Shown piece after piece: positions 1 to 64,000 of a stretch of 64,000 bases of DNA. The translations under genes were made by a program, and so were the position numbers. The number at the start of each line of letters is the position of its first letter. The first letter of the stretch is position 1. The DNA lies in assembly GCF_900100925.1 (NCBI RefSeq), contig NZ_FNKO01000001.1:806001-870000 (forward strand). The letters run 5' to 3'. The notes below the pieces were generated by a model. That model did not search any database and was not told where the DNA came from. It worked only from the letters and a program-made list of their open reading frames with translations. The DNA is from Actinopolyspora saharensis (GTDB taxonomy: Bacteria > Actinomycetota > Actinomycetes > Mycobacteriales > Pseudonocardiaceae).

Positions 1-1260
1 AATCCGGTCATCATTCTCGTGGTGGGATCGTTGTACCTCGGTCTCGCCACCGGCCTCGGGTTCGACACCACCACAACCGCCGTCGCCCAGGGTTTCGGCG
101 ATCTCATGGCGGATGTCGGGTTGATCATCGGGTTCGGTGTTCTGCTCGGGTCGCTGCTGTCGACGACCGGGGCGTTGCAGCGCATAGTGGAGCTCTTCCT
201 CCGCGTGTGCGGGCGCGAGAAGTCCCCCTACGTCCTCGGGCTGACCTCCGGGGTCGTCTTCCCCTCGATCTACTTCGATGTCGCGCTGGTGATGCTGGCG
301 CCGATCGCCCGCTCCGTGGCCGCGCGGACGGGAGTCGGCATTGCCTCGCTCGGGGGATCCCTGGCGATCGGTCTCGAGGCGGGGCTGTTGATGGTCCTGC
401 CCGGTGCCGCGGCGCTGGCCGGTGCCGGGGCGCTCGGCGTGCCGCTCGGCACGATGCTGCTGTTCGGCCTTCCCGTGGCGATCGTGTGCATCGTCGTCGG
501 GATATTCCTGCACAGTGCGCTGATGCGCCGGACGTGGCGGCCGGCCAAGGACGAGAGCACGTTCAACGGCGGCGTGGACGGCATGACCATGGCCGAAGCC
601 GAGCAGCCCCGGCGGAATCTCGTCCTGCCGGTGGTGCTGCTTCCGATCCTGGTGCCGCTCGCCCTGATCGTGACCGGGACCGTCGCGGACACCGCCGGCG
701 TGTCCGGCGGTCCGGTCGCGTTCCTGTCGAACCCGATCGTGGCGCTGCTGATCGGGTTGCTGCTGGCCTGCGGGATCACGGTCTACATGCTGTCCCGGGA
801 CGCCCTGGAGAAGTCCCTGAGCAAGGGGGCGGCCACCAGCGGGACCATCCTGCTGTTCACCGGTGTGGCCGGATCGCTGGGCGAGGTGATCAGCCGCACC
901 GGGATCGGGGACATCATCTCCGGGCTGTTCACGGCCAGTTCGCTGTCCCCGCTGCTGCTGGCGTGGATCGTGGCTGCGCTGCTGCGGCTGGCGCAGGGGT
1001 CCGGCTCGGTCGCCGCGATCACGGCGGCCACGCTGCTCGCCCCCGTGATGGGTGGTTTGGACACCGCAGCCGTGCTCGTGCTGCTGGCGGCCGCCGCCGG
1101 GGCGAGCTTCGGCGGGCACGTCAGCGACAACACCTTCTGGATGTTTCGCACCCTGCTGGGGCTGTCCACGCGGGGAACCTTCCAGGTCTACACCCTGTCC
1201 CAGTCGATCATGTCGGTTGTGGGGCTGGTCGTGGTGCTGGGACTCAGCGTTTTCGCCTGA
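1..1260 (+). CDS. GntP-family gluconate/sugar-acid permease, 5' truncated
   Basis: C-terminal part of a GntP-family proton-coupled permease in the inner membrane. The frame is open to the left edge, so the start lies outside the window; about 419 codons are visible against roughly 440-450 for the family. Hydrophobic segments run throughout, and the family-type stretch GHVSDNTFW is seen near the C-terminus. The stop lies 36 nt before the DhaK-DhaL kinase gene on the same strand, so this is the likely uptake step for the operon that follows. GntP members carry gluconate and related sugar acids or polyol-derived acids; the actual substrate cannot be read from the sequence. Confidence 0.88.
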   Translation, partial: NPVIILVVGSLYLGLATGLGFDTTTTAVAQGFGDLMADVGLIIGFGVLLGSLLSTTGALQRIVELFLRVCGREKSPYVLGLTSGVVFPSIYFDVALVMLAPIARSVAARTGVGIASLGGSLAIGLEAGLLMVLPGAAALAGAGALGVPLGTMLLFGLPVAIVCIVVGIFLHSALMRRTWRPAKDESTFNGGVDGMTMAEAEQPRRNLVLPVVLLPILVPLALIVTGTVADTAGVSGGPVAFLSNPIVALLIGLLLACGITVYMLSRDALEKSLSKGAATSGTILLFTGVAGSLGEVISRTGIGDIISGLFTASSLSPLLLAWIVAALLRLAQGSGSVAAITAATLLAPVMGGLDTAAVLVLLAAAAGASFGGHVSDNTFWMFRTLLGLSTRGTFQVYTLSQSIMSVVGLVVVLGLSVFA

Positions 1261-1296
1261 CTCGACCATGAGTATCCGACGACTCTGTGAGCGGTA

Positions 1297-3003
1297 ATGA
1301 CTTTGCTGTACAACGATCCGGCTCGTTTCACCGACGACGCCCTTCGAGGGTTCTGCGATCTGCACTCGGACCGCGTCCGTGCGGTGACCGGAGGTGTCGT
1401 GCGCGGCACACCGACTCCCGAGGGCAAGGTCGCCGTCGTCATCGGCGGTGGTTCCGGCCACTATCCCGCGTTCACCGGTTTGGTGGGGCCTGGCTTCGCC
1501 GACGGTGCCGTGGCGGGCAACATCTTCACGGCGCCTTCCGCGCAGCAGGTTCACGCAGTGGCCAGAGCAGCGCACTCCGGCGGGGGAGTGCTGTTCGGGT
1601 ACGGCAACTACGCGGGCGATGTCATGAACTTCGGTTCCGCTCAGGAACGACTGCGTGCCGAGGGGATCGACTGCCGGACGATCGTGGTCACCGACGACGT
1701 GGCCTCGAGTGACGACGAGAGTCAGCGGCGCGGTATAGCTGGTGACTTCGCGGTCTTCAAGATCGCCTCGGCAGCAGCCGAGGAAGGACTGGCACTGAGC
1801 GAGGTGGCGGACCTGGCGCGTCGTGCCAACGCACGCACCCGCTCCCTCGGTATCGCCTTCGACGGGTGCACGTTGCCCGGCCAGTCCGAATCCCTGTTCA
1901 CCGTCCCGGCCGGGAAAATGGCTCTGGGATTGGGAATCCACGGTGAACCGGGGATTTCCGAGGTGGACAGCGCGGAGGCGGACAGGGTGGCCGACATCCT
2001 GGTCGAAGGGGTGCTCGCGAAAGCCGCGCACCAGGACTCCTCCCGTGTCGCCGTGCTCTTGAACGGGCTCGGTGCGACCGGGCACGAGGAGTTGTTCGTG
2101 CTGTGGTCGCGGATCGCCACCGGATTGCGCGCAGCCGGGCTGACTCTCGTCGAACCGGAAGTCGGCGAACTCGTGACCAGCCTGGACATGAGCGGTGTCT
2201 CGCTGACGGTGACGTGGCTCGATGAGGACCTCGAGCGGTTGTGGTGTGCTCCGGCCGATGCTCCGGCTTACGGAAAGGCCGGCGGAGCGGTCGCTCGGGC
2301 ACCGGAGACGCGAACACCGGCCGACAGCGCGGAAACCAGTGACGAAGAGCTTCCCGAGGCGAGTCCCGACTCGCGGGAGTGCGCCGCCACGATCGCGGCC
2401 GTGTTCGTCGAGATGCGCGCGGCCGTCGAACGCCACGCGGAGGAACTCGGCCGCATTGACGCGGTCGCCGCCGACGGCGACCACGGCAGGGGGATGTTGA
2501 AGGGCGTCACGGCGGCCGCCCGAGCCGCCACGGCCGCCCGTGAATTCGGTGCCGGAGCGCATTCGGTGCTCGTGCGGGCAGCCGACTCCTGGGAGGCCGA
2601 AGCGGGTGGGACCTCGGGAGCCCTCTGGGGAGCGGGGTTGCGCGCGTTGGCCTCCGCGTTGAGCGATCGGAGGTCCCCGGACGTGGCGGAGATCGTCGCC
2701 GGGATCGAGGGATTCTCCGCCGCGATCGCGGGTCTGGGCCGGGCCGAGGTCGGGGACAAGACGATGGTCGACGCGCTCGTTCCCTTCGTGAGCACTTTCA
2801 GCACCACGCACAGCTGGCGCAGTGCCGCGGAAGTCGCACGAACCTCGGCGGAGCGGACCGCCGAACTCATCGCCGGAACCGGTCGCGCCAAGCACCTGGC
2901 CGAGCGCGGTCGCGGCACCCCGGACGCGGGAGCCGTGTCCTTCGCGCTGCTCGCGGAAACCGTCGCGGAATTCTTGGAACGGAAGGAACACTCACATGGG
3001 TGA
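1297..3003 (+). CDS. DhaK-DhaL fusion ketose kinase (dihydroxyacetone/erythrulose/apulose kinase family)
   Basis: ATP-dependent kinase of the dihydroxyacetone kinase family, 568 aa, with an N-terminal DhaK substrate domain (about 1-330; GGGSGH at 50-55) and a C-terminal DhaL nucleotide domain (about 360-568; Mg-binding DGDHG at 393-397). In classical DhaK a histidine in a CHVPG-like motif binds dihydroxyacetone covalently; here the same place reads CTLPG (191-195), with Thr192 at the histidine position. This suggests a substrate other than dihydroxyacetone, for example erythrulose or apulose, as in kinases found next to RpiB-like isomerases or split transketolases. ATG start at 1297; its 3' end overlaps the rpiB-like gene by 8 nt, so the two are translationally coupled. 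Confidence 0.88.
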
Positions 3004-3469
3004 CATGAATCTGTGGCGCATCGTCGTCGGATCCGATGATGCGGGATTGACGTACAAGAACACGTTCAAATCCGATTTCGAGGTGGATTCACGCGTGGAA
3101 TCGGTGGTGGACGTCGGCGTGAACGGAGCTGAGACGACCGCCTACCCACGCATCGCCACCATCGCGGCGGAGATCGTCGCTCGCGGGGAGGCGGATCGAG
3201 CGCTGCTGGTATGCGGTACCGGTCTGGGCGTGGCCATCAGCGCCAACAAGGTTTCCGGCGTGCGCGCCGCGACGGCGCACGACAGCTTCTCGGTGGAGCG
3301 CTCGGTGCTGAGCAACAACGCCCAGGTGCTCACCTTCGGGCAGCGCGTGATCGGTCTGGAACTGGCCCGTCGACTGGCCTCGGAATGGCTCGACTACCGG
3401 TTCGATCCGCAATCGAGTTCGGCGGAGAAGGTTCACATGATCTCGGTCTACGAGAAGTCCGACCGGTGA
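2996..3469 (+). CDS. rpiB: RpiB/LacAB-family sugar-phosphate isomerase
   Basis: Sugar-phosphate aldose-ketose isomerase of the RpiB family, 157 aa, the usual size. The active-site signature CGTGLG with Cys73 and the following SANK...GVRAA block are present; the N-terminal family motif GSDHAG reads GSDDAG (12-17), so the normal histidine is an aspartate. Start chosen at ATG 2996 because GGAAGG at 2981-2986 is correctly spaced; a second ATG at 3005 is possible. The gene overlaps the kinase stop by 8 nt. In tetritol catabolism, RpiB-like enzymes (EryI, DerI) isomerise four-carbon ketose phosphates made by DhaK-type kinases, which would fit this pairing. Confidence 0.88.
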
Positions 3470-3514
3470 GCGTGACCACCTCTCGAGAAAAACACCGGTG
3501 AAGGAGGAGGGGAA

Positions 3515-4381
3515 ATGTCGTACGCACCGAACGAAGCCGAGGACGCGGTGGACGCGCGGAAGTCGGAGATCGCCGCGTTCGCGCATCGCATGCGTCATCA
3601 CGTCATCGACATGGGCGAGGCCCAGGGGCAGGGCTACGTCGGGCAGGCGCTGGGGGTCAGCGACATCCTGGCCACCGTGTACCGGGATCGGCTGCGGTTC
3701 CGGCCCGAGCAGCCGCAGTGGCCGGAGCGGGATCGCTTCCTGCTGTCCATCGGGCACTACGCCATCGCGCTGTACGCCGCGCTGGCCGAGGCCGGGATCC
3801 TCGACGTCGAGGAGCTGGACACGTACGCCACCGACGGCAGCAGGCTGCCCATGTCCGCCATGGCCACCTACACCCCCGGCATGGAGATCTCCGGTGGTTC
3901 GCTCGGCCACGGCATGCCGCTGGCCGTGGGGATGGGCCTGGGGCTGCGCAGGCGGGGAAGCCGGGCCCTGGTGTACAACTTCCTGTCCGACGGTGAGCTC
4001 AACGAAGGCGCGACCTGGGAAGCGGCGATGAGCGCCGCCCACTACGAGCTCGACAACCTCGTCGCGGTGGCAGATCTCAACGCGTTGCAGGCCGACGGCG
4101 CCACCGACTCGGTGCTGCGGGCCGATCCGCTCGTCGACAAGTGGGAGTCGTTCGGCTGGCGGGCCGTTCGCGTCGACGGCAACGATCTGTCCCAACTGCT
4201 GCGCGGTTTCGAGGAGCTGGATCGGGACGAGTCGGGCAGGCCGCGGATCCTGCTGTGCGACACGACAGTCGGGAAAGGCGTCCCGCTGCTCGAGAACAGG
4301 GAAAAAGCACACTTCATGCGCGTCGACGAGCACGAGTGGCAGATCGCTCGTGAGCAGCTGGAGGGAAGTGTCGAATCATGA
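3515..4381 (+). CDS. Split transketolase, N-terminal (TPP-binding) subunit
   Basis: N-terminal half of transketolase as a separate 288 aa protein; with the next gene it forms the thiamine-diphosphate enzyme that moves two-carbon units between sugar phosphates. The TPP/Mg motif is visible as LSDGELNEG followed about 25 residues later by the conserved Asn of LNALQADG; GHGMPLAVGMGLGLR precedes it. AAGGAGG at 3500-3507 sits at good distance from ATG 3515. The stop overlaps the next start as ATGA. Split transketolases beside DhaK-type kinases include apulose-4-phosphate transketolase (AptA/AptB) of apiose catabolism, a plausible but unproved role here. Confidence 0.9.
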   Translation: MSYAPNEAEDAVDARKSEIAAFAHRMRHHVIDMGEAQGQGYVGQALGVSDILATVYRDRLRFRPEQPQWPERDRFLLSIGHYAIALYAALAEAGILDVEELDTYATDGSRLPMSAMATYTPGMEISGGSLGHGMPLAVGMGLGLRRRGSRALVYNFLSDGELNEGATWEAAMSAAHYELDNLVAVADLNALQADGATDSVLRADPLVDKWESFGWRAVRVDGNDLSQLLRGFEELDRDESGRPRILLCDTTVGKGVPLLENREKAHFMRVDEHEWQIAREQLEGSVES

Positions 4382-5358
4382 CGAAGCGCCTCACGACCTC
4401 GGCGATGATCGCTTCCTTCGCCGATGCGGACCAGCCCACGAGTCCGGCTCCGTTCGGGCACGCGCTGGCGAGCGTTGCCGGGGAGAACGAGGAGGTCGTC
4501 GGCATGACCGCCGACCTCGGCAAGTACACCGACATGCACGTCTTCGCCGAGAAGTTCCCGGATCGGTACTACCAGATGGGCATGGCCGAGCAGTTGCTGT
4601 TCGGCGCGGCCGCGGGCATGGCCGAGGTCGGCTACGTGCCGTTCGCGGCGACGTACTCGGTCTTCGCCACCCGGCGGGCCTATGACGCGCTGTGCCTGGA
4701 CATCGCCGAGCCCGGGCACAACGTCAACATCGTCGGTGGCCTTCCGGGGCTGACCACGGGATACGGGCCCAGCCACCAGGCCACGGAGGACGTCGCGATT
4801 CTGCGCGCGATGCCCGGACTGACCATCGTGGACCCGTGCGACTCGGTCGACATCGAGCAGGCCGTCCCGGCGATGGCCGCCGATCCGGGGCCCACGTACT
4901 TGCGGCTGCTGCGCGGCAAGGTCCCCACCGTGCTCGACGAGTACGACTACCGGTTCGAGCTGGGCAAGGCCAAGCGGCTGCGTGACGGTAGGGACGCGGT
5001 GCTGGTCAGCAGCGGGTTGATGACGATGCGGGCGCTCCGGGCCGCCGAGCAGCTCAGCGAGCACAACGTGGACGTCGCGGTGGTGCACTGCCCGACGATC
5101 AAACCGCTCGACGAGGCGACGCTGCTGCACGAGGCCGACTCCGATCGACTGCTGGTCACTTTGGAGAACCATTCGGTGGTCGGGGGGCTCGCCGAGTCGG
5201 TGGCCAGCGCGCTGGTCAGGAACAACGCGGCCAGGGGGCTGCTGCCGATCGGGCTGCCGGACGAGTTCCTCGAGGCCGGTGCGCTGCCGACGCTGCACGA
5301 GCGTTACGGCTTGTCGACGGATCAGGTCGTGCGCCGTGTGCTCGACGGGCTGGGCTAG
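4378..5358 (+). CDS. Split transketolase, C-terminal (pyrimidine-binding) subunit
   Basis: C-terminal half of transketolase, 326 aa, pairing with the preceding subunit through a 4-nt ATGA overlap. The catalytic-glutamate context GMAEQLLFGAAAGMA is clear, followed by the transketolase C-terminal domain (about 195-320). It is the last gene of the GntP-kinase-isomerase-transketolase operon; an inverted repeat that could end transcription lies 43 nt after the stop. The operon would phosphorylate a ketose, isomerise it and feed the product into the pentose phosphate pool. Confidence 0.9.
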   Translation: MTKRLTTSAMIASFADADQPTSPAPFGHALASVAGENEEVVGMTADLGKYTDMHVFAEKFPDRYYQMGMAEQLLFGAAAGMAEVGYVPFAATYSVFATRRAYDALCLDIAEPGHNVNIVGGLPGLTTGYGPSHQATEDVAILRAMPGLTIVDPCDSVDIEQAVPAMAADPGPTYLRLLRGKVPTVLDEYDYRFELGKAKRLRDGRDAVLVSSGLMTMRALRAAEQLSEHNVDVAVVHCPTIKPLDEATLLHEADSDRLLVTLENHSVVGGLAESVASALVRNNAARGLLPIGLPDEFLEAGALPTLHERYGLSTDQVVRRVLDGLG

Positions 5359-5834
5359 CTCGGCTGGTTCGGCTGGCTCGGAGAGGGCGACGGTTGCTCC
5401 GCTCGGCCCGTGGTCGTTCGGCCGCGGGCCGAGCCCGTCCCGCCGGGCCACGACTCCGGTGATCCCGGCGGTGAGGCCGAGGCGGCACGCGGGCGGCCCG
5501 CTGGTGCGGTCGGACCCGTGTGCAGGGGCGTCTCGGGGTGGGCGTGTTCTCGGGGAGCATCGCCGTCCGGCGAGTGGACGAGGTGATCCACGAAGCCGCC
5601 TGCGATGGGCGCCGACGTGTTCGCCGGACGGTCGACCCGGACCGTGCGTGCACGCCTGTCAACGCTTCCCGAAGCCGGGGCACTCGCAGCGAGAGTCCGC
5701 GGGAGATTCCGTTCAGTAACCACCCGGTGCAGGGGAGGACGGGAGACACCGATGAGGCGCCGTGGTGATTCGCGCCGCGGATCTCGGGGTAGTCCCACGG
5801 TGGGGAAACGAAACCGAAACAGTCAGGAGCGATG
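5359..5834. other. Intergenic region, 476 nt
   Basis: No convincing gene: open frames here are short, low in complexity and overlap in several frames. It holds a probable terminator hairpin at 5402-5433 and, at its right end, the AGGAG ribosome site of the following AhpD-like gene. A promoter for that gene should lie in 5650-5800, but I see no clear -35/-10 pair. Confidence 0.5.
5402..5433 (+). terminator. Hairpin after the split transketolase operon
   Basis: Perfect 9-bp inverted repeat (CTCGGCCCG at 5402-5410, CGGGCCGAG at 5425-5433) with a 14-nt loop, 43 nt after the transketolase stop. GC-only stem without a T-tract, as is common in actinomycetes. Confidence 0.5.
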
Positions 5835-6383
5835 ATGTCGCGGATTCCCGTGTACTCGGTCGACAACGCGCCGCAGGAAGTGCGTGACCAGCTGGAGGCC
5901 CTGCGCGCGCAGTTCGGCAAGGTCCTCAACATCCACGGGGAAATGGCCCACTCGCCCGTGGTCCTGGCCGCCTACAGCGGGATCCAGGACGCGATCGCCC
6001 GGCACGGCACCTTCGATCAGGCGACGCAGGAAGCGATCGCGCTGGCCGTCGGCAACACCAACGACTGCGACTACTGCCAGTCCGCGCACACCCAGGGAGC
6101 GCTCGCCGCGGGCTGGTCCGAAAAGGACACCGTGGCGATCCGCGACGGGGGCATCGACGCGAATCCGAAGCTGACCGTCCTGTTGGACGTGGCCCGCGCC
6201 ATCGCGCGTGACGGGGGAGAGGTCGACGAGCGAACGTGGTCTCGAGCCCGCGAGGCCGGGTGGAGCGATGTCGAGCTGACCGAGCTTTTCACACACGTGA
6301 TCGTCAACGTCTTCACGAACTACTTCAACCATTTCGTCCACACCGATCTGGACCTGCCCGCTGCCTCCGGCCTGGGTGGGTGA
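5835..6383 (+). CDS. Carboxymuconolactone decarboxylase/AhpD-like protein
   Basis: AhpD-like alpha-helical protein of about 182 aa. The redox signature CDYCQSAH (CxxC plus His) lies in the middle of the sequence and is typical of AhpD-type peroxidases rather than of true carboxymuconolactone decarboxylases. Two ATGs overlap at 5832 and 5835; I prefer 5835 because AGGAG at 5825-5829 is then 5 nt away. The gene stands alone, convergent with the flavoprotein gene, with a shared hairpin in between. Physiological substrate unknown; peroxide or organic-peroxide reduction is the family-based guess. Confidence 0.82.
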   Translation: MSRIPVYSVDNAPQEVRDQLEALRAQFGKVLNIHGEMAHSPVVLAAYSGIQDAIARHGTFDQATQEAIALAVGNTNDCDYCQSAHTQGALAAGWSEKDTVAIRDGGIDANPKLTVLLDVARAIARDGGEVDERTWSRAREAGWSDVELTELFTHVIVNVFTNYFNHFVHTDLDLPAASGLGG

Positions 6384-6424
6384 GCGTTTCGGTTCGGCGG
6401 GAAGGACGCGATTTGAACGAGGTG

Positions 6425-6458
6425 GGGTGATCCCGTCTTCCGACAGGCGGGAGCACCC
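6425..6458. terminator. Hairpin between convergent AhpD-like and flavoprotein genes
   Basis: Imperfect inverted repeat with 11-nt arms (6425-6435 and 6448-6458), one mismatch, 12-nt loop, lying between two convergent stops at 6383 and 6505, so it may serve both strands. Confidence 0.5.
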
Positions 6459-6504
6459 GCTCACGAGCAGGCGGAAAGTTTCGACAACGCGGTGAGTGTG
6501 GACA

Positions 6505-7839
6505 TCATCGACTGGTGCTCTCCTCGGCCGGGGGTGCGGACGTGCTCTCGGGGGGTCGTGGTGGGGCGTGCTCGGTCGCCGGCCGCTCCGCCGGTGCTGC
6601 GGCTCCTCCGTGCTTCCGGCGCCGGTGGATGGTCTTGGCCACGGCGCGGGCTTCCAGCCCGGCGTAGCGCAGATGTCCGCTGGGGTGGTTGGTGAAGCCG
6701 ATGAAGTACAGGTCCGGCGCTTGGGGGCTGGTGCGGGACCCGCGCACGGTGGGCAATCCGCGCGGGCTGAGCAGGGGCGTGGGCCCCAGCAGTTTCTCGA
6801 GGTCGGTGGTGTAGCCGGTGGCGGCGATGATGCTGTCGGGCTGGATGCTGCTCCGGTCGGTCAGCTGGACCCGCGGGCCGTCGATCGCGGCGACGGTGGG
6901 CACCGGCTGCACCCTGCCCCGCCGGATCTCGTCGACGAGGCCGCGGTCGTGCACCGGGTTGAGCTCGTCGCGCCGGGCTCGGGTGTAGAGCCCCTCGTCG
7001 GGGCGGGACAGCCCGCGGGAGCTCAGGTCCGGCAGGCAGAGGCGTTCGAAGGTGGTGGTGAGCAGGTCCGCCGCCGGTGTGGGGAGCTTGTCCACGAGGA
7101 CGCCCATCCGCTGCCAGCGATCGGCCGCGGGCGGGATGATGTTCGGCGGCGTTCGGACGGACCACCAGACGCGGTGGGCGCCGTTGCGAGCCAGGGCGAC
7201 CGCGATTTCGGCGCCGCTGTTGCCCGCTCCCACGACCAGGACCGAGTGGCCGCCGTAGGGAGTGGGGTTCTGGTAGCGGGCCGAGTGCACCAGGGAGCCG
7301 GGGAACGTCTCCGTGCCGGGCCAGTCGGGCAGGTGCGGGGTGCGGTTGAGTCCGGTGGCGATGACGACCGCGGAGGCGGCCAGCGGCCCCTCGGGGATGT
7401 CCAGCTGCCAGCCGGGACCGGTGCGGCGGAGCTGCTCGACCGGGGAGTTCACCCGGATGTCGAGCGCGTTGCGGTGGGCGTACTCCTCCAGGTAGCGGAC
7501 CATGTCGTCGCGCGCGACCCAGCGCCCGTAGGACCGGGGGATCGGCATGCCGGGCAGGTTGGACAGTTCGCGCGCGGTGTGCAGCCGTAAGTGGTCGTAC
7601 TGGTATCGCCAGCCGGCCGCGAGGTGCGCGGAGCTCTCGAGGATCGTCGCGCGCACTCCTCGCCGTCCGAGCTCGGCCGCTGCCGCCAGGCCGCTGGGGC
7701 CTGCGCCGATGATCGCTACGGGGAGCGCGGTGTCCGTGCGGTCCTGGTTCAACCTTGTCTCCGGAAGGTGGGGGAACGGGTCGCGGCCGACCGGGGTGTT
7801 TCCGCCGCCGCGCTCGGTGCTCTCGGCGCGCACGGACAC
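6505..7839 (-). CDS. Flavin-containing monooxygenase-like protein (CzcO/YUC type)
   Basis: FAD- and NADPH-dependent oxidoreductase, about 444 aa, with two Rossmann motifs: the FAD motif GAGPSGLAAA about 45 residues from the start and the NAD(P) motif GAGNSGAEIA in the middle of the chain. The segment between them and the late ATGY motif (IIAATGYTTDLE) match class B flavoprotein monooxygenases. The first FAD motif lies unusually far in, so the GTG start at 7839 may be too early; no good ribosome site was found. Monocistronic. Substrate unknown. Confidence 0.8.
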   Translation of the reverse strand: MSVRAESTERGGGNTPVGRDPFPHLPETRLNQDRTDTALPVAIIGAGPSGLAAAAELGRRGVRATILESSAHLAAGWRYQYDHLRLHTARELSNLPGMPIPRSYGRWVARDDMVRYLEEYAHRNALDIRVNSPVEQLRRTGPGWQLDIPEGPLAASAVVIATGLNRTPHLPDWPGTETFPGSLVHSARYQNPTPYGGHSVLVVGAGNSGAEIAVALARNGAHRVWWSVRTPPNIIPPAADRWQRMGVLVDKLPTPAADLLTTTFERLCLPDLSSRGLSRPDEGLYTRARRDELNPVHDRGLVDEIRRGRVQPVPTVAAIDGPRVQLTDRSSIQPDSIIAATGYTTDLEKLLGPTPLLSPRGLPTVRGSRTSPQAPDLYFIGFTNHPSGHLRYAGLEARAVAKTIHRRRKHGGAAAPAERPATEHAPPRPPESTSAPPAEESTSR

Positions 7840-8172
7840 CGCCGCCGTGGCGTGCGGCGGTGGTGTCAGCGATGTGCTCTTCGCAGGGCAGCCCGGAGGG
7901 CCCGGCAGGCACCGAGCGGTGGGGAGGTGAGCGGTCGGTTCGCCGGGTGCATGTCACCGACCTCGGTCGGCGCCGTGCGGCCGGCGCGGTCTGCCGAGCG
8001 TGCCCATCGGAAAAGTGCACCACCCTCGCTGCGCGTCTGACCGGTCGGGCTGCGGGCGCCGTGGCCGTTGACGGTGCTGTCGAGTCCTCAGGAGAGCACA
8101 CGGATGGGCGCGCCGGGTAGCACCCGAAAGAGGATCATGACGACCTCGTTCGTGCACGAGGCGTGATCAATC

Positions 8173-8188
8173 GGGGGGGGGGGGGGGG
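8173..8188. repeat. G16 homopolymer tract
   Basis: Sixteen consecutive G residues on the plus strand, followed by further G-rich sequence. It lies outside coding sequence, downstream of the symporter operon and upstream of the flavoprotein gene. Such a tract may be length-variable, or its exact length may be a sequencing artefact. Confidence 0.85.
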
Positions 8189-8213
8189 CGGAGGCGAGGG
8201 GGGCTCATGCGGA

Positions 8214-8244
8214 GACCGCGGGGCCCGGAGCGAGCCCCGCGGTC
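8214..8244 (-). terminator. Terminator of the uxaC-symporter operon
   Basis: Perfect 11-bp inverted repeat (8214-8224 and 8234-8244) with a 9-nt loop, 34 nt after the symporter stop on the minus strand. Confidence 0.7.
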
Positions 8245-8278
8245 GACGAGGTGGCCGCTGTCGTGCGGCCGGTGTTGG

Positions 8279-9784
8279 TTACACGGTGTGCTCGACTCGG
8301 GCGGGACGTGGCTCCTCGTCGGGGTCGTGGGTGAGCGCGTCGCAGATCTCGGCCGCGGCGGGCGGGGCGTCGCGGCGCATCGCTCCGACCACGACGAACA
8401 GCAGCATCGACACCAGCACGGGCGAGGCCACGGTGAGCGCGTCACCCATTTGCCAGACGTACTTCATCATCCCGTAGGTCACGAGCCCGCCTGCGAAGGA
8501 GGTCAGTGCCGCGGTGGGGCCGACCCAGCGGAACGGGCGCAGCATCCCCAGCATCATGGGGATCGAGATCGGGCCCATCAGGGCGCCCACCCAGGTGATG
8601 ATGATGCCGAGCACGCCGCCCAGGTTCTCGGCGTTGAGCGCGATGATCACGCTGAGGACCACGAACACGAACGTCAGGACGCGTCCGGCCATCAACGACT
8701 GGGAGTCGGTGAACTGCTTGGCGCGGCGGGAGAGCCGGGGTAGCACGTCGCGAGCCATCACCGAGGCGATCGCGGTCGCGTCGGAGGAGGCCATCGACAT
8801 GGTGTGCGAGAAGAAGCCCACCAGGACCAGCCCGACCAGTCCGGCGGGCAGGTACTGCAGCGCCATCTGGCCGTAGGCGTCGTTCGAGTCGGCCACCTGG
8901 ATCAGCAGGGGCGCGGCGAACATCGGCAGCATGAGCACCAGCGGCCACACCAGGTAGAGCACACTGGACAGCAGCGCGGTGTTGCGGGCCTGGGTGGCGT
9001 CCCGGGTGGCGATGTAGCGCTGGGCCAGGTTCCACATGCCGCCGTTGTACTCGAAGGTCTTGACCAGCATGTAGACCAGCACGAAGTAGGCCGGGTAGGT
9101 GCTGGTGGTCGGGCTGGTGTGGCCTTCGGGCAGCGCGCTCCAGAAGTTGAGGTAGTTCAGCCCCCGGTCTGACAGCGCGGAGCCGACCGCCACGAGCATC
9201 GCGAACGCGGCCACCGCCTGGATCACGAACTGGCCCAGTTCGGTGAGCGCGTTGGCCCACAGGCCCCCGACCACGCAGTAGACGAGCGTGACCGTCGCCG
9301 TGATCAGGATGCCCCAGATCAGCGGTATCCCGACGAACTTGCTCAGCAGCATGGCGATCGCCGACCACTTGGCCGCCACGTCGAAGACCTTGAGCAGGGA
9401 ACCGCTCCAGGCCAGCACCTGCTGCGTGGTCACGTTGAAGCGCCGCGCCAGGTATTCCAGCGGTGAGGCGATGTTGTAGGTCCTGCGCAGCCTGTTCCAC
9501 TTGGGCGCGAACAGGAACGCGCCGATGCCGGTGGCCACCGACAGCGGGAACAGGAAGACGACGTAGGAGACGATGCCCTGGTCGTAGGCCACTCCCGCGT
9601 AGGCCACGAAGATCACCGCGCTGTAGCCGGACATGTGGTGCGAGATGCCCGCGAGCCACCACGGCATGCGACCGCCGGCGGTGAAGAAGTCCGCCGAGTT
9701 CGACACCTGGCGATACGACCACAGGCCGATGGCGAGCATCACCAGCAGGTAGCCCGCGATTACCACCCAATCCAAGAAATGCAT
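8279..9784 (-). CDS. Sodium:solute symporter (SSS family), probable glucuronate/sugar uptake
   Basis: Inner-membrane Na+-coupled symporter of the SSS family, 501 aa, with about 13 hydrophobic segments beginning right at the N-terminus (VVIAGYLLVMLAIGLW) and the family-type early segment SNSADFFTAGGRMPWWLAG. ATG start at 9784 is preceded on the minus strand by AGGAAAGGA at suitable spacing. It lies 31 nt downstream of uxaC in the same direction, and a hairpin follows it, so uxaC and this gene form an operon. From context the cargo is likely glucuronate or a glucuronate-bearing oligosaccharide; family alone does not say. Confidence 0.87.
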   Translation of the reverse strand: MHFLDWVVIAGYLLVMLAIGLWSYRQVSNSADFFTAGGRMPWWLAGISHHMSGYSAVIFVAYAGVAYDQGIVSYVVFLFPLSVATGIGAFLFAPKWNRLRRTYNIASPLEYLARRFNVTTQQVLAWSGSLLKVFDVAAKWSAIAMLLSKFVGIPLIWGILITATVTLVYCVVGGLWANALTELGQFVIQAVAAFAMLVAVGSALSDRGLNYLNFWSALPEGHTSPTTSTYPAYFVLVYMLVKTFEYNGGMWNLAQRYIATRDATQARNTALLSSVLYLVWPLVLMLPMFAAPLLIQVADSNDAYGQMALQYLPAGLVGLVLVGFFSHTMSMASSDATAIASVMARDVLPRLSRRAKQFTDSQSLMAGRVLTFVFVVLSVIIALNAENLGGVLGIIITWVGALMGPISIPMMLGMLRPFRWVGPTAALTSFAGGLVTYGMMKYVWQMGDALTVASPVLVSMLLFVVVGAMRRDAPPAAAEICDALTHDPDEEPRPARVEHTV

Positions 9785-9815
9785 GTCGTGGTCCTTTCCT
9801 CGGGCGGGTGGGTGG

Positions 9816-11318
9816 TCACAGCCGGAAGGCCGTTCTCGGCTGGCGTTCGTTCAGGTCGCGCAGCACGTTGGCCGCGTCGTCCTCGTCGAGCACGTGCTCG
9901 GCGACCAGGCTCGCCAGGTGTGCCGCGTCCACCCGGCGTGCGGTGTCGTGCCGGGCCGGGATGGAGCAGAAGCCCCTGGTGTCGTCGATGAATCCCGCGG
10001 TGCGGTGGAAACCGGCCGTTTCGGTCACCGCGTCGCGGAACCGGCGCATCGCCCGGGGCGCGTCCAGGAACCACCACGGCGCTCCGAGGTAGACAGAGGG
10101 GTAGAAACCGGCCAGCGGGGCGAGCTCGCGGGAGAACACGGTCTCGTCGAGCGTGCAGACCACGGTGCGGAAGCGCGGGTTGGTGCCGAAGCGTTCCAGC
10201 ATCGGGTGCAGGGCCCGGGTGAACTCGGCCTGCAGGGGGATGTCGTGGCCGGTGTCGGGGCCGTAGCGGGCGAAGGTCTCGAAGTGGTGGTTGCGGCGGC
10301 TGCCGGTGTGCAGCGTCAGGACCATGCCGTCCTCGCTGGACATCCGGGCCATCTCTCCGAGCAGGGCTCGGGAGAGCGTCTCGGCCTCCGCGGTGGAGGC
10401 GGTGCCTGCGCGCACGGAGTCGAACAGCCGGGAGGCCTCCGGTTCGGACAGGAACTCCATCCGGGGGGTGGTGGCGCTGTGGTCGGTGGCGGTGGCGCCG
10501 TGCTCGCGGAAGAACTCCCTGCGGTTTTCCAGCGCGCGGATCAGCCCGGCGTAGGTGCCGGTGTCGACGCCGCTGGCCGCGGCGAGGCGGTCGAGGGCGT
10601 CTGGCCAGCCCGCTGCCGTGGCGTCGAGGTAGTGGTCCGGACGGAAGGTCGGTATCACGCGGCCCGTCCAGTCCGGGTCCTGCTGCAGCGCCCGGTGGTG
10701 GCGCAGGTCGTCGGCAGGGTCGTCGGTGGTGGCCAGCACCTCGATGCCGAACGAGTCGTACAGCTGCCGCGGGCGCATTCCCGGCTGGGCGAGCTTGGCG
10801 ACCAGCTCGTCGAAGAGCTCGTCGGCGGTGTCCGCGCTGGGGTGGACCGTGACTCCCAGCAGGTCGTGCAGTTCGGCTTCCAGCCACTGCCGGGAGGCGG
10901 TGCCGAGGAACAGGTGCCAGTGCTGGCAGAACCTGCGCCACACCTCACGCGGGGGAGCGGTTTCCGAGCCGTCCTGGTCGACCAGTCCCAGTTCGTGCAG
11001 CGGCACGCCGTGGGCGTGCAGCAGGCGGGTGACGTAGTGGTCGGGGGTGACCAGCAGCGAAGCCGGGTCCTCGAAGGGGGTGTTGTGCGCGAGCAGCGCC
11101 GGGTCGACGTGCCCGTGCGGGCTGATCAGCGGCAGGTCCCGCACCGATTCGTACAGGCGCCGGGCGATCGCCCGTTCGGTGGGCTCGCCGGGCAGCAGGC
11201 GGTCGGGATGTGGCTGGAGGGGCTTGCGGGCGGTGTTCACGGCGCTGCCGGGGGAGCCGCGCTGGTGCGCGCTCCCGTCCGGCTCGTTCCGCCGCGCCGA
11301 AACTGTGACGTGATCCAT
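9816..11318 (-). CDS. uxaC: Glucuronate isomerase (UxaC)
   Basis: Uronate isomerase converting D-glucuronate to D-fructuronate (and galacturonate to tagaturonate), a cytoplasmic amidohydrolase-superfamily enzyme. The metal-binding HGH appears near the N-terminus in the motif SPHGHVDP, and WWFLDAP and GFCSIPARHD are typical UxaC segments. From ATG 11318 it would be 500 aa; from GTG 11240, 474 aa, closer to the usual about 470. Neither start has a good ribosome site, so the start is uncertain. Upstream lies a 16-bp palindrome (11350-11365) that may bind the LacI regulator encoded next door. Confidence 0.88.
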   Translation of the reverse strand: MDHVTVSARRNEPDGSAHQRGSPGSAVNTARKPLQPHPDRLLPGEPTERAIARRLYESVRDLPLISPHGHVDPALLAHNTPFEDPASLLVTPDHYVTRLLHAHGVPLHELGLVDQDGSETAPPREVWRRFCQHWHLFLGTASRQWLEAELHDLLGVTVHPSADTADELFDELVAKLAQPGMRPRQLYDSFGIEVLATTDDPADDLRHHRALQQDPDWTGRVIPTFRPDHYLDATAAGWPDALDRLAAASGVDTGTYAGLIRALENRREFFREHGATATDHSATTPRMEFLSEPEASRLFDSVRAGTASTAEAETLSRALLGEMARMSSEDGMVLTLHTGSRRNHHFETFARYGPDTGHDIPLQAEFTRALHPMLERFGTNPRFRTVVCTLDETVFSRELAPLAGFYPSVYLGAPWWFLDAPRAMRRFRDAVTETAGFHRTAGFIDDTRGFCSIPARHDTARRVDAAHLASLVAEHVLDEDDAANVLRDLNERQPRTAFRL

Positions 11319-11349
11319 GCCGGGAAGGATCGAAACCTGCCGGCAATGT

Positions 11350-11365
11350 CGGCAACAAGTTGCCG
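11350..11365. promoter_or_regulatory. Palindrome upstream of uxaC, candidate LacI-family operator
   Basis: CGGCAAC-AA-GTTGCCG is a perfect inverted repeat (7-bp arms, 2-nt centre) in the 47 nt between the lacI-type stop and the uxaC start. LacI-family operators are commonly 14-20 bp palindromes near the target promoter. No identical copy is seen before the GH115 gene. Confidence 0.5.
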
Positions 11366-12364
11366 TTAGTTGCAGTTCATCGGCGGGGCGGTCGAGGACC
11401 GGAGCACGAGGTGCGAGCAGAAGGTGGTCGTCTCCTCGCGGGAGCCGCGCACCGCGGGCTCGGACAGCACCACGTCCACGGCACGCCTGCCGATTTCCGA
11501 GGTGGGCCCGGAGATCGTGGTCAGGCCGGGCACGGTCAGCTCGGCGCTGAAGATGTCGTCGCAGCCGATCAGGCTCAGGTCCCGGGGCACGTGCAGGTTC
11601 CGCTCGCGGAGGTGTTGCATGACGCTGATCGCCAGCAGGTCGTTGTAGGCGATGGCGGCGGTGACGGGTTCGGCGGAGACGGCGGTGGCGGCTTCGCCTC
11701 CGCTGCTGCGGTCGGGAGTGAACGGGCCGAGGAACACCGCCTGCATGCCGAGCGCGGCGGTTTCCTCCTGCACGGTGCGCCAGCGCGTGCCGTTCATCCA
11801 CGAGTTGCGGGGGCCGGACAGGTAGGCGATCCGGTGGTGTCCGAGCGCTGCCAGGTGGTCCACCGCTTCGCGCACTCCCCGGGCGGTGTCCCAGACGAGG
11901 CTGGGGACGTCGTCGATCTCCCTGTTGATCATCACCAGTGGGCGGTATCTGGCCAGCTGGCGCACGAAGTCCCCGGACAGCCGGGAGGTCGCCAGGATGC
12001 CGCCGCTGGTGGCGGCGAGCACCTGGCGCAGGTTGCTCGCCTCGACCCGGGGGGACTCGTCGCTGTCGGTGAGCGTCAGCGTGTAGTTGTGCTGGTTGGC
12101 CCGGGCCTGTGCCGCTTTGATCAGCGCCGAGTAGTAGGGGTTCGAGATGTCGGGCACCAGCAGCATCAGCGTGCGGATCCGCCCCGGGGACTCGAACCGG
12201 GCCAGCGGGCGGGGTTCGTAGCCGATCTCCTGGGCGGCGTTGCGGACCAGTTCCTGCGTGGTCGGGTTGACCCGCTCCGGGGCGCTGAAGGTTCTGGACA
12301 CCGTGGAGGCGGCGACTCCGCAGTGGCGGGCCACGTCGTAGATCGTCGGTTTGCGGGCTCCCAT
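11366..12364 (-). CDS. LacI-family transcriptional regulator
   Basis: DNA-binding repressor of 332 aa: N-terminal LacI helix-turn-helix (TIYDVARHCGVAASTVSRTF) followed by a periplasmic-binding-protein-like effector domain (about 65-330). ATG 12364 is chosen because the minus strand has AGGAG six nt upstream; an in-frame extension to 12496 lacks this. It lies between uxaC-symporter (same strand, downstream) and the divergent GH115 gene, so it probably responds to glucuronate or a glucuronoxylan fragment and controls both sides. Confidence 0.9.
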   Translation of the reverse strand: MGARKPTIYDVARHCGVAASTVSRTFSAPERVNPTTQELVRNAAQEIGYEPRPLARFESPGRIRTLMLLVPDISNPYYSALIKAAQARANQHNYTLTLTDSDESPRVEASNLRQVLAATSGGILATSRLSGDFVRQLARYRPLVMINREIDDVPSLVWDTARGVREAVDHLAALGHHRIAYLSGPRNSWMNGTRWRTVQEETAALGMQAVFLGPFTPDRSSGGEAATAVSAEPVTAAIAYNDLLAISVMQHLRERNLHVPRDLSLIGCDDIFSAELTVPGLTTISGPTSEIGRRAVDVVLSEPAVRGSREETTTFCSHLVLRSSTAPPMNCN

Positions 12365-12849
12365 GTCGTCTCCTGGCTGCTCGTCGGGTTCGCCGCACAG
12401 CCTGTCGCAGCTGCTCGGCGAGGGGAACCTCTCACGGCGGTGCGCCTGCTCCGGTGCTCCGGCGGGCTCGCCCGGTGCTGCCCCGCCCGGCGGCACCGCC
12501 GCGGCCTGCCCCCGGGACGGGAACCTCTCGTCCGATGGGGTGTTGGTGCCCGCGGTGTCCGCGCGTCGCGCCGCGTCGGTGACGTGCGGGAATCCCGTCG
12601 AATGCGGGCCGAGTGGAATTGTTGCCCGAAATCGGCTTGATCGTGAAAGTGTTGACTGCGGTTACGCGGCGTTGCGATTCTCGTTGCACACGATTTCGGA
12701 TAACCGTTTAACTAATTCCGTTTCGGTGGTGGCCGGCTCGTCTCGTTCGACGGGCACCGCCCGGGCGGTTTCCCGAACTCGCGGGGCGGTGCTCGACTCG
12801 TGAGCTCGGGAAAAGGTGTTTCCCGCCGATTTCTTTGGAGGATCCATCC
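12365..12849. other. Divergent regulatory region between lacI-type gene and GH115 gene
   Basis: 485 nt without a supported gene. The part 12600-12730 is clearly less GC-rich than its surroundings, as expected of a promoter region. A weak promoter-like pair is TTGCAC (12684-12689) and TTTAAC (12707-12712) with 17-nt spacing. Two copies of CGAAATCG in opposite orientation lie near 12627 and 12691. The GH115 ribosome site GGAGG is at 12837-12841. Confidence 0.4.
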
Positions 12850-15800
12850 ATGTCCGAACACGATCGCCGTGCTTTTCTGCGGACCACGGGCGCGGCCGCC
12901 GCTGGGGTGGCCGCGCTGTCGGCGACTTCCGCGGCCGGTGCAGGCGCGGAGCCCGCGGGCCGTGCCGACTACATCGTGGACCACCCGGTTCCCGGCGGGT
13001 TTCCGCTGGCCACGCGGGGCAGGGTCGCGTCCTTGGTCGTCGACGCCGAGGATCACGAGGGTGTCGTTCGCGTGGTCGACGATCTCCGGCGGGATCTGCA
13101 CGCGGTGACCGGGCTGCGACCGCGGGTGGCGAACTCGGCCGGTCGGCGCGGTCCCCAGGTGGTGATCGGAACGATCGGGCGGAGTCGTCTGATAGACGGG
13201 TTGGTCGAGAGCGGAAAACTCGATGTGGACGGCATCGCCGGAGAATGGGAAACTTCCCTGGAGCAGATCGTGGAGAATCCGTTCGACGGGGTGGAGCGCG
13301 CGCTCGTTCTCGCGGGAAGTGACCAGCGCGGAACGATTTACGCGTGTTACGACGTCTCCGCGCGGATCGGGGTCTCGCCCTGGTACTGGTGGGACGACGT
13401 TCCCGCGCGGCAGCACGAGGAATTGTTCGTGCTGCCCGGAAGGCACACCCAGGGTCCACCGGCGGTGAAATACCGCGGATTCTTCATCAACGACGAGGCT
13501 CCCGCGCTCAACCGGTGGGCTCCCGAGCATTTCGGCCCGGGCAAGGCCCCGGGGCACCCGAACGGATTCAACCACGAGTTCTACGCCAAGGTCTTCGAGA
13601 CCATGCTGCGGCTCAAGGCGAACTACCTGTGGCCCGCGATGTGGGGGCGCGCCTTCGCCGAGGACGACCCGCTCAACCACGAGACCGCGGCGAAGTACGG
13701 CATCGTGATGGGCACCGCGCACAACGAGCCGATGCTGCGCGGGATCGAGGAGTGGAACCGGAACGCCGTGCCCGCCGAACGCGACGAGCAGGGCAACATC
13801 GTGAAGCCGGGGCACGATCCCTACGGGGGGACCGGGGAGTGGAGTTTCCTGCGGAACCGTCCCGCGATCGAGGCGTACTGGACCGAGGGCATCCGCCGGA
13901 TGGTGCAGCGCGGCATCGAGGGCGTGGTCACGCTCGGGATGCGCGGGAACGGGGACTTCGAGCTCGGTGACGGTGACTCGAAGGAGCTGATGCGCCGCAT
14001 CGTGGACAGCCAGCGCAGCATCCTGCGCTCCGAGACCGGGTCCGATCCCGCCGAGGTGCCGCAGGTGTGGACGCTGTACAAGGAGGTGCAGCGCTACTGG
14101 GACGAGGGGCTGCGTCCTCCCGACGACGTCACCGTGGTGATCACCGACGACAACTGGGGCAACCTGCGCAAGCTGCCGGATCCGGAGCTGTCGGAACGGC
14201 CCGGGGGCTACGGGTTGTACTACCACTACGACTACGTGGGCACGGGCCGGAACTACAAGTGGGTCGACACCAGCCCGCTGCCCAACATCTGGGACCAGCT
14301 CAACCAGGCCTACAGCTACGGGGTGGACCGGCTGTGGGTGGTCAACGTCGGCGATTTCAAGGGGATGGAACGCCCGCTGCAGTTCTTCCTGGACTACGCC
14401 TGGGATCCGCAGCGGTGGCCGGTGTCGCGGTTGACCGAGTGGGAGCACCGGTTCGTCGAGCAGAACTTCGGGAGCAGGCAGGCGGGTCCCATCGCCGATG
14501 TGCTGCACGGTTACGCCGTGCTGCAGGCGCGGCGCAAGCCGGAGTTGTTGAACCGCCGCATCACCGTGGATCCGGACAAGGATCTGCCCACCGACCCGTC
14601 CGCGGTGGTCTACGACGACCGGGCCAGCCCGTTCAGCCTGTCCAACTACCGGGAGCTGGAGCGGGTCACCGAGGAGTGGAAGCGGTTGGTCGCCGAGGCC
14701 GAGCGCGTTCGCGAGCAGCTGCCGGAGGCCGACCGGGCGGGGTACTACGAGCTCGTGCTGTACCGCGTCAAGGCCAGCGCCAATCTCTACGAGCTGCGGC
14801 TGGCCGAGTTCACCAACCTCCTGTACGCGGACCAGCGCCGCGCGGCCACGAACGGACTGGCCGAGACGGCCGAGGCCCGTTTCGCCGATGACCAGGCGAT
14901 GTCGGACTATTACAACAACGAGCTCGCCGGGGGCAAGTGGAAGGGGTTCCAGACCCAGCCGAAGATCGGCTACGGCGATGTGGAGCGTTACGGTCCGCAG
15001 GCCTCGTGGCAGCAGCCGCAGCGGGACAACACGGCCCTGCCCGATGCGATCTTCCCTCCGGTGCGTCGCGTGGAGCTGCCCGCGGTGGCCGAGATGGGCG
15101 TGGCGATCGACGGGTCCGAGCGCTGGTGGCCGCACGCGCGGGAGGAGGCCGTGCTGCCCGCGTTCAGCCCTTACCAGAGTGGTCCCGCCCAGTACATCGA
15201 GGTGTTCAACCGGGGGTCGGTGCCGTTCGACTACGGCATCGAACCGGCGGTGCCGTGGATCACCGTGGACTCGCGTGCGGGCAGGGTGGTCGAGCAGGTC
15301 CGGGCGACCGTGCGGGTGGACTGGAAGAAGGCCCCCGAGGGAGTGAACCGGGTGCCGATCACGGTTTCCGGGCCCGGCGGGTCGCGTGTCGAGGTGCTGG
15401 CGTTGGTGGACAACAGGCGGCTCGGCCGTCGTCGGCGGAACGGGTTCGTGGAGGCCGACGGGCACGTGTCCATCGAGGGCGAGAACTACGCGCGGGCGGT
15501 CGGCACGCGCGGGGTGAGCTGGCAGCGCATCCCGGACATCGGGCGCACGGGCTCGGGAATGGAGCCGTTCCCGGTCACCGCTGCGGTCCAGCGCCCGGGA
15601 GGTGCGAGTCCGCGGCTGGAGTACCGGGCGACGCTGTTCACCACCGGGGAGGTCGACATCACGGTTCACGTCTCGCCGCGCAACAACGTGTTCGCCACCG
15701 AGGGGCTGCGCTACGCCGTCTCGGTCGACGACGCGGCCCCTCAGGTCGTCAACATCACCGCGGCCACCGGGGCGGATGCCACGAAGATGAATCGCCAGTG

Positions 15801-15984
15801 GCAGCGCAACACCTCGGACAACATCAACCGGACGACCACCAGGCACACGATCCCGGAAGCGGGCGTGCACCTGATCAAGGTCTGGATGGTGGATCCGACC
15901 GTGGTGGTGCAGAAGATCGTGGTGGACACCGGTGGGCAGCGCTACAGCTACCTCGGACCGCCGGAGAGCACCCGGCGCGACTAG
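12850..15984 (+). CDS. GH115 xylan alpha-1,2-glucuronidase, Tat-exported
   Basis: Glycoside hydrolase family 115 enzyme of 1044 aa, which removes (4-O-methyl-)glucuronic acid side chains from xylan. The N-terminus carries a twin-arginine signal (DRRAFLRTTGAA) and an alanine-rich hydrophobic stretch, so it is exported folded. The central catalytic part has family-like segments (KANYLWPAMWGRAF, MGTAHNEPM, GMRGNGDFELG); the C-terminal third (about 800-1044) is the beta-sandwich GH115_C region. ATG 12850 has GGAGG 8 nt upstream; a TTG start 15 nt earlier is less likely. With uxaC, the symporter and the LacI regulator it forms a glucuronoxylan-use module. Confidence 0.9.
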   Translation: MSEHDRRAFLRTTGAAAAGVAALSATSAAGAGAEPAGRADYIVDHPVPGGFPLATRGRVASLVVDAEDHEGVVRVVDDLRRDLHAVTGLRPRVANSAGRRGPQVVIGTIGRSRLIDGLVESGKLDVDGIAGEWETSLEQIVENPFDGVERALVLAGSDQRGTIYACYDVSARIGVSPWYWWDDVPARQHEELFVLPGRHTQGPPAVKYRGFFINDEAPALNRWAPEHFGPGKAPGHPNGFNHEFYAKVFETMLRLKANYLWPAMWGRAFAEDDPLNHETAAKYGIVMGTAHNEPMLRGIEEWNRNAVPAERDEQGNIVKPGHDPYGGTGEWSFLRNRPAIEAYWTEGIRRMVQRGIEGVVTLGMRGNGDFELGDGDSKELMRRIVDSQRSILRSETGSDPAEVPQVWTLYKEVQRYWDEGLRPPDDVTVVITDDNWGNLRKLPDPELSERPGGYGLYYHYDYVGTGRNYKWVDTSPLPNIWDQLNQAYSYGVDRLWVVNVGDFKGMERPLQFFLDYAWDPQRWPVSRLTEWEHRFVEQNFGSRQAGPIADVLHGYAVLQARRKPELLNRRITVDPDKDLPTDPSAVVYDDRASPFSLSNYRELERVTEEWKRLVAEAERVREQLPEADRAGYYELVLYRVKASANLYELRLAEFTNLLYADQRRAATNGLAETAEARFADDQAMSDYYNNELAGGKWKGFQTQPKIGYGDVERYGPQASWQQPQRDNTALPDAIFPPVRRVELPAVAEMGVAIDGSERWWPHAREEAVLPAFSPYQSGPAQYIEVFNRGSVPFDYGIEPAVPWITVDSRAGRVVEQVRATVRVDWKKAPEGVNRVPITVSGPGGSRVEVLALVDNRRLGRRRRNGFVEADGHVSIEGENYARAVGTRGVSWQRIPDIGRTGSGMEPFPVTAAVQRPGGASPRLEYRATLFTTGEVDITVHVSPRNNVFATEGLRYAVSVDDAAPQVVNITAATGADATKMNRQWQRNTSDNINRTTTRHTIPEAGVHLIKVWMVDPTVVVQKIVVDTGGQRYSYLGPPESTRRD

Positions 15985-16026
15985 GACCCCATGACGGAGC
16001 TGTGTGTGGAGGGGGTAGCCGTTCGT

Positions 16027-16050
16027 AGGAGTCGACTCCTCGGGACGGGT
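16027..16050 (+). terminator. Possible terminator after GH115
   Basis: AGGAGTCGACTCCT (16027-16040) is a perfect palindrome without a loop, so any RNA hairpin would be short; a TCTTTT run follows. It could instead be a protein-binding site. Confidence 0.3.
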
Positions 16051-16092
16051 CTTTTCGGACGGGTTCCTTCATGGTCCTGGTGGGAACGTCGT

Positions 16093-16118
16093 GTTTGGAA
16101 ACATCACGGCCCGGGTAC
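16093..16118 (+). promoter_or_regulatory. Possible SigB/SigF-type stress promoter for mrp
   Basis: GTTT (16093-16096), a 16-nt spacer, then GGGTAC (16113-16118). This matches the GTTT-N14-17-GGGTAT/C pattern of actinobacterial general-stress sigma factors. It lies about 200 nt before the mrpA start with no gene between. Confidence 0.45.
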
Positions 16119-16317
16119 GGACGGGTCATGGCCGAGGAGGTTGCGCGCACATCGTCTGAAGTGTCCGGCGAGGCGTTGGGCCGGTGCGGGGCGGGGGCGG
16201 TGCCTTTCCGCGGGGCGGGGCGCCGCACTCGTCGCGGCGCCGGTGCCGGCCTCGCCGCGTTCCCGCGGAGTGCGCGCTTAACCGCCCCGCCGGAGGTGCC
16301 ACCCCGGGAGTCTGCCG

Positions 16318-18645
16318 GTGAGTCCGGTTCGCACGACGGTGTTTCACGTCGTGCGGGCTGACGCGCTGCTGCTCGCCGTTCCGGGTGTGCTGCTGGTGGC
16401 CACGGTCGGGGCGGTGCCGCTGGCCCGCCGGTTCGGTGCCGGTGCGGGCTATCCGCTGGCCGTGCTCTCCGCCGGGGCCGGAGGGCTGCTGCTGACGCTG
16501 CTCGGGGACGCGCTCGAGGACCCGGTCACGGTGGCCGGCGAGTGGATCCCGACGCTGGGGGCGCAGTGGAGTCTGCGGCTCGATGCGCTGGGCCTCGTCT
16601 TCGCCCTGGTGGTCACCTTCGTGGGGGCGGTGGTGCTGGCCTACTCGCCGCGGTATCTCCACGGTGGGGAGACCGACCCGTCGCGCTACTACGGTGCGCT
16701 GGCGGGGTTCGCGGCGGCGATGACGCTGCTGGTGCTCGCCGGGGACGCGCTCGTGCTGTACGTCGGGTGGGAGATCACGACCCTGGCGTCCTACTTGCTC
16801 ATCGCGTCGGCACCGGCAGGACGCCGCGCCGCGACGCGCGCCCTGATGCTCACGTTCGTCGGCGGGCTGGCGCTGCTGGCCGCGATCCTGCTGGCCGGGG
16901 CCCGGCTGAACACCGTGGCGCTGACCGAGCTCACCGATGCGGACCGCTGGGCGGGGGCGCCGCTGGTGCCGTTCCTGGCGCTGCTGGTCGTGGCCGCGGC
17001 GGTGAAGTCGGTGCAGGTGCCGTTCCACGTGTGGCTGCCGACCGCGATGGTGGCCCCCACCCCGGTCAGCGCCTACCTGCACGCGGCGGCGATGGTGACG
17101 GCGGGGCTCTACCTGCTGCTGCGCTTCGCGGAACCGATCGGTGCGCAACCGGTTGTCGGGGCGGCCGTCGCCGCGCTCGGGGCGGCCACCGCGCTGTTCG
17201 CCGCGGCGGCGGCCGTGCGGCGCAGGGACATGAAGGAGCTGCTGGCGTTCTCGACGATCAGCCAGCTCGGTTTCATGACGGCGCTGGTCGGCGTCGGCAC
17301 CGCGGAGGCGGTCACCGGTGCTGTCGTCTACTTCCTCGCGCACGCCACGTACAAGAGCGCGCTGTTCTTGTGCGCCGGGACGTACGACCACGCGGTGGGC
17401 TCGCGGGCACTGCCCGAGCTGGCCGGTTCGGCCCGCAGGCTGCCGCTGACCAGCGGCGCGCTGGTGCTGGCGTGCTTGTCGATGTCGGGCCTGCCACCGG
17501 CGCTGGGCTACGTCGGCAAGGAGGCGGCGCTCAAGGGGGCGCTGCACCCCGCCGACGCGCTGGGCTTCGCGGTGCTGGCCTGCATCGTGGCCGCGCAGGC
17601 GCTGACGGTCGCCTACAGCGTGCGTCTCGCGGCCGCCCCGTTCCGGCGTGGCGCGCGCACGCGTGCCGGGCGCGGCCGGTCGCCGGCCACCGCGGAGTGG
17701 TCGATGGCGCTGTGGCCCGCTGTGCTGGCCGTGGCCACGGTCTGCTTGGGCGCGGTCACCGCCAAGCTCGTCCCGTTGCGGCTCGCGCCGTTGACCGACG
17801 CCGCCGCCGAGGTCGCGGCGGGAGCCGCCCCCGGCTCCTCGCTCGCCCTGTGGCACGGGCTCACCCCGGCGTTCCTCGTCTCGCTGGGGATCTTCGCCGC
17901 GGGCGGGGTGCTGTTCGCGGTGTGGCACCTGCGGGGCTGGTGGCGGTTGCTGCCGGACGAGCTCGGCTCGCGGGCGGTCGACGCGCTCGGGTCCTTGCTG
18001 CGGGGGTGCGGGCGTCCCGTCGAGCGGGTGCTGGTGAGCACGGCAGTGGCGACCCACTTGACGATCGTGTTCCTGGTGGTGGCCGTGGTGGTGTGGGGGG
18101 CGCTGCTCGCGTTTCCCGTCCCGGTCGGTCCCGCGGGGGAGGCGGCCCCGCGGTGGGTGGTGTCGGTGCTGATCGCGGGTGCGGCCGTGGCCGTCGCGGT
18201 GACGAAGAACTGGCTGACGGCGTTCGCGACGTTGGCCGCGGTGGGGTTCCTGGTCGCGGGGTGGTACGTCCTGTTCGGCGCGCCGCAGCTGGCGGCCGTG
18301 CAGCTCGTCGTCGACGGTCTGACGGTGATGCTGGCGCTGTTCGTGCTCCGGCACCTGCCGCGCAGGTACGTCGACGTGCAGTGGCCCCGCCGGGTGTGGG
18401 CCGCGGGCGTGGCCCTCGCCGGGGGCGTCACGTTCGCGGGGCTGTCGCTGTTCCAGCGCAGCGCGTCACTGCCGCCTGCGTCCGAGGCCTATCTCGCCGA
18501 AGCGCGTTCCTCGAGCACCGGCAACGTGGTCACCGAGGTCCTGAGCCACTACCGCGCGCTGGACACGCTCGGTGAGACCGCGGTGATCGCGGTGGCCGCG
18601 ATCGGCGTCGTGGCCGTGCTGCGCGCGCGGAGGGGGCGGTCATGA
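16318..18645 (+). CDS. mrpA: Mrp Na+/H+ antiporter subunit A
   Basis: Largest subunit of the Mrp (Mnh/Sha) multisubunit cation/proton antiporter, 775 aa, homologous to complex I NuoL. It has many membrane spans; the proton-channel core (KSVQVPFHVWLPTAM, PVSAYLHAAAMV) is intact, and the long C-terminal part (about 560-775) is the MrpA-specific extension. GTG start with GGGAG a few nt upstream. It overlaps mrpB by 4 nt and starts a seven-gene operon used for sodium export, pH and salt tolerance. Confidence 0.93.
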   Translation: MSPVRTTVFHVVRADALLLAVPGVLLVATVGAVPLARRFGAGAGYPLAVLSAGAGGLLLTLLGDALEDPVTVAGEWIPTLGAQWSLRLDALGLVFALVVTFVGAVVLAYSPRYLHGGETDPSRYYGALAGFAAAMTLLVLAGDALVLYVGWEITTLASYLLIASAPAGRRAATRALMLTFVGGLALLAAILLAGARLNTVALTELTDADRWAGAPLVPFLALLVVAAAVKSVQVPFHVWLPTAMVAPTPVSAYLHAAAMVTAGLYLLLRFAEPIGAQPVVGAAVAALGAATALFAAAAAVRRRDMKELLAFSTISQLGFMTALVGVGTAEAVTGAVVYFLAHATYKSALFLCAGTYDHAVGSRALPELAGSARRLPLTSGALVLACLSMSGLPPALGYVGKEAALKGALHPADALGFAVLACIVAAQALTVAYSVRLAAAPFRRGARTRAGRGRSPATAEWSMALWPAVLAVATVCLGAVTAKLVPLRLAPLTDAAAEVAAGAAPGSSLALWHGLTPAFLVSLGIFAAGGVLFAVWHLRGWWRLLPDELGSRAVDALGSLLRGCGRPVERVLVSTAVATHLTIVFLVVAVVVWGALLAFPVPVGPAGEAAPRWVVSVLIAGAAVAVAVTKNWLTAFATLAAVGFLVAGWYVLFGAPQLAAVQLVVDGLTVMLALFVLRHLPRRYVDVQWPRRVWAAGVALAGGVTFAGLSLFQRSASLPPASEAYLAEARSSSTGNVVTEVLSHYRALDTLGETAVIAVAAIGVVAVLRARRGRS

Positions 18646-19058
18646 ACACGCTGATCAGCCGGATCGCCGCTCGCGTGGTCACTCCGCTGGCCGTGGTGCT
18701 GGGCGTCCTGCTGTACCTGCGGGGGCATTTCACGCTGGGCGGGGGTTTCCTGGCCGCGGTGGTGATCGGGATCGCGGCCGTGTTCCGCCACATCACGATC
18801 GGGGCGAAGTCCGTCGAACGGCTGCTCGACCGCGGCACCGGTGACGTCGTCGGGGCGGGGGTGTTGCTGATGGTTCTCTACGGTTTCGCGGGATACCTGT
18901 GGGGCGGCGGGTTCTTCGCCTCGGCGGAGCTGCACCTGCGGCTTCCCGCGCTCGGGGAGGTGACGGTGCCCTCGACGTTGCTGTTCGAGCTGGGGATCGC
19001 GTTGACCGTGGTGGGCATCGTGGTGGCCGTCATTCACGAACTCGGGGGAGAGCGATGA
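18642..19058 (+). CDS. mrpB: Mrp antiporter subunit B
   Basis: 138 aa membrane subunit with four hydrophobic segments and the MnhB-type motif GHFTLGGGFLAAVVIG; the usual length. Start ATG 18642 overlaps the mrpA stop as ATGA; its own stop overlaps mrpC in the same way. Part of the hetero-oligomeric Mrp complex. Confidence 0.93.
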   Translation: MNTLISRIAARVVTPLAVVLGVLLYLRGHFTLGGGFLAAVVIGIAAVFRHITIGAKSVERLLDRGTGDVVGAGVLLMVLYGFAGYLWGGGFFASAELHLRLPALGEVTVPSTLLFELGIALTVVGIVVAVIHELGGER

Positions 19059-19417
19059 GCGCCGCGATCGCGACCGGGGTGCTGGCCGCGGCGGGGATCT
19101 ACCTGCTGCTCCACGGGAGTCTCGTGCGCGTGGTGATCGGTTTTCTGCTGCTGCAGCACGCGGTCAACCTCCTGCTGGTCACCGCGCGTTCGCCGCAGCG
19201 GGACGAGGCGCCGATCCTGCCCGCGGTCGCGCCGCAGGACCCGCTCGGGCAGGCGTTCGTGGTCACCGCGATCGTGATCGGCTTCGCGTCGGTGATATTC
19301 CTGCTGGCGCTCACGCTGCGGTACGTGCGCGCGGTCCGCGCGAGCGGGTCGGCAGGCCGGGGCAACAGCGCGGTCGAGTCCGCCTCCGGGGAGGGAGGGG
19401 GTGGCGCGTCGTGGTGA
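19055..19417 (+). CDS. mrpC: Mrp antiporter subunit C (NuoK-like)
   Basis: 120 aa NuoK-like membrane subunit with three spans; GFLLLQHAVNLLLV and DPLGQAFVVTAIVIGFA are conserved NuoK/MrpC segments. Start ATG 19055 by the ATGA overlap with mrpB. The C-terminal 25 residues are Gly/Ser-rich and probably flexible. Its 3' end overlaps mrpD by 7 nt. Confidence 0.93.
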   Translation: MSAAIATGVLAAAGIYLLLHGSLVRVVIGFLLLQHAVNLLLVTARSPQRDEAPILPAVAPQDPLGQAFVVTAIVIGFASVIFLLALTLRYVRAVRASGSAGRGNSAVESASGEGGGGASW

Positions 19418-20862
19418 GCACGCAGCTGCTGCTGTTGAGTCCGCTGATCGCGCCGCTGGCCGCGGCGGCGTTCGCGGCGCTCGGGCGACGCTGGAACGGA
19501 GTCCAGCGCGCGGTCACCTTCGCGGCGCTGGTGGTGGTGATCGCCGCGGGGGTGCTGCTGGTCGTCGAGTCGTTGTCCTCGGGGGTCGTGTCCACGGTGG
19601 TGGGGGCCAAGAGTTCCCTGACGGGCATCGCGTTGACGGCCGATCCGTTCGGAGCGGCGCTCGTGGCGGCCACGGGGGTGCTGGCCGCGGTGGTCACCGC
19701 GACGGTGGTCGCGACCGGTGACGACCGCTCGTCCTTCCTGCAGCCGTTGATGCTGGTGCTGCTGGGCGGGGCCTGCGGCAGTTTCCTCGCCGGGGACCTG
19801 TTCAACCTCTTCGTGTTCTTCGAGGTGGTGCTCATCGGCAGCTACGTGCTGCTGATCCTGCTCGGCGGGCTGCCTCAGCTGCGGGCGGCCCGCGTCTACG
19901 TCACGGTCAACCTGATCGGGACGATGCTGCTGCTGACCGGCATCGCCGGTGTGTTCGCCGCGACCGGCACCGTGAACCTGGCGCGGTTGGCCCAGCAGCC
20001 GGTGGTCGAGTCCGGGGCCGCGCCGGGGGCGGTGCTGGTTGTGCTGGCCTTCACGGTCAAGGCCGGTCTGCTGCCGTTCTCCGGCTGGCTCGCGGTGGGC
20101 TACCCGGTCGTCCAGCGCACCACGATGGCGTTGTTCGCCGGCACGTTGACCACGGTCGGTGTGGCAGCGCTGTACCGGGTGGTGCTGCTGGCCTTCGACG
20201 GTTCGCCCGTGCTGCGGGGCGGGGTGCTCGTCGTCGCCGTGGCGACCTTGCTGCTCGCCTCGGTGGCGGCCGTGGCGGCGCATCCGCACGGGCGGGTTCT
20301 CGGGTTGCTGATCGTGACTCAGGTCGGGTTCATGGCCGCCGGTTTCGGGCTGGGAACCGCGGCCGCCGTGACCGCGGGGGTGTTCTTCGTCCTGCAGGAT
20401 GTGGTCATCAAGGCGGCCGCCGTCCTGGCCTACCGCCCTCTCGGCGAGTCCGCTGCGCCGGGGGGAGGAGCGCGGGCGGTGGCTTTGACCGGTTTCGCGC
20501 TGCTGGCGCTGTCGCTGGTGGGGGTGCCGCCGCTGGCCGGTTTCGTCGGCAAGGCGTTGCTCGTGGAGGCGGCCTTCGAGGCGGGGTCGGTCGTGGTGGT
20601 CGTGGCGGTGCTGGTGGCCTCCGCGGCGACGCTCGCGGCCCTGCTTCCGCTGTGGTGGCACGTGAGCGGGCGGGGCGGGGGCGAGTCCGGTGGCGGGGCG
20701 AGCTCCGCGCGGCTGTCGGCGTGCGTGACGCCCGCGGTGGCGGTGGCCGCGGCCGCGCTGGTGGTCGGGATCGCGCCCGGGTGGCTGCTCGCGGTCGCCG
20801 AGGGGGCGGCGGAGGTGCTCGTCGACCCCGCCGTCTACGCGCGGCAGGTGCTCGGATCATGA
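19411..20862 (+). CDS. mrpD: Mrp antiporter subunit D (NuoM/N-like)
   Basis: 483 aa proton-channel subunit, homologous to NuoN/NuoM, about 14 membrane spans; LFNLFVFFEVVLIGSYVLL and the buried lysine segment FTVKAGLLPFSGWL are diagnostic. GTG start at 19411 (a second GTG follows at 19414) with a GAGGGAGGGGG purine run about 10 nt upstream. The stop overlaps mrpE as ATGA. Confidence 0.93.
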   Translation: MVSTQLLLLSPLIAPLAAAAFAALGRRWNGVQRAVTFAALVVVIAAGVLLVVESLSSGVVSTVVGAKSSLTGIALTADPFGAALVAATGVLAAVVTATVVATGDDRSSFLQPLMLVLLGGACGSFLAGDLFNLFVFFEVVLIGSYVLLILLGGLPQLRAARVYVTVNLIGTMLLLTGIAGVFAATGTVNLARLAQQPVVESGAAPGAVLVVLAFTVKAGLLPFSGWLAVGYPVVQRTTMALFAGTLTTVGVAALYRVVLLAFDGSPVLRGGVLVVAVATLLLASVAAVAAHPHGRVLGLLIVTQVGFMAAGFGLGTAAAVTAGVFFVLQDVVIKAAAVLAYRPLGESAAPGGGARAVALTGFALLALSLVGVPPLAGFVGKALLVEAAFEAGSVVVVVAVLVASAATLAALLPLWWHVSGRGGGESGGGASSARLSACVTPAVAVAAAALVVGIAPGWLLAVAEGAAEVLVDPAVYARQVLGS

Positions 20863-21188
20863 CTGCGCTGCGACGGATCCGGCGGCTGGCGGCGCTGGTG
20901 CTGACCTTCGCGGACCAGCTGGTGCGCGCCAACTTCGAGGTCACCCGCACGGTGGTCACGCCGGGAACGGTCGAGGCCGCGGTGCTCGCCCTCGATCTGG
21001 AGACCGACAACCCCTGGTTGATCACCACGCTCGCGAACCTGGTGTCGCTGACGCCCGGCACGCTCACGCTCGACGTGGCCGAGGATCGCGGCAGCATCTA
21101 CGTCCACGTGCTCGCGACCCGCCCGCTGGAGGAGCGGCGGGAGGATCTCCGCAGGATGCAGCGTCGGCTCTTGGAGGCGGTGGGATGA
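20859..21188 (+). CDS. mrpE: Mrp antiporter subunit E, short form
   Basis: 109 aa MrpE subunit fixed by ATGA overlaps at both ends. The conserved C-terminal part is present (LANLVSLTPGTLTLDVAEDR, YVHVL). Family members such as the Bacillus protein have about 158 aa with two N-terminal membrane spans; here the first about 50 residues are missing and only a short hydrophobic stretch remains near residues 10-18. Upstream sequence in this frame overlaps mrpD, so no longer start is likely. Confidence 0.85.
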   Translation: MTALRRIRRLAALVLTFADQLVRANFEVTRTVVTPGTVEAAVLALDLETDNPWLITTLANLVSLTPGTLTLDVAEDRGSIYVHVLATRPLEERREDLRRMQRRLLEAVG

Positions 21189-21460
21189 CGCCGGTGGATC
21201 TGCCGCTGGCCGTGCTCGCGATCGGGTTCGCGCTGGCGCTGGGACGTGTCGCGCGGGGACCGTCGCCCGCCGATCGGGTGATCGCCGCCGAGCTCGCCTT
21301 CGTCGTGCTGCTGGCCGGGCTGGGGCTGCTCGCCGCCCGACTCGGGTCCACGCACGTTCTCACCGTCGCGGTCGTGGTCGCGTTGCTCCAGTTCGTCACC
21401 ACGGCCGCGCTGGCCTATCTGATCCAGCGCACCCACCCGGGTGAGGAGGACGCGGAATGA
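21185..21460 (+). CDS. mrpF: Mrp antiporter subunit F
   Basis: 91 aa small membrane subunit with three hydrophobic segments; GPSPADRVIAAE is the typical MrpF loop. Coupled by ATGA overlaps to mrpE and mrpG. Usual size. Confidence 0.92.
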   Translation: MTPVDLPLAVLAIGFALALGRVARGPSPADRVIAAELAFVVLLAGLGLLAARLGSTHVLTVAVVVALLQFVTTAALAYLIQRTHPGEEDAE

Positions 21461-21792
21461 TCTGGGCGGGCACGGTCGTGGCGACCCTCGGCGCGCTGCT
21501 GTGCCTGATCGCCGCCGTGGGGTTGGTGCGGTTGTCCGATCCGCTCTCCCGGCTGCAGGCGGTGACCAAGGCCAGCACGCTCGGGCTCGCGTTGTCGCTG
21601 CTCGGAGCGGTGCTCGTGCTGCCCGCGGTGGACGTCGCGGTGAAGGCGGTGATCGTGGTGGCCTTCTACTGGCTGGTGGCGCCGGTGTCCGGGCATCTCA
21701 TCGGGCGGGCCGCCTACCGCACCGAGCCCGGCGGGAAGCTGCGGGTCGACGAAGCCGTCGAGCACTTCGAGCCCCCGGGCGGGGGAACGTGA
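21457..21792 (+). CDS. mrpG: Mrp antiporter subunit G
   Basis: 111 aa last subunit of the Mrp operon, three hydrophobic segments and the MrpG-type motif RLSDPLSRLQAVTKASTLG. Start overlaps mrpF as ATGA. All seven mrp genes are therefore present in standard A-G order. A strong bidirectional hairpin follows at 21943-21981. Confidence 0.92.
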   Translation: MIWAGTVVATLGALLCLIAAVGLVRLSDPLSRLQAVTKASTLGLALSLLGAVLVLPAVDVAVKAVIVVAFYWLVAPVSGHLIGRAAYRTEPGGKLRVDEAVEHFEPPGGGT

Positions 21793-21942
21793 ACGCAAGC
21801 CCGGAGGCGTGTCCGGCGGGGGGTTGAAGATGTTGGCCAGCTGGGCCGCCACCCAGGATCTGGCGGAGGAGCAGCCGGAACGCACCGACCGGGAGAACCA
21901 GGCCGACCAGGCGTGACCGGAGTCGGTGCGCCCGTGGCGGGG

Positions 21943-21981
21943 CCGGTGCGGCTCGGCGCTGCCGGGGCCGAGCCGCACCGG
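21943..21981. terminator. Bidirectional terminator between mrpG and alcohol dehydrogenase
   Basis: Perfect 15-bp stem (21943-21957 and 21967-21981) with a 9-nt loop, lying between the convergent stops at 21792 and 22000. Confidence 0.85.
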
Positions 21982-21999
21982 TCGAGCGGTGGCGCCGGG

Positions 22000-23034
22000 T
22001 CAGGGGTGGACGAGGACCTTCAGCGCCTCGCGGTCGGCCATGGCGCGGTAGCCGTCCGGGACCTCGTCCAGACCGGCGGTGCGGTCGAATACCCGGCCCG
22101 GCTGGATCCTGCTCTCGAGCACGTCGGGCAGCAGCTGCTCGATGTAGGCCCTGGCCGGGGCGACGCCGCCGGTGAGGGTGATGTTGCGGAAGAACACGTC
22201 GAAGCCGATCGGCCCCTCCGCGTACTGTGGTGCTCCCACGCGGCTGACCACGCCTCCGTCGCGGACCGCGCCGAAGGCGGTCTCCAGCGCTGGTTTCGTG
22301 CCGATGCACTCCAGCACCGTGCGGGTGCCGTCGCCGCCTGCCAGTTCCCTGGCGCGGGCGACTCCCTCGTCGCCGCGTTCGGGGACCACGTCGGTGGCGC
22401 CGAACTCGCGGCCGAGGTTGGTGCGCTCGGTGTGCCTGCCCATGAGCAGGACCTGCTCGGCGCCGAGCCGCTTGGCCGCCAGCACGGCCGACAGCCCGAC
22501 GGCGCCGTCGCCGATGACGGTCACCGCGGAGCCCGCGCCGACGCCTGCTTGCACCGCGGCGTGGTGTCCGGTGGAGAACACGTCGGACAGGGTCAGCAGG
22601 GACGGCAGCAGTTCGGAGTCCGCGCCGACGGGGAGTTTGACCAGGGTGCCCTGCGCTTGGGGTACCCGCACCGCCTCGGCCTGGGCACCGTCCACATCGC
22701 CGACTCCCCACATGCCGCCGTGGCGGCAGGAGGTCTGCAGTCCCTCGCCGCAGAAGTCGCAGGTGTTGTCGGCCCACACGAAGGGGGCCAGCACCAGGTC
22801 GCCGTTCTGCAGTCCGGAGATCTCGCTGCCGGTGTCGTCGACCACGCCGAGGAACTCGTGGCCGATGCGTTCGCCGGTCTCGGACTCGGGCATCGAGCCG
22901 TAGGGCCACAGGTCGCTGCCGCAGATGCAGGTGCGCAGCACGCGGACCACCGCGTCGGTGGGGAGCTGGATCTTCGGGTCTGGGACGTTCTCCACTCGCA
23001 CGTCGCCGGCCCCGTGGATCACGGTCGCTCGCAT
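22000..23034 (-). CDS. Zinc-dependent alcohol dehydrogenase (MDR family)
   Basis: Medium-chain NAD(P)-dependent dehydrogenase of 344 aa. Catalytic-zinc residues lie in CICGSDLWPYG and GHEFLG; the structural-zinc cysteines are only partly present (CDFCGEG then a Cys eight residues on). The nucleotide-binding motif reads VIGDGAVGLSAV. ATG 23034 fits the usual MRA(T/V) start; GGG at about 12 nt upstream is a weak ribosome site. Monocistronic. Similar to bacterial threonine/sorbitol-dehydrogenase-like enzymes; substrate unknown. Confidence 0.85.
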   Translation of the reverse strand: MRATVIHGAGDVRVENVPDPKIQLPTDAVVRVLRTCICGSDLWPYGSMPESETGERIGHEFLGVVDDTGSEISGLQNGDLVLAPFVWADNTCDFCGEGLQTSCRHGGMWGVGDVDGAQAEAVRVPQAQGTLVKLPVGADSELLPSLLTLSDVFSTGHHAAVQAGVGAGSAVTVIGDGAVGLSAVLAAKRLGAEQVLLMGRHTERTNLGREFGATDVVPERGDEGVARARELAGGDGTRTVLECIGTKPALETAFGAVRDGGVVSRVGAPQYAEGPIGFDVFFRNITLTGGVAPARAYIEQLLPDVLESRIQPGRVFDRTAGLDEVPDGYRAMADREALKVLVHP

Positions 23035-23373
23035 GAGGTCGCCCTTTCGTTCGTGTTTCTCGGCAGGGCCCCGGCCGGCGTGGCCGGGGCTGTCCGGGGA
23101 GGCCTCTCGGAGAGGTCGCGCGGGTGCGGCCCCGATGGGCGCACACCGCCGTCCCCGTGTTCCCGCGGGGCGCGATCGATGAAACACGACGTGGAGGTGC
23201 CGGGGGAGGGCGTGTCGATCCGGGTACTGGCAGACCCCCGTGATCGCGTGGCGCGGGCGTGGACCGCGCCGGTGCGGGCGGCCAGTGCTCCGGTGGGAGC
23301 GGAAGGTGCGAGTGCCACTCCGGTGGGGTGGGGCACGGTGCCCGCGGTCGGAGTTCGGGGCACCGGCCGCGGG
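23035..23373. other. Intergenic region, 339 nt
   Basis: Lies between two genes read on the minus strand. I see no supported gene, repeat or clear promoter; small frames here overlap in several registers and have no protein-like character. Confidence 0.4.
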
Positions 23374-23871
23374 TCAGGTCGCTGCGGCGAGGAATCCCGC
23401 CACGTGTCGGTCCGAGCGCAGTCGCACCACGCGGGTGGGGGAGTGCCGCTCGATCTCGGCCAGCAGGCGGGGCCGGTGCTCTCGCGGGAACGACCACAGG
23501 TAGCGCAGGAAGCTCCACGAGAAGCGTTCGGGGCAGCCCGCGGCCTGCACCGCGTGCCCGTGGTGTCGCCAGTGCCGCCCCAGCACTCGCAGCAGGCACA
23601 CCCAGCGGGGCCGGTCGAGGAAGATCACGGTGTCGGCCCGACTCAGCCGGATGTCGAGCGTGGACCAGTAGTTGCCGTCGGCGATCCAGCGGTCACCGGC
23701 CAGTACCCGTTCCTGCTGCTGCCGCCAGCGCTGGCGATCGGGACGACGCCAGCCGGGATGCCAGTAGTACGTGTCGAGGCTGATGACGGGCAGGCCCGTG
23801 CGACGTCCGAGTTCGCGAGCGAACGTCGTTTTTCCCGCTCCACCACTGCCGACGACCGCGATCCGGTGCAT
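23374..23871 (-). CDS. P-loop NTPase, adenylate-kinase/topology-modulation-like
   Basis: Small nucleoside-triphosphate-binding protein, 165 aa from ATG 23871. The Walker A motif GSGGAGKTTFARELG begins at residue 8; SLDTYYWHPGW and WIADGNYWSTL are typical of the family annotated as topology modulation proteins or adenylate-kinase-like. A longer start at ATG 23907 would add 12 residues. Catalytic role in this family is poorly defined. It lies downstream of the pucR gene in the same direction but 171 nt away. Confidence 0.8.
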   Translation of the reverse strand: MHRIAVVGSGGAGKTTFARELGRRTGLPVISLDTYYWHPGWRRPDRQRWRQQQERVLAGDRWIADGNYWSTLDIRLSRADTVIFLDRPRWVCLLRVLGRHWRHHGHAVQAAGCPERFSWSFLRYLWSFPREHRPRLLAEIERHSPTRVVRLRSDRHVAGFLAAAT

Positions 23872-24042
23872 ACCTCGACAGGTTAGCTGCAGTCCCTCGG
23901 CCCGCATCGTGGTGAGCACGCCGCCTTCGGTCGTGAGCACCGTGCTCGCGTCGGCGGTGCTCTCCCCGGGACTCCACCGGGCCGGTGGCTGTTCGGAGCC
24001 ACGGCTCTGGTCCGGGGTGTGCTGCACCGCCCCGGAAGGGGG

Positions 24043-25698
24043 TCAGCCCGGCCTGCCGCGGGTGCCGCGGAGTTCGCGCAGCAGCGCGGCGACGTGCAGG
24101 GACGCGCGGGACTCCGCGTCGGCGAGGTCCACGTCGAGCACGGATTCGATCGTGGCCAGCCGGTTGTACAGCGCCGGTCGGCTGAGGTGGTGGCGTCTGG
24201 CCAGGTCCGTCTTGTTGCCGCCGTGGCGCAGGAACTCGCCGAGCAGCTCGGCGAGCTCGGTGTGGTGCTCGGCGTCGTGGGCCAGCAGCGGGCCCAGCTC
24301 CGCCTCGGCGAAGGCCACCAGGCGGGGGTCGTCGCGCAGCAGCGAGAGCACGCCGCGCAGCCGCACGTCGGCGCTGCGGTGGAAGGAGCGGTTCGTCGGG
24401 CCGTGCGCACGCTGTGCGGCCGCGGCCTCGGCGGCGTGCCCGGACTCGTCGAGCAGCGGTCCGATGCCGGCCAGCGTGCTCGCGCGGCGTCCGACGCCGA
24501 TCACCCAGGGGGTTCCGTCGCCTTCGGCGGCGATCCGCTCGTGCACTGCCGGGGCGAGTTGTTCCAGGAGCTGGTCCTCCTCGGTGGTGTCCAGGCCGAG
24601 CACGGCGGTGACGGTGCCCGGTTGGGTGGAGGCGACCAGCCCGGTGCGGCCCGCGGCGCGCAGCTGGGCGGCGACGAGGTCGCGCACCCGGGCGGCGGGG
24701 TCGCTGCCGGGGTCCTGCCCGGGGGTGGGGTGGTCCTCTGCGGGCCGGGCGCGGGCGGGGAGCAGGGTGAGCGGGAGGTAGGGGCCGGTGGTGCTGAGCC
24801 CGGCCGCGGAGGCGCGGGTGCGCAGGTCGGGCCCGTCGACGGCCCGTCCGGCGAGCAGTTCGGCCAGCAGCCCGGCGTGGGTGCGGTGTTCTTCCCCGCG
24901 CCGTTCGCGTTCGACGAGGCGGGCGACGGTGAGCGCTTGGGCCGTTCGTTCGAGCAGGGTGCGGGCCGCGTCGTCGTCCAGGGTGCCGCCGAGGAGGACG
25001 AGCCTGCCCCACGGGTTGCGTCGGGGGCCCACCAGTGAGGTGGTCCAGCGTTCGTTGCCGAGGGGCATGCTGACTCCGTCGTCGGCGGCGCGGGAGCGTC
25101 GTTCCCACTGGTCGAGCACCTGGGTGGCCGAGGTGTCGCCGAGTTCGTAGGCGATCACGCGGTGCCCGAGGTCCTCCAGCACGAGCGGGGCTCCGGCCAG
25201 GAGCCGTCCCTGGTGCAGGATCTGCTCGGTGCCGGTGGTTTCGACGGCGAGTTCGGAGAAGGTGCGGTGCACGCGTTCGGAGAAGCTCAGTCGTTCGACC
25301 TGCTCGTCGATGATGCGTGCGTGCACCGCTTCGGTGAGCGCGACGAACCGCAGCGGGCGGTGCAGCACCACCAGCGGGAGGGCCAGTTCCGCGGCGGTCC
25401 GGGCGAGGGCTCGCGGGGGCCGGTCGAACTGGCGTCCGAGTTCGATGACCAGTCCCGCGGCCCCGGCGCGGTCGAGGTTGCGCAGGTAGTCGCGTTGTTC
25501 CGCGTCGGTGTGGCCGATGCCGAGGCCGGTGGTCAGGATCAGCTCGCCGCCCTTGAGCAGCGTGGAGAGCTCTTCCAGCTCGCTGACGTGCACCCAGCGC
25601 ACGGGCCGGTCGGCGGTGGTGGGGGAGACGACTTCCGGCAGCGCCTCCTGGACGAGGGGCAGGGCCACGATGTCGCTGACGGTCAGTTGCCGCACCAT
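24043..25698 (-). CDS. PucR-family transcriptional regulator
   Basis: 551 aa regulator with an N-terminal PucR purine-catabolism-type domain (LTVSDIVALPLVQEALPEVV, about 1-120), a middle GGDEF-like/CdaR region, and a C-terminal PucR helix-turn-helix (GGNKTDLARRHHLSRPALYN). It is divergent from mmsA with 121 nt between the starts; that gap carries two TGACA-type dyads, likely its binding sites. In actinomycetes PucR regulators next to a class III aminotransferase and a semialdehyde dehydrogenase control beta-alanine, GABA or related amine use. Confidence 0.88.
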   Translation of the reverse strand: MVRQLTVSDIVALPLVQEALPEVVSPTTADRPVRWVHVSELEELSTLLKGGELILTTGLGIGHTDAEQRDYLRNLDRAGAAGLVIELGRQFDRPPRALARTAAELALPLVVLHRPLRFVALTEAVHARIIDEQVERLSFSERVHRTFSELAVETTGTEQILHQGRLLAGAPLVLEDLGHRVIAYELGDTSATQVLDQWERRSRAADDGVSMPLGNERWTTSLVGPRRNPWGRLVLLGGTLDDDAARTLLERTAQALTVARLVERERRGEEHRTHAGLLAELLAGRAVDGPDLRTRASAAGLSTTGPYLPLTLLPARARPAEDHPTPGQDPGSDPAARVRDLVAAQLRAAGRTGLVASTQPGTVTAVLGLDTTEEDQLLEQLAPAVHERIAAEGDGTPWVIGVGRRASTLAGIGPLLDESGHAAEAAAAQRAHGPTNRSFHRSADVRLRGVLSLLRDDPRLVAFAEAELGPLLAHDAEHHTELAELLGEFLRHGGNKTDLARRHHLSRPALYNRLATIESVLDVDLADAESRASLHVAALLRELRGTRGRPG

Positions 25699-25711
25699 GC
25701 CCGCGATCCTA

Positions 25712-25756
25712 CTGACGAGTTGTCAGGAAGAGCTCGCAGAGACTGACACGGTGTCA
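25712..25756. promoter_or_regulatory. Twin dyads between pucR and mmsA
   Basis: CTGAC-N5-GTCAG (25712-25726) and TGACAC-G-GTGTCA (25744-25756), both built on TGAC/GTCA half-sites, lie in the divergent promoter region; an additional TTGTCGG follows. They are good candidates for PucR operator sites. Confidence 0.5.
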
Positions 25757-25819
25757 ATTGTCGGTGGGCTGTGGTGGGCCCGAGGATGTGGGCGGCATCG
25801 TCGACGAGTGAGGAGCCCC

Positions 25820-27331
<1,512 letters not shown>

Positions 27332-27647
27332 CTGAGGTTCTGACAGAGGTTCGTTGGCTCGGTTTGCGTGGGTGGGCACTTGGCGGAACCTCAGTCGGCG
27401 CCCGGCTGCGGGTGCCCCGACATCGGGTAGCGACCTACACAACGTCGGGGCCGTCCTCGCCGGGCACTCGACTGAGAACCCGCGGCGGTGCCGGCTGCTC
27501 AGGCTCGTAAGCGCCTGCGTTGAGCGGTGTCCTTTTGCTGGAAGGTCGCTACTCACCAGCGGCCCAACGCGGCAAGGCGTCGACTCACGTGCCGGCTACC
27601 CGACCAGCTACGCGAAGTTCCGTTACGAGTTATTGGAAGGTTTCCCC
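27332..27647 (+). ncRNA. Structured leader before the aminotransferase, candidate cis-regulatory RNA
   Basis: 316 nt between mmsA and the aminotransferase start with several inverted repeats: ACTGAGGTTC (27331-27340) with GAACCTCAGT (27386-27395), CCCCGAC (27415-27421) with GTCGGGG (27444-27450), and nested GCGTTG/CAACGC (27517-27522, 27565-27570) around GCTGG/CCAGC (27537-27541, 27556-27560). The in-frame extension of the aminotransferase through it looks non-coding. I do not recognise a known riboswitch class. Confidence 0.35.
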
Positions 27648-29000
27648 ATGTCACTTGCTTCGTCGTCGGCCGCCGGGACCTACGAGCTCGACAGGGCTCA
27701 CGTGCTGCACTCGTGGTCGGCCCAGGCCGAGCTGGACCCGATGGTCGTCGAGCGCGCGGAGGGCGTCCACGTCTGGGACGGCGAGGGGCGCTGCTACCTC
27801 GACTTCACCAGCCAGCTGGTCAACACCAACATCGGGCATCAGCACCCGGCCGTGGTCCAGGCCATCCAGTCCCAGGCCGAGCAGTTGTGCACGATCTCGC
27901 CCGCCTGCGCCACGGAGCCGCGCAGCCGGGCCGCGCGGTTGATCGCCGAGCGCACCCCGGAGGGGTTGGACAAGGTCTTCTTCACCAACGGGGGAGCGGA
28001 AGCCGTCGAGAACGCCGTTCGGATGGCGCGGTTGCACACCGGGCGGCACAAGGTGCTCTCGCGGTATCGCTCGTACCACGGCGCGACCACGACGGCGATC
28101 AACCTCACCGGCGATCCCCGGCGCTGGCCCAACGAGCAGTCGGGGGCGGGCGCGGTGCACTTCTTCGGGCCGCATCCCTACCGCTCGCCGTTCCACTCCC
28201 GCGACGAGGGCGAGGAGTGCCGGAGGGCGCTCGAGCACCTCGAGCAGGTGATCGAGTTGGAGGGGCCGGAGACCGTCGCCGCGCTCGTGCTCGAGACGGT
28301 TCCCGGCACGGCGGGCATCATGCCGCCGCCGCCCGGTTACCTGCGGGGGGTGCGCGAGCTGTGCGACCGCTACGGCATCGTCTACATCGCCGACGAGGTC
28401 ATGGCCGGTTTCGGGCGCACCGGCGCGTGGTTCGCCGTGCAGCACTACGACGTGGCCCCGGATCTGATCGCCTTCGCCAAGGGGGTCAACTCCGGCTACG
28501 TCCCGCTGGGCGGGGTGGCCGTCAACGAGGCGATCGCGTCCACGTTCGACCACCGCGCCTATCCCGGTGGGCTCACCTACTCCGGGCATCCGCTCGCCTG
28601 CGCCGCGGCGGTGGCCACCATCACCGCGATGGACGAGGAGGGCATCGTGGACAACGCCGCGACCGTCGGCGCGGAGGTGCTCGGTCCGGGGTTGCGGGAG
28701 CTCGCCGAGCGGCACCCGAGCATCGGGGACGTGCGTGGTCTCGGGGTGTTCTGGGCGCTGGAGCTGGTCACCGATCGTGCGACGAAGGAGCCGGTGGCGC
28801 CGTACGGCGGGTCCAGTCCGGTGATGAAGCGGCTCGTGGCGGAGTGCGCCGAGGCGGGGTTGCTCATCCCCACCACGTACCACCGCGTTCACGTGGTGCC
28901 GCCTTGCACGATCACCGCCCAGCAGGCGCGCGAGGGGCTGGCCGTTCTCGACGGGGCCCTCGACACGGTCGACCGGACCCTGGCCGAGCAGCGCGGCTAG
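27648..29000 (+). CDS. Class III PLP aminotransferase, probably omega-amino acid:pyruvate type
   Basis: Pyridoxal-phosphate enzyme of 450 aa. The PLP lysine lies in IAFAKGVNSGYVPLGG, and IADEVMAGFGRTG is the cofactor-ring segment of class III enzymes. ATG 27648 has GGAAGG 7 nt upstream. It follows mmsA, whose product would oxidise the semialdehyde formed from beta-alanine or 3-aminoisobutyrate, so beta-alanine/omega-amino acid:pyruvate aminotransferase is the best guess; taurine or GABA cannot be excluded. A long hairpin follows. Confidence 0.88.
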   Translation: MSLASSSAAGTYELDRAHVLHSWSAQAELDPMVVERAEGVHVWDGEGRCYLDFTSQLVNTNIGHQHPAVVQAIQSQAEQLCTISPACATEPRSRAARLIAERTPEGLDKVFFTNGGAEAVENAVRMARLHTGRHKVLSRYRSYHGATTTAINLTGDPRRWPNEQSGAGAVHFFGPHPYRSPFHSRDEGEECRRALEHLEQVIELEGPETVAALVLETVPGTAGIMPPPPGYLRGVRELCDRYGIVYIADEVMAGFGRTGAWFAVQHYDVAPDLIAFAKGVNSGYVPLGGVAVNEAIASTFDHRAYPGGLTYSGHPLACAAAVATITAMDEEGIVDNAATVGAEVLGPGLRELAERHPSIGDVRGLGVFWALELVTDRATKEPVAPYGGSSPVMKRLVAECAEAGLLIPTTYHRVHVVPPCTITAQQAREGLAVLDGALDTVDRTLAEQRG

Positions 29001-29086
29001 AGGCGCGAGCGGCGGATTCGTCGTCGGCCGGTCTGGGGGGCGGACCCCGTCGGCACGGTGCGAATCCTCGTTCTCCCCAACAAGGG

Positions 29087-29123
29087 AGCAACAGCGCCCC
29101 CGGCGGACGGGGGCGCTGTTGCT
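29087..29123. terminator. Strong bidirectional terminator
   Basis: Perfect 16-bp stem (29087-29102 and 29108-29123) with a 5-nt loop, between the convergent aminotransferase and DUF397 genes. Confidence 0.9.
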
Positions 29124-29133
29124 TCGGTTCGGT

Positions 29134-29325
29134 TCAGGAGAACCGGTCGGTTTTCACGGCGGCGATGAACGCCTGCCACTGCTGCCGGTCGGCGGTGAAG
29201 TAGCCGAGGCCGCGGTCCTTGGTGTCGCGCACCGCGGCCCCGTCACCGATCCGGCCGACCTCGACGCAACTGCTGTTCTGACCCGACCTACTGGACTTGC
29301 GCCAGTTTTCCGGGTGTAATGTCAT
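29134..29325 (-). CDS. DUF397 protein, partner of the XRE regulator
   Basis: 63 aa DUF397 protein with the family pattern WRKSSRSGQNSSCVEV and a closing AF segment. ATG 29325 overlaps the XRE stop as ATGA and has GGAAGGGA upstream. In streptomycetes DUF397 proteins encoded next to XRE/DUF5753 regulators (WhiJ-type pairs) modulate the DNA-binding partner, often in development or specialised metabolism. Confidence 0.9.
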   Translation of the reverse strand: MTLHPENWRKSSRSGQNSSCVEVGRIGDGAAVRDTKDRGLGYFTADRQQWQAFIAAVKTDRFS

Positions 29326-30167
29326 GGCGTCGTCCCTTCCAATTTTTCCGCCACTCTGGTCATGAGCTCGATGGACTGGTCCGAGCTCATGGCCGTGTCC
29401 GGTAGCGTATCCAGCGCTCGCTCGTAGCTTCTGACGTCCTCGTTGTCGTAGAGGAAAGCCGGACCGCGGTAGTGCTCCAGGTGTACGATCGGCGCAGCTT
29501 TCGGGAATCTGTAGAGCACGAACGCGCCTTCGTGTGCGAGTGTCCACTCTCGCTGGCCATCCGGTATGACGCGCACGTCGACGTTTGCCCGTGAGGCGAT
29601 CTCGAGCAGATGGCGGAGTTGTTCGGTCATGACCTCGGGTCCGCCGAGGTTGCCGTGCAGCACGTGCTCGGTCAAGTAGGCGGTTATCTGTCGTGGTGGC
29701 GAGAGCGCCTCGCGGCGCGCCATGCGCAGTTCAACGCGCAAGTTCCGTTCGTCCGGTTTCAGTCCGCCCATGACGGCGGTCGCGTAAGCGCGCGTCTGGA
29801 GTGGCCCGGGCACCATGAGTGGAGCGACGTGGATGATCTCGCTCGCGTCGCGCTCGAACTCACTGATCTCGACGAGGTTCCGGTGAATGCCTGACTTCGT
29901 GATCATGTTCGGCTCGGAGGCAGAGTGCGCGAACTCGATCAGCTCGTCGTAGCGCTGGCCAGTCACTCCGAACATGCCGAGGACACGGGCGACGTAGTCC
30001 GCGGGCGCGGTACGTGCTCCACGTTCGTATCGCGAAATCGTCGTCTGGGTGATGCCGAGTTCCGCGGCAAGCTGTCGACCGTTGTAACCGGCTTGTTTGC
30101 GCAGGTCGCGCAGTTCCGCGCCGAGCAGGCGAGCCTTTGGAGTGTGCGCCTCGTTGAGTCCGGCCAT
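29322..30167 (-). CDS. XRE-family regulator with DUF5753 domain (WhiJ-type)
   Basis: 281 aa DNA-binding protein: XRE helix-turn-helix (about 20-75, LAAELGITQTTISRYERG) followed by a DUF5753 domain. It is coupled to DUF397 by ATGA overlap and divergent from a row of small genes that runs toward the graspetide cluster. Three repeats with an ACCGGT core lie just upstream of its start and are likely its operator. Confidence 0.92.
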   Translation of the reverse strand: MAGLNEAHTPKARLLGAELRDLRKQAGYNGRQLAAELGITQTTISRYERGARTAPADYVARVLGMFGVTGQRYDELIEFAHSASEPNMITKSGIHRNLVEISEFERDASEIIHVAPLMVPGPLQTRAYATAVMGGLKPDERNLRVELRMARREALSPPRQITAYLTEHVLHGNLGGPEVMTEQLRHLLEIASRANVDVRVIPDGQREWTLAHEGAFVLYRFPKAAPIVHLEHYRGPAFLYDNEDVRSYERALDTLPDTAMSSDQSIELMTRVAEKLEGTTP

Positions 30168-30228
30168 GATTCAACAGTAGTGAAGTGAAGCGTCCGAACA
30201 GTACACCCGATCGAAGGATTGCGAGCTT

Positions 30229-30274
30229 GAAACCGGTTAGAGACGGTGAAACCGGTACATCTGATACCGGTTTC
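30229..30274. promoter_or_regulatory. Three ACCGGT-cored repeats, candidate XRE operator
   Basis: GAAACCGGTT (30229-30238), GAAACCGGTA (30248-30257) and its exact inverted copy TACCGGTTTC (30265-30274). The first two start 19 nt apart, and the last two form a perfect 10-bp dyad with a 7-nt centre. They lie between the divergent XRE gene and the small gene at 30302. Confidence 0.65.
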
Positions 30275-30301
30275 AGTCTATTACTCCGGAAAGGACGCTC
30301 C

Positions 30302-30508
30302 ATGTCGACGAGATCCAGATCACTTGATGGTCCCGGTGTGAAGGTGCCGTGTTGGTCCGAGGGCGGGGCGGTGTCGTTGCGGGTGTCGCAGGTGGACGGC
30401 GAGGTGCGGATCACTACGCCGACGATCTTCAACCGGACGCGGTGGATGTTCGCCCAGGCGCGCGAGCTCCGCGACGTGCTGGATGCGGCGCTTCGGGGGC
30501 GGGCATGA
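30302..30508 (+). CDS. Small protein of unknown function (WhiJ-type locus)
   Basis: 68 aa protein with no family I recognise. ATG 30302 is preceded by GGAAAGGA at suitable spacing, directly downstream of the three-repeat operator, and its stop overlaps the next ATG as ATGA. The middle part looks like alternating strands (VSLRVSQVDGEVRITTP) followed by a helix. Probably controlled by the divergent XRE regulator. Confidence 0.7.
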   Translation: MSTRSRSLDGPGVKVPCWSEGGAVSLRVSQVDGEVRITTPTIFNRTRWMFAQARELRDVLDAALRGRA

Positions 30509-30708
30509 GGCCGGGGGAGCTGGCCGTGTGGGCCGCGCACGAGCAGTGGCGCATGGAGCAGTTGGCCTACGACCTCGCTCGGGGCTCGACCACGGGTGCG
30601 CAGTGCCGGGAGGCGGCATCGGTTTTCGAGGGGATCGCCGCGCGGCTGCGTGGCTTCGCCGACGAGCTCGACGGTGCGGAGGTCGTCGACGGCGGCGTCG
30701 ATGACTAG
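30505..30708 (+). CDS. Small helical protein of unknown function
   Basis: 67 aa, mostly helical, acidic at the C-terminus; no recognised family. The start overlaps the preceding stop (ATGA) and the stop overlaps the next start (ATGACTAG), so it is the second gene of a coupled row. Confidence 0.6.
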   Translation: MRPGELAVWAAHEQWRMEQLAYDLARGSTTGAQCREAASVFEGIAARLRGFADELDGAEVVDGGVDD

Positions 30709-30958
30709 GGCGACGACTTGCCCGCCGTCGCAGGTGGGTGTGCGGGCGGACGCGGCACCCACCGAGATCATGCCTGCCGTGGTGCGGTTGCCGCGCCGGT
30801 CGCGCTGGACGGGGCGATTGCCGCTGTCCGCCGTGGCGAAGCGCCGACCAGGTAGAAGCGAGCTACCTGGTCGGCAGCCCGAGCCTATCCCAGGGCTGTA
30901 CCCGAACCCGGACGAGGACCTGCTCGCCCGCGTGCTGCGCGGACTCCGCGCCCTGTAG
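30701..30958 (+). CDS. Small basic protein of unknown function
   Basis: 85 aa, rich in Arg and Pro, ending in the segment PNPDEDLLARVLRGL. Start ATG 30701 overlaps the previous gene by 8 nt. No family recognised; coupling to its neighbours is the main support. Confidence 0.5.
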   Translation: MTRATTCPPSQVGVRADAAPTEIMPAVVRLPRRSRWTGRLPLSAVAKRRPGRSELPGRQPEPIPGLYPNPDEDLLARVLRGLRAL

Positions 30959-31071
30959 TCCACACCCCGGCGCCGTTGAGCCCCAGCCTCCGGCGCCGGG
31001 TCGCCGCCCGGCCGGTGCTCGCCCCCGAGGGCATCGGCCGGGCTCCCACCACAGCTTTACGGAGGCACACC

Positions 31072-31454
31072 ATGTCCATCCGCCTGCCGAGCCAGTGGCA
31101 CGACCGGGAGATGCATTGGCACGCCCACCGGTCCACCACCGTCACGACCACAAAACTCCGCCGACATCACACCCCACCGCGGTGCTGTACACACCGGCCG
31201 GCGGGGCGACGTGGCTGGCCAACACCATCGCCGCGCACAGCACCGATGCCGTGGCCGTCGAGTGGGGAACTCCTTGGGGCGTGCTCATCGACACCCCTGG
31301 AAGTGATCGCGAGCGCGGGGAATACGCCTTAGCCCACGGCGGCTCGGTCGACGCGCTGGTGCTGACCACCACCGGTCAGCTCTACCTCTACCTCGACCCT
31401 CACACCCGTGAGCAATGCCCAGACCACAGGCCACAGGACACGTCCGTGGTCTGA
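31072..31454 (+). pseudogene. Hypothetical protein gene with a one-base frameshift
   Basis: ATG 31072 with ACGGAGG (31059-31065) opens a protein that is plausible for about 34 residues (SIRLPSQWHDREMHWHAH), after which the protein-like frame continues in another register (TPAGGATWLANTIAA ... QLYLYLDPH) to a stop at 31454. Adding one C to the CCCC run at 31172-31175 would join both into about 127 aa. This is either a recent mutation or a sequencing error. No family recognised; it precedes the graspetide precursor by 161 nt. Confidence 0.55.
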
Positions 31455-31615
31455 ACGAACTCCCCGAGACCACGGGTTGGCGTTGCTCTTCGCCGATCCG
31501 TTTCCGCCGGGCCGGTACTCGCCGGTCTGGTGGTGTCCACCGCTCCTGTCAGGACGTGAGACTGGAGCGGTGATCATCCGGCCACACGGCCGATGAAACA
31601 ACAGGAGGTAGCACC

Positions 31616-31948
31616 ATGACAGTGGTTGATCCGCTGGCCCCGGACAGCGCTCAGTTCCCGCTCGCCCGCCCGAGCGGACTCGCCGAACACACCGACACCG
31701 CTTCACCCGAAGGGGTGCGGCCGTGGGGGCTGCGTGGTATGCGGCCCGTGCCCGCCACAGGCCGTCGTCTGCCGGACTGGCACTACGACCACCACCGGCA
31801 GATGGCCGTCGATTCCGAGGGGCATTCGTTCCGTGAGTTGCGGATGGACCCGACCGCCTACACGGTCAGCAACAACGACGGTGACGAAGGCGTTTCCGAG
31901 GACTGGGTCAACGACTTCGCGCCGGACTTCCCGGGGCCACCCGCATGA
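31616..31948 (+). CDS. Graspetide (ATP-grasp RiPP) precursor peptide
   Basis: 110 aa precursor of the actinobacterial ATP-grasp-modified RiPP family. The leader holds PWGLRGMRPVP (36-46), the conserved ligase-recognition segment of this family. The putative core at the C-terminus begins near TAYTVSNNDGDEG (80-92) and is rich in acceptors (Thr80, Thr83, Ser85, Ser94) and acids (Asp88, Asp90, Glu91, Glu95, Asp96, Asp100, Asp104). It has no lysine, so ring closure should be by esters, and Asp88-Gly89 is a natural aspartimide site. The stop overlaps the ligase start as ATGA; an AGGAGG ribosome site lies upstream. Confidence 0.9.
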   Translation: MTVVDPLAPDSAQFPLARPSGLAEHTDTASPEGVRPWGLRGMRPVPATGRRLPDWHYDHHRQMAVDSEGHSFRELRMDPTAYTVSNNDGDEGVSEDWVNDFAPDFPGPPA

Positions 31949-32886
31949 CCGTTCTCATCCTGGCTCGTGACCTCGATCCGACCGCGGACGAGATGGTGGC
32001 CACGCTGAACGAGCGTGGCACGGCGGTGGCTCGGGTGAACACCGGATGGTTTCCCGCGCAGTTCAGCGTCTCTGCTGGGCTGCGTGGGGGCCGGTGGTCC
32101 GGGCACCTGCACACACCTGGCCAACTTGTCTCCCTCGATGACCTCCACGCCGTGTGGTACCGCAGCCCGGAGGCGTACCGGATGCCGAGCGAACTGTCCG
32201 ACGCAGAGCGCCACCACGCGTTCCTGGAGGCCAAGTACGGGCTCGGCGGCGTGCTGTCCAGTCTGGACGTAGTGTGGATCAACCACCCGTCGCGGATGGC
32301 CGATGCGGCCTACAAGCCCGTGCAGCTCGTGCGCGCCCACGAGTGCGGGCTGACCGTGCCGGACACGCTGATCACCAACGAGCCCGCCCCGGTGCGCGAG
32401 TTCGCCACGGAGCCGACGATCACGAAACTGCTCGGCTCGAACACGCTCTCCGAGGACGGCACCCGCAAGGTGTCCTGGTCCCGCCTGGTCGACCAGGCCG
32501 ACCTGTGCGGCATCGAGACCACCACCCACCTGCTGCAGCGGTGGGTTCCGAAGGACTTCGAAGCACGGGTGGTGGTCATCGGCGAACAGCTGTTCGCAGT
32601 CGCGATCCACGCGGGCAGCACGAGCACCCGTGTCGACTGGCGATCCGACTACGACGCGCTGTCCTACGAACCGATCGATCCGCCGGACTCGGTCGCCGCG
32701 GGGATCCGCGCACTGCTGGACCGCTTCGGGTTGCTCTACGGCGCGCTGGACTTCGTCGTCACCCCGAACGGTGACTGGGTGTTCCTCGAAATCAACCCGG
32801 GCGGGCAGTATGGCTGGCTCGAATCCACAACCGGCCACCCACTGACCAGCGCCCTGGCCGACCTGCTGAGCAAGGGGACCACGTGA
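31945..32886 (+). CDS. ATP-grasp graspetide synthetase
   Basis: 313 aa ATP-grasp ligase that activates side-chain carboxylates of the precursor and joins them to Ser/Thr hydroxyls. Visible segments are the family-type WYRSPE, KYGLGGVL and the metal/ATP site DFVVTPNGDWVFLEINPGG near 270-290. It overlaps the precursor stop (ATGA) and the methyltransferase start (GTGA), so the three genes are made together. Homologues in fuscimiditide and amycolimiditide pathways do the ester cyclisations. Confidence 0.92.
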   Translation: MTVLILARDLDPTADEMVATLNERGTAVARVNTGWFPAQFSVSAGLRGGRWSGHLHTPGQLVSLDDLHAVWYRSPEAYRMPSELSDAERHHAFLEAKYGLGGVLSSLDVVWINHPSRMADAAYKPVQLVRAHECGLTVPDTLITNEPAPVREFATEPTITKLLGSNTLSEDGTRKVSWSRLVDQADLCGIETTTHLLQRWVPKDFEARVVVIGEQLFAVAIHAGSTSTRVDWRSDYDALSYEPIDPPDSVAAGIRALLDRFGLLYGALDFVVTPNGDWVFLEINPGGQYGWLESTTGHPLTSALADLLSKGTT

Positions 32887-34034
32887 CCACACACCTCAAC
32901 ACCAACTGGACCTGGCGAGCACGCCGGCTCGCCGACGAACTCGAAGCACGCGGCGACCTCACCGACCCGGCGTGGAAAACCGCCGTGTCCGCCGTGCCTC
33001 GGCACGTGCTCGTGCCCGAGGCCTACCAGCAGGACAGCACCGGAACGTGGCAGCAGCTGACCACCGACTCCGACGAGGGCCTCGAGTTGGCCTACTCGCC
33101 GACCACCCTGGTCACCCAGCTGGCCCACCGCGGCTCCCATCAGGAATCCACCTCGAGCAGCACCAAACCCGACCTGATCGTGCGCATGCTCGAAACCCTC
33201 GACATCCACGATCAGCACCGGGTGCTGGCGGTGGGCACAGGAACCGGCTACACCACCGCCCTGCTGGCCCACCGGCTCGGCGACCGGCACGTGTGCTCCA
33301 TCGACATCGATCCCGCTCTGGTCGAGGCCGCCCGCACCCGGCTGGCCGGCCTCGGCTACTACCCCACCCTGGGCTGCCGCGACGGCCGCGATGGGCTGGC
33401 CGAGCACGCGCCCTACGACCGCATCATCGCCACCTGCTCGGTACCCCGCGTGCCCTGGAGCTGGGGCGAGCAGCTCAACCCGGGCGGGGCCGTGCTCGTC
33501 GACGTCAAACCCGGCACCCACGCGGGCAACCTCGCCCTGCTGCACCGGTATCCGGACCGGCTGGAGGGGCGCTTCACCGAACGGTGGGCGGCGTTCATGA
33601 CCATGCGTCACCACCTCCACAGTCAGGCCACGCCGCGCGAGAGCACAGAAGGCGCCGAACCACGGATCCGCACCACCACCACGCCACCGAGCCCCTGGTG
33701 GGACAACCGCGTGGTCTGGCTGCTGGCCCACCTGCACGGCATGCCCGCCGGTGTCACCGTCGGCATGCGCCTCGACCCGCACACCCAGCAACCGGCCGCG
33801 GCCACACTCACCGCCCCCGACGGCTCCACCGCCGACATCGGCCTCACCGCCTCCGACGACGGCCGCCACGAGCTCACCGAAACCGGCCCGACCCCGCTGT
33901 GGGACCCCGTCGAACACGCCCACCAGACCTGGCTCGAGCACGACCGGCCCAACTGGCCCCGACTCGGCCTCACCGTCACCACCCATCATCAGCGGCTCTG
34001 GATTGACCACCCCGAAAACAGCCGGGAGCTGTGA
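32883..34034 (+). CDS. Isoaspartyl-type O-methyltransferase of the graspetide cluster
   Basis: 383 aa SAM-dependent methyltransferase related to protein-L-isoaspartate O-methyltransferase: SAM motif VLAVGTGTGYTTALLA, then CSIDIDPALVEAARTRL, with a C-terminal extension (about 230-383) typical of the RiPP-linked subfamily. In aspartimidylated graspetides this enzyme methylates a core aspartate, which then closes to a stable aspartimide. GTG start overlaps the ligase stop. It ends the cluster before a hairpin. Confidence 0.92.
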   Translation: MTTHLNTNWTWRARRLADELEARGDLTDPAWKTAVSAVPRHVLVPEAYQQDSTGTWQQLTTDSDEGLELAYSPTTLVTQLAHRGSHQESTSSSTKPDLIVRMLETLDIHDQHRVLAVGTGTGYTTALLAHRLGDRHVCSIDIDPALVEAARTRLAGLGYYPTLGCRDGRDGLAEHAPYDRIIATCSVPRVPWSWGEQLNPGGAVLVDVKPGTHAGNLALLHRYPDRLEGRFTERWAAFMTMRHHLHSQATPRESTEGAEPRIRTTTTPPSPWWDNRVVWLLAHLHGMPAGVTVGMRLDPHTQQPAAATLTAPDGSTADIGLTASDDGRHELTETGPTPLWDPVEHAHQTWLEHDRPNWPRLGLTVTTHHQRLWIDHPENSREL

Positions 34035-34107
34035 CCCGCACTCCGGAAAAGCGCCCGGAATTTCCGGGGGTGGGGCTGCGCGTCTGTCCTGCGGGTGTGG
34101 AAAACCT

Positions 34108-34127
34108 CCAATTTTGCCTAAAATTGG
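34108..34127. terminator. AT-rich hairpin between convergent genes
   Basis: CCAATTTT-GCCT-AAAATTGG is a perfect 8-bp dyad, striking in this GC-rich DNA, between the methyltransferase (stop 34034) and the PepSY gene (stop 34152). Confidence 0.55.
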
Positions 34128-34151
34128 GAAAACAGCGGACAACCGGGGCTC

Positions 34152-35603
34152 TCACTCGCCCGTGCCCGTCGCGGTGCGCGTGTGCCGACCCGGCCCGCGC
34201 AGGGCGCGGACCAACCGCTCCAGCAGGAGGTAGACCAGGAAGGACGCACCGAGCACGGGCAGGGTCACCATGAGCAGCCCGAACCCGAGCAGCAGCGGCA
34301 GGGGAGTGGTGCGCAGCAACGGCCCCGTTCGGGGCGGCACCCCGAGTCCTCCGGAGGGGCGGCGCAGCCACCAGGTGCGGTATCCGGCGAGAACGAGCAC
34401 GATCAGCGCGGTGGCCAGCAGCGTCAGCCCGATTCGGTTTACCGTGCCGAACAGTTGGGCCTGGTGGAAGTCGATCCCCAGCGTGGTGGCCTTGGCCAGC
34501 AGCGGGTAGTCGTCCCAGCCCACCCGGTCGGTGACCTCACCGCTGCCGGGATCGATGGCCAGGCTGGTGGCGGTGACCGGCCACCGGTTGTCGTCGACAC
34601 TGGCCGTCCACGCCTGGCCCGGCCGTTGCGGGGGTTCGAGCTCGACCACCCCGTGCAGGCCGGCTTCTTCTGCCGTGGCCGCGACCCGGTCGATGCGGGC
34701 GAGGGGATCGGATGTGGCTTCGTGCACCTCGGACCGCCCGGCAGGTCCTCCTCCGGTCGCCGGTGCGGTCGTCAGCTGTGTGGACACCGCGGGGGCGTCC
34801 GAGCGGAACTGGGACTTGGCGAGATCGACCCACGAACCGGCGTACTCGGTCCAGGTCAGCCCGGTGACGACCAGCAGGGCCAGCCCGACGGAGACCACCG
34901 CTCCCAGCGTGCCGTGAAGCGAGCGCCAGCGGGCCCGGCCGGGGCGGCGGAACCGGAAGGCACGCCGCAGGGCCCGTCGGTCGCGGGGCCACCACAGGTA
35001 CAGCCCGGTCAGCAGCGACACCAGCACCCAGCTGGCCGCGAGCTCGGTGAGCGGTGTGGCGATCGTTCCCAACTGCCAGCTGGAGTGCAGGTTGCGCAGC
35101 CACTCCTCGGGCCGGTCGTTCTCGACGATCGAGCCGGTCACCTTCGCCGAGGCCGGATCGACGTAGACGGTCGTGACCCCGCGGGGCTGGCCGAACCTGT
35201 CCGGTTCGGTTTCCGGTGGGCTCAGCGTCACTGCGGTGGTCTGCTCCCCGCCCGGGGCGCGCGGGGCCGCCGGGGTGACCGTCGTGACGCTCCAGTCGGG
35301 GTGGGTGGCGGTCGCGGCGGCCACCTGCTGGCTCAGCGGCCGGGTCGGACCGTCGGCGACCGCGGTGAGCGCTTTGCCGTGCAGGGCTTGCTCGATCTGC
35401 GGGTTCCAGGCGAACAGGATCCCGGTGATCGCCAGCGACAGCACGATCGGTGCGGCCAGCACACCGCCGAGGAAGTGCAGCCGCCACAGCAGTGGCCGCA
35501 GTGCTGCGCGTCCGGCCGTGCCCGAGTTCTTGCTTCGCCGCCCGGATTTCGGTGGCGTGTCCGCTTTCTCCGCGGCGGCTCCGCCGTCGTGCTCGTCTGC
35601 CAT
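34152..35603 (-). CDS. PepSY-associated membrane protein (PiuB-like)
   Basis: 483 aa membrane protein with four main spans (about 35-60, 185-205, 235-260, 400-420 and a last one near 450) and two PepSY-type exported regions; LRNLHSSWQLG and RWRSLHGTLGAV hold the paired His typical of this iron-uptake/ferric-reductase-like family. Monocistronic on the minus strand. Role in metal reduction or uptake is family-based only. Confidence 0.82.
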   Translation of the reverse strand: MADEHDGGAAAEKADTPPKSGRRSKNSGTAGRAALRPLLWRLHFLGGVLAAPIVLSLAITGILFAWNPQIEQALHGKALTAVADGPTRPLSQQVAAATATHPDWSVTTVTPAAPRAPGGEQTTAVTLSPPETEPDRFGQPRGVTTVYVDPASAKVTGSIVENDRPEEWLRNLHSSWQLGTIATPLTELAASWVLVSLLTGLYLWWPRDRRALRRAFRFRRPGRARWRSLHGTLGAVVSVGLALLVVTGLTWTEYAGSWVDLAKSQFRSDAPAVSTQLTTAPATGGGPAGRSEVHEATSDPLARIDRVAATAEEAGLHGVVELEPPQRPGQAWTASVDDNRWPVTATSLAIDPGSGEVTDRVGWDDYPLLAKATTLGIDFHQAQLFGTVNRIGLTLLATALIVLVLAGYRTWWLRRPSGGLGVPPRTGPLLRTTPLPLLLGFGLLMVTLPVLGASFLVYLLLERLVRALRGPGRHTRTATGTGE

Positions 35604-35850
35604 CGCCCGTCTCCCGCCTGCCGCGGCTCGCCGTGTTGCTGAGCGAGTCGTGCGCGGGTGCGGCCCGGTTCCGAGCGGGAGAAGTCATGTGCTGCGGATC
35701 ACTGTGCGGCGGGAATTGGTGGGAGGTTCTGCCGGGTGGCGCGGTCAGGGGGGCAGCGCTGCCGAGCTCGACCGGATGGAGTGCTGATCGGCTCGGTACC
35801 GAGGTCTCCGGAGCGGAAGCTCGGGGAGAGATGAGCGCTGCGGCCGAGCC

Positions 35851-35889
35851 GCACCGGCGGGCACCGCACCCCGTGGCACCCGCCGGTGC
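35851..35889 (-). terminator. Terminator after the SnoaL-like gene
   Basis: Perfect 11-bp stem (35851-35861 and 35879-35889) with a 17-nt loop, starting 4 nt after the stop on the minus strand. Confidence 0.6.
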
Positions 35890-35893
35890 GCGG

Positions 35894-36250
35894 TCACGAG
35901 CGGACCGAGGTGGCGTTCCAGTACTCGGTGAAACGTCCGTCGTGGACGCGCAGGATGTCGTTGCCGACGAAGGTGGTGGTGCCGTTGGCGGTGTGCCCGT
36001 GTCCGAGCCAGCGGCCGGCGACCAGCTCCCCGTCGACCATCGGCCCGACTTCCAGGGTGAACGTGATCGCGGTGAACATCTCGTGGGTCTGTTCGATCAC
36101 CGCGGCCAGTTCCTGCGGGCCGTTGACGTCACGATCGGGCCAGTGGCCCACGAAGTCCGGTGCGACCAGCTCGTGGGCGCTTTCGGGGGAGCCGTTCCAC
36201 AGTTCGTCGATCCAGCGGCGGTAGAGCTCGGCCGGTGTCGGTGAGGTCAT
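35894..36250 (-). CDS. SnoaL-like / NTF2-fold protein
   Basis: 118 aa protein of the SnoaL-like polyketide-cyclase/ester-hydrolase group (NTF2 fold): YRRWIDELWNG at the start, GRWLGHGHTANGTTTFVGND and a final FTEYWN segment. Such proteins are usually small-molecule hydrolases, cyclases or binding proteins; no specific role can be given. Confidence 0.8.
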   Translation of the reverse strand: MTSPTPAELYRRWIDELWNGSPESAHELVAPDFVGHWPDRDVNGPQELAAVIEQTHEMFTAITFTLEVGPMVDGELVAGRWLGHGHTANGTTTFVGNDILRVHDGRFTEYWNATSVRS

Positions 36251-36343
36251 GCGTCCAGTCCAGCACGTGCGGGCACCCGCGGTGGCGCGTTCGGCGTCGG
36301 GCGTGGTGAGGTCGATCCCCGGAAGGGGCGGGGCCGGGTTCGT

Positions 36344-37569
36344 TCACCGGTTGCCGCCGCGGCGGATCAGCTTCGCCGGGCCGCTGGAGAGGTGGTGCAG
36401 CCCCCATTCCAGCGGGCCGCGTCCGAGCAGGTGGCGCCATACCGTGGTGAGCGCGAGTGTGGCGAGGACGAGCAGCACCAGCGGAACGTAGGGCTGCTGC
36501 TCCAGCAGCTGGGCGGGGTGGTCCGGGCCGAGCGCCTTGAGCACGAGGAGGTGGCCGACGTAGGCGGTCAGGGCGAGGGCGCCGACGGAGGCCAGCGGGG
36601 TCAGTGCGCCGCGGAGCGGTTCGGCGAGCAGGCACAGCCCGATGACGGCGGTGGCGACTCCGGTGGCGCCGATGACCTCGAGCGGTGTTCCGCTGTGCGC
36701 CCCCGCGGTGAGCAGGTAGATCGGGTCCGTGGTGGGCACGACTCCGTAGTTCGACTTCAGCATCATCCTGACCAGCTCGGGGGTGAACTGCTCGCTCAGC
36801 GACAGGATTCGCTCGAAGCCGCCGAACACGTTCATGGCCAGCCACGAGGTGCCGTAGCCGAGCAGCCCCAGGGCGGCTCCGATGCCCACCAGCCTGCCGC
36901 GCACCGCGCGCAGGTCGAGCCTGCCCAGCGCCATCCCGGCCAGCAGGAACGGGATCCAGGTCAGCACCGGGTAGGCGCCGGTGAGCAGGAGGGCCCGGAA
37001 GGCGTGGGCGAGCCCGTCGAGGGAGGTGAAGTCGGCGAGATCGGGGGCGTAGCCGATTGTCTTCCTCGGGGTGTGGTGCTGCGGATCAGGAACGAGGCGA
37101 TCGGGGCCGCCACGGCGAACACGGCGGCCAGGCTCGCCAGCGCCGTGGTGCGCAGCCGCAGCACCGGGATGGCCAGCACGAACAGCACGCCGTAGAAGGC
37201 CAGGATGACCATCGCGGGCACGTTCAGGGTGGTCAGCACCAGCCCGATCACGAACAGCACCAGCGCGCGCACCGCGATCCGCACCGCGGTGGCGGTGCGG
37301 TTCCTGCCGGTGACCGGTTGGGGACCGCCGCTGAGCAGCGCCAGCGACACACCGGCCAGCACGGCGAACAGCGCGGCGGAGCGCCCGGACACGAGCGTGT
37401 ACAGCCAGCCGGGAGGGCCCGCGTGCGCGGCGAACATCCCGAGCACGGCGAGACCGCGGGCGATGTCCAGGCCGACCAGTCTGCCGGTGTTGGCTGTGGG
37501 CCCGCCGGTGTTGGCTGTGGGCGCTAACTGCGGGGGGCTCGTCGTGGAGGCGGTGGGTGTGTCGCTCAT
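36344..37569 (-). pseudogene. DUF418 membrane protein, frameshifted
   Basis: DUF418-family multi-span membrane protein split across two frames. The N-terminal part (from ATG 37569; LDIARGLAVLGMFAAHAG) runs about 165 residues, then the protein-like frame changes near 37061-37066 and continues as TIGYAPDLADFTSLDGLAHA through VLTWIPFLLAGMALG to the stop at 36344. Joined, it would be about 408 aa, the normal family length. A single-base indel, genuine or from sequencing, explains it. The N-terminus carries a 21-bp tandem repeat (37483-37521) encoding two PTANTG units. Confidence 0.7.
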
Positions 37570-37689
37570 GCCACCATGCTCCCCCGGTGGCCGCGGTCGG
37601 GGATCGGCCGAAAGATCATTCCCGCCTACGACTTTGTGGCAACGTCCTGCTCGGAGCACCGCAGTGGGGACGAGGTGTGCCTGCGCGGG

Positions 37690-38334
37690 TCAGGCCAGTC
37701 CGGCGTCGTGGGTGGTGATGGCGACCTGGGTGCGGTTGGCGGCGTCGAGCTTGGTCATGATTTGTCCGAGGTGGGCCTTGACGGTGGACTGGCTCATGTA
37801 GAGCTTGCTCGCGATATCGGCGTTGTTCAACCCCTGAGCCACGGCCACGGCGACCTCGCGTTCGCGGGCGGTGAGTTCCGCGGTCCGGGCCTTGGCCGCG
37901 GGGGTGTTGGAATTGCCCGCGAAGCTGGACAGCAGTTTCGTGGTGATCCGGGGGGACAGCATCGCCTCGCCGCTCGCCACGACGTGGACGGCGCTGGCGA
38001 GCTCGCGCGGTGGGGTGTCCTTGAGCAGGAACCCGGCCGCGCCGTCGCGCAGGGCCGCGTGAACGTACTCGTCGAGGTCGAACGTGGTCAGCAGGGCCAC
38101 GGCCGGGGCGTTGGGCAGGGCGGTGAGGCGGCGGGTGACTTCCAGGCCGCCGACGACGGGCATCTGGATGTCGGTCAGCACCACGTCCGGGCGGTGCTTG
38201 CTCACGAGTTCCGTGGCGTTGGCCCCGTCGCCGTCCTCGGCGACGACCTCGATGTCGGGATCGGCGTCCAGGATCATCCTGATGCCCCCGCGCACCAGGT
38301 CCTCGTCCTCGAGCAGGATCACCTTGACGCTCAA
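37690..38334 (-). CDS. LuxR/NarL-type response regulator
   Basis: 214 aa: receiver domain (VKVILLEDEDLVRGG, phospho-acceptor Asp in DVVLTDIQMP) and a C-terminal LuxR helix-turn-helix (LTAREREVAVAVAQGLNNADIA). TTG 38334 is preferred because it overlaps the kinase stop as TTGA; a GTG at 38322 is the alternative. Forms a two-component pair with the upstream kinase. Confidence 0.9.
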   Translation of the reverse strand: MSVKVILLEDEDLVRGGIRMILDADPDIEVVAEDGDGANATELVSKHRPDVVLTDIQMPVVGGLEVTRRLTALPNAPAVALLTTFDLDEYVHAALRDGAAGFLLKDTPPRELASAVHVVASGEAMLSPRITTKLLSSFAGNSNTPAAKARTAELTAREREVAVAVAQGLNNADIASKLYMSQSTVKAHLGQIMTKLDAANRTQVAITTHDAGLA

Positions 38335-39497
38335 GTCGCTGCCACCTCGTCCGTGTGAAGGGGGAAGACCGCCCGCACACGGTACCCGCCGTCCTCGGTC
38401 GGGCCGGTGTGCAGTGTGCCGTCGGCCAGGGTGACGCGTTCGCGCATGCCGAGCAGTCCGTAGCCGGATCCGGGGACGGTGTCGGTGCCGGTGTTGATGC
38501 TGCCCCTGCCTCGGTTGAACACGGTCACCACGAGCTGCTCGTCGGCGGTGGTGATCTCGACGTGCACCGCGGCGTGCGGGGCGTGCTTGGCCGCGTTGGT
38601 CAGCGCTTCCTGCACCACGCGGTAGGCGGCCCGGCCCACCTCGCCGGAGGTTTCCGGCAGAGCTTCGGGCATGTCCAGGTGGATGTTGGCGCCTGCTTCC
38701 ACGTTCTCGCGGACCAGCGCGGCGATGCTGCCCACGGTGGGGTCGGTGGCCAGTTCCGCGCTCGACCGCTCCGTGGTATCGGTGGTGTCGTCGCGCAGCA
38801 CCCGCAGCATGCTGCGCAGCTCGTTCAGCGCCGTGACGCTGGTGCTGCGGATGGTTTCGGCCAGCTCGCCGGTGCGGTCGTCCGGCGCGGCCATGGTGAG
38901 CCCGCCGGCCTGCACCGAGATCACGCTGACTCGGTGGGCGACCACGTCGTGCATCTCGCGGGCGATGCGCCGCCGCTCGGCGGTCACGGCCCGTTCGGCG
39001 AGCAGGTCCCGTTCGCGTTCGGCCTGCTCGGCGCGTTCCCGCAGGGTGACCACCAGCTGTTTGCGCTGGAAGATCCACAGCCCCAGCAGCGTGGTCATGC
39101 CCACGACCACCAGCGGTATCACCAGCAGGTACGAATTCCCGATCGGGTAGGCGCCGATGTACTGCGCGACTGCGACGACCCCGACGGCGATCCAGGACTG
39201 CGTGCCCGGACCGCGCCACCGGGCCATCGTGTACAGCGCCACCAGCGGGGCGATGCTCTCCGTGCCGAGCACGTACAGAGCGACGGATCCGATCAGCGGT
39301 GCCCACGGGAACCGGCGGCGCACGACGAAGGCCAGGATCGTCGCCACGGCGAGGACCACGACCGGCACGGTGGCAGGCGCGAGGGTGTTCTGGATCGGTC
39401 CGGCCATGAAGGCGGCCACCGCGATGTCGAACAGCAGCGAGCGGAACCTGCCGCCCCACCAGCGCAACCACACTCGCCGCTTCTGGAGCAAACGCAC
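38331..39497 (-). CDS. Sensor histidine kinase (DesK/HisKA_3 type)
   Basis: 388 aa membrane kinase: about five N-terminal spans, a coiled linker, HisKA_3 dimerisation domain with the phospho-His in RRIAREMHDVVAHRVSVI, and a C-terminal ATPase domain ending in GYGLLGMRERV. GTG start at 39497. Signal unknown; the next genes downstream are the frameshifted DUF418 gene and a SnoaL-like protein. Confidence 0.9.
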   Translation of the reverse strand: MRLLQKRRVWLRWWGGRFRSLLFDIAVAAFMAGPIQNTLAPATVPVVVLAVATILAFVVRRRFPWAPLIGSVALYVLGTESIAPLVALYTMARWRGPGTQSWIAVGVVAVAQYIGAYPIGNSYLLVIPLVVVGMTTLLGLWIFQRKQLVVTLRERAEQAERERDLLAERAVTAERRRIAREMHDVVAHRVSVISVQAGGLTMAAPDDRTGELAETIRSTSVTALNELRSMLRVLRDDTTDTTERSSAELATDPTVGSIAALVRENVEAGANIHLDMPEALPETSGEVGRAAYRVVQEALTNAAKHAPHAAVHVEITTADEQLVVTVFNRGRGSINTGTDTVPGSGYGLLGMRERVTLADGTLHTGPTEDGGYRVRAVFPLHTDEVAAT

Positions 39498-39662
39498 CCG
39501 CCCACGATAAGCCGCGCCGCGATCGGCTCCGCGTCGTGGTCTCTCGGGGGAGGTGGAGGGGAGGTGATCAGCCGCGCCCGTCCGAGCACGGCGGGGTCGT
39601 GGGGCAGCGTCACCGTCTCGGACGGCGGGGACGAGGAATCCGGTGTGCCCCGGTGGGCGATG

Positions 39663-39694
39663 TTGACAATTTTATGAAAACGAATATCGTTTTC
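39663..39694 (+). promoter_or_regulatory. Promoter with Zur/Fur-like inverted repeat
   Basis: GAAAACGA-ATA-TCGTTTTC (39676-39694) is a perfect 8-bp dyad of the AT-rich Fur/Zur operator type. TTGACA (39663-39668) and a -10-like TATCGT (39685-39690) at 16-nt spacing place the dyad over the promoter. Transcription would begin a few nt before ATG 39698, so the message may be leaderless. Confidence 0.6.
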
Positions 39695-39697
39695 GAT

Positions 39698-40447
39698 ATG
39701 TTTGAACCCGTGAACGACGCAGCGCGGGGGCGGGATCTGCTCGACGCGCTTCCGGAATCGCTGTCCGCCGAGCGGATCGTCGCGCTGAACCAGTCCAGGA
39801 CTGACCTGCACAGCCGTCGCGAGTACGAGTGGAACGGGCTGCGCTTCGAGGTGCCGCCGGGTGTTTTCCTGCCCGGACATACCAGCCGGATGATCTACGA
39901 CCGGTTGTTCGACGGCAGGATCGAGGTGCGCGGCCGCCGCTATGTGGCGATGGGAGTCGGGCTCGGTGTCGAGGCCGTCGCGGCCGGATTGGCCGGTGCG
40001 CGGGAGATCCACGCCGTTGACGTGCACTCCGACAGCGTGGCCACTGCCGCTCGTCACTTCGAGCGGCACGTGGGTTCCTCGGCGCGGTCACCCCTGGTGC
40101 CCGTGGTGGCCGACGTCTTCGAGGGGTTTCCCGACGGGGCCCGAGCCGATGTCATCACGTTCAACCCGCCTGCGGTGCGCCAGCCCGTCAGCGACGATCC
40201 CGACGTCGTGCGCAACGTGTGCGAGGGGACTCCGCTGCTGGAGAGGTTCTTCGCCCAACTCGCCGCGCGCGAGATCCTGACGCCCGGCGGCGAGGTCTTC
40301 GTCGTCGCCTCCACCACGGCTGATCTGCGCGGCATCGTCGGGCACGCCCTCGAGCACGGATTCGTCCCGGAAATCCGCGATCTGCACGACTGGCAGGACG
40401 GGGTGGTGACCCACCTCTTCCGATTCGTGCGGCAAGCCGCCGCGTGA
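39698..40447 (+). CDS. Class I SAM-dependent methyltransferase (PrmC-like fold)
   Basis: 249 aa methyltransferase with a SAM motif YVAMGVGLGVEAVAAG, acidic strand IHAVDVHSD and a catalytic-type ITFNPPAVRQ motif (the NPPY of N-methylating enzymes has Ala here). An ATG at 39674 is in frame, but it lies inside the operator and promoter, so ATG 39698 is chosen. The gene stands alone under a Zur/Fur-like box, so it may be switched on by metal shortage. Substrate unknown. Confidence 0.8.
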   Translation: MFEPVNDAARGRDLLDALPESLSAERIVALNQSRTDLHSRREYEWNGLRFEVPPGVFLPGHTSRMIYDRLFDGRIEVRGRRYVAMGVGLGVEAVAAGLAGAREIHAVDVHSDSVATAARHFERHVGSSARSPLVPVVADVFEGFPDGARADVITFNPPAVRQPVSDDPDVVRNVCEGTPLLERFFAQLAAREILTPGGEVFVVASTTADLRGIVGHALEHGFVPEIRDLHDWQDGVVTHLFRFVRQAAA

Positions 40448-40524
40448 GCGCTGCAGGACGAGGAGGCGGCCTTCACCAGGTTGGGGCTCGACGTCTTCGA
40501 CAGCCGGGAATAGGGCCCGCCGCA

Positions 40525-40550
40525 CGGCTGCACCGGAGACTGCGCAGCCG
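40525..40550. terminator. Weak hairpin between convergent genes
   Basis: CGGCTGC (40525-40531) and GCAGCCG (40544-40550) form a 7-bp stem with a 12-nt loop between the methyltransferase and the minus-strand orphan gene. Confidence 0.3.
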
Positions 40551-40615
40551 GAGCGGACCCCTCGCTTCCCGATCCAGAAGACGGTCGGGGCACCGTACCG
40601 TTGCGGTGTCGCGGT

Positions 40616-41995
40616 TCAGCGGAGTGGCCGGAGCGCGCTGTTTTGTTTCCGGATTGCCAGCAGCGCTCCGGTTGAATCCAGGTGCACGGTCCCGCCCCAG
40701 TCCTGTTCGGCGTCGGTCTTTCCTCGTCTCCAGGACGTCAGCGCGTCGGGGAGGGCGGTCTCGTACTCGTGGAGTTGTCCGCCCGCGAGGTGTTGGTACA
40801 GGGGTTCCAGGACTCCGGAGAAGACCTCCACACGTTGTCGGTCGAGTCGGAAGACGTGATCGGTGCCCACGAACGACATGCCGCCGAGTGCTATTCCGGT
40901 GTCGCACCGCATTCCCGAGCTGACGTGGGAGTGTGCGGATCCGAGCCGGTTACCCTGTCGTTTGGTAAGCAGCTTGCGAGCGGCTTCGCGGTCACCGGCG
41001 AAGGTGAGTAGGCTCGCGGCGGTTGTTCGGGCGAGGACACGGGAGAACCATTCCCGGCGATTCGTTGGCAGGCAGAATCCGGGGCGGGAGTCACGCTGCC
41101 CTTCGGTGTCGGTGTAGGTGATGGACGGCACGAGGTTCGGTTCGTCGACCGGCCCGTCCAGATCCGGGGCGGTTTTGCCGGGCATGGTAAGCACTCCGTG
41201 ACCGTCCGGGTCGAGAACGCGTGTCTCGATGCCGCCTTTCGCGGCCATCCCGGTTGCCATGAGCAGACTGGGCGGCGGGACACCTTCGCAGCCTGTCTCA
41301 CCGAGCACGAACGTCTGCGTGTGGGCGGCCGACTGGGCCAGTTGCTTGTGCTGAACTTCGGCTTTGCCGTGTGAACCTCTGCAGTCCACCGCGACGATGC
41401 GGCTCGGAGCATCAGGCTTGCGCCCGACCAGGAAGTAGTTCGGCAGCAGCTTGGTATTCTCGCGTGAGATGCTTCTGGACCCCCGCAGGACCCATCCGGC
41501 TTCGAGTGCCAGTTCCGCGTCGACGATGTCGAACCGGTAGTCCGGATGTCGTTGTCGCATGATGTGTTGTGCGGTGGCGAGTCCGAATGCGATTCCCAGG
41601 TCCTGAGCCTGCACCGCCTTGCGGTGGTATCGGGGGTCTTTGCCGTCGGCGGACCGTTCCATCCGTCTCTGGTGGTTGTTCTGTAGCGCGGTGACGTAGC
41701 GCAGGCAGTCCCAGTGCTGGGCAAGGGCGCGCGATGAACCGTGGCGGCCCAGCGCGGTGGCACGGGCGAGGGTGTGCAGCACTTCCCATGGGGTGATGTG
41801 CATACTCGCGGAGCGTTGTGCTTCGCTCACCGCTGTGAGCGGGTCTTTTCGCGTGTGTGGCGATTCGCCTCGTTCGCGACGTTCCTCATCGAGCTTCTTG
41901 GCTTTCTGCTGGACCTGTCCGGCCAGTTCCGGAGTGGATTGAAACGTCACTGTGGATGGTTCGTCGAGCTGCTGTAGCACGGTGGGGACGTCCAC
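40616..41995 (-). CDS. Orphan protein with degenerate PD-(D/E)XK-like motif
   Basis: 459 aa soluble protein; I do not recognise a named family. GTG 41995 has GGGAGGATCG directly upstream. Residues 30-48 are charged and probably coiled coil. The stretch PNYFLVG (185-191) followed by VAVDCRGSHGK (201-211) looks like the PDxxL...(V)ECKG core of restriction-endonuclease-fold proteins, but with Asn for Asp and DxR for (D/E)xK, so it may be inactive or misread. The gene is isolated, with codon use somewhat less GC-biased than its neighbours. Confidence 0.7.
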   Translation of the reverse strand: MDVPTVLQQLDEPSTVTFQSTPELAGQVQQKAKKLDEERRERGESPHTRKDPLTAVSEAQRSASMHITPWEVLHTLARATALGRHGSSRALAQHWDCLRYVTALQNNHQRRMERSADGKDPRYHRKAVQAQDLGIAFGLATAQHIMRQRHPDYRFDIVDAELALEAGWVLRGSRSISRENTKLLPNYFLVGRKPDAPSRIVAVDCRGSHGKAEVQHKQLAQSAAHTQTFVLGETGCEGVPPPSLLMATGMAAKGGIETRVLDPDGHGVLTMPGKTAPDLDGPVDEPNLVPSITYTDTEGQRDSRPGFCLPTNRREWFSRVLARTTAASLLTFAGDREAARKLLTKRQGNRLGSAHSHVSSGMRCDTGIALGGMSFVGTDHVFRLDRQRVEVFSGVLEPLYQHLAGGQLHEYETALPDALTSWRRGKTDAEQDWGGTVHLDSTGALLAIRKQNSALRPLR

Positions 41996-42183
41996 CCGAT
42001 CCTCCCGGTTCGTTCTCGATGATCGCCCCCTTCACCTCAACAGCTGCGAAGGCACCTGTCTGCCCGCCTGTCGGAGGACGTTTCGGGTGGTTTTCGGCCC
42101 GGTTTCCAAGGTGCGGCCTCGGTGGCGTTCCGCGCTCTGCTGAGTGGTCGGCACGTGCGGGGTGCGCATCTCGGGGGAGAAGT

Positions 42184-42218
42184 GCGGGGAGGGCGGGTCG
42201 AAGGCCCGCTCTCCCCGC
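42184..42218 (-). terminator. Terminator of the amidohydrolase-to-SDR operon
   Basis: 14-bp stem (42184-42197 and 42205-42218) with one mismatch that could be a G-U pair and a 7-nt loop, 35 nt after the SDR stop on the minus strand. Confidence 0.75.
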
Positions 42219-42252
42219 AGTCCGTTCCGAGGTCGTTCCGCGTCCGGAGTGG

Positions 42253-43047
42253 TCAGGTGAACTGGATTCCTCCGTCGATCATCACGGACTGGCCGGTCAT
42301 GTAGTCGGAGTCGGCTGAGGCCAGGTAGGAGACGAAGCGGGCCACGTCCTCGGGCACCGACACTCGGCCGAGGTGGATCAGTTCCGAGTACTTCTCGATC
42401 GCCGCGCCCTTGCGCAGCCCCTCGTTCTCCGCCAGCTTCTCGTCGATGTGGTCCCACATCCCGGTGCCGACGATGCCCGGGCAGTAGGCGTTGACCGTGA
42501 TGCCGTGCTGCGCCCACTCCATCGCGGCCGACTGGGTGAGCCCCCGCACGGCCCACTTGGAGGTGGAGTAGGTCCCGAGCAGGGGGAACGGTCGGTGGGC
42601 CACGATCGAGGCCGCTCCGATGATCTTGCCGCCGGTGCCCTGGCTGATCATCTGCCTGGCCGCGGCCGTGTAGCACAGGTACACCCCGCGGAGGTTGATC
42701 GACATCAGGTGGTCGAAGTCCTCGGGCGTGGTTTCCAGCAGTGGTTGCACGTCGGCGATTCCCGCGTTGGCCACCATGACGTTGAGCTGGCCGAATTCGT
42801 CGGCCACGCGTTCGACCGTGCTCTGCACGGCGTCCTGGTCGGACACGTCGGCCGGGATGCCGGTCGATTTCGCGCCCATCGCCGCGATCTCCTCGGCGAC
42901 CTCGTCGAGCTGGTCGCTGTTGGCCGCGACGTCGTTGACGGCCACGTCGAGGCCGTCGGCGGCCAGCCGCAGGGCGATGGCCCTGCCGATTCCGCGGGCG
43001 GCGCCGGTGACGAGCGCGGTCCGTGGTGACTTTTCCTGTCCGCTCAT
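42253..43047 (-). CDS. Short-chain dehydrogenase/reductase (acetoin/butanediol dehydrogenase-like)
   Basis: 264 aa NAD(P)-dependent SDR: TGAARGIG cofactor motif, NAG, and catalytic Ser and YSTSK; C-terminal IDGG(I)QF. ATG 43047 has GGGAGA upstream. Last gene of the operon that begins with the amidohydrolase. Closest in look to meso-butanediol/acetoin dehydrogenases, so it could oxidise or reduce a vicinal diol/ketol; that is inference. Confidence 0.88.
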   Translation of the reverse strand: MSGQEKSPRTALVTGAARGIGRAIALRLAADGLDVAVNDVAANSDQLDEVAEEIAAMGAKSTGIPADVSDQDAVQSTVERVADEFGQLNVMVANAGIADVQPLLETTPEDFDHLMSINLRGVYLCYTAAARQMISQGTGGKIIGAASIVAHRPFPLLGTYSTSKWAVRGLTQSAAMEWAQHGITVNAYCPGIVGTGMWDHIDEKLAENEGLRKGAAIEKYSELIHLGRVSVPEDVARFVSYLASADSDYMTGQSVMIDGGIQFT

Positions 43048-43082
43048 GATTTTCTCCCAATTCTTCGTGGGAAGGGGATTGG

Positions 43083-43415
43083 TCATTCCTGGTGCGGCAC
43101 GGCCATCTCGCCGAGTCGGGACCAGTCGTCCTGCGGAACCGTCGTGTTGATGACCAGCGGAGTTTCCGAAAGGTAGGGCGGCAGCGTTCGTTGCGCGGTC
43201 CGGAAGTGCTCGGAGGCGACGTGGGCGGCTCCGGCCTCGCTGTCGCGGAAGGCCTCGATCAGCACGTACTCGTTCGGGTCGTCGACGCTGCGGGACCAGT
43301 CGTACCAGAGGCAGCCCGGTTCCTGGCGGGTCGCGCGGGTGAAGTCAGCGGCGATGTCGGGCCACTGGTCGGCGTAGGCGGGTTTGACGCGGAATTTCGC
43401 GGTGATCAGGATCAT
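43083..43415 (-). CDS. ABM-domain (YgiN-like) quinol monooxygenase
   Basis: 110 aa antibiotic-biosynthesis-monooxygenase fold: FRVKPAYADQW, EPGCLWYDWSRS, and YVLIEAFRD, the typical YgiN pattern. These cofactor-free enzymes oxidise quinols or aromatic compounds, or act as small dimeric binding proteins. Same direction as, and 35 nt before, the SDR. Confidence 0.85.
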   Translation of the reverse strand: MILITAKFRVKPAYADQWPDIAADFTRATRQEPGCLWYDWSRSVDDPNEYVLIEAFRDSEAGAAHVASEHFRTAQRTLPPYLSETPLVINTTVPQDDWSRLGEMAVPHQE

Positions 43416-43532
43416 CGTTTTCCCGGTTCGTGGTGAATTTTCGAGCGGTGGGCGGTCCCGTTCGAGTGGAGCGGGAATTCTCGAGGGGTGTTTCGGCCGT
43501 TTGTCCGGTGTGGACTTACCCGTGGTGTTCGA

Positions 43533-44558
43533 TCAGGGGACGAGGATGGCGCGGCCGCGGACGCGGCCCGCGTCGAGATCGTCGAGTGCGGTCTGGAAGT
43601 CGTCGAGGCGGTAGCGCTCGGTGTGCAGGCTGACCAGGCCGCGGGCGGTGAGGTTCATCAGCTCGCACAGGTCGTTGTAGCTGCCGATGAGGTTGCCGAT
43701 GATGTTGATCTCGCTCGAGATCACGTCGATGGTGGCGATGTCGAGGTTCTCCCCGTAGCCGATGACGTGGTAGTCGCCGGCCCGGCGCAGCATGCCCAGC
43801 CCCTCGCGGGTGCTGCCGTCCTCCCCGACGAAGTCGAGCACGGCCTCGGCTCCGTGCCCGCCGGTCAGTTCCAGGACCTGCTCGGGGTGGGTTCCGTCGG
43901 CCACGATGCCCCGGTCCGCTCCGAGCGCGCGGGCGAGTTCGACGGCGGCGGGGTTGCGGTCCAGGACCACGAGCTCGGCGGCGCTGAGGGCCTTGAACAC
44001 CTGGATTCCGATGTGGCCGAGCCCGCCCGCCCCGATCATCACGCACCGGTCCCCGGGTTTCAGCCGTGCTGCCGCCTTGGCCACCGCGTGGTAGGCGGTC
44101 AGGCCCGCGTCGGCGAGTGCGGCCACCTCGGCCGGTTCGAGCGCGTCGTCGAGCTTGACGACGCTGCGCGCCGAGGTGCGCAGGTATTCGGCGTAGCCGC
44201 CCGCGGTGTCGATGCCGGGGAAGAGGGATCGCGTGCAGTGCACGTCGTCGCCGGATCGGCACGCCCGGCACAGTCCGCAGGTGACGATCGGGTGGACGAT
44301 GACCTTGTCGCCCTCGGCCACGTTCGTCACCGCGCTGCCGACGGCCGCGACCCAGCCCGCGTTCTCGTGCCCGATCGTGTAAGGCAGTTTCACCCCGGAC
44401 TTGTCCGCCCACTGTCCTTCGAGGACGTGGATGTCGGTTCTGCAGACCCCGGCGCCGCCGATCCGCACGATCACGTCGTGCGGATCGGTGACGGTCGGTG
44501 CGGCGACGTCGGTCATCTCCGGGTTCCGGTGGTAGTCGACGACCTGTACGGCTCTCAT
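43533..44558 (-). CDS. Zinc-dependent alcohol dehydrogenase of the mim-like operon
   Basis: 341 aa medium-chain dehydrogenase with both zinc sites: catalytic CRTDIHVLEG and GHENAG, structural CGLCRACRSGDDVHC; nucleotide motif IGAGGLGHIG. ATG 44558 overlaps the DUF59 stop as ATGA and has GAGGAG 9 nt upstream. In propane/phenol-monooxygenase (mim/prm) clusters such an enzyme follows the DUF59 and amidohydrolase genes, exactly as here, and would oxidise the alcohol product. Confidence 0.9.
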   Translation of the reverse strand: MRAVQVVDYHRNPEMTDVAAPTVTDPHDVIVRIGGAGVCRTDIHVLEGQWADKSGVKLPYTIGHENAGWVAAVGSAVTNVAEGDKVIVHPIVTCGLCRACRSGDDVHCTRSLFPGIDTAGGYAEYLRTSARSVVKLDDALEPAEVAALADAGLTAYHAVAKAAARLKPGDRCVMIGAGGLGHIGIQVFKALSAAELVVLDRNPAAVELARALGADRGIVADGTHPEQVLELTGGHGAEAVLDFVGEDGSTREGLGMLRRAGDYHVIGYGENLDIATIDVISSEINIIGNLIGSYNDLCELMNLTARGLVSLHTERYRLDDFQTALDDLDAGRVRGRAILVP

Positions 44559-45262
44559 GCTGTGGTCTCCTCGGTCGCGGGGGTTTCGTCGGCGTAGCGG
44601 GTGCGCAGCAGGCCGCGGCAGAAGTGGGCGTTGCCGTCGATGGAGATGCGGGTGGAGCGGGCCCGCCGCAGCCGCAGCGGGATCTCCTCCCGCGGGTAGG
44701 GGGTGCCGTGCTCGTCGACCAGCACCGGCAGCGTCGCGTCGGTGCCCAGCCCGAGCGCGCTGCGGCGGCGCAGCAGGGCGCGGGTGGTGCCGTCGTCGGG
44801 CAGGTCGGCGATGGTGACGCGGTGCAGGTCGGTCTCGGCGAGGTCCGGGTCGGCGCGCAGCATCCCGGTCAGGGCTCGTTCCATCGCCGCGGTGTGGGCC
44901 TTGCGGTGGAACGTGCGGCGCAGCTCGTCGAGGTCGGTGTCGGCCTCGGCGCCGAAGGTGCCGCGGTAGCCGGCCTCGGCGGCGAGTCCGCGGTTGATCA
45001 CCTCGGAGTCGTGGTGGTCGTCGAGTTCGACGGTGACCGCGCGGGTCCACGGCAGCTCGGTGAGCACGTCCTTGGCGTCCGAGGCCATCAGGTAGGCGAA
45101 GTTCGGTGCGCAGAAGGGGGTGGGCAGCCGCAGGTGCACGGTGACCCGCCCGTCGTCGACCTCGAGGGAGCGGACGAAGCCGAGCTCGGTGATCGGCTCG
45201 TCCAGTTCGGGGTCGACGACGGCGTCGAGCGCGGCATGGGCGTGTTGTTCGGGGGTGCGCAC
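44555..45262 (-). CDS. DUF59 (MIP18/PaaD-like) metal-centre assembly protein
   Basis: 235 aa: N-terminal DUF59 domain (DPELDEPITELGFVRSLEV, with the conserved Cys in PTPFCAPNF) and a C-terminal extension of about 120 residues with CRGLLRTRY near the end. GTG 45262 directly abuts the amidohydrolase stop (TGAGTG). DUF59 proteins help assemble iron or iron-sulfur centres; in mim/prm clusters the homologue is thought to help mature the di-iron monooxygenase, which is absent here. Confidence 0.88.
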   Translation of the reverse strand: MRTPEQHAHAALDAVVDPELDEPITELGFVRSLEVDDGRVTVHLRLPTPFCAPNFAYLMASDAKDVLTELPWTRAVTVELDDHHDSEVINRGLAAEAGYRGTFGAEADTDLDELRRTFHRKAHTAAMERALTGMLRADPDLAETDLHRVTIADLPDDGTTRALLRRRSALGLGTDATLPVLVDEHGTPYPREEIPLRLRRARSTRISIDGNAHFCRGLLRTRYADETPATEETTA

Positions 45263-46270
45263 TCAGACCACCTCCGCGGTGCGCGGCTGGCCCAGCCGGA
45301 GCTCGGCGGGCACGGGGATGTCGTACATCTCGGCGGCGTTGAGCCCGAGGATCTTCTTCTTCTGCGCGGTGGTCAGCGGTGGGTACTCGGTCATGTCCTC
45401 CGGGATCTGGAAGTCCACGAACCGTTCGACCAGCCAGCGCGGGGTCCAGATCGCGTAGTCGCTGGAGAACTGGATGCGGTCCTCGTCGAGCCAGTACAGC
45501 AGCTCACCGATGATCTCGGCGAAGTACCTCGGCCGGGTGTGCATGAACGGGATCGCCACGGCCAGCCCCGCGTGCACGTTGGGTTCCTGGGTGGCGATCC
45601 AGCAGAAGTCCTCCAGCCGCGGCAGCCCGACGTGTTCGATCACGAAGTTCAGCTCGGGGAAGTCCGTGGCGACCTTGTCGACGTCGGCGACATCGAAGGC
45701 GTCCCGGTCGAGGGGGCGCACGGTCGGTCCCTTGTGGATGTGGATGTTGCGGATACCCAGTTCCCGCGCCGCTTCCAGGTAGCGGTACGACCACGGGTCG
45801 TCGAGCTTCCAGCCGCGCGACTGCCCGCGCCACTCGGCGGTGTAGAGCTTGCAGCCCTGGAGCCCGAAGCGTTTCGCGTCCTCGCGCAGCTGCTTGAGCC
45901 CGTCCTCGCCGAGGCGCGGGTCCCAGCAGTGGTTGTAGGTGAGTTTGTCCGGGTGCGCCCTGGTCAGCGCGAAGGCCTCCTCGGTCTGGCCGAAGCCGTT
46001 CCGGTAGAACTCGTCGAGCAGCGCCGGTTGGAAGATCGCGTGGTCCACGTGGCCCTCATCGAACAGGTCGTGCATGAGTCGTTCGCTGCCTTGGTGGAGG
46101 AATTCCTCGTAGGGCCACTTCTCGGATTCGGGGCTGAGGTTGCGGTGGTAGTCGTAGAAGCAGTCGATGAACTGCTTGCCGTGGATGTTGCGCTGGTTCT
46201 CTGGGCGCGCGTCCCACAGGGCCACGTGGGCGTCGACGATGAAGTAGCTTTCGCCGTCCTTGGTGTACAT
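45263..46270 (-). CDS. Amidohydrolase-family protein of mim/prm type
   Basis: 335 aa metal-dependent hydrolase fold (amidohydrolase 2/COG2159). Metal-ligand-like segments: VDAHVALWD (13 onward; the usual second His of HxH is Ala17), IHIHKGPT, VIEHVGL and FSSDYAIW. The same gene type lies directly after the monooxygenase genes in mim/prm clusters, where it is needed in an undefined way. It is the first gene of this operon; upstream lies a GTCTC-N5-GAGAC site. Confidence 0.87.
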   Translation of the reverse strand: MYTKDGESYFIVDAHVALWDARPENQRNIHGKQFIDCFYDYHRNLSPESEKWPYEEFLHQGSERLMHDLFDEGHVDHAIFQPALLDEFYRNGFGQTEEAFALTRAHPDKLTYNHCWDPRLGEDGLKQLREDAKRFGLQGCKLYTAEWRGQSRGWKLDDPWSYRYLEAARELGIRNIHIHKGPTVRPLDRDAFDVADVDKVATDFPELNFVIEHVGLPRLEDFCWIATQEPNVHAGLAVAIPFMHTRPRYFAEIIGELLYWLDEDRIQFSSDYAIWTPRWLVERFVDFQIPEDMTEYPPLTTAQKKKILGLNAAEMYDIPVPAELRLGQPRTAEVV

Positions 46271-46623
46271 GTGCTGTCCTCCGCGGGTGTCGACGGCTTC
46301 GCTGCGTTGGTGGGGACATTAGGCGGGAGAAGGGGGAGTGCGGGGCGGGTGAATGTCTCAGTTTGAGACGTTCTGATCGGCGGTGCTCGCCGAGCACGTT
46401 CGCGCTCGGGAAAACGACGCGTTGCGGTGCGGAATGTGGTGGACCGACTGGTTACCGAGGGATTTGCGACCCGTCCCGTCGGGAATTGTCCGCCCGGGAA
46501 TTTCCCCTCCAGGGGAGGTTGCTCCCCTTTTCGGATTCGCCGTGGCGGTGCGGGGTTCGCCGCGCGGCCGTGGCGGGAGCGCCCGCCGCCGGTGGTGGAG
46601 CGGTTTCGAGGGGTGCGTGCTGC
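46271..46623. other. Promoter region of the mim-like operon
   Basis: 353 nt between the regulator stop and the amidohydrolase start. Apart from the inverted repeat at 46355-46369 I see no gene and no clear -35/-10 pair. The left part (46271-46350) is purine-rich as in a leader. Confidence 0.5.
46355..46369. promoter_or_regulatory. GTCTC-N5-GAGAC operator before the amidohydrolase gene
   Basis: GTCTCAGTTTGAGAC (6-bp arms, 3-nt centre), about 85-100 nt upstream of the amidohydrolase ATG. The same spaced motif occurs before the GAF-Fis regulator gene. Confidence 0.65.
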
Positions 46624-48063
46624 CTAGTCGGGGATGCTGATGCCGTACTGGGCGATCTTGCGGTAGATCGTCGCCCGGCCCATCCCGAGGATCTCGGCGG
46701 CCCGCGTGGGGGTGGTTCCCGGTTCGGCGAGGCAGCGGACGATCTCGTCGCGTTCGAGCGTTTCGATCCGGGTCAACGCGCGGGTCGGTCCGCACAGCAC
46801 TTCGGGCGGCAGGTGTCGGGTGTCGACCACGTCGCTGCGGGCGGCGGCCTCGCGGACGACGCGGCGGAGCTGTTCGGTGTTGTCCGGCCAGTGGTAGGTG
46901 CGCAGCGCGCGGGCGGCCGCCGGGGTGAACCGGACGTCGCGGCCGCGGGCGCGTTTGCCGAGGTGTTCGGCCAGCGGCAGCACGTCGTCGGGGCGGCGCC
47001 GCAGCGGTGGGAGGTCGACCACCTTGTCGACGTGCCGGGCGAGTGCTTCCGGGATCGTGGTCGCCTCGCGCGCGGTGACGGCCAGCGGACCCCGGGGTTG
47101 TGCCGTGAGGATCCCGGCGAGTTCGGTGGCCGCCCACGAGGGGAGGGTGTCCACGTCGGCGGCGATGACGCTGGTGTTGTGCTTGCCCAGTTCGGGGGTC
47201 CACAGCGCGAGCCAGGACGCGGTGTCGTCGGGGGCGGGTGGGCTGGCGTGCAGGATCCGGTCGTGCGGATGCGCGCGGCGCAGCGCGGTGGCCAGCAGGG
47301 TGGTTTTGCCGACCCCGGGTTCCCCGACGACCCCGACCGAGAGCCCGTCGGCCAGTGCGGCTCGGAGCTCGTCCAGCGCGGTGTGCCAGGGCTGCGACAG
47401 TTCGGGCGTTGGTTCGGGGTGCGCTGCTGTGCTCACCCGGAACACCTCGCCGCGCGGGCTCGGGCGCGGCCGCATGCCGCGGCCGCGGGCCAGCATCAGC
47501 GCCGAGGTGTGCCCGGCGGCCGTCTGGGCCAGGGCGAACAGCAGCTCGGCCGACTTCCGCGACCAGGTGGTCAGGTTGACGCTGCCGAGCAGCCAGCCGT
47601 GCACGGGGTCCAGCACCGGGACGGCGGCGCAGGTGTAGTCCCACAGTCCGGTGCAGTAGTGCTCGTCCCCGCGGACCAGGGACGGCATCCGGTCGGCCAG
47701 CGCGAGGCCGAGCCCGTTGGTGCCTGCTTCTCGCTCGGAGAAGGCGAAGCCGGGGGCGAGGTAGGTGTTGTCGAGCGCTTTGAGCAGGGCGCGGTCCTGG
47801 CAGCTCCGGCTGAGCACGTGGCCGTCGTGGTCGGTCAGCATCAGGCTGACCGGCTCGTTGGCGAGGGTCTCGTGCAGACCCTGCAGGACCTGCTGGCCGC
47901 ACCGGAAGAACAGCGACTCGTCGTCGACGTCGCCGGTGTAGACCGGGGTAATTCGTTCCGCTGGGGCTCCGTACTCCTGGCTGCGCTGCCAGGACGCCGA
48001 GAGCCGCTGGGTGGGGACGACCGGTGCGTCGCCCGCGTGAACCCGTTCGGCGAGCTCGTTCAT
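46624..48063 (-). CDS. GAF-Fis regulator (MimR/AcoR type) without sigma-54 contact motif
   Basis: 479 aa regulator: N-terminal GAF-type sensor (about 60-200), a shortened AAA-type domain with Walker A GEPGVGKTT, and a C-terminal Fis helix-turn-helix (AAEILGMGRATIYRKIAQYGI). The sigma-54 contact loop GAFTGA is missing, as expected in actinobacteria. ATG 48063 has GAGGAGG 6-7 nt upstream. Relatives (MimR) activate the propane/phenol monooxygenase operons. A GTCTC-N5-GAGAC site sits before its own gene and before the operon it probably controls. Confidence 0.9.
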   Translation of the reverse strand: MNELAERVHAGDAPVVPTQRLSASWQRSQEYGAPAERITPVYTGDVDDESLFFRCGQQVLQGLHETLANEPVSLMLTDHDGHVLSRSCQDRALLKALDNTYLAPGFAFSEREAGTNGLGLALADRMPSLVRGDEHYCTGLWDYTCAAVPVLDPVHGWLLGSVNLTTWSRKSAELLFALAQTAAGHTSALMLARGRGMRPRPSPRGEVFRVSTAAHPEPTPELSQPWHTALDELRAALADGLSVGVVGEPGVGKTTLLATALRRAHPHDRILHASPPAPDDTASWLALWTPELGKHNTSVIAADVDTLPSWAATELAGILTAQPRGPLAVTAREATTIPEALARHVDKVVDLPPLRRRPDDVLPLAEHLGKRARGRDVRFTPAAARALRTYHWPDNTEQLRRVVREAAARSDVVDTRHLPPEVLCGPTRALTRIETLERDEIVRCLAEPGTTPTRAAEILGMGRATIYRKIAQYGISIPD

Positions 48064-48138
48064 CACGCACCTCCTCGTACGCTCCGCCGTGCGGACATCG
48101 ACTGTGACACAGGTTACTCTTCCGCTGCTCCGGTCGGC

Positions 48139-48153
48139 GTCTCGAATTGAGAC
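48139..48153. promoter_or_regulatory. GTCTC-N5-GAGAC operator before the GAF-Fis regulator
   Basis: GTCTCGAATTGAGAC, extended to a 7-bp dyad by flanking GC, about 76-90 nt upstream of the regulator start; same motif and spacing as at 46355-46369. Confidence 0.65.
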
Positions 48154-48280
48154 GCGGGACCGGTCCGGCTCGCGGGCAGGGGGTGTAGCCGGTGTTTTTC
48201 GCACACCGCGGTGCGTGTGGGGTGGACAGCTCGTCCGGCGGCGCACGGGTTCAGCGGGCGGGTCCGGCGCGGAGCCGGGG

Positions 48281-48949
48281 TCAGCGCCGGCCGGCCTCGA
48301 CCACTCCGGACTCGTAGGCCAGGACCACGGCCTGGACCCGGTCGCGCAGGTCCAGTTTGGTCAGGATTCGCTTCACGTGGGTTTTGACCGTGCCCTCGGA
48401 GACCACGAGCTCGTCGGCGATCTCCGCGTTCGAGAGGCCGCGGGCCAGCAGCACGAGCACCTCGTGCTCGCGATGGGTCAGCTCGTCCAGTTCCGCGGGC
48501 GCGGGGTGCGGCTGCAGGCCGGCGGTTCCTCGCTCGACGAAGTGCTCGAGCAGCCGTCGCGTGGTGCTGGGTGCGACGACCGCGTCGCCGAAGTGCACGT
48601 GGTTGAGCGCCGAGACCAGGTCCGCGAGCGGGGCGTCCTTCAGGAGGAAGCCGCTCGCCCCTGCTCGGAGCGCTTCGTAGGCGTACTCGTCGAGGTCGAA
48701 GGTCGTCAGGATCAGCACGCGGGGACCGTCCTCGGCGCGGATCCGCCGGGTGGCCTCCACGCCGTTCATCCGCGGCATCCGCACGTCCACGAGGGCGATG
48801 TCGGCCTCCTGCGCGCGCAGCAGTTCCAGCGCGGTGTCCCCGTCGTCGGCCTCGCCGACGACGTCGATGCCGGGTTGCGCGTCGAGGACCATGCGAAACC
48901 CCAGGCGGACCAGTTCCTGGTCGTCGACCAGCACGACGCGGATCGTCAC
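48281..48949 (-). CDS. LuxR/NarL-type response regulator (ABC-linked)
   Basis: 222 aa: receiver (IRVVLVDDQELVRLG, phospho-Asp in IALVDVRMP) and LuxR helix-turn-helix (LTHREHEVLVLLARGLSNAEIA). GTG 48949 overlaps the kinase stop as GTGA. Last gene of an ATPase-permease-permease-kinase-regulator row, so it probably controls the exporter. Confidence 0.9.
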   Translation of the reverse strand: MTIRVVLVDDQELVRLGFRMVLDAQPGIDVVGEADDGDTALELLRAQEADIALVDVRMPRMNGVEATRRIRAEDGPRVLILTTFDLDEYAYEALRAGASGFLLKDAPLADLVSALNHVHFGDAVVAPSTTRRLLEHFVERGTAGLQPHPAPAELDELTHREHEVLVLLARGLSNAEIADELVVSEGTVKTHVKRILTKLDLRDRVQAVVLAYESGVVEAGRR

Positions 48950-50127
48950 GGTGTCCTCCCGACGGGCAGTGTCGCCACCGTCTCGAAGCCGCCTCCGGTG
49001 CGACGGCCGGTGTGCAGCACACCACCGTAGGACACGACCCGTTCGCGCATGCCGACGAGACCGTGTCCGCTCTCGGACGCGTGCTCCTCGCCCGTGGTCG
49101 GGCCGCGGCCGTCGTCGGCGACGCGGATTCGCACGTCCTGCTCGCGGTAGGACAGCACGACCTCGATCCGGGTCACGTTCGGGCCGGCGTGCTTGCGCGT
49201 GTTGGTGAGCGCTTCCTGCACGATCCGGTACACCGCGAGGTCCGCGCTGTCCGGCAGTGCCCGCGGGGTTCCGTGCACGGTGAACTCGACGGGCAGTCCG
49301 GCCCGCCGGGTGTCGGTGATCAGTTGTTCCAGCTGCGCGACCCCGGGCCGGGGGCTGTGCGAGCCCGGTTCGTCGTCCCGGAGAACGTCCAGCATCCGCC
49401 GCATCTCGGACAGGGCCCGGCGACCGGTTCCCTCCACGTTCCGGATCGCGTGCTCGGCGCGGTCCGGGTCGTGGTGCACGTTGGCGGAAGCGCCCTTGGC
49501 CAGCACGACCACCGTGCTCAGACTGTGCGAGACGACATCGTGGATCTCCCGGGCGATCCGGGCCCGTTCCGCGGCCGCCGCGATCCGGGCCTGGTTGTCC
49601 CGCTCCCTTTCCAGCTGCACCGCGCGTTCCCGCAGGCCGGCCACGTAGGCCCGGCGGATGCCGATCATCGACCCCCACATCCACACCGACACCACCAGTA
49701 CCAGTGCCGTCAGCAGGTCGCCGATCGTCAGGAAGGGCTCGGCGGCCCAGCGCGTGGCCGCGAGTAGCGCGCAGAGCGTCACCAGCCCCGCCGCCGCGAC
49801 GGAGGTCCGGCGCTCGTGGCGGGCCGCCACGGTGTAGAGCGCGCAGTAGAGCATGACGTCCGCGGGCAGGAATCCGATCCCGAGTGCCAGCTGCACCAGG
49901 CACGCCAGGAGGATGCCGCCGAAACTCGCGAGGGGGAAGTCGCGGCGCGCCACGTGCGGGGCGCACAGCCCGAGGGAGATCAACACCCCCGTGCCCGGGG
50001 GAAGCCCCTCGGGCACGTAGGCGCCCTGCACCGGCAGGTTGTACGCGAACACCGCGGATGCCACCGCGGCGTCGACGACACGAGAGTGCTTCCGCATCCA
50101 TGAGCTCACAGCGCCGTCCACGTGCAC
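48946..50127 (-). CDS. Sensor histidine kinase (HisKA_3 type, ABC-linked)
   Basis: 393 aa: about four membrane spans (35-150), then the phospho-His in RARIAREIHDVVSHSLSTVV and an ATPase domain ending GHGLVGMRERV. GTG 50127 (or ATG 50097) is the start. It follows the ABC permease genes by about 50 nt; short loops between spans suggest it senses within the membrane or through the transporter. Confidence 0.88.
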   Translation of the reverse strand: MHVDGAVSSWMRKHSRVVDAAVASAVFAYNLPVQGAYVPEGLPPGTGVLISLGLCAPHVARRDFPLASFGGILLACLVQLALGIGFLPADVMLYCALYTVAARHERRTSVAAAGLVTLCALLAATRWAAEPFLTIGDLLTALVLVVSVWMWGSMIGIRRAYVAGLRERAVQLERERDNQARIAAAAERARIAREIHDVVSHSLSTVVVLAKGASANVHHDPDRAEHAIRNVEGTGRRALSEMRRMLDVLRDDEPGSHSPRPGVAQLEQLITDTRRAGLPVEFTVHGTPRALPDSADLAVYRIVQEALTNTRKHAGPNVTRIEVVLSYREQDVRIRVADDGRGPTTGEEHASESGHGLVGMRERVVSYGGVLHTGRRTGGGFETVATLPVGRTP

Positions 50128-50178
50128 AACCTACAGACTGGGGGTGGTTCTTTCCGGTTTCGTGCGCCGATTGCGCGG

Positions 50179-50928
50179 TCAGCGGATGTCGAGACGGTCC
50201 AGCAGGGAGGCAGTCGCGGCGGTGATCGCAGCGGTGAGCACGAGGGCGGCCGCCGCGCTGGTGGTCACGGCACCGGCGGTGACGGCTCCGCCGTCGATGA
50301 ACATGCCGGTTCCCAGCTGGGTGGCCCGGCCGAGCAGGCCGTAGGGCAGCACCGTCGCTGGGACTTCGAGCCCGGTCATCAGCAGCAGCACCCCTGCGGC
50401 CGCCCCGGGCAGCGCCACGGCGACGGGGGCGGCGAAGGACCGCATGAGCATCGACAGCCCGGACTGCAGGGCCGCCACCGGCAGGCATGCCAGCACGATG
50501 ACCACGCTGGCAGGCAGGTACCGGGCCGGTAGCGTCCCGGGGAGCGCGAACACCAGCTCGCCGACCACGACCACGCCCGCCACCAGCACCACCTGCATCG
50601 CTGCCGCGAGCACGGCCAGCACGCTCAGCTTGCCGAGCACCACGTGCGCGCTCGGGACAGACCGGCTCATCAGCGCGTTCCAGTTGCCGCCCTGGTGTTC
50701 GACCCGCCACACCAGCGAGGCCAGCGTGGCCACGCCGATGGCCAGCGGGAACAGGCCGTAGAAGACCACCACCCGCATCCACAGGGTGTGCCAGCCGTCC
50801 TCGAGGGGGTGTCCGGAGGCGAGCGTGGTGGCCGTTCCGGTGACGATCGCCACTGTCGGAAGCAGCAGCACCACCGCCCAGCTCAGGGAACGTTTCAGTT
50901 TGAGGAATTCGGCGCCAACCGAGCCCAC
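50179..50928 (-). CDS. ABC transporter permease (lantibiotic/bacitracin-resistance type), second
   Basis: 249 aa membrane protein with six hydrophobic segments; typical start VGAEFLKLKRSLSWAVVLLLP of LanE/LanG- or BcrB-like permeases. Lies 3 nt after the first permease gene on the minus strand. Confidence 0.85.
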   Translation of the reverse strand: MGSVGAEFLKLKRSLSWAVVLLLPTVAIVTGTATTLASGHPLEDGWHTLWMRVVVFYGLFPLAIGVATLASLVWRVEHQGGNWNALMSRSVPSAHVVLGKLSVLAVLAAAMQVVLVAGVVVVGELVFALPGTLPARYLPASVVIVLACLPVAALQSGLSMLMRSFAAPVAVALPGAAAGVLLLMTGLEVPATVLPYGLLGRATQLGTGMFIDGGAVTAGAVTTSAAAALVLTAAITAATASLLDRLDIR

Positions 50929-50931
50929 GGT

Positions 50932-51669
50932 TCAGGCCTCCTGACGGTCGAACAGGCGGGTGAGCAGCAGGAACACGGCCCCGCCTGCGATGCCGAGGGC
51001 GAGCGTGCTCGGATACGCCGGGGTCAGCCAGACCATGTTCTCGCCGCGGTACTCGACGGGGGAGACGAGTGCGTAGTAGCCCCACGGGGGGAGGAAGTGG
51101 GCGAGCCAGGCGGGCAGCACTGAGCCGGTCACGGTCAGGAACAGGCCCAGTACCCCGAGTCCCAGGCCCACCAGCTGGTTGCTGAGGCGGGCCGCCAGCA
51201 GCAGGTGCAGCGCGAAGAGCACCAGGTTGATGATCACGATCGCGGCGGTGTAGCCGAGCCACTGCCGGACGGGGAAAGCGGCCGTGGTCCCGGCCAGCTC
51301 GCCGAGCGCGCCAACCAGACCGCTCTGCAGCAGGGTCGCTCCCACCACGACCGCGCCGGTGGCCGCGCACTTGGCCCGGCACAGTTCACCCGGGCTCAGC
51401 CCCGAGGTCTGGGACAGCAGCCAGCCGTTGCCCCGGTGCTCGATGTCGACCGGTCGGCTGGCCAGCACCGCCAGCAGGACGGGTGAGAGCAGCGACACGG
51501 CCAGCGACATGCTCGCGAGCAACGAGCGCCAGGGGTGCTCGGCGAAGTCCGGGCCGGTCAGCCCCTGGCACGACAGCGCGACGACCCCGAGCACCATCGC
51601 GACCGCGACGGGCACCACGCGAAGGCGGCGCATCTTGGCGAACTCGTTCGCCACGGCTCGTCCCGTCAC
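50932..51669 (-). CDS. ABC transporter permease (lantibiotic/bacitracin-resistance type), first
   Basis: 245 aa membrane protein with six hydrophobic segments and the same N-terminal pattern (VANEFAKMRRLRVVPVAVA). GTG 51669 overlaps the ATPase stop as GTGA. It pairs with the second permease in a heteromeric exporter of LanFEG/BcrAB type. Confidence 0.86.
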   Translation of the reverse strand: MTGRAVANEFAKMRRLRVVPVAVAMVLGVVALSCQGLTGPDFAEHPWRSLLASMSLAVSLLSPVLLAVLASRPVDIEHRGNGWLLSQTSGLSPGELCRAKCAATGAVVVGATLLQSGLVGALGELAGTTAAFPVRQWLGYTAAIVIINLVLFALHLLLAARLSNQLVGLGLGVLGLFLTVTGSVLPAWLAHFLPPWGYYALVSPVEYRGENMVWLTPAYPSTLALGIAGGAVFLLLTRLFDRQEA

Positions 51670-52562
51670 AGGCCTCCCTCCCCGGTGAGGGCCATGAACA
51701 CGTCCTCCAGCGACTGGGTCTGTCGGCGCACGCCGTAGATGTCGACATCGGCGCGGGCGAGACGGGCCACCACGGTGGCGGTGGCCTGGTCGTCCAGCCC
51801 GGACAGCCGCACGGATGCGCCGTCGACGCGGGCCGGGTGCCTGTCCGCTGTCAGCGTGGCCGCTCGGTGGGGCTCGGGCGTGTCGATCAGCACGTCGGGG
51901 GTGGAGCGGGCGAACAGCTGTTCCCGTGTTCCCTGGAACAGCAGGCGCCCGTTGCCGAGGATGCCGAGCACGCCGGCCGTCCGGTCGATCTCGCCCAGCA
52001 GGTGGCTGGAGACCATCACCGTGGTCCCGTTCTCGGCCAGCTGGGTGAGCAGCCGGCGGATCTCGTCGATGCCGGCCGGGTCGAGACCGTTGGTGGGCTC
52101 GTCGAGGATCAGCAGGCGCGGCTCGCGGGCCAGCGCCATCGCGATGCCCAGCCGCTGCTTCATGCCCAGCGAGTAGTCGCGGACCCGTTTGTCGAGCTGG
52201 TCGTGCAGCCGCACGGTGCGCACCGCCCGGGTGATCTGGTCGTCGGTGAGGTTCAGCAGCCGCCGCACCAGGCGCATGTTCTCCCGGCCGGTGAGGTGGC
52301 CGTAGGCGGGCGGGGACTCGATGAGCGAACCGATGTGGGCCAGCAGTTCGCGGCGGGTCGAGCGCTGCACGGGGCGGCCCATGACGCGGATCTCGCCGGT
52401 TGTGGGGCGCACCAGCGACAGCAGCATCTTCATCGTGGTCGACTTGCCCGAGCCGTTGGGCCCCAGGAAGCCGTACACGCATCCGCGCGGGACGTGCAGG
52501 TCCAACCCCTCGACCACCGCACGATTTCCGTACTGCTTGCCCAGGGCGTGGGTGCTGATCAT
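51666..52562 (-). CDS. ABC transporter ATPase (LanF/BcrA type)
   Basis: 298 aa ATP-binding protein: Walker A GPNGSGKST, signature YSLGMKQRLGIA (the BcrA-type variant of LSGGQ), Walker B LLILDEPTNGLD, and a C-terminal part ending SLEDVFMALTGE. ATG 52562; a GTG at 52571 adds three residues. First gene of a five-gene row with two permeases, a kinase and a response regulator, the layout of self-immunity or resistance modules against cell-envelope peptides. Confidence 0.92.
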   Translation of the reverse strand: MISTHALGKQYGNRAVVEGLDLHVPRGCVYGFLGPNGSGKSTTMKMLLSLVRPTTGEIRVMGRPVQRSTRRELLAHIGSLIESPPAYGHLTGRENMRLVRRLLNLTDDQITRAVRTVRLHDQLDKRVRDYSLGMKQRLGIAMALAREPRLLILDEPTNGLDPAGIDEIRRLLTQLAENGTTVMVSSHLLGEIDRTAGVLGILGNGRLLFQGTREQLFARSTPDVLIDTPEPHRAATLTADRHPARVDGASVRLSGLDDQATATVVARLARADVDIYGVRRQTQSLEDVFMALTGEGGL

Positions 52563-52868
52563 TTCCGACACGGGCACAACGTATTCCGCCGGGGCGCCGC
52601 GCGGCGTCTCCACTGAGGGGGATTTTCGCCTCCCACCCGGGTGGGAGGCGCGGGGTGCGCGGAGTCGTTGCGGCGGCCGGCGGTGCACGGGCGCGCCGCT
52701 GCGGAAGGCTCCGGTTCCCGGTGTTCCGGTCGCCTGTTCGGTCACGTTCGTCGTCGGCCGTCTCTGCCGAAAGTCGAACCGATCGGTTACTCGAGTGCGA
52801 TGTTTCCCCGGAGCGGGTCCACTTAGCGTTCCGGGGACGTGTCCAGGGCGGAGATCGGAGAGGCTCGC
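52563..52868. other. Divergent promoter region between ABC row and PAP2 gene
   Basis: 306 nt without a gene. Contains a perfect 24-bp palindrome (52627-52650), a 12-bp palindrome AACCGATCGGTT (52777-52788) and the GGAGAGG ribosome site of the PAP2 gene (52857-52863). Confidence 0.6.
52627..52650. promoter_or_regulatory. 24-bp perfect palindrome
   Basis: CGCCTCCCACCC followed immediately by its exact inverted copy, about 70 nt before the ABC ATPase gene. With no loop it suits a dimeric DNA-binding protein better than a terminator; the response regulator at 48281 is one candidate. Confidence 0.5.
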
Positions 52869-53672
52869 ATGGCGACGACGGGACGTGGGCGGTACGCGGT
52901 GGTGCCGGCCGCGGCGGTGGTTCCGACGGCGGCCGCGGCGCGGCAGGAGCCGGTGGTTCCGACGGCGGCCGCGGCGCGGCAGGAGCCGGTGGGGGAGTCG
53001 ACCGGTTCCTCCGGCATCGTGGACGTGCCGGACGTCAGTGCCGAGTGGTATCTCGAGATCGTCGATCTCACCCGCTCGACCCCTTCCTGGCTGTGGGAGC
53101 TCGCCGCCCTGTTCACCGAGGCGGTGGTGGGGCTGTTCGCGGTGATGCTGCTGCTGGTCTGGTGGCGGGCCCGGAAGCGCGGGGCCGCGGTGATGGCGCG
53201 TGCGCTCCTGGCTCCGGCGGGGGTGGTGCTCGCCTACCTGGCCAGCGAGTTCTCGAAGACGCTGCTGCGGGCGCCGCGTCCGTGTCACACCTTCCCCGAT
53301 TTCGAGATCCCCGCGGAGTGTCCTCCCGCGAGTGATTGGGCGTTTCCGAGCAACCACGCGACCGTGGCCGGGGCCGTGGCGGTGGGGGTGCTGCTGGCCT
53401 GGCACCGGCTCGGGATTCCGACGGCTCTGCTGTCCGCGCTGGGGGCCTGCTCCCGCGTGTTCGTCGGGGTGCACTATCCGCACGACGTTCTGGTCGGGGT
53501 GCTGCTCGGTGGTCTCGTGGCATCCGTCGTGGTGGTGGCGTTGAGCCGGGCGGTCTCCCCGCTCGTGGTGCGCCTGCGCGAGCGGCGCGGGTTCGGTGTC
53601 CTGCTCGGGGCGGGGGAGGTCGCGGAGGTGGGTGCAGCGCGACCACGTCGGCAGCACTCCGCGGTGGAGTAG
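52869..53672 (+). CDS. PAP2-family phosphatase (BcrC/undecaprenyl-PP phosphatase-like)
   Basis: 267 aa membrane phosphatase with the three PAP2 motifs: KTLLRAPRP, PSNH and SRVFVGVHYPHDV, and about five spans. ATG 52869 has GGAGAGG 5 nt upstream; a GTG 30 nt earlier is less likely. The N-terminal tail carries two exact 36-bp repeats (VVPTAAAARQEP twice) and should be cytoplasmic and disordered. Divergent from a BcrA-like exporter row, it may recycle undecaprenyl carrier and add bacitracin-type resistance. Confidence 0.86.
   Translation: MATTGRGRYAVVPAAAVVPTAAAARQEPVVPTAAAARQEPVGESTGSSGIVDVPDVSAEWYLEIVDLTRSTPSWLWELAALFTEAVVGLFAVMLLLVWWRARKRGAAVMARALLAPAGVVLAYLASEFSKTLLRAPRPCHTFPDFEIPAECPPASDWAFPSNHATVAGAVAVGVLLAWHRLGIPTALLSALGACSRVFVGVHYPHDVLVGVLLGGLVASVVVVALSRAVSPLVVRLRERRGFGVLLGAGEVAEVGAARPRRQHSAVE
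52917..52988. repeat. Exact 36-bp tandem duplication in the PAP2 gene
   Basis: Two identical 36-bp units (52917-52952 and 52953-52988) in frame inside the PAP2 N-terminal tail, encoding VVPTAAAARQEP twice. Their identity suggests a recent duplication and possible length variation between strains. Confidence 0.85.
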
Positions 53673-53835
53673 CTCCGGGCGGGACGCGTTCCGGTGGAGC
53701 ACGGTGCTGCGGGCCGTGCGCCGGTTCGCCGGGATCGGCCGGTCCCGGCAGCGCACGACCGCACGCGCTCTCCGGTGCCGGCCGGAAGTGGAAATCCGTG
53801 AACGGGTGAAGTGATGTTTCGTTAGTCTCGCCGAG

Positions 53836-55407
53836 GTGCGTGATTCGGTGTCCCAGGCGGTCGGAGCCGTCCTCGGCCCGCTGCCCGCCGAGCCGTGGTC
53901 GGCCCGGCGTGTCCTGCGCGATCTGGTGCTGTGGGCGGCGACCGCGGCGCCGTTCGCGTTCGACCTCGCCCGGCGGGGGCTGCCCGCCGTGGTGATCGGC
54001 GTGGTGCTGACCGCCTACGTGGTGCTGTCCTGCCGTCGTCTGCCGGTCGCCGCGCTGCTGGTGGCGGTGCTCGCGGCGCTGGTCGACTGGCGCTACGTGC
54101 TCGCGCTGGCCCTGGCCGGTCAGGTCGCGGGGCGGCGCACGAGTGACGAACGGGTGACCCCGGCGGTCTTCGCGCTGGCCGTGGTGGGCGGTTCGGCGAC
54201 GGTGCTCTCCCTCGGTCTCGATCCTTACGACTGGGCGTTGCGCGTGGGCGGCTCGGTGGTGTTCGGGCTGTTCCCGTGGTTGGTGGGGGTGTATCGCAAG
54301 CAGCGGGAGGCCCTGGTGCGCGCGGGCTGGGAGCGCGCCGCGCGGTTGGAGGAGCAGCAGCGCATCGTGGCCGACCAGGCTCGACTGCGGGAGCGGGCTC
54401 GCCTCGCCCACGACATGCACGACTTCCTCGGGCACCACCTGAGCCTGGCCGCGCTGCACGCGGGAGCGCTGGAGGTGGCGGAGGGCATCTCCGAGCAGCA
54501 CGCCGCGAAGGCCGGGGAGCTGCGGTCGAGCATCGCCACGGCCACCGAGCAGCTGCGCGAGATCACCAGCGTGCTGCGTGACGAGAGCGATCCGCTGCCG
54601 GTGGCCCCGGCCGACGGGAGCGTGCGTGCTCTGGTGGACAGCGCGGCGGCTGCCGGCGTCGACGTGCGGCTGGAGGGTGAGCAGGAGCTGGGCGGGTTGG
54701 AGTCGATGCGCTACCGGGCCGTGCACCGGATGGTGCAGGAGGCGTTGACCAACGCGGCCAAGCACGCGCCGGGTGCGGCGGTGTGCGTGCGGGTGTCCGT
54801 GCTGCCCGAGGCGTTGGAGGTCCGGGTCGTCAACGGTCCCGCGACCGAGCCTGCTCGGGAGCATGCGCGAGGGAGCAAGGGGCTGGTCGGGCTGCGGGAG
54901 CGGGCCAAGTTGTCGGGGGGAACGCTCGAGTCCGGTCCGGTGGACGGCGGCGGGTTCGCGGTGGCCATGCGGCTGCCGCACGAGCCGGGACGTGTTCCGG
55001 ACGGCTCCGAGGACGGGGAACGGGTCTCGGAGGCCGAGCGGGACTTCCGCCGGGCCAGTGGCCGGGCTCGGCGCAGTCTGCTGGCGGCGGTGCTGGGGCC
55101 GACGGTGGCGGGCACGCTGCTCGTGCTGACCCTGATGGGGATCTACGCCTACGACACCTACACCTCGGTGTTGACTCCGGAGGAGTACCGCGGGATCAGC
55201 GTGGGCGAGTCCCGTCCGGCGTTGGGCGGGGTGCTGCCCGAGCGTGAGATTCCCGAGCGCGGTACCGGTTCACCACCTCCGAGGCCGCGCGGTGCCGACT
55301 GCGCGTACTATCGGTCCACGGCGGGGTTTTTACCCGCCGACTTCGACATCTACCGGCTCTGCTTCCGGGACGGGCGGCTGGTCGACAAGGACGTGCTCGA
55401 GCACTGA
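53836..55407 (+). CDS. Sensor histidine kinase with C-terminal exported domain
   Basis: 523 aa: N-terminal membrane spans (about 30-160), phospho-His in RARLAHDMHDFLGHHLS, ATPase domain ending SKGLVGLRERAKLSGG, and then, unusually, one more span (about 413-437) and an 86-residue tail (438-523) that would be outside the cell. The tail has two Cys (489, 509) that could form a disulfide and a final SmpA/BLIP-like look (GISVGESR ... CFRDGRLVDKD). GTG start. Its likely response regulator lies 900 nt downstream, behind a degenerate stretch. Confidence 0.85.
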   Translation: MRDSVSQAVGAVLGPLPAEPWSARRVLRDLVLWAATAAPFAFDLARRGLPAVVIGVVLTAYVVLSCRRLPVAALLVAVLAALVDWRYVLALALAGQVAGRRTSDERVTPAVFALAVVGGSATVLSLGLDPYDWALRVGGSVVFGLFPWLVGVYRKQREALVRAGWERAARLEEQQRIVADQARLRERARLAHDMHDFLGHHLSLAALHAGALEVAEGISEQHAAKAGELRSSIATATEQLREITSVLRDESDPLPVAPADGSVRALVDSAAAAGVDVRLEGEQELGGLESMRYRAVHRMVQEALTNAAKHAPGAAVCVRVSVLPEALEVRVVNGPATEPAREHARGSKGLVGLRERAKLSGGTLESGPVDGGGFAVAMRLPHEPGRVPDGSEDGERVSEAERDFRRASGRARRSLLAAVLGPTVAGTLLVLTLMGIYAYDTYTSVLTPEEYRGISVGESRPALGGVLPEREIPERGTGSPPPRPRGADCAYYRSTAGFLPADFDIYRLCFRDGRLVDKDVLEH

Positions 55408-55431
55408 GTTCCTGCTTCGAGGAGGGGTGCT

Positions 55432-55953
55432 GTGGCAGATTGGGATTTCTGTTCGGAGAGTGCGGATCCGGGAGTTCCGGCATCGCCCGCGGATGAATCT
55501 TTCGCACTTCTGAAGGGGGATCTCGAGCAGGCCTCCCTGGATCCCGAGTCCGTGGACGAGGACGCCGATGACCTGACAGAGAGATTTTTTCTGTGCGAGA
55601 TTCGCAGGGCAGGGCGTGATACGGCAAGGGTGGTGCTCTAATTTTCACAAGACCCCGGATGCGCTCGCCCCTTTCTTGTCCCGGGCGCGACAGCCGCTGG
55701 CCGTCCTCTGCTCGTTGAGCCGTCCTGATGGGAAGGCGCACAAGCTGGAAATGCCGAGCCTGGAGATGCACGAGTTCGTTTCCACGGGCGGGGTGAACGT
55801 CGGCACGGTGTTGGGCGAGGACGACGAGGGGAACTTGGTGGTGGATGCCCGGGAAGAACTCCAGGAAGCCCTGGCGCATGGTGATCCGGGCGGGAGGTTC
55901 GTGGTGACAAGCACGTTCGTGCTGTTCATCGGCATCGGCTGGCAGGGCTCGTC
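55432..55953 (+). pseudogene. Degenerate or frameshifted hypothetical gene in lower-GC stretch
   Basis: GTG 55432 with GAGGAGG upstream opens an acidic 69-residue protein (ADWDFCSESADPGVPA ...) that stops at 55641. Protein-like sequence continues in another frame from about 55636 (NFHKTPDALAPFLSRA ... HEFVSTGGVNVGTVL) to about 55950, so a one-base shift in the AT-rich CTCTAATTTT joint could have split one gene of about 170 residues. The region is clearly less GC-rich than its neighbours and ends in a strong hairpin at 56039. No family recognised. Confidence 0.4.
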
Positions 55954-56038
55954 GCAGAAGTCGAGTGGCTGTCCTGGGAATTGGTTCTGGAAAAGTCCCT
56001 GTGAACCGGATGGAAGAAGGATTCCTCGGGGACGAGAA

Positions 56039-56062
56039 GACCCCCGGATCACTCCGGGGGTC
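56039..56062 (+). terminator. Strong terminator before the response regulator
   Basis: Perfect 10-bp stem (56039-56048 and 56053-56062) with a 4-nt loop. It would end transcription coming from the kinase and the degenerate gene, so the response regulator at 56321 probably has its own promoter. Confidence 0.75.
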
Positions 56063-56320
56063 AACCGTGCTGTACTCCAAGTGCGATCAAAGGATGTAAA
56101 GCAGTTGTGCACGGTCGGTGTGGCGAGCGCGAAGGGAGTGGCGTCGCGTGGAGCGTCTGACGCGCCGGTGTTCGCTACCTGAGATGACTCCGCTTCCGGG
56201 TACTGCTCCCGCGAGGCCGGTGGTCGATGATCCCGGCTCTCGGGAAGAATGAGTTCGGGTCTCGGTTGTCGCTCGATCGGGCCCCACCAGGTGTCCGCAG
56301 TGGAATGGGAGTGGAGGGCG

Positions 56321-56992
56321 TTGATCCGGGTGCTGCTCGTCGACGACGAGGCCGTGGTCCGTGCCGGGGTGCGGGCGATCCTCGCGTCCGACGCGGAGAT
56401 CGAGGTGGTGGCCGAGGCCGGTGACGGACGGCAGGCCGTGGAGCTGGCGCGCGAACACCGTCCCGATGTGGTTCTGCTGGACATCCGCATGCCCGAGCTG
56501 GACGGCCTCACCGCGGGAGCCGAGATTCGTCGGGTGGTGCCGGAGACGGCGGTGGTGATGCTGACGACCTTTTCGGAGGACTCCTACATTGCCCGGGCTC
56601 TGAGTGACGGGGCGAGCGGGTTCCTGCTGAAGTCCGGGGACCCGCGCGAGCTCGTCGCGGGGGTGCGGGCCGTGGCCGACGGTGCCGCCTTCCTGTCCCC
56701 GAAGGTGGCGCACCGGGTGATCACGGAGCTGAGCGTGGGCGATCCGGGGGGTCGGATGTCGCGGCGCTCCGCCGCGCTGGAGCGGATCGAGCCGTTGGCC
56801 GAGCGGGAGCGCGCGGTGCTGGCGCTGGTCGGGCAGGGACTGTCGAACGCGGAGATCGCGACTCGGTTGCACGTGGTCGAGGGCACGGTCAAGAGCTACG
56901 TGAGCACCGTTCTGAGCAGGCTCGACGTCCGCAACCGGGTGGAGGCCGCGATCCTGGCCCACGAGGCCGGGATCGTGAACCGGTCGGGCTGA
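56321..56992 (+). CDS. LuxR/NarL-type response regulator
   Basis: 223 aa from TTG 56321: receiver (IRVLLVDDEAVVRAG, phospho-Asp in VVLLDIRMP) and LuxR helix-turn-helix (LAERERAVLALVGQGLSNAEIA). GGAGG lies just before the TTG, closer than ideal; GTG 56300 in frame is the alternative. No kinase is adjacent; the nearest is the extended kinase at 53836, which is on the same strand. Confidence 0.88.
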   Translation: MIRVLLVDDEAVVRAGVRAILASDAEIEVVAEAGDGRQAVELAREHRPDVVLLDIRMPELDGLTAGAEIRRVVPETAVVMLTTFSEDSYIARALSDGASGFLLKSGDPRELVAGVRAVADGAAFLSPKVAHRVITELSVGDPGGRMSRRSAALERIEPLAERERAVLALVGQGLSNAEIATRLHVVEGTVKSYVSTVLSRLDVRNRVEAAILAHEAGIVNRSG

Positions 56993-57020
56993 CGGGCCCG
57001 ACCGGGCTCGCGTCCCTCGC

Positions 57021-57048
57021 CGGGCGGACATCGCGCGGTGTCCGCCCG
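57021..57048. terminator. Bidirectional terminator between response regulator and rhaI
   Basis: Perfect 10-bp stem (57021-57030 and 57039-57048), 8-nt loop, between convergent stops at 56992 and 57138. Confidence 0.75.
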
Positions 57049-57137
57049 TGCCCGTGGCGGCCCCCGGCTCGGCGGACGGGAGCGGTGCCCCGTCCGCCTC
57101 CCGTTCGCTCGCCGAGAGGAGCGACCGGTGGTGCCCG

Positions 57138-58310
57138 TCAGCCCCAGCCGGCCTGCGCGCCGCCGACGCGCTGCTCGGCCAGGTACTGCTGGTGGCCGGA
57201 CTCGGCGTAGGCGCGCATCGGTTCGGCGGGCAGTCCGCGCGAGGCGCGCCACTGCGCCAGGGCGGGGCGGACGTCGGTCTGGAAGGCGTCCATGAGCACC
57301 TCGTTCGCCCCGAGCACGTTGTGCTCGGCCTGCGCCTTCTCGAGGGCGGCCCGGTCGACCAGCAGCGCGCGTGCGGTCATCTCCTGCACGTTGAGCACCG
57401 AGCGGATCTGGCCGGGGATCTTCTCCTCGATGTTGTGGCACTGGTCGAGCATGAAGCGCACCGGGGAGTCCGCGTCGAGCCCACCGTTCGCGATGACCTC
57501 GTGCAGGATGCGGAACAGCTGGAACGGGTCAGCCGCGCCGACGATCAGGTCGTCATCGGCGTAGAAGCGCGAGTTGAAGTCGAACGAGCCGAGCTTGCCC
57601 AGCCGCATCAGCTGCATGACGATGAACTCGATGTTGGTGCCCGGCGCGTGGTGGCCGGTGTCCAGGCAGGTCAGCGCCCGGTCGCCGAGCGCGCTGACCT
57701 GCGCGTAGGAGGTCCCCCAGTCGGGGACGTCGGTGTGGTAGAAGGCCGGTTCGAAGAACTTGTACTCCAGCACGAGCCGCTGGTGCGCATCGAGCCGCTC
57801 GTAGATCTCGGCCAGCGACTCGGCGAGCCGGTCCTGGCGCGCCCGCAGGGAGTCCTGGCCGGGGTAGTTCGTCCCGTCGGCCAGCCAGATCTTGAGGTCG
57901 GTCGATCCGGTGGCGTGCATGATGTCGATGCACCGGAAGTGGTGGTCGATGGCCTTGCGCCGGATCGCGGGGTCGGAGTGGGTGAGGCTGCCGAACTTGT
58001 AGTCCTCGTCCTGGAACGTGTTGGCGTTGATCGTGCCCAGCTCGACTCCGAGACCTTCGGCGTGGGCCTTGAGCTCGGCGAAGTCCCCGACGTCGTCCCA
58101 CGGGATGTGCAGCGCCACGGTCGGTGCGAGCCCGGTCATCTCGTGCACCTTGGCGGCGTCGGCGATCTTCTCGTGCGTGTTGCGCGGGGTTCCGGGGGTG
58201 CCGAACACCTTGAAGCGGGTGCCGGAGTTGCCGAGCGCCCAGCTGGGCAGTTCGATGGACTGACGGGCGAGCGTGTCGGTGATCTCGTCGAAGCGAGGCG
58301 GCACGGTCAT
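57138..58310 (-). CDS. rhaI: L-rhamnose isomerase, RhaI type
   Basis: 390 aa sugar isomerase of the Pseudomonas stutzeri-like RhaI family (TIM barrel), converting L-rhamnose to L-rhamnulose; the family also acts on rarer aldoses. Metal-site segments: LEYKFFEPAFYHT, LDTGHH, DFNSRFYADDDL. ATG 58310 overlaps the rhaM stop. It is the last gene before a convergent response-regulator gene, so no kinase or aldolase follows locally. Confidence 0.9.
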   Translation of the reverse strand: MTVPPRFDEITDTLARQSIELPSWALGNSGTRFKVFGTPGTPRNTHEKIADAAKVHEMTGLAPTVALHIPWDDVGDFAELKAHAEGLGVELGTINANTFQDEDYKFGSLTHSDPAIRRKAIDHHFRCIDIMHATGSTDLKIWLADGTNYPGQDSLRARQDRLAESLAEIYERLDAHQRLVLEYKFFEPAFYHTDVPDWGTSYAQVSALGDRALTCLDTGHHAPGTNIEFIVMQLMRLGKLGSFDFNSRFYADDDLIVGAADPFQLFRILHEVIANGGLDADSPVRFMLDQCHNIEEKIPGQIRSVLNVQEMTARALLVDRAALEKAQAEHNVLGANEVLMDAFQTDVRPALAQWRASRGLPAEPMRAYAESGHQQYLAEQRVGGAQAGWG

Positions 58311-58711
58311 CGTTCTCCTTCGTTCGGATCGGAGTCGTCGAGCGCCGGTGTGGTGCTCGCGTGCGGAGGGGACCCGTCGAGCTCGGCGAGCTGGTCCTCG
58401 AGGTGGAAGACCTCCTCGAGGGTGGTCGCGCTCTGGTCGGCGCGTCCGTGCTGGCCGACGAAGAGGTCGGCCATGTACTCCTCCCAGATCGCGGCCACCC
58501 GCGATTGCGCGAGGTGGGCGTCCGAAGCGGTCGCGGAGTCCGTCTCGTAGTAGCCGATCAGCAGCCCGTCCGGGCGCAGGAACAGCGAGTAGTTGCGCCG
58601 CCCCGAGGCCTCGAGCTCGCGCAGCATCTCGGGCCACACGGCCGCGTGGCGGCTGCGGTACTCGTCGAGGCGGTTCGGGTCGATCCACAGCTGGAAGCAC
58701 ACGCGGGTCAT
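58307..58711 (-). CDS. rhaM: L-rhamnose mutarotase
   Basis: 134 aa RhaM/YiiL-type mutarotase that interconverts rhamnose anomers: RVCFQLWIDPNRLDEYR, HAAVWPEML, NYSLFLRPDG. Tail of about 30 residues beyond the usual 105 is acidic and Ser/Pro-rich. Overlaps both neighbours by ATGA, so the MFS-rhaM-rhaI row is one operon. Confidence 0.9.
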   Translation of the reverse strand: MTRVCFQLWIDPNRLDEYRSRHAAVWPEMLRELEASGRRNYSLFLRPDGLLIGYYETDSATASDAHLAQSRVAAIWEEYMADLFVGQHGRADQSATTLEEVFHLEDQLAELDGSPPHASTTPALDDSDPNEGER

Positions 58712-60015
58712 GGGCTCATCACCGGGTCCTCAGTGCTCGGGGTGGTGCTTCCGTAGCGCTCCCGTTCGATCTGCTTGAGGTCCTTGCCCTGGGTGCGGGG
58801 TGTCCACAGCGTTCCGATGAGCAGGGAGGCCGCCAGCAGCCCGAGGATGAGCAGGCCGAGTCCCTTCAGCCCGATCTGGTCCAGCATCTTCGGGAACCAG
58901 ACGCTGAGCACGCCGACGAGCACGCGGGCGGCCAGGAACAGCACGCCCTGCGCGCTGGCGCGGTAGCGCGTGGCGAACAGCTCGCTGGTCCACAGGCCGT
59001 AGAACGCCTGCGCGCCGACGCCCATGGACACGCCCCAGCCGATCGCGAAGAACAGCAGGGTGGCCACTCCCGGCGGGGCGTAGATCAGCGCGGCCCAGGC
59101 GAGGATGCCGAGCAGGGCGCTGGAGCAGTACAGCCACCGGCGGCTCATCCTGTCGGCGAGCCGCATGAATCCGAAGTAGGTCGCCGCGCTGGTGCAGCCC
59201 CACATGAGCACCTGCAGCAGGTACTGCTCGGTCACGGAGGTGAAGCCGGCCGCGTCGTACACGCGCGGCTGGAAGATCCCGGACTGCCCGGCCACGGTGT
59301 TCCACAGGGCGTAGACGCCGAACAGGAACAGCAGCGCGGTGAGGTTGGCCTTCTTGGTGAACAGCCCGCCCAGGCTGCCCAGGAAGGAGGGGCGCTGGCC
59401 CGGGGCCGTGCTCCGGTCGCGCCACAGCCCGGACTCCGGCAGGCCGCGCCGCACCCACCAGGTGATGGCGGCGACGACGAACAGGTGCGCGAAGATCAGC
59501 CTGCTGCCGAGCAGGTCGAGCGGGGCCACGACCACGGCCAGGAAGTAGCCGAGCATCGGCCCGATCGACCAGGCCAGCTGGGCGGTGCCCACGTGCGCGG
59601 CTCGTTGGTGGGCCGGGGCTTCCTCGGCGATGTAGGTCCACGAGGCGGTCACCCCGGCGCCGACGGCGATGCCGGTCAGCACGAAGGCGGTCAGCAGCAT
59701 CCCGTAGGACGTGGCGAACACGGCCAACAGCACGCCCAGCATGTACAGCAGCAGGTCGTAGGTGTAGATGAACTTCCTGCCGTATCGGTCGCACAGCGGA
59801 CCGCCGATGGCCGCGCCGGCCGCGGCGCCGAACGCGTTGGCGCTCAGCGAGGCGAGCAGTCCGACCGCCAGGTTGTCCAGGTCGAACCGTTCCTGCCACA
59901 GGCTGAGGCTCGTGGCGATCGCGATGATCGAGCCCGCCTCGATGTAGTTCGACATGGCCACGGCGATGGTGGCGCGCCACCCCGTTGTGCGCTTGTTACT
60001 GGAACGGACCCCCAT
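58708..60015 (-). CDS. MFS transporter, probable rhamnose uptake
   Basis: 435 aa, 12 spans, sugar-porter-like MFS protein: signature DRYGRKFIYTYDL after span 2, DRMSRRWLY after span 8. ATG 60015 is preceded by GGAGGA; earlier in-frame ATGs at 60027 and further up are less well placed. First gene of the rhamnose operon. A LacI-type box TAAATCGTTTCA lies about 60 nt upstream of the start. Confidence 0.87.
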   Translation of the reverse strand: MGVRSSNKRTTGWRATIAVAMSNYIEAGSIIAIATSLSLWQERFDLDNLAVGLLASLSANAFGAAAGAAIGGPLCDRYGRKFIYTYDLLLYMLGVLLAVFATSYGMLLTAFVLTGIAVGAGVTASWTYIAEEAPAHQRAAHVGTAQLAWSIGPMLGYFLAVVVAPLDLLGSRLIFAHLFVVAAITWWVRRGLPESGLWRDRSTAPGQRPSFLGSLGGLFTKKANLTALLFLFGVYALWNTVAGQSGIFQPRVYDAAGFTSVTEQYLLQVLMWGCTSAATYFGFMRLADRMSRRWLYCSSALLGILAWAALIYAPPGVATLLFFAIGWGVSMGVGAQAFYGLWTSELFATRYRASAQGVLFLAARVLVGVLSVWFPKMLDQIGLKGLGLLILGLLAASLLIGTLWTPRTQGKDLKQIERERYGSTTPSTEDPVMSP

Positions 60016-60562
60016 TGGTCCTCCCATCCGTTGACCCTGGTCTCTCACGCTCCGTTCGCGGAGTCGCAGAGGTAAATCGTTTCAAAGTGATACGCACCAT
60101 AGCGGCCTTCGCGGTTGTGAACAAGACCGTGCGCGAGATTCGCGCGGGCGGCCCGGCTCGGGGTCGCGCGCCGGTGGCGCGAGTGTCGAGCGCGGGCGAG
60201 CCCGCCGGTGACGTGGGGCGGAGGCCGGTTGCCGTGGCGGAGCTCCGGTGCGGTGTGCGCGGCAGGGGTGGTCGTGCCGCAGGGCCTCGTCACGGAGGAG
60301 AGTTCGTTGTGCCCAGTCGGTTTTCGGGTGGTTGCCGTGTTCGTCCCGCCGTGGGAGCGGTGGCGCTCCTCCTCGGGGTTCGTGGGGGTCCGTCGAGGCG
60401 GCGGAGGTGCTCGCACTCGCGGGGCGTGTGGGTGCGCGCGTGGCGTGCTGCGGCGTGCTCGGTGTGCGCGTGTCGGGGTGCTGGAGTCGAACGCGGAGGC
60501 CCGGAGCGCCCGACTGGGGCGTAAAACGTTTTACCGCGGTGGGGTGGTTCGCCGGAGCGCGT
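60016..60562. other. Control region of the rhamnose operon
   Basis: 547 nt between the MFS start and the IclR stop. It holds TAAATCGTTTCA (60073-60084) close to the MFS start, and a perfect 14-bp palindrome GTAAAACGTTTTAC (60521-60534). Both have the central CG flanked by A/T arms seen in LacI-family operators, although the adjacent regulator is IclR-type. No gene supported. Confidence 0.5.
60521..60534. promoter_or_regulatory. GTAAAACGTTTTAC palindrome
   Basis: Perfect 7+7 palindrome with central CG, 28 nt past the IclR stop and about 500 nt before the MFS start. Looks like a LacI-family operator. Confidence 0.5.
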
Positions 60563-61345
60563 TCACTCGGCGAGCCGGAGGTCGCGTGGTGCCAGGCGCT
60601 GGTGGGTGCCCATGGCGCGGGAGATTCCGCGCGCGGCGGCCCGCAGCGCGGGCACGTGCATCCGCGCGGTGTCGTCGTTGGGCACGATCACCGACAGCGC
60701 CGCCACGACCGTCTCGTCCGGGCCGCGCAGCGGAACGGCCACCCCTGCCGCGCGGGTGTCGATGAATCCGCGGCAGAGGGCGGAGCCGCTGGTGCGCACC
60801 TCGGCCAGCAGTGCCCTGAGTTGCCCGGGGTCGACCACGGTCAGCGAGGTGTAGGCAGGCAGCGGTTCGGCCAGCACGCGTTCCTGCAGCCAGGCCGGGG
60901 CGTGTGCCAGCAGCACGAGCCCGGCGGAGGAGGCGTGCAGCGGGAGCCTGCCTGCGACGTGGGTGAGGCTGTCGATCGCGCCCGGCGCCGAGAGCCGTTC
61001 GACGAACAGGGCCTCGCGCTCCTCCCGCACGCCGAGCTGGACGTGGTGTCCCACCGCGGTGTGCAGGTCCTCCAGGAAGGGCATCGCGGCCTCGCGCAGG
61101 TCCAGGGTGGGGGAGGCCCGCGAGGCCAGCTCCCACAGGCGCACGCCGATCCGGATCCTGCGGTCGGCGTGGCGGTGCAGCCAGCCGTGGCCGACGAGTT
61201 CCTCGATCAGCCGGGAGGCCGTGGCGATGTGCAGGTCGGCGCGGCGGGCGATCTCGGAGACCCGCAGCGCGGGGGTGTCCGAGCCGAACGACTCGACGAT
61301 GCGCACCACGCGCGACAGCACCGATTCCCCGGGTGATCCAGCCAC
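60563..61345 (-). CDS. IclR-family transcriptional regulator
   Basis: 260 aa: winged helix at the N-terminus (RVSEIARRADLHIATASRLI) and an IclR effector domain (about 80-255; LPLHASSAGLVLLA). GTG 61345. It precedes the rhamnose operon in the same direction with 547 nt between, so it may control that operon, but this is by position only. Confidence 0.88.
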   Translation of the reverse strand: MAGSPGESVLSRVVRIVESFGSDTPALRVSEIARRADLHIATASRLIEELVGHGWLHRHADRRIRIGVRLWELASRASPTLDLREAAMPFLEDLHTAVGHHVQLGVREEREALFVERLSAPGAIDSLTHVAGRLPLHASSAGLVLLAHAPAWLQERVLAEPLPAYTSLTVVDPGQLRALLAEVRTSGSALCRGFIDTRAAGVAVPLRGPDETVVAALSVIVPNDDTARMHVPALRAAARGISRAMGTHQRLAPRDLRLAE

Positions 61346-61672
61346 GGAGACAGTGTGTGCCCCGGTTCGTGTCCTGTCGAGGGGCTGGATGAAGGGTGGG
61401 AGTCCTTGTTCGTGCTGACGAACCAGCTGCTCGGTGTCGACGAGTGGACTCCCGCGCTGCTGGAGCAGTGCCAGCGGGATCTGGTCGGGGTGCTGGCCGA
61501 GGAGTGGGGGGCTCGACTGAGCCCGTCCCGGACGCTGCTGCGAGTCCGGTTCCGGCGCTGACTGCCCGGTGCGGGCGGGGGCGGCGAGCTTCCGCGCGGG
61601 AGTTGCTTCGTGGGCCGCTGTCCCGCCCGCGCCGGGCGGCGTGATCGGTGCTGCGTGATCAGCACGGGCTGA
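61346..61672. other. Intergenic region, 327 nt
   Basis: Between the IclR start and the Old Yellow Enzyme stop (both minus strand). Holds at most one doubtful small gene at 61355 on the plus strand. No clear hairpin or promoter seen. Confidence 0.4.
61355..61561 (+). CDS. Doubtful small protein
   Basis: 68 aa frame from GTG 61355 with a protein-like middle (FVLTNQLLGVDEWTPALLEQ). No ribosome site, no family, and it overlaps the space needed for the IclR promoter. It may be a gene remnant. Confidence 0.25.
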   Translation: MCPGSCPVEGLDEGWESLFVLTNQLLGVDEWTPALLEQCQRDLVGVLAEEWGARLSPSRTLLRVRFRR

Positions 61673-62794
61673 TCAGTACAGGGTGGTCAGTGCCTCGCGG
61701 GTGAACGGGACGAGCTCGCTCTCGCGGCCATCCAGGACCTTGCGGCTCCACTCCGGGTCGGCCAGCAGCGCGCGACCGACGGCGACGAGGTCGAACTCGT
61801 CGCGTTCCAGCCGCTCGGCCAGCCCTTCGACGCTGGCCACGTTGGTCCCCGACCCCTCTGCGAGGGTGGCCGGGTCGAACACCGCGTCCAGCCCGACCGA
61901 GCCGACGGTGATGACCGGCTTGCCGGTGAGCTTGCGGGCCCAGCCGCCGATGTTGAGGTTCGGGTCGGATTCGGGGAACTCGGGTTCCCAGTAGCGACGT
62001 CCGGAGGCGTGGAAGGCGTCGACGCCGGCCTCGCTCAGCGGGGCGAGTATCGCCTGCAACTCGTCCGGGGTCTCGGCGAGTTTGGCGCTGTAGTGATCGA
62101 GCTTCCACTGCGAGAAGCGCAGGACTACGGGGAATCCGGGCGAGACCCGTTCGCGCACGGCGGCGACGATGTCGGCGGCGAACTTGGTGCGCTCGACCGG
62201 GGAACCGCCGTAGGCGTCGGTGCGCTTGTTGGTGCGTTCCCACAGGAACTGGTCGATCAGGTAGCCGTGCGCGCCGTGGATCTCCACGCCGTCGAAGCCG
62301 GTGCGCTCGGCCTGCTGCGCGGCCGCGGCGAAGGCCTCGACGATGCGCTCGACGTCGTTCAGCGCGAGTTCCTCACCGGCCTGCGGGGTGCCGTCCAGTG
62401 CGATGCCGGAGGGCCCGATCGAGGGTGCGTCGGGGTAGGGCGGTTTGCCTGCCTGGCGCTGGATGCCGACGTGCCACAGCTGCGGCATGATCTTGCCGCC
62501 TGCCTCGTGCACGGCAGAGACGACCTCGCCCCAACCCGCCAGCGCGTCCTGCCCGTGGAAGCGCGGCACGTTGGCGCTGTCCCCGGCGGAGGGGTCGTCG
62601 ACGTAGGTGCCCTCGGTGATGATCAGGCCGGTTCCGGCGGCGGCGCGCCGGGCGTAGTAGGCGACGACGTTCTCGTCGGGAACGCCGCCGGGGGACTGGT
62701 CGCGGGTCATCGGGGCCATGACCAGCCGGTTCGGCACTTCCATCGATCCGAGGGCGAACGGTCGGTCGAGTGCCTGGGCGGCGTGAGCGGACAT
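61673..62794 (-). CDS. NADH:flavin oxidoreductase, Old Yellow Enzyme family
   Basis: 373 aa FMN-dependent ene-reductase barrel: RLVMAPMTRDQS at the start, EIHGAHGYLIDQF with active-site His, TNKRTDAYGGS, and a C-terminal VGRALLADPEW. ATG 62794 has AGGAGG upstream. Divergent from an Rrf2 regulator with a shared operator-like dyad; such pairs detoxify electrophiles (enones, nitrate esters). Confidence 0.92.
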   Translation of the reverse strand: MSAHAAQALDRPFALGSMEVPNRLVMAPMTRDQSPGGVPDENVVAYYARRAAAGTGLIITEGTYVDDPSAGDSANVPRFHGQDALAGWGEVVSAVHEAGGKIMPQLWHVGIQRQAGKPPYPDAPSIGPSGIALDGTPQAGEELALNDVERIVEAFAAAAQQAERTGFDGVEIHGAHGYLIDQFLWERTNKRTDAYGGSPVERTKFAADIVAAVRERVSPGFPVVLRFSQWKLDHYSAKLAETPDELQAILAPLSEAGVDAFHASGRRYWEPEFPESDPNLNIGGWARKLTGKPVITVGSVGLDAVFDPATLAEGSGTNVASVEGLAERLERDEFDLVAVGRALLADPEWSRKVLDGRESELVPFTREALTTLY

Positions 62795-62825
62795 GCGGGC
62801 GTCCTCCTGGTGCACGCGAAACAAA

Positions 62826-62850
62826 GTGTTCATAATAAAGATACACTTCT
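62826..62850. promoter_or_regulatory. Dyad between OYE and Rrf2 genes
   Basis: AAGTGT (62826-62831) and ACACTT (62845-62850) with 13 nt between, flanked outward by ACAAAG/CTTTGT, in an AT-rich 146-nt divergent region. Fits an Rrf2-type operator. Confidence 0.55.
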
Positions 62851-62940
62851 TTGTGGGGGTGCTACCGCCAGGCGTTGCTAGCCTGGGTGCCGCCGGTGAG
62901 CAGTCGCCGGGTTCGGCCGAGGAAGGGAGGTGTTGCCCGC

Positions 62941-63441
62941 GTGCTGGACATCCGCTTTTCCAGTGGCCTGATGGCGATGCTGATCCTCGCGGCCGCGGAG
63001 GAGGACGGGGCCCCGACACTCAGTTCGGCCCAGCTCGCCGAGAGGATGGACACCAACGCGAGCTTGGTGCGCAAGCTGCTCGTCCCGCTGGCGCGGGCCG
63101 AACTCGTCGTCTGCACCAAGGGGCGCGCGGGGGGTGCTCGGCTGGCGCGGCCCGCAGAGCAGATCACGCTGGCCGAGATCTACCGTTGCTCGACGGGCGA
63201 CAAGCCGCTGTGGAACTGCCGTTCGGGCAACGAGCACGACTGCCGGGTCGCCGCGAACGCGCAGTCCTACTTCGCCGAGCTGACCGCGGAGGCCGAGCAG
63301 GCCGTGCTCGGTGCGCTCGGTGACCGCACGCTCGCCGACGGGGTGCGCGAGCTCCAACGTCTCGATCGGGAGCCGTCGACCTCGCCGGCTGGGACGCCCC
63401 ATGAGACCGCGTCCGTCGAAGGGCTCGGCCGGGGTAAGTAG
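62941..63441 (+). CDS. Rrf2-family regulator with Fe-S-type cysteines
   Basis: 166 aa Rrf2 regulator: winged helix (LSSAQLAERMDTNASLVRKL) and a cysteine cluster Cys83-x9-Cys93-x7-Cys101, suited to an iron-sulfur cluster as in IscR/NsrR. GTG 62941 has GGAAGGGAGG 10 nt upstream; an earlier in-frame start at 62851 is unlikely. Probably senses NO, redox or electrophile stress and controls the divergent Old Yellow Enzyme gene. Confidence 0.88.
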   Translation: MLDIRFSSGLMAMLILAAAEEDGAPTLSSAQLAERMDTNASLVRKLLVPLARAELVVCTKGRAGGARLARPAEQITLAEIYRCSTGDKPLWNCRSGNEHDCRVAANAQSYFAELTAEAEQAVLGALGDRTLADGVRELQRLDREPSTSPAGTPHETASVEGLGRGK

Positions 63442-63512
63442 GTCAGCGATTCCGTGCCCTGCACTGGCTCGAGGAGTGTACGCTCGTCCGCTCTCCTTGT
63501 AGGGTGCGGCAC

Positions 63513-64000
63513 GTGTCTGTTGTCGCACCGCCGCGCCCCGCTCTGACCGAACGACAGGCTCGTGTTGCTGTTGCGGTGCTGTTCTTCACCAATGGGGCGC
63601 TGTTCGCCAACCTCATCCCGAGGTACCCGGAGATCAAGGCCGACCTCGGCATCGGCAACGCCGCCTACGGCCTGGCCGTGGTGGCGTTTCCGGTGGGTGC
63701 GCTCGCTGCTGGCCTGGCTGCCGGGACGCTGATACGGCGGTGGGGCTCGGCGCACGTGGCGGTGGTCAGCACGGTACTGACCGGGGCGGGGTTGCTCGGC
63801 GCGGGGATGGCTACCTCGGTGGTGCTGTTCGTCGCCGCGTTGTTCGTGGCCGGAGCGATGGACGCGGTCACCGACGTCGCGCAGAATGCCCACGGATTGC
63901 GGGTGCAGCGCCGTTACGGCCGTTCCATCGTCAACTCGCTGCACGCCGTGTGGTCCATCGGTGCCGTCACCGGTGGTTCCATGGCTGCCGCGGCGATCGC
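63513..64000 (+). CDS. MFS transporter, 3' truncated
   Basis: About 162 residues of an MFS permease that runs off the right edge; GTG 63513 with AGGG about 8 nt upstream. Five hydrophobic segments are seen, with IPRYPEIKADLGIGNAAYGL between the first two and the DAVTDVAQNAHGLRVQRRYG loop, both typical of the fucose-permease/YbjJ-like MFS branch. Cargo unknown. Confidence 0.82.
   Translation, partial: MSVVAPPRPALTERQARVAVAVLFFTNGALFANLIPRYPEIKADLGIGNAAYGLAVVAFPVGALAAGLAAGTLIRRWGSAHVAVVSTVLTGAGLLGAGMATSVVLFVAALFVAGAMDAVTDVAQNAHGLRVQRRYGRSIVNSLHAVWSIGAVTGGSMAAAAI

Follow-up and report, generated by a model that had tools for sequence, protein, structure and literature searches.

A predicted graspimiditide gene cluster in Actinopolyspora saharensis, and relatives in which its methyltransferase stands without partner genes

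The graspimiditides (group 13 graspetides) are the described systems closest to the locus reported here. The four characterised members are described with Thr-Asp esters, and in all four of them a Gly follows the methylated Asp of the loop, according to the review cited (PMC13001092). In fuscimiditide, the ester pairs are Thr7-Asp18 and Thr3-Asp22 with a loop of 10 amino acids, and graspimiditide loops are given there as spanning 10–12 amino acids (PMC12291112). The recognition motif of the fuscimiditide precursor, ThfA, is RPFG (PMC13003496).

In the window (the whole stretch of 64,000 nucleotides of A. saharensis DNA that was analysed), three genes on the + strand, for a precursor, a ligase and a methyltransferase, were read as open reading frames that each run 4 bp into the next. 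The first-pass annotation had described three overlapping genes at these positions and a leader PWGLRGMRPVP at precursor residues 36–46, and both descriptions agree with the sequence. The features of the locus are as follows.

29134..29325, − strand: DUF397 gene overlapping the end of the XRE gene (PF04149, 65.4 bits)
29322..30167, − strand: XRE-family HTH/DUF5753 regulator, a divergent neighbour and possible cluster regulator (DUF5753, 167.1 bits)
30299..30508, + strand: small ORF that, counting itself, matches five times in the genome (E <= 5e-8) and has no Pfam family
31603..31608, + strand: ribosome-binding site AGGAGG, 7 nt 5' of the precursor ATG, read in the sequence
31616..31948, + strand: precursor gene, 110 aa (TIGR04186, 35.3 bits, cut-off 25; 23 homologues; alignment)
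31853..31945, + strand: putative core from Thr80, with Thr80 and Ser85 as donors, Asp88-Gly89 as aspartimide site, and Asp96, Asp100 and Asp104 as acceptors, an assignment inferred from conserved columns
31945..32886, + strand: ATP-grasp graspetide synthetase, 313 aa (TIGR04187, 374.7 bits, cut-off 350; PDB relatives; conserved ATP-grasp residues)
32883..34034, + strand: PIMT-type aspartyl O-methyltransferase with a C-terminal extension, 383 aa, GTG start (PCMT, TIGR04188)

TIGR04188 is the best NCBIfam match of the methyltransferase and covers it at full length (329.2 bits, E = 3.9e-98, model positions 1–362 of 363), with a score below the cut-off of 380, which three scanned methyltransferase relatives from Actinopolyspora also miss (334–341 bits). 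The Pfam PCMT domain (95.7 bits) occupies residues 17–218 of 383; Pfam also detected the MvdD pre-ATP-grasp domain, and the precursor had no match to any Pfam family. As in group 13, the cluster holds a RiPP-associated PIMT homologue with a C-terminal extension of more than 100 amino acids, an MvdD/MvdC-like ATP-grasp ligase adjoins the precursor, and the leader is of the TIGR04186 RPxG type (here RPWG, residues 35–38). Comparison of the ligase with PDB sequences gave six solved ATP-grasp relatives (best E = 3.5e-46), including CdnC, AMdnB and two entries named 'ATP grasp ligase'; five of the six align over almost the full ligase length at E = 1e-35 or better, and 7drm is a weak match (E = 3e-7). 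Residues K124, K161, R208, D269, E282 and N284, which we take to be the nucleotide- and metal-binding residues of the ligase, are each kept in 87–92 of the 92 ligase ORFs aligned, all at least 290 aa long and with the window ligase among them, so that a check for missing ATP-grasp catalytic residues, as the first-pass annotation had proposed, does not refute the family reading. Between the window genome and its closest relative, G072, the pN/pS pairs of precursor, ligase and methyltransferase are 0.058/0.22, 0.044/0.15 and 0.062/0.17, respectively. Because the homologues align with invariant columns and each of the three genes has a pN far smaller than its pS, these are not chance reading frames; the cluster is genuine and probably functional. 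Judged from its sequence, it very probably belongs to the group 13 graspetides (graspimiditides), and the NCBIfam and Pfam matches thus uphold the earlier proposal of an aspartimidylated graspetide. Its product is most likely a small peptide, predicted to carry ester rings and one aspartimide.

The precursor has 23 homologues at E <= 1e-3, of which 22 were aligned with it (P0001, 98% identical, was left out). They are 44–81% identical to the window precursor, the named Actinopolyspora precursors at 80–81%, and the closest named relatives are from A. xinjiangensis and A. mortivallis. The columns invariant in these 22 homologues and the window precursor include S11, Q13, F14, P15, L16, R35, P36, W37, D88, G89, E95 and D96. 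At E <= 1e-3, precursor matches occur in 63 of the 297 family genomes and 23 of the 46 genera, window genome included, a count that spans all core types and contains some weak matches; a TIGR04186 match is found in six of the 10 Actinopolyspora genomes. In two loci of S. shandongensis (L008, 2004–2369; L032, 5130–5495), an extra, degenerate-looking precursor without Asp-Gly lies upstream of the normal one. A sequence comparison of the precursor with solved structures gave one chance hit (E = 0.56), and the fuscimiditide and amycolimiditide chains were thus not reached by sequence. No paper was found on the core loop NNDGDEG or on graspetides of Actinopolyspora, which does not establish their absence in print.

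Neither a transporter nor a leader protease turned up among the neighbourhood ORFs scanned with Pfam, and no structured RNA matched Rfam up to E = 0.1 in 29000–34300. The DUF397 and DUF5753 neighbours (29134–30167) are an optional feature of group 13: pairs of this kind have been described close to clusters of groups 11 and 13, as possible and not required (PMC13097080). The XRE protein has 24 matches in the window genome, itself included, so the XRE/DUF397 pairing may be general. The small ORF at 30299–30508 was rejected as a cluster-specific gene on account of its five clear copies in the genome; a relative of it also precedes a second graspetide cluster of the window genome. That cluster (C2:1314387; L073, about 1197–1484) has an RPFG-type leader and the core TTHTDTRYDMQWFVDKD, which contains no Asp-Gly, so that the modified Asp would differ. 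A defence system was likewise rejected, PADLOC giving only a 53-bit methyltransferase-domain match to mad2. The stretch at 30740–31050, 5' of the precursor, recurs in whole or part at 69–74% DNA identity in G038, G117, G097, G150 and G165, that is, with or without the cluster, and may have a regulatory role or code for a small protein. Next to the cluster is a PepSY gene (34155–35603); this gene is about 30 kb away from the methyltransferase in G072 and about 45 kb away in G188, so the neighbourhood has been rearranged.

A methyltransferase at least 74% identical to that of the window is present in eight of the 10 Actinopolyspora genomes (window included), always as an open ORF; in only three of the eight (window, G072 and G038) are an open precursor and ligase found beside it. 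Four of the 10 genomes, namely G188 (L134), G097 (L135), G150 (L136) and G165 (L137), have lost precursor and ligase by deletion and keep the methyltransferase intact, G117 has a ligase with one in-frame stop next to an open methyltransferase ORF, and G134 has neither the cluster nor a close methyltransferase. (In the pN/pS and DNA alignments, G038 and G117 are contigs L031 and L035.) At the A. mortivallis locus (L035, 5675–6945), codon 39 of the ligase is the stop, and the precursor has a loop shorter by two residues than in the window. In the DNA alignment, homologous DNA of G188 skips from window position 31592 to 32690, and in G097, G150 and G165 the skip, with a junction common to all three, begins at about 31050 and ends at 32851; a ligase stub is left. 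For L067, a swap of the precursor–ligase pair next to a conserved methyltransferase was considered and rejected, since the DNA alignment shows a deletion. TIGR04186 matched nothing in G188, G097 or G165, and the only TIGR04187 matches in these three were a stub in G188 and 20 bits of noise in G097. Two other clusters are present in G150.

The three orphan methyltransferases of the G097/G150/G165 clade differ pairwise by 34/26, 44/40 and 44/46 synonymous/non-synonymous changes, with pN/pS pairs of 0.031/0.12, 0.048/0.15 and 0.054/0.15, far from neutral. The orphan enzyme of this clade is thus under purifying selection, which suggests a further role. Among 17 ORFs conserved in the three genomes at the orphan loci, no peptide precursor was seen; five of the 17, identified by eye as DUF397, XRE, the methyltransferase, a long downstream ORF and a frame that overlaps the latter, have pN/pS below 0.6 in both comparisons. 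It is conceivable, if rather doubtful, that a graspimiditide methyltransferase that has lost its partner acts on another substrate, either in protein isoaspartyl repair or on a peptide encoded elsewhere; if so, the enzyme in Actinopolyspora would stand midway between natural-product biosynthesis and a housekeeping function.

In the 297 family genomes, 10 of 31 methyltransferases (full length, at least 55% identical) have no full ligase (E <= 1e-60) within 1.5 kb, six having none and four a partial one, versus three of 47 full-length ligases without a full methyltransferase; the difference (Fisher p = 0.004, or 0.017 if the shared deletion is counted once) depends on thresholds and hand-copied rows, and the genomes are related and incomplete. 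Of the six ligase-lacking loci inspected, G231 and G196 have ligase 3' stubs adjoining the methyltransferase, G112 has a broken ligase, G069 has both genes as degraded copies, and G180 and G062 have no ligase trace. Lone copies of the methyltransferase were already known, since a survey placed only 2806 of 9408 such enzymes in known RiPP classes (PMC10787088). What is new here is the recent loss of the partner with constraint on the methyltransferase remaining; among the papers listed on orphan PIMT and RiPP enzymes, none was on partner loss, judged by title.

The core region comprises approximately residues 77–110 of the precursor, and its columns are numbered here with Asp88 as 0. From a wider collection, the analysis kept the 83 unique precursor rows that contain the DG motif and set aside 17 that lack it; ring positions were counted after removal of two false hits from the 83 (L102 and a second frame of L010). 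The 46 type-A precursors were chosen by a pattern that demanded an acid at +7 and Asp at +8 and +12, so these three acids prove nothing in that set; in the columns not demanded, a hydroxyl residue occurs at −3 (Ser85) in 46 of 46 and at −8 (Thr80) in 43, and an acid at +16 (Asp104) in 46. A second set of 52 sequences, picked only by length and by the loop motif DG[DNQ][EDR]G without a following Asp, has hydroxyls at −3 in 51 and at −8 in 44, and acids at +8, +12 and +16 in 50, 47 and 46, respectively; in 13 of the 52, the −8 and −3 residues are the sole Ser/Thr within −9 to −1. The −8 hydroxyl is absent in eight (four type-C sequences, L019, L021, L004, with a loop shorter by two residues, and L107, where the −3 hydroxyl is missing too). 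In the sister type B, with 18 precursors that stop at the second Asp, position −8 is Thr (17) or Ser (1) and position −4 is Thr in all 18; with Asp at +9 and +13, fixed by its selection pattern, this type fits a 4/4 spacing with a 12-residue loop. All of these column counts come from related sequences and are not independent.

Column conservation favours, at about even chances, a model with exactly two nested esters, Ser85-Asp96 and Thr80-Asp100. Ser85-Asp96 would enclose residues 86–95, a loop of 10 amino acids as in fuscimiditide, and Asp96 and Asp100 would reproduce the fuscimiditide acceptor spacing of four. If the model is right, the Ser inner donor and the 5/4 stem spacing would be departures from fuscimiditide, the former also from all four characterised members, which are described with Thr-Asp esters. 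However, the donor spacing of five (80 to 85) compared with four in fuscimiditide, and an Asp104 left unused, count against two rings, and the same columns could tentatively be read as three nested esters in a peptide of the same family, Ser85-Asp96, Thr83-Asp100 and Thr80-Asp104. The acid at +16 lies outside the type-A selection pattern and is nevertheless universal there, the acceptors at 96, 100 and 104 are evenly spaced, and a third ester can be engineered into fuscimiditide (PMC12291112). The type-A residue at the Thr83 position is Ser/Thr in 25 of 46, Lys in 15, Asn in five and Ala in one; Ser, Thr and Lys are all possible nucleophiles and together make up 40 of the 46, so Thr83 may be a third donor, although the six rows with Asn or Ala still keep the acid at +16. 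Since Thr83 gives way mostly to Ser or Lys in the relatives and Asp104 varies as little as Asp100, the third ring is a live rival to the two-ester model. The relatives thus constrain both donors and acceptors, and to call the ring pattern unpredictable, as the first-pass annotation did, was too strong; its remark that lysine is lacking holds for the window precursor and fails for the core type, given the Lys of those 15 rows.

Asp88-Gly89 is the likely aspartimide site, as had been proposed, and it is invariant in the 23 aligned sequences. Of the 17 fetched rows without DG, two otherwise resemble this precursor family (L074 with Asn-Gly and L092 with Asp-Arg), and the remainder are other cores, fragments or wrong frames. 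The enzyme chemistry, step order and loop topology are taken over from the characterised members. By this analogy, the ATP-grasp enzyme would bind the RPWG leader motif and activate core Asp side chains by phosphorylation, and the activated Asp residues would react with Ser/Thr hydroxyls to give nested omega-esters and hence a stem-loop. The methyltransferase would then methylate Asp88 in the loop, and attack of the Gly89 amide on the methylated Asp88 would release methanol and leave the aspartimide. A somewhat unlikely variant is that the ligase makes the rings and the end product is isoaspartate, not a stable aspartimide, as in SsfA(BM), which was purified as an isoAsp/Asp mixture (PMC13001092); the aspartimides of fuscimiditide and amycolimiditide also hydrolyse mainly to isoAsp (PMC13001092; PMC10787088), whereas for the three remaining characterised graspimiditides the purified form was the aspartimide (PMC13001092). 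The losses in Actinopolyspora could also mean that the window cluster is decaying or silent, with the methyltransferase kept for, e.g., isoaspartyl repair, since it is open in all five genomes with a deletion or a ligase stop; in the window genome, however, all three ORFs are open, and precursor and ligase have pN/pS ratios of about 0.26 and 0.29 in the comparison with G072, and we consider decay improbable.

The probably functional cluster, with its predicted aspartimide product, yields a specific ring prediction, open to test, for a core type that is spread over Pseudonocardiaceae-type relatives, would have an inner Ser donor and an uneven stem and, to our knowledge, has no characterised member. 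The variants of this core found in nature, with Lys in place of Thr83, with two donors or without a tail, would reveal how graspetide ligases choose their partners, and the orphan methyltransferases are a natural test of an aspartimide-forming enzyme without its peptide. The comparisons suggest that the window cluster adds to the known graspimiditide family and that its relatives point to the ring-forming residues.

The putative ATP-grasp-modified RiPPs of the TIGR04186 family in Actinopolyspora and Saccharopolyspora, of which we know no characterised product, are direct homologues of the window precursor, and differ from it where they carry the type-A Lys in place of Thr83. Amycolimiditide (AmdA/AmdB/AmdM), albusimiditide and SsfA(BM) share the group 13 gene set and a stem-loop with a modified Asp-Gly in the loop; compared by description only, amycolimiditide has four cross-links and the four characterised members two to five, against two or three donor positions in the window (80, 85 and perhaps 83). 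Fuscimiditide (ThfA/ThfB/ThfM, Thermobifida fusca) is likewise encoded by a precursor, one ATP-grasp enzyme and one PIMT homologue, with an RP(F/W)G leader motif, and, if the pairs are indeed Ser85-Asp96 and Thr80-Asp100, would agree with the window peptide in its 10-residue loop and four-residue acceptor spacing. In a comparison made without the full ThfA sequence, the window differs in its donor spacing (five versus four) and its inner donor (Ser versus Thr), and its core, unlike that of fuscimiditide, has a C-terminal tail with a third conserved Asp.
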